From: a virus
DNA length: 38,803 bases
IMG/VR virus record: IMGVR_UViG_3300021425_000077
Span: 1 to 38,803 of that record
Direction: 5' to 3' (one strand)
Positions 1-38,803 of this stretch are shown here, piece after piece; position 1 is the stretch's first letter; every line of letters begins with the position of its first letter. A program made the translations under genes and the position numbers. The notes below the pieces were generated by a model. That model saw only the letters and a program-made list of their open reading frames with translations. It was not told where the DNA came from and did not search any database.

Positions 1-260
1 CCAGCTGATGTAGTTGTAAAATAATCTACATTTACAGTTCCATTTATTTTAAAATCGACTGTGCTAGTATTAATAAAATACAGTCTATAGTATTTAGGTA
101 TACTTAAAGTACCATCAACTACAAGTTCGACTCCATCAAATAGAACAACCTTATATTCGCTAGTACCTGTTATCGTAACGCCAGTTAGCCCATTAAATAC
201 CGTAGGGTCAGTATCTGTACCCGTTTGAGTGATTGTTCCATTACTATAAGTTGCACTCAT
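1..260 (-). CDS. Fibre-like structural protein, N-terminal part (cut by window edge)
   Basis: The reading frame opens with ATG at 260 and stays open to base 1, giving 86 residues without a stop. The sequence is rich in Thr, Gly, Val and Asn (for example NGTITQTGTDTD and GTSEYKVVLFDGVEL), which suggests a beta-rich fibre or decoration protein. Its ATG overlaps the stop of the upstream gene (TGA at 259-257), so the two are probably translationally coupled. It is probably the start of the same gene whose C-terminal part runs off the other window edge (37742-38803). The base composition is visibly more AT-rich than in the neighbouring head genes. Exact function unknown. Confidence 0.7.
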   Translation of the reverse strand, partial: MSATYSNGTITQTGTDTDPTVFNGLTGVTITGTSEYKVVLFDGVELVVDGTLSIPKYYRLYFINTSTVDFKINGTVNVDYFTTTSA

Positions 261-457
261 TCAACCACCCTCGCAATCGCAACATAGTGAGGGTTTGAGT
301 AGCGATAGAAACCACCACCTAAGTCTTCAGTCTTGTCGATACGGAAGTTCACTCCTGCACTGATAGGCAACAACACATCGAAAAGCATAGGCTCAGGTAG
401 CTCCATGATCAATCCTTGATACTGGCGATCGGTGGTTTCTATGACTTGGAGTTTCAT
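257..457 (-). CDS. Small structural-region protein, unknown
   Basis: A 66-residue protein beginning MKLQVIETTDRQYQG and ending IARVVE. It sits 4 bases after the MuF-like gene and overlaps the next ATG by 3 bases (ATGA-type), so it belongs to the head operon. It has no transmembrane segment, cysteine motif or recognised domain. It contains several aromatic residues near its C-terminus (GGGFYRYSNPHYVAIA). Position after the portal and MuF genes suggests a minor head or connector role, but this is inference from context only. Confidence 0.65.
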   Translation of the reverse strand: MKLQVIETTDRQYQGLIMELPEPMLFDVLLPISAGVNFRIDKTEDLGGGFYRYSNPHYVAIARVVE

Positions 458-461
458 GGCG

Positions 462-1316
462 TTATTCTACTCCTTGTTGTTCTTCTTGGAATGTCTCATC
501 TTCCTCTATGTCAGCCAAGCGATCCTCTACCTCAGCCTCAAGCTCATCCATCTGATCCATTGGGGCGAATGAGACAGCACACCTACAGTTGATGACCTGC
601 TCAGGTCCACCCCTACGATCTCCAGGGTACTTCATCAGTTTACCGCCAACCCTAAACATCTCATCTTTAGGCACTGGCCTCACGCCCCTATGGTCACGCC
701 TCGTCCTGCTATCCCTTGAGCTATCCCACTCTTTAGCTAGCGCAGGCATATCATCCATCTCGTTGACTATCTCAAACTGAGATTGTGAGGATGCCATCAG
801 CGTCTCTGTCCTAGCGATCCTTCTGGCCTGCCATGGCGCCAATGCGTCAACCCTCTGACGGATTGAACGGCCTATCTCTGCCTCTCCTGCACCTTCAGCG
901 ACAGCGCCCTCGATAGCTATCTTGACTTCCTCTTTCATGGTTTCTGCGATGAGCTTCGCCTCATTCAAGGCGGTAGCTTGAAACAGTTCAAGGAGTCTCT
1001 CCAATGTGACATCGATGTCCTTTGTTTCGAGCCTTTCGAGAACCGACTTTGCAGAGTCTCTGATGTGCTTCGCCATGCTTTCCGCTGTTCTTGCATACAG
1101 GTCAGCTAGGATGTCTTTGATCTCGTCTCGGTAGTCTGGGATGGCGATAGCGTCCACACGGCCCTGCCCTCCTCTGCCGTATTCCAAGGCTGCCTCAGCT
1201 CCCAACTTCCGCATAGCTCTTCTGAGCTTTGGCTCCACCCACCTTTCGAGGATGGTCCTACGTCTGTCGATGATGGCACTGTTGCGCCTGCGCTCTCTAG
1301 CTGTCCTTGCGAACAC
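462..1316 (-). CDS. MuF-like / SPP1 gp7-like head morphogenesis protein
   Basis: A 284-residue protein with a charged, helical N-terminal two thirds. The C-terminal core is typical of the phage Mu F / SPP1 gp7 family: an ARRIARTETLMASSQSQ stretch, then EWDSSRDSRTRRDHRG and a closing NCRCAVSF. These proteins are minor capsid proteins packaged or placed near the portal during procapsid assembly. It directly follows the portal gene and overlaps its end by 20 bases, the usual gene order for the family. The C-terminus is Glu/Asp-rich (EDRLADIEEDETFQEEQQG). The family call is firm; the exact role here is inferred from homologues. Confidence 0.9.
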   Translation of the reverse strand: MFARTARERRRNSAIIDRRRTILERWVEPKLRRAMRKLGAEAALEYGRGGQGRVDAIAIPDYRDEIKDILADLYARTAESMAKHIRDSAKSVLERLETKDIDVTLERLLELFQATALNEAKLIAETMKEEVKIAIEGAVAEGAGEAEIGRSIRQRVDALAPWQARRIARTETLMASSQSQFEIVNEMDDMPALAKEWDSSRDSRTRRDHRGVRPVPKDEMFRVGGKLMKYPGDRRGGPEQVINCRCAVSFAPMDQMDELEAEVEDRLADIEEDETFQEEQQGVE

Positions 1317-2655
1317 TCTTGCGCTCTGCCATTATTTCGAACGCTTTTTGCTCTGCGTCTTCTTTGGATAGCCCCCCACGAATGAGGGCTTTCGCAAGAT
1401 CCTGCTCTTGAGCTTCCTCAGTAGAGAACACATCAAGTCCAAGAGGTATCCTCGATGGATCCACAAATATTTGATCAGCTTCTGGTTCATCAATCGGTTC
1501 ATATCCAATGACCTCCCTCTTCTCGTTAAGTGTCAAAACCTCAGTGTCTAGTAGCTCAGTCCTTCTCTCTTTTCTTTGTGGCTCTAGCGCCTCGATGTCT
1601 TCAGTGTTGTAGCAAATCTCGTAGCCCTCAACCTCAAAGGCAGGCATCAGCCACCTAGTCAGTTCTGAGACATACAGGTCAAGCATCGGCATCACAGTGT
1701 CAACCCAGAAGCTCATTCTGGCCTGCTCATAATTAGCGAAGGTCTGTGACCCCTCGATGCCAAGCATCTGGGTAGGCACACCAAAGACAGAGGCAATCTC
1801 TTGAGCGTTGAGCTTTGACCCAGCCAGCCAATCAGCGTCTTTCATGTTCATGCCTATCTGCTGAAACTTGGCGTCAGCGTTGATGGAGACAATCCTCTTG
1901 GCGTTGCTAGAGCCTGACATGCTCTGCCTGATAATCTCATCTAACTGCTTGCGCTGTGGGTCATCAATGCCCTCAACAGTCACTAGACCACCAGCAGACC
2001 CACCATTCTTGAGAGCTGAGAATCTCCAATCTGTTCCAGCGTTGTAAGTGTCTCCAGCTTTGGCCCCTGCTTGAAGTGGAGCCTGTCCGAATCTTGGAGA
2101 GCTTGGCGCAGGGTTGAATGTCCTCCAGTGTAGCATGGTGGAGTGTCCAGAAGTGGGCTCTACATCCCACTGCTTCTGGTTAGGCTTGCCCTTCATGAAG
2201 TAATATGAGGCAGGCATAGGTCCACGCCCAGTGATTGAGATATCATATGGCTGGTAGTGCCAGAGGTGGGCTGTATCACCCTCCTTGATGATCTCTGAGA
2301 ATGTGTTGCCTGTGAGCAGATACCAAGAAGCTCCTGCTGTCCGGAACTCTACGCCACCCTCATCTGGGTTGGGCCTTTTGAGCAGGTCAACGATTGGATG
2401 CTCCTCTACAATCTCTCCATTTTTGTCTTTGAGATACAGGGGCACCTTTGCAAAGTTCTGAGCGATGAGGCTGATGCACCTGTAGATGGTTGGGTTGCAT
2501 CCATAGCCCTCTTCAGCGTAGCTCCTGAAGTCGTGCATGGAATACTGAGCAGAGCCGTTGACAACGTAGTGCTGTTCGCCAATGCTGGCCTTGGTTTCAA
2601 CTTGTGCTTTTTTGTTAAACGGCCAAACCATGTGCAAACGACTGAAGAGAATCAC
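1297..2655 (-). CDS. Portal protein (HK97 family)
   Basis: About 452 residues, the usual length for HK97-type portal proteins. Recognisable family features are the N-terminal stretch YGCNPTIYRCISLIAQNFAK, the LLKRPNPDEGGVEFR segment, and the core IASVFGVPTQMLGIEGSQTF followed by SFWVDTVMPMLDLY. Portals form the dodecameric ring at the capsid vertex through which DNA is packaged. The frame can start at GTG 2655 (MILFSRLH) or ATG 2631 (MVWPFNKK); no strong ribosome binding site decides between them. It lies 30 bases after the terminase and overlaps the MuF-like gene. Confidence 0.93.
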   Translation of the reverse strand: MILFSRLHMVWPFNKKAQVETKASIGEQHYVVNGSAQYSMHDFRSYAEEGYGCNPTIYRCISLIAQNFAKVPLYLKDKNGEIVEEHPIVDLLKRPNPDEGGVEFRTAGASWYLLTGNTFSEIIKEGDTAHLWHYQPYDISITGRGPMPASYYFMKGKPNQKQWDVEPTSGHSTMLHWRTFNPAPSSPRFGQAPLQAGAKAGDTYNAGTDWRFSALKNGGSAGGLVTVEGIDDPQRKQLDEIIRQSMSGSSNAKRIVSINADAKFQQIGMNMKDADWLAGSKLNAQEIASVFGVPTQMLGIEGSQTFANYEQARMSFWVDTVMPMLDLYVSELTRWLMPAFEVEGYEICYNTEDIEALEPQRKERRTELLDTEVLTLNEKREVIGYEPIDEPEADQIFVDPSRIPLGLDVFSTEEAQEQDLAKALIRGGLSKEDAEQKAFEIMAERKSVRKDS

Positions 2656-2685
2656 TCAATATTTTAGATATGTCTGGGCGTCTGT

Positions 2686-3909
2686 CTAAATTGACCCAAA
2701 AGAGACTTGGGGCTTTCTGTGAATCAGCATCTCAGTGAGTCCCCAGACCAAAGCATCAACCCTGTCAGGCGATGGACCTATGTGAGGAACCCACTCCAGC
2801 ATCTGAGTCTCTAGGTCTTCAAGTCCTCGCTCATGGGTGATGAGGTTCTGCTCATACAGGGATGCTACAGGTTCAGCTCTGACATGCTTGCCTCTGGTGG
2901 CTCTCACCTGCTCCACCTTCATGCCTTGGTGGTGATTCTTCAGATTGGATTCGACTAAGTCGCCACCTTGGTTGGTTTCAGCCACCACACAGTCAGCTTG
3001 GTGAATATCATAGGCGTCAGCTACCTTCTGCGCCCACTCGCTTGGCTTGTACTTACCAGAGTAGTCAGCGATGACATGAGCCTTATCCACTGCTGTCCTG
3101 CCTATCACAATGATGCCAGTCTCATCTGAGTTCTCATTGGCTGTGACTGCTGGGTCAACCCCTATCACCACCCTGCTAAAGTCGTCCTTCTCGCATTTGA
3201 TGCCCTCCAGCATATCCCAAGACCACAGAGCCCCCTCGACATCAGACACAAACTCACCATAGAGGAATCGCTGTCTCAGCCTGTCTGGTAGTGCCTCAAG
3301 TCGCTTAATGTAGCTCTCTGGCAGATTCTCCTTGACATCAATGGGATTGATTTTGATGGCCACTCTACCCTCAACCTGTTGCTCCATGTATCGAGCATAG
3401 GACCAGTGCTTCTTAGAAGGAGGATTCATGTCAAGCAGAAGCATGTGTCTCCCTGCTATCTTCTGCCTAAGCCTTGAAGAGATAAGCTCAACGTCTCGCT
3501 CATCTTGAATCTCAGATACTTCATTAAGGTAGATGGTGGCCCACTCAGACCCTAACCACTTCTCAATGCGCTCCTTGTCATCTAGACCACCAATGTGAAT
3601 CTCAGAGGAGTTGGGTAGAGTGAGAACCCAAGAACCGCCCCCCTTGTTTGTGCTACACTCCTCCCATAGTCCAGCCCACTCAAGGTCAATCATCTCTTTG
3701 AGTGAGTTCCACGTTGAAGCCTTGGCATGTTCAAATCTCTTTCTAACACACAGATGCCTAGAACCCTCCATGAGGCCAGCACGTTGAACAGTGGTGTGAA
3801 GTTGTGTCCAAGTCTTAGATGAGCCAGCCCCACCAAAGAGCATGACCTCATGATTCTGGGAGACTGCCTTCTTAATCTCCCTGTGAATGGGGAGCCAATT
3901 AGCAGGCAT
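2686..3909 (-). CDS. terL: Terminase large subunit
   Basis: A 407-residue packaging motor protein with ATPase and nuclease halves. The Walker A is GGAGSSKT (residues 26-33) and the Walker B is ATIYLNE (124-130), followed by a SEIQD coupling segment. The nuclease half shows VIGVDPAVT with Asp252, then ETNQGGD (311-317), then PSPDRVDALVWG (379-390), which supply the three acidic positions of the RNase H-like fold. The gene starts at the TAATG overlap with the small subunit stop. It hydrolyses ATP to drive DNA into the procapsid and cuts the concatemer. All key residues appear intact. Confidence 0.95.
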   Translation of the reverse strand: MPANWLPIHREIKKAVSQNHEVMLFGGAGSSKTWTQLHTTVQRAGLMEGSRHLCVRKRFEHAKASTWNSLKEMIDLEWAGLWEECSTNKGGGSWVLTLPNSSEIHIGGLDDKERIEKWLGSEWATIYLNEVSEIQDERDVELISSRLRQKIAGRHMLLLDMNPPSKKHWSYARYMEQQVEGRVAIKINPIDVKENLPESYIKRLEALPDRLRQRFLYGEFVSDVEGALWSWDMLEGIKCEKDDFSRVVIGVDPAVTANENSDETGIIVIGRTAVDKAHVIADYSGKYKPSEWAQKVADAYDIHQADCVVAETNQGGDLVESNLKNHHQGMKVEQVRATRGKHVRAEPVASLYEQNLITHERGLEDLETQMLEWVPHIGPSPDRVDALVWGLTEMLIHRKPQVSFGSI

Positions 3910-4301
3910 TACAGAACGCTCTTGGCGTCCTCTTCTCCAACAGTGAAGTTCTTGTTGGTCTGCTCAATTTCTTGCTTGTCGCTGTACCCCTGTTTAGCCA
4001 AAACCAACTTGGCTATGGTGGCATTAAAGTCACCAGAGAGGCCCCCACGCAAGAGGAATTTCTCCTGTGATTTGTTCAAAGCCTCCAACATGTTGGAAAA
4101 TTCTTCGTATTTGTCAGCCCATTCGTAAAGAGTTGACCTATTAACCTCAAGGTGAAGACTCAATGATGCTATAGATGGAATGAGGTCGTCATACTTGTGA
4201 AAGTTGAGGATGTAGTCTCTGGTCTTTGCCAGCATCTCCTCATTGTATTTTGTAGGCCTACCCAATTTCATGCTGAGATTATACAGTCTCCTTGTATTCA
4301 T
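3909..4301 (-). CDS. terS: Terminase small subunit
   Basis: A protein of up to 130 residues. The internal ATG at 4271 gives MKLGRPTKYNEEML, which looks like the usual family start; the longer form from 4301 adds MNTRRLYNLS. A helix-turn-helix is visible around SLHLEVNRSTLYEWADKY, followed by a helical segment and a short acidic tail. It matches the gp3-like DNA packaging type that recognises viral DNA and recruits the large subunit. Its stop overlaps the terL start (TAATG). The AAGGAG at about 4288-4293 is too far (about 16 bases) from ATG 4271 to be a normal ribosome binding site, so the start remains open. Confidence 0.85.
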   Translation of the reverse strand: MNTRRLYNLSMKLGRPTKYNEEMLAKTRDYILNFHKYDDLIPSIASLSLHLEVNRSTLYEWADKYEEFSNMLEALNKSQEKFLLRGGLSGDFNATIAKLVLAKQGYSDKQEIEQTNKNFTVGEEDAKSVL

Positions 4302-4452
4302 TCCACAGCTTCACAGCCTCATCAATGGTATCTGCCTCTGGCCCATTGTGGCTACAGTCCCAACAGGCTACAGAAACCTTGCCCATGTACCCAAACATCC
4401 TGAGCTTCTCACTGTTGCAGTAGTAACATGGGTGAGGCTTGGGGTTAGGCAT
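4279..4452 (-). CDS. Lar-like zinc-ribbon protein
   Basis: A 57-residue protein starting ATG 4452 (MPNPKPHPCYYCNSEK). It has two CxxC knuckles, CYYC and CWDC, and ends with NGPEADTIDEAVKLWNEY. A CPxC-like knuckle, then CxxC, then a GP...EAxxxWN tail is the layout of the Lar restriction-alleviation family, which in prophage Rac moderates host type I restriction. That role is not shown here and many phage Lar-like proteins are uncharacterised. The C-terminus overlaps the N-terminus of the small terminase gene, and its start overlaps the upstream gene end by 8 bases. Confidence 0.75.
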   Translation of the reverse strand: MPNPKPHPCYYCNSEKLRMFGYMGKVSVACWDCSHNGPEADTIDEAVKLWNEYKETV

Positions 4453-4597
4453 ACTTCTCCCTCACCTCTTTGAATATGCGGTCAAAGTCTCGCCTATCCT
4501 TAAATTGCCTTTTTCTCTTCAACCCTAGCTGATAAGCCTTGGACTGATAGATGTGGTCTTCCTTGGTGCGGTAAATTGGTTCTATTGGGTCAATCAT
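4445..4597 (-). CDS. Small basic protein, unknown
   Basis: A 50-residue protein starting at ATG 4597 with an excellent ribosome binding site (AAAGGAG, five bases upstream). The sequence runs MIDPIEPIYRTKEDHIYQSK and ends FKEVREKYA. It is Lys/Arg-rich in the middle (GLKRKRQFKDRRDFD) and is probably helical. No family recognised. It is the first gene after a short 85-base gap and precedes the Lar-like and terminase genes in one minus-strand run. Confidence 0.65.
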   Translation of the reverse strand: MIDPIEPIYRTKEDHIYQSKAYQLGLKRKRQFKDRRDFDRIFKEVREKYA

Positions 4598-4632
4598 ATT
4601 TTCTCCTTTATGTGCCCTCTTCTCTCAAAGAT

Positions 4633-4658
4633 GAGTCAAGCCCTATACAGCCTGACCC
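4633..4658 (-). other. Short hairpin between early and packaging genes
   Basis: Nine bases at 4633-4641 pair with 4650-4658 around an 8-base loop, with two G-T wobbles. No T-run follows on the minus strand, so it is a poor intrinsic terminator. It may be an RNA-processing or stability element in the only sizeable gap between the DNA-metabolism genes and the terminase genes. Confidence 0.35.
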
Positions 4659-4682
4659 ACCTATGGAGAAAACAGTATCATC

Positions 4683-4913
4683 CTAGTCGTCCTCAAAATC
4701 CATCAAGTCCTCAAGTTGCCACTCCCCTTCATCCAGTAGGAGGTCAGTGATATCACCAATTTGATCGAGGTCTAACATAAAGTCCATCTCAAACTCTTCG
4801 CCATCATCAGAGCCCCAGACGAACAGATAGGACAGCTCCTTTGCGTCATATCGTTTAATGAGTAAATCCCTGAGTTCCTCATCTGTGATAAGGTCTTCGT
4901 CAATCATAGCCAT
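4683..4913 (-). CDS. Small acidic protein, unknown
   Basis: A 76-residue protein starting MAMIDEDLITDEEL at 4913, with GGGAG upstream. It is strongly acidic, with clusters such as GSDDGEEFEMDFMLDLD and a terminal EDLMDFEDD. No cysteine motif, membrane segment or known fold is seen. It overlaps the end of the VRR-NUC gene by 14 bases. Acidic small phage proteins often act as DNA mimics or inhibitors of host nucleic-acid-binding proteins, but there is no specific evidence for that here. Confidence 0.65.
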   Translation of the reverse strand: MAMIDEDLITDEELRDLLIKRYDAKELSYLFVWGSDDGEEFEMDFMLDLDQIGDITDLLLDEGEWQLEDLMDFEDD

Positions 4914-5193
4914 ATACAGCACTCCCAATTTGAGCCAAAGCGTCACTCACTGAAGTGACCCACAAACCAATGCCCCCTGCTTCTCTTATTCTTTTCAGAT
5001 GGTGGTACTGAAGCTCAGTGGGCTTCTTGCCTTTAATCTTAACCTCAAGCCCTATGAATCTCCCCTTGCAATCGGGGTGGCAGAGAACGATATCAGGCGT
5101 TCCTGCCTTGGTGGGTGACACTACGTTCACCACATAACACCCCATAGCCTCAAGAGTCTTGATGATGTTTCGTTGAATATCAGACTCTTTCAT
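4900..5193 (-). CDS. VRR-NUC domain nuclease
   Basis: A 97-residue single-domain protein. The PD-(D/E)xK signature of the VRR-NUC family is complete: GTPD at 31-34, E50-V-K52 in FIGLEVK, and the downstream PTELQYHHL with Gln62. Stand-alone phage VRR-NUC proteins are structure-specific nucleases that probably resolve branched DNA during replication or recombination. It starts at ATG 5193 behind AGGG, 13 bases after the helicase gene stop, so the pair may work together on replication intermediates (inference). Confidence 0.9.
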   Translation of the reverse strand: MKESDIQRNIIKTLEAMGCYVVNVVSPTKAGTPDIVLCHPDCKGRFIGLEVKIKGKKPTELQYHHLKRIREAGGIGLWVTSVSDALAQIGSAVYGYD

Positions 5194-5206
5194 GCCCTCA
5201 TCTTAG

Positions 5207-6475
5207 TCAGCTCTTCTTGCCCTGCATCTTAAAGAATGAGCGATTGAAGTTCTGCTTGTTATTTACTGCCTCAAAGACTGTCTCATCTACCCCACCCTTG
5301 CAGAGCAGAACATGAACCTTGATGGGCCTGTCTCTCTTGAAGTTGTTCTGCCTCTCCAGCAGTTGCAGGAATTTAGACCCAGACCAGTTGAGCGAGTAGA
5401 TAATCATGGAGCCTGTCATCCATGAAAGGTCAACCCCTTCAGCGTTGGAGATGCCAGACCCTACAAAGATAGCACCACAACCCTCTACAAAATCCTCAAG
5501 CTCTATCACCACCTTAAAGCCAGAAGCCTCAAGCTCATCAACAATGAACTGCCTCTCATGTATGTAGGCCGTTGTGATAGCGTACTCCTTACCCTTCTCC
5601 ATCCTTTCAATCATGTAGTTGATTTTATAGAACGGATAGAAGTCATGGGTGAAGCCAACCCCATCCTCATCAATAAGCGTTCCACCCTCAGCCATGTGCC
5701 TCTTCTGGAGGATTGAGGCTGGATTCTCTCCAAGCACAACACGCTCACCCTCCTGCCAGATGCCTTTTTTCTCAAAAGACTTAGACCACGCCAAAAGGGA
5801 CTGATGAGGTTCCACCCTATGAGGTATGACCTGTGGGGCATATTTAAACCCAGCATCCTCTTGGGTCATCGTCACCATGAATGGCTTCACATGCTCTAAG
5901 ACCTCCCCTCTCATCTCGCTGTAGTCCTTAACTTCCTGACCTCCAGCAACTCGCTTGAGCTTAGGCACCCCAAAGTCTCGATGCCACCCATAAAACCCAC
6001 GCTTTCCACTGTACCGCTTCCATGGCCCCTTGTTCGTCCACCAGAATTGATGGAATAGCTGGCTTGCACTCTCAACGCTAGGCGTCCCAGAAAGAATGAT
6101 GCAGGCTTTAGCCCTTCTCGCTATCTCCTCCATGAGCTGACAGCCCCCATTGGGCTTGGGAAACCCTCCATCTCTATGACCCTCATCTGCTATCACCACA
6201 CTGAACTCCTCTCCTGCTACCTTGTGCAGGCTCTCCCTATTCAAGACGACCAACTGCTCACCCCAACCCCCCATGGCCTCAGAATCGGCAAAAATGGAGC
6301 TTATAGCCTTCTTGGGTGTGATAAACAGAACTCTACCCCCCACAGACTTGGCCAGCTCTAGAGCAACCAGTGTCTTGCCAACCCTGCACTCAAGGGCCAC
6401 ATAGACACAGCCCTTCTCTTTAAGAACCCTGCCAGCCTCAACGACTGTCTTCTCTTGGTGTGGTTTTAGTTTCAT
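5207..6475 (-). CDS. Superfamily 2 DNA helicase/ATPase (SNF2/DEAD-like)
   Basis: A 422-residue two-lobe helicase. The N-terminal lobe has a Q-motif-like KLKPHQEKTV, Walker A CRVGKT (30-35), motif Ia VLFITPKK, the motif II box DEGH (97-100) and motif III SGTPS (129-133). The C-terminal lobe ends with a motif VI-like LLERQNNFKRDRP. The layout resembles short phage SNF2-type helicases used in replication or recombination. The start overlaps the upstream stop as ATGA, and the gene is followed by the VRR-NUC nuclease. No DNA polymerase was found in the window, so it presumably works with the host replisome. Confidence 0.88.
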   Translation of the reverse strand: MKLKPHQEKTVVEAGRVLKEKGCVYVALECRVGKTLVALELAKSVGGRVLFITPKKAISSIFADSEAMGGWGEQLVVLNRESLHKVAGEEFSVVIADEGHRDGGFPKPNGGCQLMEEIARRAKACIILSGTPSVESASQLFHQFWWTNKGPWKRYSGKRGFYGWHRDFGVPKLKRVAGGQEVKDYSEMRGEVLEHVKPFMVTMTQEDAGFKYAPQVIPHRVEPHQSLLAWSKSFEKKGIWQEGERVVLGENPASILQKRHMAEGGTLIDEDGVGFTHDFYPFYKINYMIERMEKGKEYAITTAYIHERQFIVDELEASGFKVVIELEDFVEGCGAIFVGSGISNAEGVDLSWMTGSMIIYSLNWSGSKFLQLLERQNNFKRDRPIKVHVLLCKGGVDETVFEAVNNKQNFNRSFFKMQGKKS

Positions 6476-6960
6476 GGTTCCTCCTTCACATCTGGAATCT
6501 CAACCTCATACCCACCACCTTTAGCTTTCCAGATGGTGTAACCGAAAGGCCCATCTAGTGCCTTCTCAATCTGGATAAGTAGGTCTAGACCAGCAAGAAC
6601 CTTCTTGGCCTCATTCATCGAGGCCATCTCTCTGCAATACTGCCAGCCCTTCTCTTGTCTCTCCAGTAACCTTAAATCGTGTGGCCCTCTAATCTTCACC
6701 AATCGCTTTAGGCTTGGAGGTAGAAAGTAGTTGTTGCCACACTGCTCCATCTCCTGCTGAATCTCAAAATAAAACTCTCGCCTCATAGCCTGCCAGCGTT
6801 CTATGGTCATCAGACCCAGCTCTGTGTTGGTCCACAGGTCGATAAGAGACACACACTTATCCTCCCATGGCTGTCTAATCTCATCAAGGTTCATACAGCA
6901 CCCCCATAGCTTGATAGCTTGGCGAAGTTTGGCAGAAATCTGCCACGCCATTTTCGCCAT
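6472..6960 (-). CDS. Conserved-looking protein of unknown function, next to the origin candidate
   Basis: Up to 162 residues. The ATG at 6960 directly follows one copy of a 16-base repeat. An internal ATG at 6894 (MNLDEIRQPWEDKC), preceded by GGGGGT, gives 140 residues and avoids coding through the repeat region, so the shorter form is quite possible. The protein is Trp- and Arg-rich and probably helical (TIERWQAMRREFYFEIQQEM). It ends by overlapping the helicase start as ATGA. No family recognised. A helicase loader or origin-associated role would fit its position but is only inference. Confidence 0.65.
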   Translation of the reverse strand: MAKMAWQISAKLRQAIKLWGCCMNLDEIRQPWEDKCVSLIDLWTNTELGLMTIERWQAMRREFYFEIQQEMEQCGNNYFLPPSLKRLVKIRGPHDLRLLERQEKGWQYCREMASMNEAKKVLAGLDLLIQIEKALDGPFGYTIWKAKGGGYEVEIPDVKEEP

Positions 6961-7156
6961 ATAGAATAAGGGTTTTTATATATTATATATATAGTTTGAT
7001 AATATTTATTATTATTAATACACACACAATATTTCTCTGCATTTGTGTGTAAACCCCCTAAGAATCCTGCCAAGTTGCCAAACTTCTCAAAAACCCATAT
7101 AGAATAAGGGCAAACAGCTTGGCAGGCTTTTGCCATGCTATCGCCAAACTTGTCAA
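6915..7156. repeat. AT-rich repeat region, candidate replication origin
   Basis: A 16-base sequence, CCATATAGAATAAGGG, occurs exactly twice (6957-6972 and 7095-7110). An iteron-like motif GCCAAACTT followed by a C/G-rich end occurs three times: inverted at 6919-6933, direct at 7077-7090 and 7143-7156. Between them lies a run of almost pure A/T (about 6974-7020) and a small inverted repeat of ACACACA with TGTGTGT (7021-7050). The segment sits between the DUF3987 helicase-like gene and the next replication-block gene, and most of it has no convincing coding sequence. An iteron plus AT-rich layout is typical of phage origins; it could also be an operator region. Confidence 0.55.
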
Positions 7157-8463
7157 ACAATAGATATTTCACTTACTTCTCTCCCATTTGATGATTTTCT
7201 TATCCTGTCCTCAATCATCCCTGATTCGTACATATTATTGAGAGCCAAATCAAGACTCCCTCTCAATTTCTGACTCAACTTACTAGACAGCTTACTCCTT
7301 GAGCATGGTCCAAGCCTGAGTGATTCAGTTACTTTCTTTTCGACCTCATCAACATCAGTGAGATTCATAACCTTGAAGGCCATGCACCAACTGGTGACTA
7401 GGTACTTAGTGAGGCTAATAGCCTTCTCCATGATGGTGGCATCTACCTTGTCTTTCTTCCAGATGACACAGAGGAGTCCACAAATCTTATGGAAGTGAAC
7501 CCACCATTTAGATTTAGCTTCAGCGTTATATTTGTCATCAGTTGAACACAGCCAGTCAAACATCTCAAGCCCAAGCTTCATGGCCTCATCAGTTAGCTTC
7601 AGAACTTTTGGGTGTTCATCCTCAAATAGGTCGCTCATAAAGTCATCATAGTCCTTCACCACATCACCGATAAAAACGTCATATGGATTCGGATTCTTGA
7701 GACCTCCACCTATGCCAGTCACGATGATAAACCTATCCATGAGGCCGTTGTCAATCTTACCATCGAAAGCCTCTTGAAAAACTTTAGGTTGAATCGTACC
7801 TAGAAGCCCAAGGCGAAACTTTGGAGTAGAATCCTTCTCTCCCTTATTCGCTTTGATGCTCATGGCTCCATCATAGGCTTTGAGATAAAAACCCATCTCA
7901 CCACCATCCTTACCACCGCCAGAGGCATATTTGCCCATGCCCTTAACCCAGCCATCAAGCTCCTCTGAGAATTGGCCAATCATAGCTGGGTGTTCCCACT
8001 CATTATTTTGCTTGGCTGTGTCCCTGATACCTTCAGTTGTTCCTTCAGTGATAACACCATACCAAGGTGAAGCTGGTTCTTTCATAAGGTGGTCGTCAAG
8101 AAGCTCTGCCCCTCGCTTAGTCCTATCCTTCTTTAATACCTCAAGCCTCTTTGACCACATAGCAAAGCTCTTGTTGTATCTGCTTATCTCACCCTCTATC
8201 TCTTTCATGATGGGGCCTGTAGTGAATCCCAGAGCTGGCGTCTTAGCGTCACCCTTTGGTGCAACGATAGCACCATAGATATTCAAGCCAATTCTGTAGT
8301 TGTCTTTTATCTCCACCTTTGTCTCTGGCGCACAGATGGACGTTGCCCATAAAACACCAAGGGCTCCGTATTCTGGACGAGAGCCAACAACAGTGGGGAG
8401 ATTCTGTAGAAGATGCCTAATCTGTTTAGGAAAGACATCTATTGGAAAATCAATTAAGCTCAA
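7153..8463 (-). CDS. DUF3987 helicase/primase-like ATPase
   Basis: A 436-residue protein of the DUF3987 type, a family found in phage replication modules and often described as helicase- or primase-helicase-like. A P-loop variant APKGDAKT lies at 68-75, an acidic Walker B-like EELDGW at 168-172, and the family signature LLGTIQPKVF with DNGLMDRF (238-245), whose Arg244 fits an arginine finger. The C-terminal end (GSLDLALNNMYESGMI) looks like a winged helix. The start overlaps the upstream gene by 14 bases. The gene end abuts the repeat-bearing AT-rich region, which is consistent with origin loading. Confidence 0.85.
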   Translation of the reverse strand: MSLIDFPIDVFPKQIRHLLQNLPTVVGSRPEYGALGVLWATSICAPETKVEIKDNYRIGLNIYGAIVAPKGDAKTPALGFTTGPIMKEIEGEISRYNKSFAMWSKRLEVLKKDRTKRGAELLDDHLMKEPASPWYGVITEGTTEGIRDTAKQNNEWEHPAMIGQFSEELDGWVKGMGKYASGGGKDGGEMGFYLKAYDGAMSIKANKGEKDSTPKFRLGLLGTIQPKVFQEAFDGKIDNGLMDRFIIVTGIGGGLKNPNPYDVFIGDVVKDYDDFMSDLFEDEHPKVLKLTDEAMKLGLEMFDWLCSTDDKYNAEAKSKWWVHFHKICGLLCVIWKKDKVDATIMEKAISLTKYLVTSWCMAFKVMNLTDVDEVEKKVTESLRLGPCSRSKLSSKLSQKLRGSLDLALNNMYESGMIEDRIRKSSNGREVSEISIV

Positions 8464-9121
8464 GCCTGCTCCTTACCTCATCAATTCTAGCGCACTTAAT
8501 AGAAGACAGTGCAAACATTTTTCTAAATTGATCCTCACTGATTCCTAGCCCAATGTAATCAGAGTAAACAAGAACATTACAGTGATTTGATTTCATCTGC
8601 CTCATTATTGTTGGGTAATCATCACCAACAGAAGGCTTTAGTTCTACAGCGTAAGACTTAGGGCTAAGGCAAAAGAGTTCGCTCTCCATATCATAGGAGC
8701 TTGTTTTTTGCTTGCCCTTTAAAATGTAAGACCAGACGGAGAACTTAACATCTGCGCCCCTGCTCTCAAATGCAAGGTCATAGATTTCACAAAAGCCGTG
8801 AGTTAATTCAGCACCATCAACACCATGATACTCAAGGGCACTGGTGTATTTGTCAAAATGCTCAAAGTAAACATCTTCTCCGATAACAAAAGCATGAAGA
8901 GCCTTACATATAGATTCGTCAAGGAATAATCCTTGAAGAGAATTATGTTCTGGCGTGTCCTCTGCCTCTTTAAAATTGTTGATTATCAGAGTCTTGATAT
9001 TTGAATACCTATCGAGGAAGTCCCCCTGAGACATTAGCCAATCACAATACCCTTTATCACTGGCAAGCACCTCTACAGGCTTACCTTTGTATTTTCCAAA
9101 AGGAATAACATCACTATTCAT
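8450..9121 (-). CDS. Protein with ExoX-C-like N-terminus and possible nuclease core
   Basis: A 223-residue protein. The first 35 residues, IPFGKYKGKPVEVLA then YCDWLMSQGDFLDRY, match the small domain found at the C-terminus of exonuclease X-like proteins and as DUF3820. The later segment YAVELKPSVGDDYP followed by RQMKS and NVLVYSDYIG has an E-x-K arrangement and a strand-helix pattern compatible with a PD-(D/E)xK nuclease or a resection factor. The nuclease call is tentative. It lies in the replication run, overlapping both the upstream small gene and the downstream DUF3987 gene. Confidence 0.7.
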   Translation of the reverse strand: MNSDVIPFGKYKGKPVEVLASDKGYCDWLMSQGDFLDRYSNIKTLIINNFKEAEDTPEHNSLQGLFLDESICKALHAFVIGEDVYFEHFDKYTSALEYHGVDGAELTHGFCEIYDLAFESRGADVKFSVWSYILKGKQKTSSYDMESELFCLSPKSYAVELKPSVGDDYPTIMRQMKSNHCNVLVYSDYIGLGISEDQFRKMFALSSIKCARIDEVRSRLELN

Positions 9122-9344
9122 TTATCTGCGTCTCCACATAGCCATCAAATTCATATCCATTCCCAGCAAAAAAATCTCTAGCTGGCATCATACCTTTGTC
9201 CCCATTACCAAGGACAAGACCAATGCACTCTTCGACATGTGTAAATCTCCAGAATCGAACAGGGACAGAGATAACAGCTTCATCTTCATTTGTAAAGAGC
9301 GCCCAAGTCTCTACTGTCACTGGTGTTATTTGCATGTATTCCAT
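9114..9344 (-). CDS. Small protein, unknown
   Basis: A 76-residue protein. The likely start is ATG 9344, which overlaps the upstream stop as TGATG and lies seven bases after AGGGGAG; a GTG at 9347 is also in frame. The protein has a Trp- and acid-rich N-terminal half (VETWALFTNEDEAV) and a Gly/Phe-rich C-terminal half (DFFAGNGYEFDGYVE). No family recognised. It is the second gene of the leftward early run. Confidence 0.65.
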   Translation of the reverse strand: MEYMQITPVTVETWALFTNEDEAVISVPVRFWRFTHVEECIGLVLGNGDKGMMPARDFFAGNGYEFDGYVETQINE

Positions 9345-9520
9345 CACTTTTCTCCCCTAATCACATCATCAATCTTATCTAAGTCTGCCCTCAAGGTCGT
9401 TCCTCCAACCTTGCGGAACAAATCACCAAGAGGGGTTTTGCCAGATATGTGATTTCTGACCGCCCCCTCACTCATTGACAGATAATCTGCCACCTGTTTA
9501 ACACTTGCCCATCTAGCCAT
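9344..9520 (-). CDS. Small helix-turn-helix protein (excisionase/MerR-like fold)
   Basis: A 58-residue protein starting MARWASVKQVADYLSMSEG. The pattern SVKQVADYLSMSEGAVRNHI is a helix-turn-helix of the excisionase/HTH_17 type, and the remainder ends DKIDDVIRGEK. It is the first gene of the leftward transcription unit and sits beside the divergent promoter region, so it is a good candidate for the regulator of that region. No integrase was seen, so a real excisionase role is unlikely. Its ribosome binding site shares AACGGAG with the plus-strand leaders. Confidence 0.75.
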   Translation of the reverse strand: MARWASVKQVADYLSMSEGAVRNHISGKTPLGDLFRKVGGTTLRADLDKIDDVIRGEK

Positions 9521-9553
9521 TTTAAATACTCCGTTAAAGTTAGACTGTCGAGA

Positions 9554-9581
9554 ATGGTAATATCTAACAGGATTTTGTCAA
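9554..9581 (-). promoter_or_regulatory. Leftward promoter for the replication/packaging arm
   Basis: On the minus strand a perfect TTGACA (9581-9576) is followed after 16 bases by TACCAT (9559-9554), about 34 bases ahead of the ATG at 9520. A six-base inverted repeat GTTAGA/TCTAAC flanks the -10, and a palindrome ATCTAGAT lies just upstream of the -35, both possible operator sites. Prediction from consensus only. Confidence 0.6.
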
Positions 9582-9620
9582 ATCTAGATGAGAATAATGA
9601 GATTAGGCAAAAATTAACAC

Positions 9621-9647
9621 TTGCATCTTCTGGGTCCCATATAAAAT
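9621..9647 (+). promoter_or_regulatory. Rightward promoter with GGGTCCC spacer element, copy 1
   Basis: TTGCAT (9621-9626) and TAAAAT (9642-9647) are spaced 15 bases apart with GGGTCCC at 9632-9638. The same arrangement recurs at 12336 and 13401. An ATG at 9655 lies eight bases after the -10, where transcription would be expected to begin, followed by AACGGAGAAAAC and the SD-led ATG at 9676. Confidence 0.65.
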
Positions 9648-9675
9648 TGATGACATGCTTAACGGAGAAAACAAC

Positions 9676-9867
9676 ATGAGCAACAAACTAACACTAAAAT
9701 TGAAGGCTGACCGAACAGGAGAGGCTAGGGTTGGAGATAGGCTAGTAGCGACCTATCAAGAAGAAAATGGAATCTATACCGCCCAGATTGGTGGTGGGCC
9801 TATGAAATTTCTTGGCAAAAGAAACATGGTTAGCTTCTTGGTCGATTATTACTTGGTGAGGGCATAA
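9676..9867 (+). CDS. Small early protein, unknown
   Basis: A 63-residue protein starting MSNKLTLKLKADRTGEARVG behind AACGGAG. A longer in-frame form from ATG 9655 adds MLNGENN. The sequence has alternating hydrophobic and polar residues (GIYTAQIGGGPMKFLG) suggesting a small beta fold. It is the first gene of the rightward arm and directly follows promoter copy 1. Its stop codon lies in the loop of a terminator, so it can be expressed as a short stand-alone transcript. No family recognised. Confidence 0.7.
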   Translation: MSNKLTLKLKADRTGEARVGDRLVATYQEENGIYTAQIGGGPMKFLGKRNMVSFLVDYYLVRA

Positions 9868-9882
9868 GCCCCACCTTTTTTT
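9855..9882 (+). terminator. Rho-independent terminator / attenuator
   Basis: GGTG (9855-9858) and GGGC (9860-9863) pair with GCCC (9868-9871) and CACC (9872-9875), with one bulged A and an ATAA loop, followed directly by seven T. The stop codon of the first rightward gene lies in the loop. Readthrough or a further promoter would be needed for the SSB-like gene downstream. Confidence 0.8.
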
Positions 9883-9926
9883 CATTTTTAAGAGAACAAA
9901 TCAAATCATTTTAAAGGAGTAAAAAA

Positions 9927-10439
9927 ATGAGTTTGTATAGTGGAAACAAAGCAACAGACACTGGTGGAAACTGGAAGGCTGGAGCTTATAAATTTATCAT
10001 CACTGAAGCCAAAGAAGCCGATTGGGGTCTATTGTACTCCATGAAGACTTGGACGGCTGAAGGTGCAGAGGGTCCAAACATCAAGGACGCTTTGAGAATT
10101 GGCTCTGACAAGGACGCTGTCCTTAAAGAGGTAGACCGCAGGCTGACCACCATGTTGGGCAAGCCTGAGATTGACAGCATTGACCAACTGGTGAATGCCA
10201 AGGGTTGGGTTGTTCTCCGTAAGGGGCACAAGTATCTTGAGCCTATGCCTTTCGGTGCTTATTTTGCATCTGATAAAAAATCAGCGACAGGCAAGGCTGA
10301 CTCTATTCTTGGAGCCATTGAAGACGCTCAGGCGTATGACTGGACACAGGACAGCTATGCTGTTCAGAGAGCTGAGAAAGATGGTGTTAGCCCATCTTCA
10401 CCTAGCTCACCAGAAGACTCTGAAACGATGCCCTTCTAA
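9927..10439 (+). CDS. SSB-like / DUF669-type single-strand DNA-binding protein
   Basis: A 170-residue protein with a compact N-terminal domain (MSLYSGNKATDTGGNWKAGA onward, beta-strand pattern) and a flexible Ser/Pro tail ending EDSETMPF. An acidic tail ending in M/I-P-F is the hallmark of bacterial SSB C-termini, which recruit partner proteins. DUF669-type proteins commonly sit next to a Sak4-like ATPase, as here. The likely role is to coat single-stranded DNA for replication and annealing. AAAGGAG lies well placed before the ATG. It could be a distant SSB rather than DUF669; the functional class is similar. Confidence 0.7.
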   Translation: MSLYSGNKATDTGGNWKAGAYKFIITEAKEADWGLLYSMKTWTAEGAEGPNIKDALRIGSDKDAVLKEVDRRLTTMLGKPEIDSIDQLVNAKGWVVLRKGHKYLEPMPFGAYFASDKKSATGKADSILGAIEDAQAYDWTQDSYAVQRAEKDGVSPSSPSSPEDSETMPF

Positions 10440-10465
10440 TTTGATTTTTAGGATTTTGAGTTAAT

Positions 10466-10576
10466 ATGATTTCGGAGAGTGGAGCATTGGAAGTCATGAG
10501 CCGATGTGTCGGGTTTCGTACCTTAACCCTTCCACTCTCCAAAGTCAACAAGGTACTTTTTGAAGGTATGAGATGA
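10466..10576 (+). CDS. Possible 36-residue leader peptide before the HNH gene
   Basis: An ORF from ATG 10466 (MISESGALEVMSRCVGFRTL) ends in TGA that overlaps the HNH ATG as ATGA (10573-10576), the same coupling used elsewhere in this genome. However, there is no good ribosome binding site, and almost all of it coincides with a self-complementary RNA element (10474-10540). I regard it as possible but weak. Confidence 0.25.
   Translation: MISESGALEVMSRCVGFRTLTLPLSKVNKVLFEGMR
10474..10540 (+). other. Self-complementary three-way-junction element upstream of HNH gene
   Basis: GGAGAGTGGA (10474-10483) pairs perfectly over ten bases with TCCACTCTCC (10531-10540). Inside, CATTGG (10485-10490) pairs with CCGATG (10501-10506), and GGGTT (10511-10515) pairs with AACCC (10525-10529). 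Together they form a 67-base three-way junction with 10- and 9-base loops. No T-run follows, so it is not a simple terminator. It resembles neither a tRNA nor a riboswitch I can name. It could be a regulatory RNA, an HNH recognition site or a chance structure. Confidence 0.5.
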
Positions 10577-11172
10577 AACTTAAAGATTTGAGTAACAAAA
10601 AGTTTGGCAGGCTTACAGCTATAAGGCGACACAATAGGAAGTGGATTTGCCAGTGTGACTGCGGGAGACTGTCAGAGGTCTTGCAATACAATTTGCACAG
10701 TGGGCACACAAAAAGCTGTGGTTGCCTAAAGTTAGAATCGAAATCAATAACACACGGCAAGAGGAACTCGAAGGTTTATCGTGTTTGGTCATCAATGAAG
10801 ACAAGGTGTGTAAATAAATCTTGTCGATCATTCCCAAATTATGGTGGCAGAGGCATCGTCATGGATGAGAGATGGGAGTCCTTCGAGAACTTTCTTTGCG
10901 ATATGGGCGAGCCACAAGATGGTTTTGAGTTGGATAGAATTAACAACAATGGGCCATACTCAAAGAGCAACTGTAGATGGGCTGATAAAAAAACACAAGC
11001 AAATAACAGGAGATCAAACAGACTTCTGAAGTTAGGAGATAATGAAAGGACCATATCTCAATGGTCAGATGAAATTGGTTTTTCATCAAGCACAATAAGA
11101 GAGAGGCTTCAAAGAGGATGGAGCGTTGAGAAAACATTGAATACACCAGTTAGAAAACAAAGGAGAAAATAA
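10573..11172 (+). CDS. HNH homing endonuclease with zinc knuckle and C-terminal DNA-binding repeat
   Basis: A 199-residue free-standing HNH protein. The N-terminus has a zinc-binding pattern WICQCDCG (24-31) and KSCGC (47-51). The core PNYGGRGIVMDERW (88-101) with ELDRINNNGPYSKSNCRW (119-136) is the degenerate HNH/AP2-type arrangement frequent in phages. The C-terminal stretch ISQWSDEIGFSSSTIRERL (161-179) is a helix-turn-helix. It lies between the SSB-like and Sak4-like genes, a pair usually adjacent, and so looks like an insertion. Its last codons contain AAAGGAG, the ribosome binding site of the next gene. Confidence 0.88.
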   Translation: MKLKDLSNKKFGRLTAIRRHNRKWICQCDCGRLSEVLQYNLHSGHTKSCGCLKLESKSITHGKRNSKVYRVWSSMKTRCVNKSCRSFPNYGGRGIVMDERWESFENFLCDMGEPQDGFELDRINNNGPYSKSNCRWADKKTQANNRRSNRLLKLGDNERTISQWSDEIGFSSSTIRERLQRGWSVEKTLNTPVRKQRRK

Positions 11173-11834
11173 TGGGTGAACCAGTGATGATATTGGGAAA
11201 AAGTGGGTCAGGCAAAAGCTACTCTTGTAGAGAACTTGATCCAGATAGAACTATAATAGTCAGCGTTGATGGAAAGAGGCTTCCATTTAGCTCTAAGGAC
11301 TGGCCTAAAATGACCTCAGAAAATCCATCTGGATCTATTTATACGCCAAGGGTAAATGGGTCTAAAGCGTATACTGTGATCCAGAAGGCTTGTGACGAGG
11401 CAGTTGCCAACCATGGCAAAAAGGTTATCGTCATAGATGACAGCCAGTTCCTTATGGCCAATGAATTTTTCGATAGAGCTTATGAAAGAGGATTTGATAA
11501 ATTTGTTGATATGGGCAAGCAGTTTCATGATCTTATTTTATGGGCAAGAGGTCTGCCAGATGACATAACAATCTATTTTCTTCATCATCTTGAGCTAGAT
11601 GCTGATGGGTCCAAAAAGGTTAAAACGGTTGGGAAATTACTAGACAACCAGACCTCGATAGAGGGCAAGTTCACCATCTGCCTGTTGGCTGACAAGGATG
11701 AGGACAGCTATAAGCTGAAGTCATCTGTACCCAGTGAGTCCATCTTTAAGGCACCTCCTGAGATGCTTGACGATGAGATGGATAATGATCTAGCTGTCGT
11801 TGACAGTAGGATCAGGGAGTTTTGGAATATCTAA
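11172..11834 (+). CDS. RecA-like ATPase, Sak4-type single-strand annealing protein
   Basis: A 220-residue P-loop ATPase. Walker A is GKSGSGKS (9-16), Walker B is VIVIDD (85-90), and a FLHHLE segment (136-141) fits the sensor position. The protein is shorter than RecA and lacks RecA's extra domains, which matches the Sak4/AAA_24 class of phage single-strand annealing recombinases. It is flanked by an SSB-like protein upstream and a RecE-like nuclease further downstream, together forming a recombination module. The start overlaps the HNH stop (TAATG). Confidence 0.82.
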   Translation: MGEPVMILGKSGSGKSYSCRELDPDRTIIVSVDGKRLPFSSKDWPKMTSENPSGSIYTPRVNGSKAYTVIQKACDEAVANHGKKVIVIDDSQFLMANEFFDRAYERGFDKFVDMGKQFHDLILWARGLPDDITIYFLHHLELDADGSKKVKTVGKLLDNQTSIEGKFTICLLADKDEDSYKLKSSVPSESIFKAPPEMLDDEMDNDLAVVDSRIREFWNI

Positions 11835-11843
11835 CCCCGCCAG

Positions 11844-11981
11844 TTGGGTGACAGGAGCATAAAGGACTTGTGTGCTAAATCTGGCTATCCTGTGCGTGCC
11901 TCGATGGGAGGCGTTCTGTATCGTAACGAGTCCAACCCATCACTGTGGCCTCACCCTTCTGGGTGGGGTCACTCCCTTTAA
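11844..11981 (+). CDS. Possible TTG-start 45-residue ORF or structured leader
   Basis: After the Sak4-like stop the same frame stays open from TTG 11844 to TAA 11981, reading MGDRSIKDLCAKSGYPVRAS at its start. No clear ribosome binding site precedes it. The bases also contain several self-complementary segments, including GCCTC/GAGGC and a 12-bp stem at 11945-11972. A GGAGCAT...GTAAC pattern is shared with the element at 10474-10540. Whether it is a gene, a decayed gene fragment or an RNA leader cannot be decided from this sequence. Confidence 0.3.
   Translation: MGDRSIKDLCAKSGYPVRASMGGVLYRNESNPSLWPHPSGWGHSL
11945..11972 (+). terminator. Strong hairpin, probable weak terminator or attenuator
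   Basis: GTGGCCTCACCC (11945-11956) pairs with GGGTGGGGTCAC (11961-11972) over 12 bases with two G-T wobbles, closing a TTCT loop. The tail TCCCTTTAA is only partly T-rich, so termination may be incomplete. It ends 23 bases ahead of the next ATG. Confidence 0.5.
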
Positions 11982-11995
11982 CTTGGAGAGATAAC

Positions 11996-12151
11996 ATGAA
12001 ACCAAGAGAAATCATGCAGGCATACAAAGAAGGTGCTGAGATTGAATATTTCAGTGAACCCCTTAACCAATGGCTACCAGCAAAGAGCCCTACTTGGAAT
12101 TGGGAGACTAGGGACTATAGAGTTAAGCCACTGAGTAAGGAGGTGAGCTAA
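11996..12151 (+). CDS. Small phage protein with W...DYR(V)KP tail
   Basis: A 51-residue protein starting at ATG 11996 (MKPREIMQAYKEGAEIEYFS) behind TTGGAGAG. The C-terminal TWNWETRDYRVKP matches a small-protein type I have seen in many phages (xxWDW...DYRIKP) whose function is unknown. The stop overlaps the next ATG (TAATG), so it is coupled to the zinc-ribbon gene. Use of a further-upstream ATG (11945) would run through the hairpin stem and is unlikely. Confidence 0.7.
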   Translation: MKPREIMQAYKEGAEIEYFSEPLNQWLPAKSPTWNWETRDYRVKPLSKEVS

Positions 12152-12339
12152 TGCCAGCCTATGACTACAAATGCACCTCCTGTGGCTACACAGAAGAAGT
12201 GAGACACAGCATCCACGCATCACCAGATGTGAACTGCAAGATATGTGATGCCCAGTTACAGAGGCAAATAGGGCCAGTTCCTAGCCACTTTAAAGGTAGG
12301 GGGTGGGCCTCAGATAACTACTCAAAAGATAGTTCTTGA
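12151..12339 (+). CDS. FmdB-family zinc-ribbon protein
   Basis: A 62-residue protein beginning MPAYDYKCTSCGYTEEVRHS. Two knuckles, CTSC at 8-11 and CKIC near 30-33, and the opening PxYDYKC are characteristic of the FmdB/CxxC_CxxC regulatory zinc-ribbon family. In bacteria these are putative transcriptional regulators; the phage role is unknown. The last codons overlap the -35 of promoter copy 2. Confidence 0.85.
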   Translation: MPAYDYKCTSCGYTEEVRHSIHASPDVNCKICDAQLQRQIGPVPSHFKGRGWASDNYSKDSS

Positions 12340-12363
12340 CAATTCGGGTCCCATAAGTAAGAT
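12336..12363 (+). promoter_or_regulatory. Rightward promoter with GGGTCCC spacer element, copy 2
   Basis: A perfect TTGACA (12336-12341) and TAAGAT (12358-12363) with a 16-base spacer carrying GGGTCCC at 12346-12352. An ATG at 12370 lies seven bases after the -10, in frame with the SD-led ATG at 12391. Confidence 0.7.
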
Positions 12364-12390
12364 GTAAGCATGTTCAACGGAGAAAACAAA

Positions 12391-12645
12391 ATGAGCAACT
12401 TAGTTTACTTAAATCACCTAACCTTTGAGGATGGGGCATTTGTTGCCTATGACCTCATGGATGAACCCCACAAGGTTCACTGCCCAGACTTCACCAAAGA
12501 GGTCATCGTTGAGATGCCATATATGGGTGGCGTCAACAAAATCTCTTTCTCTAACCTTGACGCCCTCATTGACTACATTGATGAGAATGTTAGGACTAGA
12601 GGCAAAGCAGAGAAGACTTTTAAAATATTGGGGGAGAACAAATGA
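12391..12645 (+). CDS. Small early protein, unknown
   Basis: An 84-residue protein starting MSNLVYLNHLTFEDGAFVAY behind AACGGAG; the in-frame upstream ATG 12370 would add MFNGENK. The middle is acidic (DLMDEPHKVHCPDFTKEV) and the C-terminal part helical and basic. It is the first gene after promoter copy 2 and is coupled to the next gene by ATGA. No family recognised. Confidence 0.7.
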   Translation: MSNLVYLNHLTFEDGAFVAYDLMDEPHKVHCPDFTKEVIVEMPYMGGVNKISFSNLDALIDYIDENVRTRGKAEKTFKILGENK

Positions 12646-12806
12646 CATTCATCGACAAGCTAAAAAAAGTAAACGAGAGCCTAAAACATACCAGCTACAA
12701 AACAGATGGTCTATGCCTAGTTGAGACTACGCCATCAGGGACAACCAGATACCCATTCAAGACTCTACCAGAGCTTGAGCAGTCACTAGAAGCTTATTTT
12801 TCATAA
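12642..12806 (+). CDS. Small protein, unknown
   Basis: A 54-residue protein, MTFIDKLKKVNESLKHTSYK to SLEAYFS, whose ATG overlaps the upstream stop (ATGA). GGGGAG lies seven bases upstream inside the preceding gene. It has a short N-terminal helix, then a beta-like middle (GLCLVETTPSGTTRYPF) and a C-terminal helix. The overlap and codon quality support a real gene; function unknown. Confidence 0.65.
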   Translation: MTFIDKLKKVNESLKHTSYKTDGLCLVETTPSGTTRYPFKTLPELEQSLEAYFS

Positions 12807-12826
12807 TCATAGAGAACGGAGAAAAC

Positions 12827-13048
12827 ATGAGCAACTGCGACTACTGCAAATACCATGCAACCTATTTTGAGGTTGAGTGGAATCTATTCGGAGAACCTAG
12901 CGAATCAGCCAAGGCCTGCCCTAAGCACTTCAGCAACATCTGTGAGGATTATGTTGATGGTAACTATATCGAACGTCTGCGATACAAATCAGACAACACA
13001 CTTTTTTTAACCCTAACTAAAGAACAAGCAAGGAAATTTATCCGATGA
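12827..13048 (+). CDS. Small cysteine-rich, probable zinc-binding protein
   Basis: A 73-residue protein starting MSNCDYCKYHATYFEVEWNL behind AACGGAGAAAAC, the same ribosome-binding sequence used after the GGGTCCC promoters. The residues CDYC near the start, then ACPKHFSNIC further on, could bind zinc. The C-terminal half is basic and ends TLTKEQARKFIR. No GGGTCCC promoter precedes it, so it is probably transcribed from copy 2. Function unknown. Confidence 0.68.
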   Translation: MSNCDYCKYHATYFEVEWNLFGEPSESAKACPKHFSNICEDYVDGNYIERLRYKSDNTLFLTLTKEQARKFIR

Positions 13049-13266
13049 CTAAAACAACATCACAACGAACCCTGACACGCTGGATGATTCGAGGCGATTG
13101 GGAGAGCTACAGCTTTGACCACTGGGCTGGGGCCTTTGGCACTGCTAAAGCTCACCAGCTCATCAGTGCAGGCGTACTGGTCGAAGACATTGACGACAGC
13201 GACTATGACTCTGGCTGGACAGGTCACAGCGAGATGGTTGAGATTCAACTAGGAGGCAACACATGA
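13045..13266 (+). CDS. Small acidic protein, unknown
   Basis: A 73-residue protein, MTKTTSQRTLTRWMIRGDWE onward, coupled to its neighbour on both sides by ATGA overlaps. The centre has a Trp/Phe-rich helix (YSFDHWAGAFGTAKAHQLI) and the C-terminal part is acidic (VEDIDDSDYDSG). No known motif. Context is the early accessory cluster. Confidence 0.6.
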   Translation: MTKTTSQRTLTRWMIRGDWESYSFDHWAGAFGTAKAHQLISAGVLVEDIDDSDYDSGWTGHSEMVEIQLGGNT

Positions 13267-13397
13267 CCTACCACCAGCAAGCACTGATTCAGTTCATGGC
13301 ATTCATGGCCACCTTTGCCTTTGTAGCCCTCTCTGTGAGGGCTCTTTGGCCAAGGATCAAGAGAGAGATGAAGTGGCATGAGGTGGATAGAAAATAA
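13263..13397 (+). CDS. Small single-pass membrane protein
   Basis: A 44-residue protein starting MTYHQQALIQFMAFMATFAF, with one hydrophobic segment (about residues 9-30) followed by a strongly basic tail (RALWPRIKREMKWHEVDRK), which predicts an N-out, C-in topology. Its ATG overlaps the previous stop (ATGA). It resembles the 37-residue membrane protein at 16403 in layout and in the REMK/DEMK ending. A lysis or superinfection-exclusion role is possible but unproven. Confidence 0.65.
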   Translation: MTYHQQALIQFMAFMATFAFVALSVRALWPRIKREMKWHEVDRK

Positions 13398-13400
13398 AGC

Positions 13401-13427
13401 TTGAAGCTTTTGGGTCCCGAATAGAAT
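13401..13427 (+). promoter_or_regulatory. Rightward promoter with GGGTCCC spacer element, copy 3
   Basis: TTGAAG (13401-13406) and TAGAAT (13422-13427) with a 15-base spacer carrying GGGTCCC at 13412-13418. An ATG at 13434 lies seven bases after the -10, in frame with the SD-led ATG at 13455. Confidence 0.65.
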
Positions 13428-13454
13428 CTTGATATGTTCAACGGAGAAAACACT

Positions 13455-13886
13455 ATGAACTTTGAAACACTAGACCAATTCATAAGCAACTGGAAGACGA
13501 AAGTCCTTGACGCTTACATGAACCTTTATAGGGAATACAAGGAGCTTTCTGCTCAGGCAGGCTCCAACATCAAAGCCTACAGAGCTTTGAGACTTGAATG
13601 GATGAAAAAGAACCAAATCGGGAAGGGTCTTCTTCAAGACATCTCAACTGGTCATCCTGAGTGGTTCGCTGAACAAGTTGAAAAAGAAGGCGAGAGGAAG
13701 AAGGCCAAGATCATCTTCCGAGTAGAGAAGAAGGCTGGCAAGATCATCGATGGAGACCTTAAGCTAGGCCTCGATGGAGAGATCAACGGCACCATCAGGG
13801 GTGAGGACAAGACTGTCCACGTCCAAACTATCATCGCTGGAGGCTACAACATCCAATGCGCTCACTTCAGACTTTTGGTTAAATAA
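13455..13886 (+). CDS. Protein of unknown function preceding the RecE-like nuclease
   Basis: A 143-residue protein starting MNFETLDQFISNWKTKVLDA behind AACGGAG. The N-terminal half is helical (YREYKELSAQAGSNIKAY) and the C-terminal half looks like beta strands (GKIIDGDLKLGLDGEING). It follows promoter copy 3 directly and lies nine bases ahead of the nuclease gene, so it may be a partner of the recombination module. No family recognised. Confidence 0.68.
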   Translation: MNFETLDQFISNWKTKVLDAYMNLYREYKELSAQAGSNIKAYRALRLEWMKKNQIGKGLLQDISTGHPEWFAEQVEKEGERKKAKIIFRVEKKAGKIIDGDLKLGLDGEINGTIRGEDKTVHVQTIIAGGYNIQCAHFRLLVK

Positions 13887-13895
13887 GGAGAAAAT

Positions 13896-14633
13896 ATGAC
13901 CGAAAAGAAACCATACCTATCCCCGTCCACAGCCAAGATGCTACTGGACTATCCCCTGCCCGTGGCTTTCCACAAGATTCATCACAGAAAAGGACCATCT
14001 GACGCCATGATCTTTGGCTCACTGGTGGATGCTCTTGTCACTGAGCCTGAGAAGATTGAGAAAGAGTTCAAGATACTTGAGGGTGATGAGGCCAATGGGC
14101 ACACAAAAGTGGGCAAGGAGGCCAAGGCGAAAGCTCTTGCGAACAATCAGACGCCTGTGAAGGTGGATGTCTTTAATCAGGCAAAAATGGCCTCTGTGGC
14201 GGTGATGACTCACCCTGAGTTTTTGAAGCTACAGGCCCCAGAGTTTCAAGTGAAGCTTGAGGGTTCTGTTTCTGGTGTTGACTCACTGGGATATGCTGAC
14301 ATCGTTGCTGATGATGTGATCCTAGACCTCAAGGTTTTCAATGCACAGACCTTTGAGAATCCATCTAGGACCATCTTTAACAGAAAGCTACACCTTCAGC
14401 TCTGGATTTACCAGCAGATTCTCAGAACCAATAAGCGTCTGGGCGTCATGGTCTGCCTATCAGAGGAGCCCTATTACACAGAAATCTGGTGGCTTGATGA
14501 TGACTGGCTAGACCTAGCCCAAGCACAACACAGGCAAGCAGTTGAAGCATACAAGGAGTATCTACTCTTTGACCCAGCCCACTCAGTTAGTGGGGATTCT
14601 AAAACAGTTCACATCGAAGGATGGATGAAATGA
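13896..14633 (+). CDS. RecE-like PD-(D/E)xK exonuclease (exodeoxyribonuclease VIII type)
   Basis: A 245-residue nuclease. The opening LSPSTAKMLLDYPL and the FGSLVDALVTEPE segment (40-52) match RecE/DUF3799-type enzymes. The catalytic core is GYADIVADDVILDLKVF (132-148), giving Asp135 and the D144-x-K146 pair. The helix HLQLWIYQQIL (166-176) matches the conserved Q-x-x-x-Y element. Such enzymes resect 5' ends to give 3' single strands for an annealing partner, here probably the Sak4-like protein. All expected catalytic residues are present. Confidence 0.85.
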   Translation: MTEKKPYLSPSTAKMLLDYPLPVAFHKIHHRKGPSDAMIFGSLVDALVTEPEKIEKEFKILEGDEANGHTKVGKEAKAKALANNQTPVKVDVFNQAKMASVAVMTHPEFLKLQAPEFQVKLEGSVSGVDSLGYADIVADDVILDLKVFNAQTFENPSRTIFNRKLHLQLWIYQQILRTNKRLGVMVCLSEEPYYTEIWWLDDDWLDLAQAQHRQAVEAYKEYLLFDPAHSVSGDSKTVHIEGWMK

Positions 14634-14794
14634 GCGTAGCAAAATTAGTAGGAAGGCCAACCAGAAAAGGGGTGGCATCAGAGAGACATATCAAGGCAAG
14701 AGTGACTGAGGCTGAGTATCAGAAGGTCTTAGACAAAGCCATTAAAAAAGATGTGTGCGTTGCTGAGTATGTTAGAAAGAGGTTGGGACTATGA
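14630..14794 (+). CDS. Small ribbon-helix-helix-like protein
   Basis: A 54-residue basic protein, MSVAKLVGRPTRKGVASERH to VRKRLGL. The segment HIKARVTEAEYQKVLDKAIK with a following VCVAEYVRKRL matches a ribbon-helix-helix pattern (strand, two helices) of MetJ/Arc type, so it may be a small transcription regulator. It is coupled on both sides by ATGA overlaps. Target unknown. Confidence 0.68.
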   Translation: MSVAKLVGRPTRKGVASERHIKARVTEAEYQKVLDKAIKKDVCVAEYVRKRLGL

Positions 14795-15102
14795 ATCACC
14801 AAGAGATGACAGACCTTCTGGCCTCACTTCATGAAGATGAGATGAAGCTCAGAGATGGCAAGGGCTCAGAGTACACAGACGGCAACCCCTTTGCCAACTT
14901 TGAGTGGGGTTCTGATATGGTTGGAGGTGGAAGGGAGATGGTTGCTTGGTTCTATATGGCAAAGCATCTGACATCAATCAGGATGCACATCAACGGCTCA
15001 GTGCCTCTAACTATTGAGCAACTAAAGGAGAAGGTGCAGGATGCCAGATTGTATCTCGCTTTGATATATGGCATGGAGGTCGATCATGAGGCTAACGATT
15101 GA
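14791..15102 (+). CDS. DUF1599/Nmad-like protein (tentative)
   Basis: A 103-residue protein with GSEYTDGNPFANFEWGS, then WFYMAKHLTSI and EKVQDARLYLALIYG. This order, an EYxxxNPFANF motif followed by a K-H helix and a D-x-x-x-Y helix, resembles the DUF1599 nucleotide-modification-associated family and related MazG-like all-alpha folds. A role in nucleotide metabolism is possible. The assignment rests on remembered motif shape, not on a database search. The start overlaps the upstream stop (ATGA). Confidence 0.6.
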   Translation: MNHQEMTDLLASLHEDEMKLRDGKGSEYTDGNPFANFEWGSDMVGGGREMVAWFYMAKHLTSIRMHINGSVPLTIEQLKEKVQDARLYLALIYGMEVDHEAND

Positions 15103-15259
15103 AGACCTCAAGCTTGAGAGAAAAGCCTTGAAGAATGATGTCAGGGGACTTAATAAGAAAATAGCTCACCTAGAGAGCTTGGTTGAAACCTTAACCACAG
15201 ACAACGCTAGGATGAGTCAACAACTACAGGAGAGAAAACATGACATACTATCAATGTGA
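15086..15259 (+). CDS. Short coiled-coil protein
   Basis: A 57-residue protein starting MRLTIEDLKLERKALKNDVR. ATG 15086 lies five bases after GGAGGT, so this start is favoured over ATG 15068. Nearly the whole length is an amphipathic coiled coil with leucine-rich heptads (LNKKIAHLESLVETL). It overlaps both its neighbours by 17-20 bases. Function unknown. Confidence 0.65.
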   Translation: MRLTIEDLKLERKALKNDVRGLNKKIAHLESLVETLTTDNARMSQQLQERKHDILSM

Positions 15260-15575
15260 AAGCTGTAAAGCCTTCTACCAAGAGGGCGAAGAGGAGACAG
15301 CCACAGTCAATGGTCGAGTAGGACACCCAGATAACTGGGAGCCTGATTCCACCTATGTCTACTGCCCCCACTGCAATGCTGACATCACTGAAGGTGGGGC
15401 TTATGAAGTTGGCGTTGAAGAGATGATCGACATGCTTGAAGCCATGACTGAGAGATTCAACAAGGCCATCAACATGGCGAGGGCTATCAATGGGAATCTT
15501 GGTAACGCAATGGACCCAAACACTCTAGCTCATGCTTGGGGTGAGAAGATTAAAGACTTGGAGTTAGATAGATGA
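15240..15575 (+). CDS. Zinc-ribbon protein with helical C-terminus, unknown
   Basis: A 111-residue protein starting MTYYQCESCKAFYQEGEEET. Two knuckles, CESC and CPHC, frame a long acidic loop, and the C-terminal half is helical (MIDMLEAMTERFNKAINMA). CAGGAG lies seven bases ahead of the ATG. It is coupled to the next gene by ATGA. It may be a small DNA- or protein-binding factor; no specific family recognised. Confidence 0.68.
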   Translation: MTYYQCESCKAFYQEGEEETATVNGRVGHPDNWEPDSTYVYCPHCNADITEGGAYEVGVEEMIDMLEAMTERFNKAINMARAINGNLGNAMDPNTLAHAWGEKIKDLELDR

Positions 15576-15871
15576 GCCAAGCAAGTAACATGATAGACTT
15601 AGGTGCAATCGTAGCCCAAGCAGTCGAGGATAAGACTAAGGAACTACAGAAGGAGCTGGCAGAGGTGAAGGCTGAGAATGCAAAGCTAGAGTCATTCGTT
15701 CAGCAACTGAAAGAGATGGGGCAGGAGTATAAAGATGAGCTGGGAGAGGCGAAGGCTGAGGTGGAGATGCTGAAGAGGAAACTAAGAGATTGCCATGATC
15801 AATATGGAGTCATAAGGAATCAAGTAGTGGAAGTCCTTGAGTACATACCTCAATATAAGGAGGCTGACTAG
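15572..15871 (+). CDS. Coiled-coil protein, unknown
   Basis: A 99-residue protein. Residues from about 12 to 75 form a continuous Glu/Lys-rich coiled coil (ELQKELAEVKAENAKLE and onward). Its ATG overlaps the upstream stop (ATGA). It is followed by an 86-base gap that holds a good ribosome binding site for the next gene and an open frame without a normal start codon. Function unknown. Confidence 0.65.
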   Translation: MSQASNMIDLGAIVAQAVEDKTKELQKELAEVKAENAKLESFVQQLKEMGQEYKDELGEAKAEVEMLKRKLRDCHDQYGVIRNQVVEVLEYIPQYKEAD

Positions 15872-15957
15872 GCTACAGACAGCCATAATACTGATTGATA
15901 GTGACGATGAAAATCATAAGCGATTGTTTATTGAGAAGTTTAAGAAGGAGGCGAACA

Positions 15958-16218
15958 ATGAGAATAGCAAGTAACGAAGAGTTAGCAGAGAGGATCGAAC
16001 GTCTTGAAGAGAGACTTGATGCACTCACAGAATCCAGAACAAACATTCAAGAAAAGGAGAACGATTCTCATTATAAACAATGTACAGAATGGGAGCATGT
16101 TCGCCCCTACGTTAGCAAGAGAGAGAAGCACTTAGAGAGAATCTGGCAGAGAGTCAAAGATGGAAGTCCTAGTCTGATGGACTTATGGGATCGTTATGAG
16201 AAGGAGGAGGCAGAATAA
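15958..16218 (+). CDS. Small charged protein, unknown
   Basis: An 86-residue protein starting MRIASNEELAERIERLEERL, behind AAGGAGG, eight bases upstream; this supports ATG 15958 over the in-frame ATG at 15895. The N-terminus is a short coiled coil and the C-terminal part is Trp- and Lys-rich (LERIWQRVKDGSPSLMD). The stop overlaps the next ATG (TAATG). Function unknown. Confidence 0.65.
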   Translation: MRIASNEELAERIERLEERLDALTESRTNIQEKENDSHYKQCTEWEHVRPYVSKREKHLERIWQRVKDGSPSLMDLWDRYEKEEAE

Positions 16219-16406
16219 TGGATAAATACGAAACAAAGCAGACATTCACTTTCACTCACAAGTGGGAGTGTGGTGATGGAGAGAAGAACTCAGTGACACT
16301 GACAACGAACATAGAGAACAGGGATCAAGTGATTCAAGAGTTCGTTCATTTCCTTAGAGGCTGTGGTTATCAGTGTCGAGGACTTGAAGAGGAGGAGGCA
16401 GAATGA
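16218..16406 (+). CDS. Small protein, unknown
   Basis: A 62-residue protein, MDKYETKQTFTFTHKWECGD to EEEEAE, with a beta-like N-terminal half and a helical C-terminal half (VIQEFVHFLRGCGYQCRG). It is coupled on both sides (TAATG upstream, ATGA downstream). The C-terminal GLEEEEAE resembles the YEKEEAE ending of its upstream neighbour, because both ends carry the next ribosome binding site (GGAGGAGGCAGAA). Function unknown. Confidence 0.63.
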   Translation: MDKYETKQTFTFTHKWECGDGEKNSVTLTTNIENRDQVIQEFVHFLRGCGYQCRGLEEEEAE

Positions 16407-16516
16407 GTGGCGAAATACCAAGCTGGTTGGCTGTGATATTCGGGGCCATGTGCGCAGGGATGCTTGTCGTTCTTGCTTATTTTATCTGGGATTTAATTAG
16501 GGATGAGATGAAGTGA
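16403..16516 (+). CDS. Small single-pass membrane protein
   Basis: A 37-residue protein starting MSGEIPSWLAVIFGAMCAGM, with one hydrophobic helix (about residues 8-29) and a charged tail IWDLIRDEMK. GGAGGAGG lies upstream. The layout resembles the 44-residue membrane protein at 13263. A holin, antiholin or membrane-targeted inhibitor role is possible; none is shown. Confidence 0.6.
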   Translation: MSGEIPSWLAVIFGAMCAGMLVVLAYFIWDLIRDEMK

Positions 16517-16565
16517 TTTCACAATCCTGCATGACCTATAAACTAACCTTTTCAGAGGAGAAACT

Positions 16566-16997
16566 ATGAAAACAAAAGAAGTTATACAGCACTATCTAGA
16601 TGAGGACTTAGATAGAGAAAGCCTCATTGAGGCGGTCATGGCTGAAACCAACACATCGAGAAAAACAGTTCAGAATCTACTCAGCATGATGAATGGCAAA
16701 AGGCGAAGGAAGAAAGAGATTGAGGGGGCTCAAACCCTAGAGGAATATTCCAAGCCATACGACCATCCTCAGCATGTCCTTGATGCACTAGAGACACTTA
16801 GAAGCTCAAGCAAGAGTGTCTGTGGTGATGTGCCTTTTCGTAAGTTCTGCGGTATCTCAACTGACAAATGGAAGGTGCTTAAAACCCTAAGCAAGCTGGA
16901 GAAATACCACAGAAAAATGCCTAACGGCCAGACACTTTGGGGAGACCCAGATAAATTATCACTAGCAGAAAAAAGAGCGAGGTACATCTATGAATAA
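16566..16997 (+). CDS. Helix-turn-helix protein sharing a motif with the next gene
   Basis: A 143-residue basic protein. The N-terminal part (LIEAVMAETNTSRKTVQNLL, about 20-39) looks like a helix-turn-helix, followed by a KRRRKK patch. Residues 51-68, EIEGAQTLEEYSKPYDHP, are clearly similar to the N-terminus of the next gene's product. The C-terminal half has SVCGDVPFRKFCGISTDKW, possibly a second DNA-binding unit. A weak promoter (TGATTT at 16514, TATAAA at 16537, 17-base spacer) lies upstream, and AGAGGAG precedes the ATG. A regulator role is inference. Confidence 0.7.
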   Translation: MKTKEVIQHYLDEDLDRESLIEAVMAETNTSRKTVQNLLSMMNGKRRRKKEIEGAQTLEEYSKPYDHPQHVLDALETLRSSSKSVCGDVPFRKFCGISTDKWKVLKTLSKLEKYHRKMPNGQTLWGDPDKLSLAEKRARYIYE

Positions 16998-18090
16998 TGA
17001 GATTCAAGGAGCTGAAGACTTAGACGAGTTTCAGCACAGAACAAATCCCCATCCAGAAGTCATAGCTCTGAGGAATCAACTCAAAGGTCTAGATAAGGTC
17101 AATGAGGAGCTTAGGAAGAAACTCAACTTCGAGAACCTCCTAGTTGATAAGTGTAGAGACGCAGTTGTCTCATATCCACCACTCAAGAAAAATAAAGTTT
17201 CATTCAACCTAAAGGACAAAGAAGAAGATGAACACGCCTGTGTCTTAGTCTTAACTGACCTTCATGGTGAAGAGGTTGTTGATGCTGACGAGACTGAGGG
17301 AATGATTGAATTTAACTGGGACATCTTCCAAGACAGGATGTGGGCAGTTGTTGATAAGACCATCAAGATTGTGAACACCAGAAGAAAAGCCAGAGATATC
17401 AAAAAGCTCTACATCAATCTGCTGGGTGACATCATCACTGGTGAGATTCACGATGAGCTAACCAGAACCAATAGCTTCACCAGACCCACTGCTGTAGTAA
17501 ATATCGCTCACGTTATCTCTCAGATGATTCAAGTTCTCTCATCTCACTTTGAAGAGGTTGTTGTCTCTGGTGTTGCTGGTAATCACGGCAGGGAAGACAA
17601 GAAGATATCAGCCAAGCAGTATTCAGAACGAAACTGGGACACAGCTATCTATAGGCTCTGCTCTATGCTCACTAAAAACCTAAAAAACGTGAGCTGGAAT
17701 ATTACCAAGTCTTATGCCATGGTTGTTAATGTCCTTGGAAACAGAATACTTCTGAAGCATGGTGATGATGTAAGGGGTGGCACTCACCCATTCTATCCAC
17801 TCATCAGAGACACAGCCAAGGAGGCTGACAAGCGTAGAGGGACGCCTCACGAGTTTGACTATATTCAGCAGGGTCACTTGCACACTTGGAGCGTTCTTGA
17901 GAATGTTCGCTTTCTGTGCCCATCACTTATGGGTGGCTCTCAATATGGAAACAGACTCCATCTCAAGTCAAAGCCTGCTGTGCTTCTCCAGTTCTACACT
18001 GAAAAGCTCAGAGAGCCAGCCAATGAGATCATTGACTTGAGAGCTAAACAGAAGCCTCATCAGTTCGCCAACATTCCTGCATGGGTCTAA
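16990..18090 (+). CDS. Calcineurin-like metallophosphoesterase
   Basis: A 366-residue phosphoesterase with the full metal-binding series: TDLHGE (D90, H92), LLGDIITG (G145-D146), GVAGNHGRE (N198, H199), LLKHGDD (H257) and QQGHLHTW (H296, H298). The N-terminal 80 residues are a helical extension starting NNEIQGAEDLDEF, which is shared with the upstream gene. Members of this superfamily cleave phosphodiesters or phosphomonoesters; the substrate is not evident here. The start overlaps the upstream stop by 8 bases, and the next gene follows by TAATG. Confidence 0.88.
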   Translation: MNNEIQGAEDLDEFQHRTNPHPEVIALRNQLKGLDKVNEELRKKLNFENLLVDKCRDAVVSYPPLKKNKVSFNLKDKEEDEHACVLVLTDLHGEEVVDADETEGMIEFNWDIFQDRMWAVVDKTIKIVNTRRKARDIKKLYINLLGDIITGEIHDELTRTNSFTRPTAVVNIAHVISQMIQVLSSHFEEVVVSGVAGNHGREDKKISAKQYSERNWDTAIYRLCSMLTKNLKNVSWNITKSYAMVVNVLGNRILLKHGDDVRGGTHPFYPLIRDTAKEADKRRGTPHEFDYIQQGHLHTWSVLENVRFLCPSLMGGSQYGNRLHLKSKPAVLLQFYTEKLREPANEIIDLRAKQKPHQFANIPAWV

Positions 18091-19877
18091 TGCTGGAGAA
18101 CAACCGCCTCTGGCTTGAGCAGGCAAACCCTAGCTTGCTCAAGTCATACGAGGAGCAACCAGAGCAAGAGCCAAACCTAGATGCTCAACAGATTAGGTGC
18201 CTCACTATGACGCACCAAGATGCCAAGAGTTCACAGGCTCTTGATTATATATCTCCCAACTTCTACCAGAAGCAGAAGGACAACCTAGACAGCATAGAGG
18301 AATCTGAGCCATCTGAACAGATTAGGCTTTGCATCGTTGGCGGTACTGATGGTGGTCATCTCCTAAACTACGTCAATGACGCACAGGACATCAAGCATCT
18401 GATTGTAATTGAGAAGGACTATCAATCCTTTTTTCATAGCCTCAGTGTGTTTGATTGGCCCTCTATGTTTCAGAAGTTTGAACAGAAAGGTGGGACCATC
18501 TACTTTCATATTGGCGCAGTCACGCCCCAGATAAAGAACAGGCTCACCTCTCACATTCAAGAGATTGGCATTTATAACGCTGGGCACATCTTCTTTGCTC
18601 ATGACAACAGCGACAAAGGAAAGCTGTCTGTCTTGGACTGCACTGAATGCCTTCAAGGAGTTATCAACTCGCTAGGCTTCTATGATGATGAGAGGGTTGG
18701 TTTAGCTCATAGCCTTCACAAGCTAGAGAACAATGCTAGGTTCCTTATGGAGACACCTAAGCCATGGATTGATACCCCTGTGGTGGTCTGTGGAAATGGG
18801 CCAAGCCTATCAAAGAATCTGACCCAGATCAAGAAGAATAGAAAGTTCATGTTCCTTGTCTCATGTGGCACTGCCATTGGGACACTTTACAGAGCAGGTA
18901 TCAAGCCTGACTTTCATATCGAGCAGGAGCGCCCAAAGGTATCAAGCAACTGGACGAAGCTAACCACAACTCCAGATTTCAGAAAAGGCATCACCTGCAT
19001 TGGACTCAATGTCATCCATCCTCAAACGCATGAGCTTTTTGAAGACATAGCCTATGCTGTTAAGTCTAATGACTTTGGTGGCATGTTTACGAGTGAATCT
19101 ATTGGCGCACCTCCCTTGATGTTTGTGAACCCTCTAGCTGGCAACGCTGGGGCTTCCATCATGACCAACCTTGGATTCAAACATGTGTACCTAGTTGGTG
19201 CTGACTGCTCAGTCTCTAGGGATGGTGCTTGTCACGCAAAAGGCCATAAGGTTGTCAAGAAGATTGAGGCGAACCAAAAGGTGAGAGGCAACTTCAGAAA
19301 AGAAGTGGACACGAATCAGCTTTACATTGACTCAAGGAACGTCTATGAAGCACTCATTAGAAGCAACCCAAGGACTCAGTTCTACAATCTAGGTGATGGG
19401 GCTTATATCGCAGGAGCAAGGCCAGTGAAGAAGTTCAGCCCTAGAGGACTGCCAAAGGCAAATAAGACTCAAATCATGGCACCATTTAGGGCCTGTGACA
19501 TTGATGTCAAAAAGGATGAGGTCAGAAGAATGATTCTAGCTGGGATGTTTGGCTTGAGGCAGATGATTAAAAGCATTCCAGAAAAGGTCAAGACAAAATC
19601 AGAGGCTTACTCTTACCTTGACCAGATTCACAATTATCTACTTGACGTTAAAAAGTCATCACCACTGTTCTGGTATCTAGTCAAGGGCTCATTCACAACT
19701 CAACTGGTATTCATGTCAGCCTGCGCCAATCTGTCAATTGATGCGTTTAATGGAGGCGTCCTGATTCTAAAAGATTTCTCTGAAGAGGTTCATGAAAATA
19801 TGAAGAATGGCCTCTTTGATTTTAGCACCTTTGAATCTAACGGGGGTCTTCCAGAAGATGTCAATAAGCAAACTTGA
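18090..19877 (+). CDS. DUF115 / MptE-like, Maf-type putative glycan transferase
   Basis: A protein of about 595 residues; ATG 18090 forms a TAATG overlap with the phosphoesterase stop, and ATG 18081 gives three extra residues. The central domain has DTPVVVCGNGPSLSKNL (about 231-247), AGIKPDFHIEQE (272-283) and VYLVGADCSVSRDGACHAKG (369-388), the signature of the DUF115/MptE-like fold found in motility-associated (Maf) proteins that add nonulosonic acids to flagellin. The N-terminal 200 residues look like a second Rossmann-like domain (LCIVGGTDGGHL, HLIVIEKDY). The C-terminal 150 residues are helical. A glycan-transfer role is inference. Confidence 0.8.
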   Translation: MLENNRLWLEQANPSLLKSYEEQPEQEPNLDAQQIRCLTMTHQDAKSSQALDYISPNFYQKQKDNLDSIEESEPSEQIRLCIVGGTDGGHLLNYVNDAQDIKHLIVIEKDYQSFFHSLSVFDWPSMFQKFEQKGGTIYFHIGAVTPQIKNRLTSHIQEIGIYNAGHIFFAHDNSDKGKLSVLDCTECLQGVINSLGFYDDERVGLAHSLHKLENNARFLMETPKPWIDTPVVVCGNGPSLSKNLTQIKKNRKFMFLVSCGTAIGTLYRAGIKPDFHIEQERPKVSSNWTKLTTTPDFRKGITCIGLNVIHPQTHELFEDIAYAVKSNDFGGMFTSESIGAPPLMFVNPLAGNAGASIMTNLGFKHVYLVGADCSVSRDGACHAKGHKVVKKIEANQKVRGNFRKEVDTNQLYIDSRNVYEALIRSNPRTQFYNLGDGAYIAGARPVKKFSPRGLPKANKTQIMAPFRACDIDVKKDEVRRMILAGMFGLRQMIKSIPEKVKTKSEAYSYLDQIHNYLLDVKKSSPLFWYLVKGSFTTQLVFMSACANLSIDAFNGGVLILKDFSEEVHENMKNGLFDFSTFESNGGLPEDVNKQT

Positions 19878-20055
19878 CCAGCTAGTTTTTGGTGACTTCT
19901 GTGACCTAATTAGAAAGCCAGAACCTAAGAAGGTCAGAAAGTGTATGCGTTGCCCTGCCCCTGCCTCTGGTGATAGGCTATGCAACAAGTGCAGAAAGTT
20001 TGTTCAGAATCAGAGCAAGATGGCCCAGAGTTCTGGGTATCGCTTTATGGACTAG
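19858..20055 (+). CDS. Small zinc-ribbon protein
   Basis: A 65-residue basic protein starting MSISKLDQLVFGDFCDLIRK. It has two knuckles, CMRC and CNKC, nine residues apart, then a basic tail KFVQNQSKMAQSSGYRFMD. It starts inside the end of the DUF115 gene in another frame, 20 bases before its stop. It is the last rightward gene; its final 11 bases overlap the end of the first convergent leftward gene, with no terminator between. Confidence 0.72.
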   Translation: MSISKLDQLVFGDFCDLIRKPEPKKVRKCMRCPAPASGDRLCNKCRKFVQNQSKMAQSSGYRFMD

Positions 20056-20209
20056 GCTCCTCGAACCGCTGGGTTGATTCGTTCCAAACCATGTCAGCAG
20101 AAATGAAGTCCTGAGTAACTTCAAACCAAGGAGACTCCATCTCTTCACTGGTGTGGATGGTTGCCAATAGGTTCCCGTCCTCATCTTTTTGTGCGAAAAA
20201 CTTTTTCAT
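20045..20209 (-). CDS. Small protein at the end of the late operon
   Basis: A 54-residue protein starting MKKFFAQKDEDGNLLATIHT and ending RFEEPSP. The ATG overlaps the upstream stop (ATGA). It resembles short accessory or chaperone-like proteins encoded after phage fibre genes, with Trp/Phe residues (SPWFEVTQDF) in a small beta-like pattern. It is the last gene of the leftward late operon and its 3' end overlaps a gene on the opposite strand by 11 bases. Function unknown. Confidence 0.65.
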   Translation of the reverse strand: MKKFFAQKDEDGNLLATIHTSEEMESPWFEVTQDFISADMVWNESTQRFEEPSP

Positions 20210-20760
20210 AGAATTACCCAATCAAGGCGAATTGAACCAGTGTAAGCTCCATCAATTTTGTACTGAAAGTTCCCCGAGTCTCTTCTAAATTGAAGGAATC
20301 TTCCAGCAGAAGAAGCAGAATAGAGAACACCCACGGATGTGCCTGTTGTAATTGTTCCAGACGAACCAGTAACAGGGTGCGTTCCGTCTTGGCTAGAGGA
20401 GACATAAGTGTCGTCTGACAGGTCGACCTTAACGCTTCCGCTTGTGATTCCTGATGTGCTACCAGAATTGACATAGTTCACCATAAGAATACCGATTGTC
20501 TTGGTTGTGAGGGTAGCCCAAGTTGTTGAGATAGAACTCACCAACCCCTTTGTTCCATCAATTCCAGCCTTGCCAAAGACAGTTCCACCTGACCCGTCTG
20601 GCCTCAAGCAGAGAGTTGTGTCTAGCTCAGTTGTGAGCATGTGAGTGTCCAGCCAATAAGGATTGTCCCTAAGTCGAGTGACTAGAGTCTCAGTTACTGG
20701 GCTATCAGCGTCAACCTCGTTGTCGTCTATAGCTGAAAAACTTCCTACTGTTGTGGCCAT
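20206..20760 (-). CDS. Tail-tip or fibre protein
   Basis: A 184-residue protein with a short N-terminal helical region (SAIDDNEVDADSPVTETLVT with LRDNPYWLDTHM), then a Gly/Ser/Thr-rich beta region ending SIRLDWVIL. This layout is typical of small distal tail or fibre proteins in marine phages. It follows the 608-residue tail-hub gene and ends the structural operon. The receptor-binding role is inference. Confidence 0.65.
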   Translation of the reverse strand: MATTVGSFSAIDDNEVDADSPVTETLVTRLRDNPYWLDTHMLTTELDTTLCLRPDGSGGTVFGKAGIDGTKGLVSSISTTWATLTTKTIGILMVNYVNSGSTSGITSGSVKVDLSDDTYVSSSQDGTHPVTGSSGTITTGTSVGVLYSASSAGRFLQFRRDSGNFQYKIDGAYTGSIRLDWVIL

Positions 20761-20773
20761 GTCTTGAGTCCTT

Positions 20774-22600
20774 TCAGAGTATTATATAGGGGGCCTCGTT
20801 TGGCGAGAAACCAGCCTCACCATCACCTCTATCGTCTTCAGCGATGAAGGCATATTTATTCTTATTTGCCTCGCTCTCTGTTGAGTAATCGGTAAGCGTA
20901 TTGGGTCCAATGAGCCCATACCTTGAGGGTTCTGTACCAAAGATTGAGCCAGTGCTTTGAAGGGTGTACTGATATTTTACACCACCAGCTTGAAAGTTCT
21001 CAGCAGTCTCAAGGACTCGATAAGTTCTTGTTGGAGTCCCACCAGTGAAGTCTTGAACCTGTCGAGTTGCCAAGGTGATGATGTCACCTGTCCAAGCATC
21101 ATCATCTTTAGGGTCTAGGTCAAGAGTCACCATGTTCTTGGTGTCTCTGTAGTACCTCAAAAGGCGATTAGATATCTCTGAGGCAACTGAAGCCTTATCC
21201 AAGAAGAGCCACCTAGACATGATTCTATTGACTTTCTTTTGTTCGTATTCAAGAGAGCCTTCAGCGTCCAAATCAACAGACACTTTCACGCCTGAGTAGT
21301 TCTTTAACTCATCAATCTCTGCCACTGGAGTCCTTAAGCCATAAGCAACCCACACCTGTGACACTCTACTCTTGTCATCCCTTGCCACATTTACAGAGTT
21401 GGCGATAACGTTATTTGTGTCATCAAATGGTCCATAGTCCACATCAGATTGGATGATTGACCTCATCTGAACCTCTTGGTCACGCTCATTCCACCAGAGC
21501 ATGACAGTGTGTTGAGTTATCTCATCAAGAAGCTCCTTGACTCCAGTGGGCTCAGTCAGTAGTGTTGAGAAGGTATAATTTTGAAGGCCAAAGTCAACAA
21601 CATCTTGCCAATCAGATGTGGGAAGATAAGAGCCAGAAATGCCAGCGTAAGTGCTGAGAAGAGTATTAACGATATCATCAATCTCCACAGCATCAAAGAA
21701 GTATCCATGTTGGACCGTTGCTTCTCCTTCATGTGCATCTGCTATGACTGCTCCTGTGTAGACTGATGGGATTGTAGCCCTTGAGACTGTCAGGGTATAG
21801 GTTGGATTTGACCCTGTGATATTGGTAATATTCATCACCTCATCATCAATTCTGATGTAGGTCTGGCCTGCATCATAGGCATCTTTTACATCATCGTTGG
21901 TGTCAGTGATATCAAAAGAGGTCGCTGAGTCTGTTATATCTGAAACCAAAACAGCCTGTGACTGTGTTGGAATCTGAGCCTTTTCTCTATCTGCAAACTT
22001 CAGAGCGTCCTTAGCCACAATCACAACCTTACCATCAGGCGTTGGGCCTTTCACTGTGTCAATGAAATAGGTTCTTGTGATGAAGTTGGATGCGTCATAG
22101 TTTCCATCAGCATCAAGGTAGCCTGTCTTGATTCTTATCTCGTTGCTCTCATAGAATGGCCATCTGGTGATCCACTTAGACCAAAAAGAACCTCGCTCCA
22201 TTGGGTCATAAGTTCGGTCAGATAGATAATTGTCTATCCCCACATCTGTGTCAGGGTGGTCTTGAAGAGTTATCTGAACCTTGGAGCGAATGCCCAGACC
22301 CTTGGCTGGGGTAAGCTTGGTTGGTGCCATAGAAAGGGCTGTCACTGTTGGGTAAGTTGGAGACTCCTCATCCCCTTGAAGCTCATCTATTCTGACTGAG
22401 CTGAATCTGAAAGTCTTTGTTGATGTTGAGAAGTTTGGTAGGTCTTGGCAAGTGGCTGAAGAATTGAAGCACTTGGCATCACCTGACCCTGTGGCAGTAC
22501 AAGCTGAAACGCCATAAGTGAGAGTACAGGCTTGAACGTCAACCTCACAGATGACGACAGCCTCACGACCCATCAAAGCCTTTGCATCAGCGTATGCCAT
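20774..22600 (-). CDS. Large tail-tip / central hub protein with N-terminal cysteine cluster
   Basis: A 608-residue protein located after the tape measure and distal-tail genes, where the central hub is expected. Its N-terminus carries five cysteines (C18, C25, C34, C44, C51) within 34 residues, in ICEVDVQACTLTYGVSAC and KCFNSSATCQD. The following domain has long beta regions (GIRSKVQITLQDHPDTD) and a segment ending KVVIVAKDALKFADREKAQ. The latter half has KELLDEITQHTVMLWWNERD and DLDPKDDDAWTGDIITLATR, similar in style to hub proteins that attach the fibre. The family name is not certain. Confidence 0.75.
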   Translation of the reverse strand: MAYADAKALMGREAVVICEVDVQACTLTYGVSACTATGSGDAKCFNSSATCQDLPNFSTSTKTFRFSSVRIDELQGDEESPTYPTVTALSMAPTKLTPAKGLGIRSKVQITLQDHPDTDVGIDNYLSDRTYDPMERGSFWSKWITRWPFYESNEIRIKTGYLDADGNYDASNFITRTYFIDTVKGPTPDGKVVIVAKDALKFADREKAQIPTQSQAVLVSDITDSATSFDITDTNDDVKDAYDAGQTYIRIDDEVMNITNITGSNPTYTLTVSRATIPSVYTGAVIADAHEGEATVQHGYFFDAVEIDDIVNTLLSTYAGISGSYLPTSDWQDVVDFGLQNYTFSTLLTEPTGVKELLDEITQHTVMLWWNERDQEVQMRSIIQSDVDYGPFDDTNNVIANSVNVARDDKSRVSQVWVAYGLRTPVAEIDELKNYSGVKVSVDLDAEGSLEYEQKKVNRIMSRWLFLDKASVASEISNRLLRYYRDTKNMVTLDLDPKDDDAWTGDIITLATRQVQDFTGGTPTRTYRVLETAENFQAGGVKYQYTLQSTGSIFGTEPSRYGLIGPNTLTDYSTESEANKNKYAFIAEDDRGDGEAGFSPNEAPYIIL

Positions 22601-22770
22601 TAGGCTTCAACCTCTTTAATGAGATGCCCAAATCTCTCACCGATTCTCTCATAGATATCAAATGCCTCTTCACAATTCTGGTGAGGAATCAAGGCCATGA
22701 GATCCTGCAAGTCATCCATCAGGTCAAAAACACCATCACCAACTTCAATATCAACCTTGAGTGATGGCAC
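22600..22770 (-). CDS. Small acidic protein in the tail operon
   Basis: A 56-residue protein with a GTG start at 22770, overlapping the previous stop as TAGTG. It reads MPSLKVDIEVGDGVFDLMDD to RFGHLIKEVEA, mostly helical and acidic. The stop overlaps the next ATG (TAATG), so it is coupled on both sides in the tail-tip cluster. Function unknown; the position suits a tail assembly factor. Confidence 0.68.
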   Translation of the reverse strand: MPSLKVDIEVGDGVFDLMDDLQDLMALIPHQNCEEAFDIYERIGERFGHLIKEVEA

Positions 22771-23534
22771 TAGATAGCCTCCTCATCAGCAACCAAGACA
22801 CGCAGAGGCATGTCCACAGATAAGAAACTGTTGCCAGCATGTTTTGGCGCATTGATCTTTGTGGCAAATGCAAAGCCAATCTCTGAGGAGTAGGTCACAG
22901 GGTCCCACTTATAGATGAACGGATACCTTGCACAATGCTCAGAGAATGGCTCCCAGTCGCTTCTGACCCATGAGGCGGTCAAGTGGTCAAGCATGATCTT
23001 CCCTGTCCTTTCTAGGCGTTTTATGGAGCGCCCTAGTACTGATCCGTTCTCTGAGATAGTGTTGGTGAACTTGACGCCCTGAGTGAAGGTTGGGGGTACA
23101 GCAGAATCCCACTGACCCCTCTGCATCTCTAGGGCCTCACCAACAACCAACTGCCTCACGTTGACAGTTCCACCTGTGAAGCTGATTCTGATTCTCCTGC
23201 CACTGGATACAGTCACGCTACTGAACTCATCAAAGGTCAGCTTGCCAGATGTCGCTGTGTAGGTCTGGAGGGTGGTGAAGGATGACACCCCAGACTCATA
23301 TTTGAGAGCGATTGTGTTTGAAGTCGAGTGGCTTGCTGTGTAGATGCTAAAGGAGTCAATGTCTGTGTCTGACCCCATGGTGAAGTCCAAGTCCCCTGCA
23401 TCAGCCTCAAAGAAACTGAAGTCTCGCCAGTCCGTTGCTGACGCTGGTGGCTTGCCTGAGACAGTGGTTCCTGACCATGTAGGGGTCACGCCTCTGAGGA
23501 CATTATTGTATAAGACTTTGGGTTTCAGTGCCAT
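22770..23534 (-). CDS. Distal tail protein (putative)
   Basis: A 254-residue, beta-rich protein with a central carbohydrate-binding-like or F5/8-like stretch (DIDSFSIYTASHSTSNTIAL, GRRIRISFTGGTVNVRQLVV). The C-terminal part (GKIMLDHLTASWVRSDWEPF with YPFIYKWDPVTYSSEIGFAF) looks like a tail-tube-derived fold. It lies directly after the tape measure gene (ATGs and stops abut at 23534), where the distal tail protein is encoded in siphophages. Assignment by position and style. Confidence 0.72.
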   Translation of the reverse strand: MALKPKVLYNNVLRGVTPTWSGTTVSGKPPASATDWRDFSFFEADAGDLDFTMGSDTDIDSFSIYTASHSTSNTIALKYESGVSSFTTLQTYTATSGKLTFDEFSSVTVSSGRRIRISFTGGTVNVRQLVVGEALEMQRGQWDSAVPPTFTQGVKFTNTISENGSVLGRSIKRLERTGKIMLDHLTASWVRSDWEPFSEHCARYPFIYKWDPVTYSSEIGFAFATKINAPKHAGNSFLSVDMPLRVLVADEEAI

Positions 23535-25324
23535 TAGTTCACAGTCACGCTTCTTAGGCGTCCTCCATCTTCCATATATTCATTAAGCCCATCAGCCACA
23601 GACCTGATTTGGTCAGTTGAGACAAAACCCTGAGAGGTCTGCAAGTTGAAGGTTGCATCTATCACGTTCTCTGAAGCTTGGCTTTCTTCTGTAGGCGTGG
23701 ATGCTGTTGTGGCTCCACCAGCAGATGCCCCACCACCACCACCCATTTGAGTTGAAGCGATTTTCTGGACGTTCGCAATTCCAGAAGCAACCACCGCCCC
23801 AGCCATAGCGAAGTTGATCGGAGGAGGAAACGCTCCTAGAGCTTTGTTTGCCCCCTTAAAGGTATCCATCGTTGCATCAGCTATAGCGAAGGCTTTACCA
23901 ACCTCGAACATCTTCCTGTTCTCAGTGTTCATCATGGTCGAGATAGTCTTAAATGTGCTTTGCATGTCGCGTGTGCTTTGCTTATTGAAGAATTCTCGAA
24001 TCTTCGCCTGAGCTGTCTCGTTCTTTTTAACGATGTCCGTCTTCTGTTCTTCTGCCCCTCTCTTAATATCGAGAAGACTCATTTCATGCTCATTCGTTTT
24101 ATCGAGAGCCTCTTGAAATATATCAGACAGAAAGTTTAGACTCTCCTGATAAGCCTCTTCATCTACGAATGGAGCCCTAAAAGCTCCAGCCCCATAATCT
24201 TGAGGAGCCTCTGGGCCGAATGGGGCAGGGGCTGGAACGTCACTTAAAGGGATTGGACTCTCAAAGCCTCCAGCATCCTTCATGACCTTCATGTTTTTCT
24301 CGACCATTTTATTAAATAAGTCTAGACCTTCTGCTGAAGCTTCCGCGTTCTCTCCGAGTACCTTAATCTCTCCTCCGAACTCTGTCGCGACTTCAGTAGC
24401 ACCTTCAAGCGCTACGCCTGCGCCTGTGGTTATAATCTTGCCCTCTTCAAATTTCTTGTTGGTCTTCTCGGCTTCCTCCCTAACTGCCTTAATGGACTCG
24501 GCTAGTTCTTCATTTCCATCTACGAAATCACGGACGGCGTCTATCAGGTCAGCGAAACCGTCCACCGCTATCGTGATAGCTGGCTCTAGCTTATCAACAA
24601 TCGACCGCGAAAGGGCTCCGACTGAAGAACTCGCATTCGCGAAAGCTTTGTCTAGCCTCTTGGCAGAAGCGACAGCTTCATCATCAATGGCCTTGCCACT
24701 GTCCTTAACAGCCTGCGTCATCTTACGAAGCTCAGTCTCGCCTAGACGAAAGACCTCCAAAAGTCTAAATCCAGCATCTGCCATGAGTTCAGCGGTCACA
24801 AAGTTCTGATCGCCCACATTGTTGAGCTTGCCGATAGCGTCAGCAACCTTTATGAACTGTTCCTCAACTGGTATGTTAATCAAGTCCTTTGCATTGAGAC
24901 CTATGATCTTCAGAGCATCGCCATAGGTTTTGTTCCCCCTGTTGGCGTCTGCTATCCTCTCATTCAAGTCCTTAATGGCATCTCCAACAGTGTCTATGTC
25001 TCCACCAAAACGCTTGGCCACTACAGCCAGAGCAGAGAACTCTTTGATGGACACCCCCAGACGCTTGGCCCATCGGTCTTGCTCTAGGACGTTATCTTTT
25101 ACGACCTTCGCAAGCCCAAGAATGGCAGTCGTTGCAAGTCCAACTTTGACTGTCGCCATCCTGACAGCCTTACCCATGCTAGTGAAGCCGTTGCTTGCGC
25201 TCTGGGTTGCCTGCTTCGAGACAGTTGCAAATTTATCGGTTTCGTCTCCAGCTTTACGCAACTCCTTCTTAAGCTCATCAATGTCTGCACCAATACGGAC
25301 AATTAATTCATCTTTAGAAGGCAT
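23534..25324 (-). CDS. Tape measure protein
   Basis: A 596-residue protein, the longest helical protein in the tail block. It opens MPSKDELIVRIGADIDELKK and has long coiled regions (KVRDGNE-type DAVRDFVDGNEELAESIKAV) and a hydrophobic stretch toward the end (PPINFAMAGAVVASGIANV), followed by a Gly-rich linker. An N-terminal VLEQDRWAKRLGVSIKEFSA segment is typical of this family. From length alone the tail would be roughly 90 nm. It starts right after the T-frame stop (TAGATG), the classic order G, G-T, tape measure. Confidence 0.9.
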   Translation of the reverse strand: MPSKDELIVRIGADIDELKKELRKAGDETDKFATVSKQATQSASNGFTSMGKAVRMATVKVGLATTAILGLAKVVKDNVLEQDRWAKRLGVSIKEFSALAVVAKRFGGDIDTVGDAIKDLNERIADANRGNKTYGDALKIIGLNAKDLINIPVEEQFIKVADAIGKLNNVGDQNFVTAELMADAGFRLLEVFRLGETELRKMTQAVKDSGKAIDDEAVASAKRLDKAFANASSSVGALSRSIVDKLEPAITIAVDGFADLIDAVRDFVDGNEELAESIKAVREEAEKTNKKFEEGKIITTGAGVALEGATEVATEFGGEIKVLGENAEASAEGLDLFNKMVEKNMKVMKDAGGFESPIPLSDVPAPAPFGPEAPQDYGAGAFRAPFVDEEAYQESLNFLSDIFQEALDKTNEHEMSLLDIKRGAEEQKTDIVKKNETAQAKIREFFNKQSTRDMQSTFKTISTMMNTENRKMFEVGKAFAIADATMDTFKGANKALGAFPPPINFAMAGAVVASGIANVQKIASTQMGGGGGASAGGATTASTPTEESQASENVIDATFNLQTSQGFVSTDQIRSVADGLNEYMEDGGRLRSVTVN

Positions 25325-25519
25325 CTATAGACCTTTAACCTCGAACGATGCTAGTATATCGTCAAGGTCACGCTTGTCATAAACCGACTCTATTGGCTTA
25401 TGCTTTTCGTGAGTCGTCATCATGCGGTATTCTCTCAGGGTCATGCCCCAAGCCTCTCGAATCGGGATGTGGAAACGCTCAACTAACTGAGCAACGAAGA
25501 CCCACCAGTTAATTAAGTG
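25325..25519 (-). CDS. T-like extension of the tail assembly chaperone (-1 frame)
   Basis: After the poly-A slippery site, the -1 frame stays open for 64 codons to TAG at 25327-25325, immediately ahead of the tape measure ATG. The peptide includes NWWVFVAQLVERFHIPIREA and the Glu/Arg-rich MTLREYRMM, and ends ASFEVKGL. It has no good independent start with a ribosome binding site near its 5' end. It would be made as a G-T fusion of about 194 residues. The W-x-L-T-x-x-E-like pattern matches tail chaperone T parts. Confidence 0.82.
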   Translation of the reverse strand, partial: HLINWWVFVAQLVERFHIPIREAWGMTLREYRMMTTHEKHKPIESVYDKRDLDDILASFEVKGL

Positions 25520-25908
25520 TTTTTTTTTGAACCTACAGCCTCAGACTCCCCTTCGTCCGGTTCCTCTGCTCGCTTCTGGTCTTCCTCAGAAAGTACCGCA
25601 TTAGAGAGAAACTCTTTAGCGTTTTTAAAGTGGCTGGTGATGCCATCTTTCCGCACCATCTCCCCAACGACCTGCCACTTCAATGCCTTTTCGGGCCTGT
25701 TCTCGAAAACAGCCTGCCCTTTGATTCCAGCCCAAAGAAGTGTTGCTATGACCTTGAAGGACATATTGCCCTGAAGCATTTCACGAAAAGCAACAGAGGT
25801 AGGCATTCCAGCCTTCTCTTCAAATTCAACCATAGCCTCAAAGGTTGGCCTTAGAGTGTACTCTTTTCCTTGAAGAGTAATCTCGGAAGTCCCGATATGT
25901 TTCGTCAA
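25513..25908 (-). CDS. Tail assembly chaperone (G-like)
   Basis: A 131-residue protein starting MTKHIGTSEITLQGKEYTLR. The pattern LRPTFEAMVEFEEKAG with a helical core (VIATLLWAGIKGQ) and an acidic tail (QKRAEEPDEGESEAVG) matches tail assembly chaperones of the GTA gp10/lambda G type, which coat the tape measure protein during tail assembly. It ends in the frameshift site, so both G and the longer G-T product are expected. It lies between the tail tube and tape measure genes. Confidence 0.85.
   Translation of the reverse strand: MTKHIGTSEITLQGKEYTLRPTFEAMVEFEEKAGMPTSVAFREMLQGNMSFKVIATLLWAGIKGQAVFENRPEKALKWQVVGEMVRKDGITSHFKNAKEFLSNAVLSEEDQKRAEEPDEGESEAVGSKKNT
25519..25528 (-). promoter_or_regulatory. 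-1 programmed ribosomal frameshift site (A9C)
   Basis: On the minus strand nine A (25528-25520) followed by C (25519) contain the classic heptamer A AAA AAC in the right phase. The zero-frame stop TAA follows two codons later (25515-25513), while the -1 frame continues to the tape measure start. Confidence 0.82.
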
Positions 25909-25935
25909 AATTTTAGCCCTCTTTGCCCTCTATAA

Positions 25936-25978
25936 GATGACCCCAGACAGTCGAGGGCACGAACTGTCTAGGGTCGTC
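25936..25978 (-). terminator. Strong hairpin after the tail tube gene
   Basis: A 16-bp stem (25936-25951 with 25963-25978, two wobbles) encloses an 11-base loop, starting eight bases after the tail tube stop. No T-run follows, so it is a poor intrinsic terminator. It may stabilise or partly stop the tube transcript and lower the output of chaperone and tape measure. Confidence 0.55.
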
Positions 25979-25985
25979 AGTTATC

Positions 25986-26393
25986 TTAGGCGAATGTAAC
26001 TGTGCCGTCAGATGTCAGGGTGATTGAGAATCTCTGAGCGTCATTGTTTGGCGCTGAGTATTCCATTCCCCCAAGAGTGAATGAACCAGTTAGAGTCTTG
26101 CTGTTTCCGTAAGCAACTTGGTAGCCTAAGTTGTCGCCTGCTGTCTGAGCAACTGTCTCAAGTTGGCCAAAAGCTGAATCGTCTGAGACAATTCCAGAGC
26201 CAGAAATAACAACTTCACGCTTGCCATAAGTCGCAGATGAACCCCAGCGGTTATCATCTTTGGTTGTGATATCAACAGTTTCATTGTTGATGGTTACTGT
26301 GTGTTCGGTCATAAGACCAACAGTGGTGTAAGAAGTTGAGCCAGCGGAAGTGGCTACTTTTAGAACTAAGTCCTCACCTGCAAAAGTCGCCAT
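25986..26393 (-). CDS. Major tail tube protein (TP901-1 type)
   Basis: A 135-residue protein starting MATFAGEDLVLKVATSAGST. The sequence VTINNETVDITTKDDNRW, a late GSFTLGGMEYSAPNNDAQRF and the ending SITLTSDGTVTFA are typical of TP901-1/HK97-like tail tube proteins that stack as hexamers to form the tube. It has a strong ACGGAG ribosome binding site and follows the tail completion gene by 5 bases. A strong hairpin directly follows its stop. Confidence 0.9.
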   Translation of the reverse strand: MATFAGEDLVLKVATSAGSTSYTTVGLMTEHTVTINNETVDITTKDDNRWGSSATYGKREVVISGSGIVSDDSAFGQLETVAQTAGDNLGYQVAYGNSKTLTGSFTLGGMEYSAPNNDAQRFSITLTSDGTVTFA

Positions 26394-26398
26394 TTTTT

Positions 26399-26797
26399 CT
26401 ACTCCGTAAACATTAGGCTGAAAACAATTGTACCATGACGAGTTCGCCCGTCACTCTCAGTATCCACTTGAATCGAATCAAAATGGAGGTATGTGTTGGT
26501 CCCTGACGCTATGGTGATTGGACTCCTATCGAATAATGCCACAAGAGCATCATGAATCTCCCAAACTTGAGCTTCACCCCTATAGGCTGTCCATACATCA
26601 AGCACCAGATTAAAGACATAGGCAGTCTGACCTTTGACCCCACCATTCTCAGCCTCTAATCCATAAAGGATATGAGGAAAGTCAACATCATCTTTCAGAT
26701 GGTTGCCAATTTGAGCGACTGGAACTATGGCTGTGAGAGTAGCGTCACCCTTGAGGGCTGTGTCTATCGCTCCAAGAATCTGCCTAGTGTTAATCAT
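26399..26797 (-). CDS. Tail terminator/completion protein (DUF3168-like)
   Basis: A 132-residue protein with the DUF3168 style: DTALKGDATLTAIVPV, then PHILYGLEAENGG, VLDVWTAYRGEAQVWEIHDA and a closing VDTESDGRTRHGTIVFSLMF. Such proteins cap the tail tube and join it to the head. The start overlaps the upstream gene (ATGA), and the gene sits between the gp10-like protein and the tail tube, the normal place for it. Confidence 0.85.
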   Translation of the reverse strand: MINTRQILGAIDTALKGDATLTAIVPVAQIGNHLKDDVDFPHILYGLEAENGGVKGQTAYVFNLVLDVWTAYRGEAQVWEIHDALVALFDRSPITIASGTNTYLHFDSIQVDTESDGRTRHGTIVFSLMFTE

Positions 26798-27234
26798 AGG
26801 AGACCCCTTATAGCTTGTTTCATTCTTTCGGCAAAAATCCTGCGCTTCTTTCTTAACATAGGTTCAAAGAATGGTCTATTGAGTCCCCTCTTATCCTCAA
26901 GGATGCTTGAATACTTGGCCCCAGACATCACAGTCGCATAACTATTCCGCCCGAATGCTGGGCGAGTCACCCTGATAAGCTTGACAAGGTTCCCTGTGTC
27001 GCTGTTGGGTGGCTTGCTTGGCGTTGATGAATAGTGAAACTTTCCACCGCCTCTAGGGTATTGTCTAAAGCGACCAGAGCGCCTCCTAATGGACTTCCTA
27101 ACCTCTCTCTGGAACTCTATAGCGTTGACGTTGACCTGCCTGTTGACTCTCGTTCTAGCGTCCTTCTTGAGCTTCTCAAGCCTCTTCCCAAACTCCTTGA
27201 GGCCGTCAACCTCTAATGTGATGCCGTCAGGCAT
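26794..27234 (-). CDS. HK97 gp10-like head-tail connector/tail component
   Basis: A 146-residue very basic protein. The opening GITLEVDGLKEFGKRLEKL, the NAIEFQREVRKSIRRRSGRF stretch, the PPNSDTGNLVKLI segment and YATVMSGAKYSSILE fit the HK97 gp10 family, which helps join head and tail. It is coupled to DUF3168 by overlap. The upstream neighbours are two membrane proteins, an unusual insertion in this block. Confidence 0.88.
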   Translation of the reverse strand: MPDGITLEVDGLKEFGKRLEKLKKDARTRVNRQVNVNAIEFQREVRKSIRRRSGRFRQYPRGGGKFHYSSTPSKPPNSDTGNLVKLIRVTRPAFGRNSYATVMSGAKYSSILEDKRGLNRPFFEPMLRKKRRIFAERMKQAIRGLL

Positions 27235-27800
27235 TAACTTCTCTGCCTAGCGAAGCCCACTATTGTTGAGGTGATGACGAAGCTGGCTGTCGTGAGAAGA
27301 GCTGATCCAATACCACTGAGCGTTTGAATATAGACTGCTTTGTCAGGAGATGTGCGTTCGATGATGCCGTAAACGAACGACCAACTTGACGAACTTCCTT
27401 CAATGTCTCTGCTGAAGACGACAAGGTCTGGACAGAGGAAGCAGACAAAGATGGCCCAACAATACGAGAGGACGAGCATCCTGAGTTCAAAGGAATGAGG
27501 AGGAGGAACAAGGCGGTCAGGCTTAGTACCCGACCATTCAAAGTTGAACTTCCAGAGCTTGACTTTTCTGCTGTAGGGTTCGCCCTTGTCGAGGTTAGCG
27601 TCATCTTGAAGTGACTTCCTATAGTCCTGTGCGTCCTTGTTGAGTGTTTCAGCATGTCTATTGCCCTCCCTGATAGCGTCTAGCTTATTCTGTCCTGCTT
27701 GAGTTATAAATCGTAATACAAGACCAACGACAGAACCAGCGCCAGTACCAAGTCCAATAGCTGAGGCTGGATCAATCAATGACCTTTTTCCCCACCTCAA
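27234..27800 (-). CDS. Multi-pass membrane protein (possible holin)
   Basis: A 188-residue protein with three likely transmembrane helices: about 14-33 (IGLGTGAGSVVGLVLRFI), 107-128 (MLVLSYCWAIFVCFLCPDLV) and 160-183. A charged linker of about 70 residues separates the first two. Similar proteins occur in marine phages and gene transfer agents and are often called holins (DUF3154-like). No endolysin was recognised nearby, so the holin role is inference. It overlaps the upstream coiled-coil membrane protein by 29 bases. Confidence 0.65.
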   Translation of the reverse strand: MRWGKRSLIDPASAIGLGTGAGSVVGLVLRFITQAGQNKLDAIREGNRHAETLNKDAQDYRKSLQDDANLDKGEPYSRKVKLWKFNFEWSGTKPDRLVPPPHSFELRMLVLSYCWAIFVCFLCPDLVVFSRDIEGSSSSWSFVYGIIERTSPDKAVYIQTLSGIGSALLTTASFVITSTIVGFARQRS

Positions 27801-28131
27801 GTATCATGATCTTCTTCCTCACAATCTCAAGGTTCTCTTCTTGGTCATCTTGCCTCTTTTCAATCAGAGCGATATGTGTCTGGTTATTTTCAGCCATCCT
27901 TCTGATTTGAATCGAGTCCTCCCTGTACTCTTCAAGAACATTCGTGAGTGCCTCAACTGTCTCCTCTGCGTTGTCTACTGTTTGAGTGAGTGCGCCCATG
28001 GCTCTGTTGTTATCCCATGAGGCTTGAAGAATCATTGTGAGGAGTGCGCCACCAGCCAAGGTAATAAGAGTGCCAAGCCAGTAAATGACACGCATACCCC
28101 AAACGTGAGCATGTAATACTTTATCAGCCAA
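27772..28131 (-). CDS. Membrane-anchored coiled-coil protein (possible lysis accessory)
   Basis: A 119-residue protein with one N-terminal transmembrane segment (about 14-36, RVIYWLGTLITLAGGALLTM) and a long coiled coil to the C-terminus (MAENNQTHIALIEKRQDD). This resembles XhlA-like or i-spanin-type membrane-anchored coiled coils used in lysis, and a holin-like protein follows. It could also be a structural membrane protein. It lies between the short fibre paralogue and the membrane protein at 27234. Confidence 0.6.
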   Translation of the reverse strand: MADKVLHAHVWGMRVIYWLGTLITLAGGALLTMILQASWDNNRAMGALTQTVDNAEETVEALTNVLEEYREDSIQIRRMAENNQTHIALIEKRQDDQEENLEIVRKKIMILEVGKKVID

Positions 28132-28136
28132 CTAGC

Positions 28137-28688
28137 TTACCGCCACTGAAGAGTAATATCATGAAGTTCCTGCTCTTTACTGTTGAACGTCTCGAACTTC
28201 CAAATCAAATCAGTCCCACTTGGTTGACCTGAGATGTCGAGGTCTTCTGTGGTTAGAGTCTCTCGACCATCTGTATGGTCTGCAACTTTTGTGAGTGTGA
28301 AGGCTGTGAAGGTTGTGCCTCCATCCCTTGAGACCGATAGTATCGCATCAGTGTTGAGTGTTACTACATCGACAGGCTTGTGCATAATAACCATTCTGGC
28401 ATTGTCTGGTGCTGTAGATGGAGGGGTAAACTCTCCACTCACAGACTCTGACTCTGAAACCAGAGACATATTCAACCCACTGTTTGTGTAGAATTTCCCA
28501 GAAGAATCATAAGTCTCGTTAGTGCTGGCTGTGGTATCTACACCATTCTCATTCACAAAGGCATCACCAAAGCCATCCTTCATATCGTAGACAGAATACC
28601 CCTCTGCCCTCGCATCACGAAGGAAGTTTTCAGCTACACCTATCTCTAGAGTCTCTAGCCTAAATGCTTGATCGAGGCTTAAAGGCAC
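28137..28688 (-). CDS. Short fibre-like paralogue lacking the LamG insert
   Basis: A 183-residue protein with GTG start at 28688. Its N-terminal 60 residues (DARAEGYSVYDMKDGFGDAF) match residues 78-96 of the 622-residue neighbour (AVAEGRSIHDMVGGFADVY). Its C-terminal 110 residues (ILSVSRDGGTTFTAFTLTKV to HDITLQWR) match that protein's end (EISMDGGSTYSTPFTMTKHG to HGVYVQWR). It lacks the 390-residue middle with the LamG domain. The pair look like products of a tandem duplication followed by insertion or loss. Confidence 0.75.
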   Translation of the reverse strand: MPLSLDQAFRLETLEIGVAENFLRDARAEGYSVYDMKDGFGDAFVNENGVDTTASTNETYDSSGKFYTNSGLNMSLVSESESVSGEFTPPSTAPDNARMVIMHKPVDVVTLNTDAILSVSRDGGTTFTAFTLTKVADHTDGRETLTTEDLDISGQPSGTDLIWKFETFNSKEQELHDITLQWR

Positions 28689-28766
28689 TTACTTCTTCTT
28701 CTTTTTAAGAACAGCAGGAACCAGCTCTGAGATGGGAGTCTTAGGTGTTATCTTCTTTATCGCCAT
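28689..28766 (-). CDS. Possible 25-residue Lys-rich peptide
   Basis: An ORF from ATG 28766 (MAIKKITPKTPISELVPAVL) to TAA 28689, with a C-terminal run of five lysines. It exactly fills the gap between two fibre paralogues, overlapping the upstream stop by 10 bases and abutting the GTG of the next gene. The MAxKKIxxKTxISEL opening resembles the N-termini of marine phage fibre proteins. Its short length keeps confidence low. Confidence 0.4.
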   Translation of the reverse strand: MAIKKITPKTPISELVPAVLKKKKK

Positions 28767-30625
28767 TGTACATACACTCCATGAAGATTCTGAGCCTTCT
28801 CATTTATGGCAGAAAGCCTTAGGACAATAGAGGTGCCACTTGTGCTATCAAGGGTCAAATCCTCAGTTGTGATAATATCAATATCAGATGAGAACTCCCC
28901 ATGCTTGGTCATCGTGAATGGTGTAGAGTATGTGCTCCCACCATCCATTGAGATTTCAGCAGTGAAGTCTGTGCCAATCGTTAGAGTCTCCAACGCTTCA
29001 TGCTTAATGACCAAGAAAGCATTCGTTGGTGCAGAGTCAGCAGTCTGAGGTTGAGAAATCAACGTCATGTCTGGGATACTTAGGGTGTATGGTGCAGTAG
29101 GTCCACCAGCAGGAGGAATCCTGACGCCACCTTTTAGGACAGAGACCTCCTCAAGGTAGCAGACCATGTTCACATTTTGATTGGGAGAGAAGTCTCCTAG
29201 TATTAAGGGTTGTGTAGGCTGAACTTGAAATCCACCTGTGAATGCCCCTGATGATCCAGATATTGAACCATTGACATACCACTGACCTACTCCACCTGTG
29301 TAGACAAAGGCACAATGAGTCCATGTTCCTGCTGACAACACTCCAGCGTTAGAGAAGATTGGGGTGTGTGAGGTAGTGCCGTCAGTGCTACCACCAAAAG
29401 CAAGCCTACTTGTTGTTCCCTCATGATAAACATTCCATGCCCACTGACCTGCACTGTCGCCATTGTGACCCATAATATAGTCAGTTCCAGAGAAATTAAC
29501 GGGGTTAATCCAGAAGTCTACAGTGAAATCCTCTGCTCCAGTTGGAAGAATGTCCAAGTCTGAGGATGCTGAAACGCTTATTCTGGCACTAGCAGGAGAA
29601 CCTACAAAGAAAGAGGTTGAGCCAAACTTGGCAGTAATACCAGTAGAGTTGCCCGCAATTCCAAGGGCTGTAACTGTGTGATTGCCAGTTGAATCTAAGT
29701 TTGCTCCTTGTGTTCCTGCACTGAAGTCAGTTTGATTACCATTTGATGACTCACTCTGCAATAGAACAGTATGAACTGAAACAGAAGATGGGGCGTTTGT
29801 GTAATACCCACTTGAAGTCCCAGCAGAGACATGGACTGATGCTGTGTTGGAGGCACTTGTAAGAGTCTCATTTGTTGCATCAGTAATAAAGGCTGTGGTC
29901 GAGGAGTAGAGGGTTCCTATGGCTCCACCAGTCTCAAACTTATGCCAGTTCGTTCCTAGTGAAGACGAGATGCCAACATAGTCAGTGTCAGCGTCTAAGA
30001 TTCTTGGAGAACCCTCAAAGTCAAAGGTGATTAAATCACCATCTGAACCATTCTCAACAACAGCCCCAACATGCTCGATGTCAACATTAGAGCCATTTGG
30101 AGTGGCAATTAGGTAATTAACTGTTCCTGATGATACACCAGCAGACCCAACAATCCATCTAATTTCACTGATAGTAACTGACCCAGTCAGGCCCAAGTCT
30201 GAGAGCTTGGTGAGGTAAGTGTTGGTTGTGGTGCTACTGGTAACATCTGAAGCAGAAAAGCCTGCTGGAACAGTCTCGGAGTCGAATAGATAAAATTCGC
30301 CTGTACTGGCCCCAAGGTCAACTCCTGTTTGATCCTCGTAGACATCAGCGAAGCCCCCAACCATATCATGGATTGAGCGACCTTCAGCAACAGCATCACG
30401 GAGAGTATTGACCCCGAGGTTCTGCTCTGCTGTAGTTAGTCGTTCGAGTTCGTCAGCAGTAGCACCTGCTGAGCCACCACCTAAACCCTCAGCCTCTAGA
30501 AAGGTGACAAGATCACTGAATGGGACATCACGCCTCCCAGCACTAAGAGGATCCCTCTCACCTCTGTAAAAGCTAAAAGTGTCTGAAGGCTTGATGCTGT
30601 CGCCTGCTCCTAGTCCGTTGCTCAT
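28757..30625 (-). CDS. LamG-containing fibre-like protein
   Basis: A 622-residue protein. Residues 1-55 (MSNGLGAGDSIKPSDTFSFY, GERDPLSAGRRDVPF) are an N-terminal attachment-like region. Residues 60-115 carry the repeat unit also present in the 183-residue paralogue. About 120-290 is a beta-rich domain. About 310-510 is a LamG/concanavalin-like domain (FTVDFWINPVNFSGTDYIMG, WTHCAFVYTGGVGQWYVNG). The C-terminal 110 residues again match the paralogue. LamG domains bind glycans or proteins, so host binding is plausible. A 51-residue gene just upstream repeats its N-terminus. Confidence 0.82.
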   Translation of the reverse strand: MSNGLGAGDSIKPSDTFSFYRGERDPLSAGRRDVPFSDLVTFLEAEGLGGGSAGATADELERLTTAEQNLGVNTLRDAVAEGRSIHDMVGGFADVYEDQTGVDLGASTGEFYLFDSETVPAGFSASDVTSSTTTNTYLTKLSDLGLTGSVTISEIRWIVGSAGVSSGTVNYLIATPNGSNVDIEHVGAVVENGSDGDLITFDFEGSPRILDADTDYVGISSSLGTNWHKFETGGAIGTLYSSTTAFITDATNETLTSASNTASVHVSAGTSSGYYTNAPSSVSVHTVLLQSESSNGNQTDFSAGTQGANLDSTGNHTVTALGIAGNSTGITAKFGSTSFFVGSPASARISVSASSDLDILPTGAEDFTVDFWINPVNFSGTDYIMGHNGDSAGQWAWNVYHEGTTSRLAFGGSTDGTTSHTPIFSNAGVLSAGTWTHCAFVYTGGVGQWYVNGSISGSSGAFTGGFQVQPTQPLILGDFSPNQNVNMVCYLEEVSVLKGGVRIPPAGGPTAPYTLSIPDMTLISQPQTADSAPTNAFLVIKHEALETLTIGTDFTAEISMDGGSTYSTPFTMTKHGEFSSDIDIITTEDLTLDSTSGTSIVLRLSAINEKAQNLHGVYVQWR

Positions 30626-30777
30626 GATTGGCTAAACCCTTGGGTCAATAAGAAGTCGATGACAGCAGATAGTTGAACGTCTCGCCTCCCAGCGCTAACT
30701 GGGTCACGTTCGCCACGGAAAAAACTGATAGTGTCAGTCCTTCTTAAGCTATCACCCTGTCCTAGTCCGTTCGGCAT
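30622..30777 (-). CDS. 51-residue stand-alone copy of the fibre N-terminus
   Basis: A 51-residue protein, MPNGLGQGDSLRRTDTISFF followed by RGERDPVSAGRRDV, that is nearly the same as the first 35 residues of the 622-residue protein downstream. After the shared part it reads QLSAVIDFLLTQGFSQS and stops. The start overlaps the connector gene stop (TAATG) and the stop overlaps the downstream ATG (ATGA), so it is a translated unit. It may be a small attachment protein or the remains of a lost fibre gene. Confidence 0.78.
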   Translation of the reverse strand: MPNGLGQGDSLRRTDTISFFRGERDPVSAGRRDVQLSAVIDFLLTQGFSQS

Positions 30778-31112
30778 TATGTCCTGACTCCTGTCTCTGC
30801 ATATATTCTAAGAAATCGGGAACGCCTGTCTATGTTTTCCAGCCTTGTGATGTTAAACTCTTCACCGCCTATCACTAGCCTGTCAGTCTCCAAAAGGTCA
30901 CTCCTGTAGTGGCATGTCACCACAACCGTCTCATCTGGCTCAAGCCTTCCTGCGGTTAAAGGTTCAGAGCCACCTGTGGATTCAATCTTGCCAAATATAG
31001 ATGCAAAATTAGCCCATGAAACAGTGTAGCCACCATAGCTGTCAGCTACCTCAGTCTCCCTCTGCACAGTCACAGAGTCTCTGAAGTCTCTACTACAGAA
31101 ATCAGTTGCCAT
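30777..31112 (-). CDS. Head-tail joining protein (SPP1 gp16/HK97 gp7-like)
   Basis: A 111-residue protein with the head-tail adaptor pattern: FRDSVTVQRETEVADSYGGY, a Trp-containing strand, TAGRLEPDETVVVTCHYRSD and the ending RSRFLRIYAETGVRT. Such proteins close the connector and join the tail. It overlaps the upstream gene by 11 bases and ends in a TAATG overlap with the 51-residue gene. Confidence 0.88.
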   Translation of the reverse strand: MATDFCSRDFRDSVTVQRETEVADSYGGYTVSWANFASIFGKIESTGGSEPLTAGRLEPDETVVVTCHYRSDLLETDRLVIGGEEFNITRLENIDRRSRFLRIYAETGVRT

Positions 31113-31740
31113 TGATGACCTTATAGGGATTTAAGAGCGAGGATGCTCCACACTTACCCATGCAGTCACCTTCGCAGTCTCCCCTGTTCTCATAAAGGTA
31201 TCCAGCCAGCATAATGATGGCCCTACGAATCGAGGCAGGCACATCAGTGGAAGCCGTTCCATAGCCAGCCACCCATGTTATTTTCCAAGAGTTTTCATCT
31301 CTAAGGTCAGCAGGAAGAGAGGCGTTGTCATTGAATCTCACCTGTGGGATTCTGTCATCATCATAGTTGTCGAGGTAGTAGTCTGTCGCTGGGTAGGTGC
31401 TTTCTGCGTTGCTTGAGTCCACTGTCTCTACTGCGCTGATTGAGATGGCTGGGGACCAATCCAACTGAATCTCACGCCTTGACTGTCCTACATATCCAGC
31501 ATGGCCCCTGCGCCATCCTGACCACCACTCTCCTGAGTCTCCTCGCCATGCGTCAACATACCCAACGAGGGTCTGGGTTATAAGTTTGCGCCCTGTGTAT
31601 CGCTCTGTCATATCTCTAGCATCAGTGATGTACTGAGTGAGAAGAGCGTCTTGGGCTGTGTCAGTTATCCTTAGACTTAGCTTTAGGTCTGCGAGGCTTA
31701 CTGGTTCGCTTGCTGGTGCTGTTGTTACCTTTGATTTCAA
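31102..31740 (-). CDS. Head-tail connector protein (gp6-like, QLRG type)
   Basis: A 212-residue protein starting MKSKVTTAPASEPVSLADLK, then LRITDTAQDALLTQYITDAR and RDMTERYTGRKLITQTLVGY, all classic for the phage connector gp6/QLRG family that builds the ring below the portal. The C-terminal region has AIIMLAGYLYENRGDCEGDC, with a small Cys-rich stretch. Its N-terminal 27 codons lie inside the 3' part of the upstream gene in another frame. Confidence 0.9.
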   Translation of the reverse strand: MKSKVTTAPASEPVSLADLKLSLRITDTAQDALLTQYITDARDMTERYTGRKLITQTLVGYVDAWRGDSGEWWSGWRRGHAGYVGQSRREIQLDWSPAISISAVETVDSSNAESTYPATDYYLDNYDDDRIPQVRFNDNASLPADLRDENSWKITWVAGYGTASTDVPASIRRAIIMLAGYLYENRGDCEGDCMGKCGASSLLNPYKVINGN

Positions 31741-31915
31741 GTGCCTGCCTCTGTGGTTTGGTTTCTCTTTGGTTAATTAGTTCAAAGTGTTCGTTGTTTC
31801 TCTCAATGAAAATAGAGGGGAGAGCATAAACCCTCCCCTCTTCAAATTTCTCATATTGTCCATGCCCGAAAGTGTCACCGCAAAAGGTGGACACACAACG
31901 AGCATGAACAACCAT
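31661..31915 (-). CDS. Small head-region protein with basic tail overlapping the connector gene
   Basis: An 84-residue protein, MVVHARCVSTFCGDTFGHGQ to TSKPRRPKAKSKDN. The N-terminal part (YEKFEEGRVYALPSIFIERN) has the pattern of small head proteins placed between capsid and connector. The basic C-terminal 26 residues are coded by the same bases as the start of the connector gene, in a different frame, an 80-base overlap. Confidence 0.7.
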   Translation of the reverse strand: MVVHARCVSTFCGDTFGHGQYEKFEEGRVYALPSIFIERNNEHFELINQRETKPQRQALEIKGNNSTSKRTSKPRRPKAKSKDN

Positions 31916-31921
31916 CAGCTA

Positions 31922-32305
31922 TTAGTTATTAGCGTCAGTCTTGCAAACGTGTGGGTTTCCAAGAATGAAAGAAGCAGAAGCGTCACCGCCAGTTGTGCAA
32001 GTTGCAACAACTCGAACATAACGCTTGCTTCCAGTGTACCCCAATGAAAGGATATCGCCAGCAGTGGCAGAGTCACCATTGGTGCCGATGACGTCATCAG
32101 AGCCAGCAGTGCTGTAAGCTGTAGTTGAGTCACCTTCTTCAAGTGAAACAGTTCCAGCGTAAGCAGTGTCAGCATGGAACGCAAGAGTTACACTCTCGAA
32201 TCCCCTAGTGTCAACGTCAGCCCCATTGGTTGCACCAGTGGTGAGAGCTTGAGGCTCAAGTCCCACTCTGATGTCGAGGTCATTTTTCATGTCTTTAGTA
32301 GCCAT
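31922..32305 (-). CDS. Putative head decoration or minor capsid protein
   Basis: A 127-residue protein, MATKDMKNDLDIRVGLEPQA to NPHVCKTDANN, rich in Ala, Gly, Thr and Ser with beta-like strands (FESVTLAFHADTAYAG and KRYVRVVATCTTG). AAAGGAG precedes the ATG. It immediately follows the capsid gene, where decoration proteins often lie. The role is inference from position. Confidence 0.68.
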   Translation of the reverse strand: MATKDMKNDLDIRVGLEPQALTTGATNGADVDTRGFESVTLAFHADTAYAGTVSLEEGDSTTAYSTAGSDDVIGTNGDSATAGDILSLGYTGSKRYVRVVATCTTGGDASASFILGNPHVCKTDANN

Positions 32306-32323
32306 TTATCAAACTCCTTTCGA

Positions 32324-33568
32324 TTATGCTTGTGCTAGGTACTTGATTGAGCTGTAGCTCTTCAAGGCGCCACCAACACGCTTACGGGTGTAGTACCCAA
32401 AGTAAGGCTTGTCAGAATAGCGGTCTTCAAGAACGGCCATACCCAAACGATCAACAACGAGGTAGCAATCACGAAAATCAGCGAGAGCAACAGCGATGTT
32501 TCCAGTGGCGATGTCAGCCATGTCTTCCATGATGACAGTTCTTTGACCAAGCAACTGATCTGGTTCGCCCTGTGCGTAGACAGGTTGCCAGATGTAGTTG
32601 TTTTGGCCGTCAACTAGCTTACGGATGTAGCTTTCAGTGCTTCTGTTGTAAGCAAAGTAAGCGTTGGGCCTGTGGCTAGTGTGAAGAAGCGCACGCAAGT
32701 CAACCAACTCATCAGTAGTGATGGCTGAAGCGGTTGCAGTCACCTTGGTTCCTACTTGACCACGAGTGTAGACATCTGCGTTAGAAGTCTTCTGTGTGTA
32801 AGTAGTGAAACCACGAGGCTTATCAACTCCGTCACCAGATACGAAAGCAGTCGCTTCAGTTCGTGAGAACTTGTCACCAACTTTAGACATCAGCCAAGAA
32901 GGGAGATTGAACTCTGAATCTTCTAGAAGGCTTTCGCTAACTTTGGGGAAGGCATACATTTCGTGAACTGGGATGTTCAACTTGCCGATTTCTGGAGTGT
33001 CAGTAGAAGGACGAGACGCAGTCTCTCCAACCCATGAAGCAGAAGCCTCATCGTCATCCAAGAAACCTTTGTAGGTGTCTGTGGAGATAGTGACAACAGA
33101 AGCAAGCTGACGAACTGGAGAAGTGTCGAATGGTCGAGTGAAAGTCTCGCCCAAGAAAGGCATGAGGGTGTAGCCACCATCAGGACCAACTTCACGGCTC
33201 ATAGCCTTAACTTCAGCAACAACAGCAGACTCTTCAGCAGAAAGGCCAGCACGCTCTTCTTTGAAAGAAGCACGACCTAACTTTTTCAGAGCAACCCCAT
33301 AGAGGTCAAGCTGAGATTTTGAGAACTTGTCTTCACTAGCACCAACTTCTTGGTTGAAACTCTTGAGAGTAACGGCTTGTTCTTCAAGTCTTTTCTTGAG
33401 GTCCAACTGTCCCTCAATTACTTCATCGAGCTTGGCGACTTTGGCTTCCATTTCAGCCTGTCCACCTTCACCCTTTTCTTGCTTCGCACGCAGAGCATCA
33501 AGCTCATCACGTTGCGCTTTAATTGCGCTACCGATTTCATCAATAGCCCCTTTGATTTCTTCGCTCAT
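32324..33568 (-). CDS. Major capsid protein (HK97 fold)
   Basis: A 414-residue protein. The first about 75 residues are a coiled coil (ELDALRAKQEKGEGGQAE onward), the delta/scaffold domain, removed by the prohead protease in the family. The rest is the HK97 fold: GGYTLMPFLGETFTRPFDTS, ASWVGETASRPSTDTPEIG, ALLHTSHRPNAYFAYNRSTE, YAQGEPDQLLGQRTVIMEDM and the end SYSSIKYLAQA. AAGGAGGT lies in the last codons of the protease gene and the ATG overlaps its stop (ATGA). It forms the icosahedral shell. Confidence 0.95.
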   Translation of the reverse strand: MSEEIKGAIDEIGSAIKAQRDELDALRAKQEKGEGGQAEMEAKVAKLDEVIEGQLDLKKRLEEQAVTLKSFNQEVGASEDKFSKSQLDLYGVALKKLGRASFKEERAGLSAEESAVVAEVKAMSREVGPDGGYTLMPFLGETFTRPFDTSPVRQLASVVTISTDTYKGFLDDDEASASWVGETASRPSTDTPEIGKLNIPVHEMYAFPKVSESLLEDSEFNLPSWLMSKVGDKFSRTEATAFVSGDGVDKPRGFTTYTQKTSNADVYTRGQVGTKVTATASAITTDELVDLRALLHTSHRPNAYFAYNRSTESYIRKLVDGQNNYIWQPVYAQGEPDQLLGQRTVIMEDMADIATGNIAVALADFRDCYLVVDRLGMAVLEDRYSDKPYFGYYTRKRVGGALKSYSSIKYLAQA

Positions 33569-34299
33569 TTAGAACCTCCTTGTATTGTCTTGAGAGCAGA
33601 ATTTAGTGATGCAAGAATGCCTGACTGATCTAGCTGAACATCTCGTTCAACGGCTTCCTCTTCACCCTTGGCATCACGCTCAAGAGCTTCGTATCCGCCA
33701 GCGATAAACGCCTTTGACTGTCGAGACGAAAGGCCAGCATCACGCAAGGTTCTTTCTACATCTCGCTTAGACACAATTTTACCCTCAGTATCCAGAAGGG
33801 ATTTCACCGCAGTAATTTTTGCCTGCGGATTCATGGGAATGGGAACGACTGAGACTTCAACTAGGTCAATCTCTTTGATGACCCTAATGGAGCCATTCAC
33901 AGACTCCTGCATCTCATAGTCGTTCACTCTGTAACCGATAGAAAGGGTTTTTTGTCCTGTGCCTCTTAGCATGTTGTAAGCCATGACAGCATCTTCAATT
34001 CTTCTGTCTCCATTGACCCACAACTTGCCACGAACAAAGAGGCCCTTCTCGTCCTCTCGCATCTCTAGCCAATCACCAATGGGGCGACTCATATCATGGA
34101 AGGCCAGCAAGAATGGCATCTCACCTTTTTGCCCCCACTCATTCAGAGACTTCTCAAAAGCTCCTGCTTTGATGATGTCCCCACCGAGGTCTAGGTTGCC
34201 GAAGGTTGAGCCGTAACCAGAGAAAACGCCCTCTTCTGAGTTGGCGTCTCCGTCAGCTTTAACTTCAACGAGTGGACAGGATATGCGTTTGATTTCCAT
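33565..34299 (-). CDS. HK97-type prohead protease (S78)
   Basis: A 244-residue protease. The catalytic His is in LLAFHDMSRP (H68), the Ser in KTLSIGYR (S120) and the acidic residue in DLVEVSVVPIPMNP (E148). An N-terminal FSGYGSTFGNLDLGGD segment is family-typical. The C-terminal about 60 residues are charged and may be a scaffold-like extension. It cleaves the capsid delta domain and then itself. It lies directly upstream of the capsid gene and shares the ATGA overlap. Confidence 0.93.
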   Translation of the reverse strand: MEIKRISCPLVEVKADGDANSEEGVFSGYGSTFGNLDLGGDIIKAGAFEKSLNEWGQKGEMPFLLAFHDMSRPIGDWLEMREDEKGLFVRGKLWVNGDRRIEDAVMAYNMLRGTGQKTLSIGYRVNDYEMQESVNGSIRVIKEIDLVEVSVVPIPMNPQAKITAVKSLLDTEGKIVSKRDVERTLRDAGLSSRQSKAFIAGGYEALERDAKGEEEAVERDVQLDQSGILASLNSALKTIQGGSK

Positions 34300-34331
34300 G
34301 GTCTATATTATTTCGCCTTTTTTGCGTCCGT

Positions 34332-34889
34332 CTAGAAGGGTTCGTACCAGAGAATGTTCAAGTGAACACGATTCGAGTTGGTTCTTGATGTCAGCCTGAA
34401 TCCGTAGGCAGTTGATGGCTTTAAAATCCATTCATTACTAAACTGTGCTGTGCCACCCATCTTCTGACCACCACTGACAGTATCGCTTGAGATGATCGTT
34501 CCATCTGCTGTAAATGTAACGCCTTCAAGAAGAGTTGACGTTGCTGAACTCGTCTCAGAGCGCTTTCGATTATAAGATGGATATGAAGACCCACCTGAGA
34601 ATGTCGGCGCCTCTAATACCTCAAAATCATAGTCAAACTTCCCAGATACATCGAAAACAATATGCGGAGCCGTTGCGTTGGTCTGCATTAGGAAGTTTAT
34701 CTCTGCGTCATTTGCTAGGTCTGAGCCGTTTAGATGAGAAGAGAATGATTCTCCTGCATGAATCCGATAGTGATTTGATGGGACGAATTCCTGTCTCCAT
34801 GCCGTCACATCGAACAGAGAACCATCAGAGGCGATCTCCTGACCTGACTCTGGGCGATACTGCGCCCTGTTTGTGTTCCAGCCTGTCAA
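34332..34889 (-). CDS. Structural protein of unknown role (WYEPF type)
   Basis: A 185-residue protein. It contains ASDGSLFDVTAWRQEFVPSN, an INFLMQTNATAPHIVFDVSG stretch and DYDFEVLEAPTFSGGSSYPS, and ends NRVHLNILWYEPF. I recognise this type as a common structural protein in diverse marine phages, usually without a function. It is coupled to the upstream gene by ATGA and is followed by the protease gene. It probably belongs to the head or a head fibre, by position. Confidence 0.7.
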   Translation of the reverse strand: MTGWNTNRAQYRPESGQEIASDGSLFDVTAWRQEFVPSNHYRIHAGESFSSHLNGSDLANDAEINFLMQTNATAPHIVFDVSGKFDYDFEVLEAPTFSGGSSYPSYNRKRSETSSATSTLLEGVTFTADGTIISSDTVSGGQKMGGTAQFSNEWILKPSTAYGFRLTSRTNSNRVHLNILWYEPF

Positions 34890-35221
34890 TCAATGGTCCC
34901 AGTCTTGACGATGATAGCCTGTCTTGGCCAAGTGGTCTTCTTGCCACCCTCAGTTACTTGAAGCTCAACGTAAGCTATACCAGTGGCCACGCCTGTTGAT
35001 GCTGCTGGGAACTCAGCCAAGACAACGCCATTAGACCAATCGGCGCCAGTGGCCCCAGAATTTAGCGATACGGCAGCGATAAGGGTCGTCACGTTGTCAT
35101 CGTCAGATGAGACGATAGAGGCATCAATAGAAGATGCTCCAGAGACATCTTGAGGCGTCCCATTTCTGTTGAGCGTAATTAAGATGTCCCAATCGTCACC
35201 AGTGAAGAAAGTCAAAGACAA
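34886..35221 (-). CDS. Small beta-rich structural protein
   Basis: A 111-residue protein starting MSLTFFTGDDWDILITLNRN, then GTPQDVSGASSIDASIVSSD, with repeated strand-turn patterns and the end RQAIIVKTGTID. The TFFTGDDWDI...NGTPQDVSG opening resembles the N-terminal attachment domain of phage fibre or baseplate upper proteins. It overlaps the previous gene by 10 bases and the next by ATGA. Confidence 0.68.
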   Translation of the reverse strand: MSLTFFTGDDWDILITLNRNGTPQDVSGASSIDASIVSSDDDNVTTLIAAVSLNSGATGADWSNGVVLAEFPAASTGVATGIAYVELQVTEGGKKTTWPRQAIIVKTGTID

Positions 35222-35457
35222 GTTTCAAGCTCCGTAATGTGTAATGCCATGGATAGATCTCCACGGACCAATTCTAACCTAGAAATGTCGCTAGTCATCG
35301 TTTCAGTTGAAAGCTCAACAGATCCCCCCGATAGGCTTAAAGAAAACTCCCCACCATAGAAAAACCCACCGCCTCCAAGGTTGAGGAGGTGAGTTGATGC
35401 CGTTGAGCCATCAGCAACGGTTGACCCAGAGGCTAGAAGTTGTCCTGCCGTTGCCAT
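35212..35457 (-). CDS. Small Gly/Ser-rich structural protein
   Basis: An 81-residue protein starting MATAGQLLASGSTVADGSTA, with a Gly-rich core (LLNLGGGGFFYGGEFSLSLS) and an acidic/helical end (MALHITELETCL). It is coupled to the upstream gene (stop and start overlap at 35457) and overlaps the next by 10 bases. Possibly a head fibre or decoration subunit by context. No family assigned. Confidence 0.65.
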   Translation of the reverse strand: MATAGQLLASGSTVADGSTASTHLLNLGGGGFFYGGEFSLSLSGGSVELSTETMTSDISRLELVRGDLSMALHITELETCL

Positions 35458-35885
35458 TATGGTAGCGTCTTATTCCAAACGGCATCAGCCAAGTCATCGA
35501 AGTCACTTGGTATCAATCCACTCGCCCCAGTCTCCACAACCTGAACCTCAACAGCAACCTGCCTCACAATCGAAACGACAGAAGTTAAGTTATCGACTTT
35601 AAAACTCTGGAGCGTACTTGTCTCATCTTGAACAACTGTTCCTGCTACAACCAGTTCATGTGGAGTATCAAGGGGCCTGATCTGCCAGTCATTCATTATG
35701 AAATAGTACGGACCCACAAAGGTGGAGCCTGCCAGAGGTTCTTTAATAACCCTCATGGCTTGCTCACACCCTGCTATCGTGGACAGCACTTCATCCTTCC
35801 AGCGACTGTACAAGTCCATCATGTCCAACTCAGCAGTAGAGCCAAGTTGGATGACCTTGTTATCGCAGTCGAAAGTGTAGCTCAT
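35457..35885 (-). CDS. Structural protein of marine-phage type, unknown role
   Basis: A 142-residue protein starting MSYTFDCDNKVIQLGSTAEL, with the family-like run LDMMDLYSRWKDEV, the Trp-containing YYFIMNDWQIRPLDTPHEL and an ending DDLADAVWNKTLP. I recall similar proteins in uncultured marine phages as structural but uncharacterised. The start overlaps the upstream stop at 35885. It follows the long fibre-like gene and so may form part of the same structure. Confidence 0.68.
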   Translation of the reverse strand: MSYTFDCDNKVIQLGSTAELDMMDLYSRWKDEVLSTIAGCEQAMRVIKEPLAGSTFVGPYYFIMNDWQIRPLDTPHELVVAGTVVQDETSTLQSFKVDNLTSVVSIVRQVAVEVQVVETGASGLIPSDFDDLADAVWNKTLP

Positions 35886-37237
35886 TAAGGATTGCTGTAG
35901 TTTCTTTCAAGGGCACTTGTGAGAGTGAAACTCAAGCCTGTCGCTCTAGTGATCGTCCCTGTAGCAACAACATACTGAGCCCCATCAGTTCCGATAGCAA
36001 CCAGAGTTACATCAGCATCCGTGTTTGGTGTTCTGCCTCCCTGATTATTTGACTCGTAGTCGAAGTCAAAGGCGATTGAAGTGTTCCCTGAGATGAGCCC
36101 TGCAATGTCAGACCCTCCGTTGTCGTCAACCAGAACAGCATTGCTTGTGCCAAAGTCCCCAGCAGGGTTCGTGGTAAAAAACATCCAAAACCTTGAATTA
36201 CTATCATTCTGAAGGTTGGCGTTGAAGTTAATCGTTCCAGAAGAAACAAAAGGGAAGGTTCGCTCTGTATTAGTATTGTCTTGGAAGGTGATCCTATTCG
36301 TGTCGTTAGCTTGGAAGTTGTCGATGTAAACACCACCTCCACCTGCTTCTGGGTTTGACACAAAATTGGTCGTTAGGGTGTCGCCCACAAAAGTAAGAAG
36401 CTCAGGAGCCAACTGACCAACAAGAGTTGAGGCATCATCATCAATGTCCGTTGCTTTGCGAAGTGCCGATTGAACTGCCATGTAGATCTCTTCAGCAGTT
36501 CGGTTATTGCCATCAATGATAACCCCGAAGTCATAGCTCGACCCACCGATTGACCTTGACTGAGCTGAGTTGTGGAAAGTGATTGTCACACCATAAGCAT
36601 CGACAGTGACATCAGACTCAGTTACCTTCAAGTCCGTTGCATTGGCAAGTGGGAAACGATACGCCTGATAGGTCATGGTCGTTACACCAATGGACGCTAG
36701 GTCAGCATTGGCATAAGTCTTAGCCTGCTCTCTTGCGTAAACAGTCAGAGTTGAGCGTCTATCGTAGCCATCAGCATAATTGCCGTCACCATTAGGGTCA
36801 CTGAAAATTTGAATAGCTTCGTTGATTGGCCCAGTGTAGGTGAAGTTGGTTACTGTCCCATCATTATCATAGTAAGGTTGGTCAGAACCGCCCAGAGTAC
36901 CGAGAGAGATAATACCAGCATACATAGCGATGATGTTGCCAGATGCGTTTCTTTCTGCCCATCCTGCATTTCTGATAAGGTTTCGAGTTGTCGCATCAGC
37001 AGGAGCCCACCCGTCAAGAAACTCAAACTGCTCAGGAGTGATAGCTTCCATCGGAAAGCTGAAGGGTATTTTCGTTGCGTCATCTTTCCAAATCTCCTTT
37101 AGCCATGAGTACAAAGCCTGTCCAGTCACCCCGTCAGTAGATAAGTTTCCTGCAATCACAAGCTGAACAGTTTTTGCTCCAGTATCAATCACAGCCTCCG
37201 TTCCTTGGTTCAAATCATCTGGGTCTGTGATTAACAT
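35885..37237 (-). CDS. Long fibre-like structural protein
   Basis: A 450-residue protein. The N-terminus LITDPDDLNQGTEAVIDTGA with LSTDGVTGQALYSWLKEIWK and LDGWAPADATTRNLIRNAGW is a recognisable opening for large marine-phage structural proteins. The C-terminal half is beta-rich (NRITFQDNTNTERTFPF) and the last residues are ERNYSNP, like the DRNYENP end of the gene upstream. The ATG has a strong GGAGG, which lies within the HNH gene end. Probably a fibre or spike. Confidence 0.72.
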   Translation of the reverse strand: MLITDPDDLNQGTEAVIDTGAKTVQLVIAGNLSTDGVTGQALYSWLKEIWKDDATKIPFSFPMEAITPEQFEFLDGWAPADATTRNLIRNAGWAERNASGNIIAMYAGIISLGTLGGSDQPYYDNDGTVTNFTYTGPINEAIQIFSDPNGDGNYADGYDRRSTLTVYAREQAKTYANADLASIGVTTMTYQAYRFPLANATDLKVTESDVTVDAYGVTITFHNSAQSRSIGGSSYDFGVIIDGNNRTAEEIYMAVQSALRKATDIDDDASTLVGQLAPELLTFVGDTLTTNFVSNPEAGGGGVYIDNFQANDTNRITFQDNTNTERTFPFVSSGTINFNANLQNDSNSRFWMFFTTNPAGDFGTSNAVLVDDNGGSDIAGLISGNTSIAFDFDYESNNQGGRTPNTDADVTLVAIGTDGAQYVVATGTITRATGLSFTLTSALERNYSNP

Positions 37238-37728
37238 GCGACCTTCCTCCTGCTGATAATTCGCCCTATTGTTCCACGATCCACACTGAATCGTCTACCT
37301 AGTTCACGCATAGAAATCTTTTCGCTTTCGTATGCGTTAATGATTTGAGACTGGATTTCTTTCGGAACCAGTCTGAAACCATTATTTGTTTTTCTTCGAG
37401 TTGCCCAATTCTTCTTGGTGTCTCTGAGTCCTGCTTCAAACGAATGCTTTAGGTTATCAGCATTAGACATCCATTCAAGATTTGACTTGTGATTATTATT
37501 CTTGTTACCATCAATGTGGTTTACAGTCAACCCTTTATCTCCATCAACAAAGCACTCAGCCACAAGACGATGAACGTACTTCTCAAAACGCTTACCATTG
37601 GAGTCATAAAGCCATACACGATGATAACCACGTTTATCTTTGCAGGCTTTAAGTCTACCCCTTGGTCCGAATACCTCTCCCCACTCACTTACTGAGTATC
37701 TAGGGAATGCTTTAATCGTTAGTGCCAT
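37231..37728 (-). CDS. HNH homing endonuclease (NUMOD4 type)
   Basis: A 165-residue protein. The N-terminal PRYSVSEWGEVFGPRGRLK with RGYHRVWLYDSNGKRFEKYV is a NUMOD4-like DNA-binding unit; the HNH core is VHRLVAECF and VNHIDGNKNNNHKSNLEWM; the C-terminal ISMRELGRRFSVDRGTIGRI is a helix-turn-helix. It lies between two fibre-like genes with similar C-termini and overlaps the downstream ATG by 7 bases. Its terminal codons provide the downstream GGAGG. It looks like a mobile insertion in the late operon. Confidence 0.9.
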   Translation of the reverse strand: MALTIKAFPRYSVSEWGEVFGPRGRLKACKDKRGYHRVWLYDSNGKRFEKYVHRLVAECFVDGDKGLTVNHIDGNKNNNHKSNLEWMSNADNLKHSFEAGLRDTKKNWATRRKTNNGFRLVPKEIQSQIINAYESEKISMRELGRRFSVDRGTIGRIISRRKVAC

Positions 37729-37741
37729 GTTTTACCTCGGG

Positions 37742-38803
37742 CTATGGGTTCTCGTAATTCCTGTCAAAGACTTGCTGTATGGGTAAATTGACATTGACAG
37801 TGGTATCAATTCCTGTTGTTCTAATTGGCCTGTAATCAGTGTTGAAAACCACTAAGTCCACACTCGACTCTGTTGTTGTTGTGCTGAAGGTGGTTCCAGA
37901 GTTCTCAATGCCGTCAATTTCGGTTGTTGTACCTGCCTGATAGATTCGGACCTCAGAGTTCACTTGAAGACCTGTGAGACTGAGTTGAGTTCTAGTTGTC
38001 GTACCACCTGAGTCTGTAACAGTACCCACAACAATCGCACCATTTGATAGTGTGATGGTCCCAGTGGTAGTGATGTCTCCAGTAAAAGTGCTGGCTTTAA
38101 TGGTAATTGTATTACCTGTTATATCAAAAGCGGATGACGCTGTTGCGTCTATAGTAACATTATAGCTTCCTGCATCTATTTGGTTGCCTGATCGAGTTAC
38201 AATAAAATCAAGGTAAGTCCCTAAATTATCTTCTAAGTGTGAAGATGCTCGGTCGTAAAATTTTGCAGGCGTATCAATCTCTGTGTAAGCATCGACTGTC
38301 GTTTTGTTTGACTCTGTGATATTAGCGTCTGGCAATAAAGATATATTTAACTCTAAATCTTCTAATCCGTTCAAATTGTAATCATTTGATTGTATTAAGT
38401 AGTCGTATTTGTAACTAGATGCGGTAAAGATCGCACCATCGTCTGCATTTTTATCAAATCTTATAACCTCTAAATCATTGCCATCGGTTGTAAGTAAATA
38501 CCATACCTTAAGAATTTGATTGTGAGTTGATGATTTGCCATTAGCTGACGTTGTTAATGTTGTATTGGATACTGCTGTAAAATCCCATCCTGATCCAAAG
38601 TTAGACGTTAAGTTGACTCTATTGCTATCATCATAGCTGGGTAAAAATGTTTTAACACTTTGCAAAGGATTATTATTTATGTCCTTAATGTTAGTGCTAA
38701 CTTTACGATAAAGTCTGCATCCTCCACCGTTGTGAGGATGTGTACCAGTAGCAATAAGTGGAAGCACTGCTAAATTCATTCCTGTAGAAGCATTGAAAAT
38801 ACT
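37742..38803 (-). CDS. Fibre-like protein, C-terminal part (cut by window edge)
   Basis: The frame is open to the right edge. The visible 353 residues begin SIFNASTGMNLAVLPLIATG (the ATG at 38779 is internal to the open frame and has no clear ribosome binding site). It continues with Thr/Gly/Val-rich beta repeats (ITIKASTFTGDITTTGTITL) and ends QQVFDRNYENP, like the downstream long protein. It is probably the rest of the gene that begins at 260 across the window ends. Its 5' half is AT-rich relative to the neighbouring genes. Confidence 0.75.
   Translation of the reverse strand, partial: SIFNASTGMNLAVLPLIATGTHPHNGGGCRLYRKVSTNIKDINNNPLQSVKTFLPSYDDSNRVNLTSNFGSGWDFTAVSNTTLTTSANGKSSTHNQILKVWYLLTTDGNDLEVIRFDKNADDGAIFTASSYKYDYLIQSNDYNLNGLEDLELNISLLPDANITESNKTTVDAYTEIDTPAKFYDRASSHLEDNLGTYLDFIVTRSGNQIDAGSYNVTIDATASSAFDITGNTITIKASTFTGDITTTGTITLSNGAIVVGTVTDSGGTTTRTQLSLTGLQVNSEVRIYQAGTTTEIDGIENSGTTFSTTTTESSVDLVVFNTDYRPIRTTGIDTTVNVNLPIQQVFDRNYENP

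Follow-up and report, generated by a model that had tools for sequence, protein, structure and literature searches.

A palindrome in the spacer of recurrent phage promoter units as the putative operator of a regulon

Nine predicted promoter units, three in a tailed-phage genome and six in related contigs, share the palindrome YGGGNCCCR, and on the aligned sequences this palindrome, at a nearly fixed place within the promoter, is the conserved feature. In our reading the units are promoters of the host sigma-70 type that belong to a phage regulon; the palindrome is an operator in the spacer, a ribbon-helix-helix (RHH) protein the repressor and the first ATG part of the leader. We give this reading about an even chance of being right. 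The genes behind the units probably share one phage-made switch, and the predicted timing of the regulon is probably early or middle.

A protein bound at YGGGNCCCR would lie in the spacer of the -35 and -10 elements and compete with RNA polymerase. The predicted binder, the RHH protein encoded in the same rightward block as the units, would thereby close a negative feedback loop, with strong transcription on phage entry and predicted repression as the protein accumulates. Transcription would begin at an A seven or eight bases past the -10, and in the leader of about 21 nt AACGGAGAAAAC would serve as the ribosome-binding site of the main start, which is the second ATG. This leader would include the first ATG, at most a minor 5'-terminal start or an aid to ribosome docking.

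The window, meaning the whole stretch of DNA that was analysed (38,803 nucleotides), takes up a 38.8-kb virus record from end to end. Genes for terminase, portal, capsid, protease and tape measure point leftward, and the rightward block that starts at 9655 holds SSB-like, HNH-like, Sak4-like annealing and PDDEXK exonuclease genes together with small genes; both the SSB-like label (no family match) and the HNH-like label (from sequence) are our own. The window DNA had no match among 50,697 phage records, the SSB-like protein had none among cultured phages, unit-sized DNA queries against cultured phages gave chance-level matches only, and the Sak4 proteins of cultured phages were at most about 40% identical to that of the window. 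For this uncultured phage group, which has no close relative among the phages of the collection searched, the analysis supplies an operator that can be tested and a small protein as candidate repressor, and promoter annotation becomes possible.

Promoter units in the window

The earlier note had described the same unit at 9621, 12336 and 13401, and every element of the three was found in place (Table 1). The composite pattern TTG-N7/8-GGGNCCC-N3/5-TANNNT occurred three times in the window against 0.016 expected (second-order Markov model, 1000 simulated sequences). GGGTCCC alone was not enriched (4 in the window versus 2.6 expected), and its fourth copy, at 22900, lies outside any unit. Because GGGNCCC overall showed neither depletion nor strong enrichment, a restriction-site role is not indicated.

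Sigma-70 promoters have a -35 near TTGACA, a -10 near TATAAT and an optimum spacer of 17 bp. Compared with TTGACA and TATAAT, the window hexamers are of the sigma-70 type, and the spacers of 15-16 bp are under the optimum of about 17 bp. The TGA within the -35 of unit 2 is the stop codon of the zinc-ribbon gene just upstream. The first ATG falls on the 8th, 7th and 7th base past the -10 in units 1, 2 and 3, respectively, and the second ATG lies 21 nt past the first and in frame in all three, which confirms in the sequence what had been claimed of the two ATGs. Notable RNA structure was looked for in the unit leaders and none was seen. The window contains four exact copies of AACGGAGAAAAC, and since the copy at 12815 stands without a promoter unit, AACGGAGAAAAC appears able to act alone as a ribosome-binding site.

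Table 1. Coordinates of promoter units, leaders and selected genes in the window
Feature	Position	Strand	Details
Promoter unit 1	9621..9647	+	-35 TTGCAT 9621-9626; GGGTCCC 9632-9638; -10 TAAAAT 9642-9647; spacer 15 bp
Promoter unit 2	12336..12363	+	-35 TTGACA 12336-12341; GGGTCCC 12346-12352; -10 TAAGAT 12358-12363; spacer 16 bp
Promoter unit 3	13401..13427	+	-35 TTGAAG 13401-13406; GGGTCCC 13412-13418; -10 TAGAAT 13422-13427; spacer 15 bp
Unit 1 leader	9655..9678	+	first ATG 9655, its A the predicted +1 (from -10 spacing); SD AACGGAGAAAAC 9661-9672; second ATG 9676
Unit 2 leader	12370..12393	+	first ATG 12370; SD AACGGAGAAAAC 12376-12387; second ATG 12391
Unit 3 leader	13434..13457	+	first ATG 13434; SD AACGGAGAAAAC 13440-13451; second ATG 13455
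AACGGAGAAAAC and ATG before gene 12827-13048	12815..12829	+	no promoter unit and no in-frame ATG upstream
Unit 1 small gene	9676..9867	+	63 aa if counted from the SD-led ATG and 70 aa if counted from the first; PHROG and Pfam searches gave no match
Unit 2 gene	12391..12645	+	no family match
Unit 3 gene	13455..13886	+	followed by exonuclease gene 13896-14633, then the RHH gene
Zinc-ribbon gene	12151-12339		precedes unit 2; its stop codon lies in the -35
NikA-like RHH protein, 54 aa	14630..14794	+	PF21983, E 8e-5, under the Pfam cut-off; proposed GGGNCCC reader
Excisionase-like winged-HTH protein, 58 aa	9344..9520	-	transcribed divergently from unit 1; alternative candidate regulator

The palindrome in related contigs

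Searches with Sak4 yielded three contigs with the same gene block, L006 (62% identical), L007 (52%) and L012 (58%). These hold six further units, at L006:2445 and L006:5876, at L007:3735, L007:4163 and L007:6958, and at L012:3173. In simulation about 0.01 units were expected for each contig, against 2 in L010, 2-3 in L009 and 1 in L012. A scan of about 50 more distant Sak4 contigs found no units.

The heptamer of the relatives is mostly GGGGCCC or GGGCCCC, and the central base of GGGNCCC is T in the window and L012, whereas L006 and L007 have G or C. Since the central base differs and the arms are kept, we define the site as the palindrome YGGGNCCCR, with Y before and R after the heptamer in all nine units. 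Eight units have a -35 to -10 spacer of 15 bp and one has a spacer of 16 bp; for L7-A and W3 the -35 was set by eye and the automatic picks were discarded. A matrix built from the six units outside the window ranked unit 1 first in the window (22.3 bits) and unit 2 second (16.2 bits), with unit 3 at rank five (10.5 bits), and this low rank of unit 3 counts against the operator reading.

In each of the four contigs a unit stands ahead of the small gene or genes that precede the SSB-like gene. In the window, the orthologue of the gene that follows L006:5876 and L007:6958 occupies 13263-13397, directly before unit 3 and not after it. As the genes behind them differ and their place in the gene order shifts, the units are consistent with one operator placed on several promoters. 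The earlier suggestion of a regulon rather than chance was borne out to this extent, with YGGGNCCCR present in all nine units of four contigs, ahead of different genes.

The recurrence could also come from a duplicated promoter-leader cassette without shared regulation, and the palindrome would then simply have come along by descent. A stretch of 31 bp, from CATG to ATGAGCAAC, is in fact 90% identical between units 1 and 2, and the SD-ATG part was also copied to 12815. However, when the nine units of the four diverged phages are compared, the interval between -35 and -10 varies nearly everywhere but at YGGGNCCCR, and its central base changes among T, G and C while both arms stay constant; we consider mere duplication very unlikely.

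We also searched for the unit by pattern and by its genes. The exact pattern GGGTCCC...ATG..AACGGAG gave only two matches in viral contigs; both lay inside a helicase-like coding stretch, were judged to be chance and were rejected as real units. The relaxed GGGNCCC pattern recovered only the L006 and L007 contigs from the viral contigs. As queries, the unit-3 gene gave no match and the SSB-like and RHH genes gave no additional contigs. A viral scan with 5 bases between TTG and GGG, where the unit has 7, returned no matches and serves as a rough chance control only, silent on the unit itself; the correctly spaced pattern is CTTGMNNNNNYGGGNCCCRNNNTANNNT. The literature was also searched for GGGTCCC in phage promoters, and nothing relevant came up.

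The first ATG and the leader

An ATG matches the predicted start site within a base in five of the nine units, which include L006:5876 and L007:3735 among the relatives. The codon at +1 is otherwise AGC (L006:2445), ACC (L007:4163), ATA (L007:6958) or ATC (L012:3173), and L007:4163 has an ATG just upstream of +1. All six of the ATGs that are present, that of L007:4163 included, share the reading frame of the main gene, no stop intervening, at distances of 21, 21, 21, 24, 36 and 30 nt. We estimate the chance of this at roughly 1/27 to 1/81, counting the three of the window once, for few independent cases and a regularity noticed post hoc.

These counts bear on the claim that the RNA is leaderless and encodes an extra M(L/F)NGEN, so that three proteins would have a long form (MLNGEN or MFNGEN) and a short one. 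The frequent ATG at +1 and the shared frame speak for it, as does precedent in E. coli, where mRNAs that open with an AUG and also have an internal SD-led start are translated from both to a varying degree (PMC4965119). Leaderless mRNAs would be expected to keep their start codon, but an ATG at +1 is absent from four of the nine units. L006:5876 and L007:6958 precede orthologous genes, yet the ATG is found only in the former and GTTAAACGGAGACA in both. When the extensions are compared in pairs, 16 of the 17 codon differences change the amino acid, and the invariant stretch is the SD, which stands alone at 12815. Leaderless translation of long forms is thus unlikely, and of the two things looked for in related phages the palindrome was kept and the first ATG was kept in part only.

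What is constant in the leaders is an A after the discriminator, with an SD in most. Given the loss of the ATG in four of nine units, the non-synonymous change and the constant SD, we favour a leader with a ribosome-binding site over a coding extension. The first ATG may still have a minor role, because those present are in frame and because 5'-terminal AUGs occur on E. coli mRNAs. It would be quite unlikely, in our estimate, that the spacer operator is coupled across relatives to an in-frame 5'-terminal AUG that makes two N-terminal forms or recruits 70S ribosomes. If such an AUG is used, the units would offer a natural series in which leaderless and SD-led starts are paired under a single control.

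Phage lambda cI, unlike the units here, is not known to have an internal SD-led main start. Its mRNA is leaderless (named in PMC4965119), and an AUG at +1 would make the phage unit RNA leaderless too. The ptrB, rcnR and iscR mRNAs of E. coli are closer, with an AUG at the 5' end and an SD-led main start shortly downstream (the ptrB leader is 26 nt), and in ptrB the 5' AUG aids the downstream start while its own peptide is not needed (PMC4965119). They differ in having toeprint and fusion proof, whereas the starts here are predicted only and the upstream AUG shares the frame of the main gene.

Candidate regulators and comparable systems

Three gene products, at 9344, 12151 and 14630, had been named as possible regulators, and the last fits best; among the candidates the RHH protein is most likely the binder. 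In all four contigs the RHH gene comes directly after the exonuclease gene and has a unit upstream. PF21983 scores were 43.1 bits in L006 and 37.6 in L007, above the 27-bit cut-off, and 23.2 in the window and 23.7 in L012, below it. A profile of the four counterparts matched NikA (2BA3) with E 0.0036. The model of the window protein has a strand at 24-26 and helices at 27-40 and 44-52, with low confidence (mean pLDDT 62.5), and its best Foldseek match was also 2BA3 (E 2.9). PF21983 was found in 4/4 records with units versus 2/23 Sak4 virus records without units, many of them fragments; since the four phages are each other's closest relatives, this co-occurrence is not independent evidence. Against predicted binding by this protein stand its poor fold model and an identity of only about 30% between the relatives' proteins and that of the window. 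Arc and RelB are RHH repressors that bind as two dimers, and a palindrome of 7-9 bp is short for such a repressor.

The same regulon could have another reader, namely the winged-HTH protein, the zinc-ribbon protein or a host factor, and this reader may activate. The winged-HTH gene adjoins unit 1 and has an orthologue at the same place in L006 (53%); its model is confident (pLDDT 87), with Pukovnik Xis, RdfS and BldC as the best Foldseek matches (E about 0.05-0.13, probability 0.99-1.0). A 15-bp spacer, shorter than the 17-bp optimum, is compatible with dependence on an activator. However, no orthologue was found in the unit-bearing pieces of L007 or L012 (both incomplete contigs), and the predicted promoter of the winged-HTH gene (9581-9554, minus strand) has no palindrome. 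Another reader is possible, if somewhat doubtful.

For the favoured RHH protein the sequence matches point to NikA-like or MobC-type proteins (PF21983; NikA 2BA3) in all four counterparts, the window's below the Pfam cut-off. NikA is a mobilisation (relaxosome) protein that acts at the plasmid transfer origin. The proteins here differ in being shorter, and no mobilisation gene was seen.

Arc of phage P22 is a small phage RHH repressor that acts at P-ant, where two dimers bind a 21-bp operator between -35 and -10. The protein type and the operator position are alike, in a comparison by arrangement only, but here a 7-9 bp palindrome occurs once per promoter.

The Aca proteins act as repressors of the operons that encode them, by way of inverted repeats within the core promoter (PMC9410906). 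They are helix-turn-helix proteins, whereas here an RHH regulator is favoured, which would act at several separate promoters, and no anti-CRISPR is known. The acr-aca operons are alike in their E. coli-active promoter, the inverted repeat in the core promoter and the small regulator encoded downstream (PMC9410906). Because of this likeness we prefer repression to activation, and by this analogy an operator inside the core promoter fits a repressor or autoregulator better than an activator. GGGTCCC had been put forward as a near-palindrome for an activator; the palindromic site stood, in the form YGGGNCCCR, and the activator gave way to a probable repressor.

RNA-like element upstream of the HNH-like gene

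The window and the related virus contig L006 share an RNA-like element predicted to form a three-way junction, with a closing stem of 10 bp. Comparison of the two phages showed two-sided changes (GGAGAGTGGA/TCCACTCTCC vs GGAGGACGGA/TCCGTTCTCC) that retained the pairing of the stem and arms, and the folding z-scores were -3.6 and -4.9. Rfam and ARAGORN gave no match, and comparison of a model of the element with the other loci compared, including the related contigs L007 and L012, found no clear copy.

Coordinates of the RNA-like element
Feature	Length	Window	L006	Location
Three-way-junction RNA-like element	70 nt	10473-10541	2714-2783	directly upstream of HNH-like gene in both phages

Gap, repeats and an SD string without a promoter unit

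The gap of ~155 bp separating the Sak4 gene from the next gene (window 11835-11990) contains several short inverted pieces that are G+C-rich. L006 carries about two dozen tandem 18-nt repeats (8155-8600) within a 279-codon ORF. At window 12815-12829, the exact SD string of the promoter-unit leaders, AACGGAGAAAAC, stands with ATGAGCAAC upstream of gene 12827 without a promoter unit, an arrangement suggestive of the copying of an SD-start cassette independently of the promoter.
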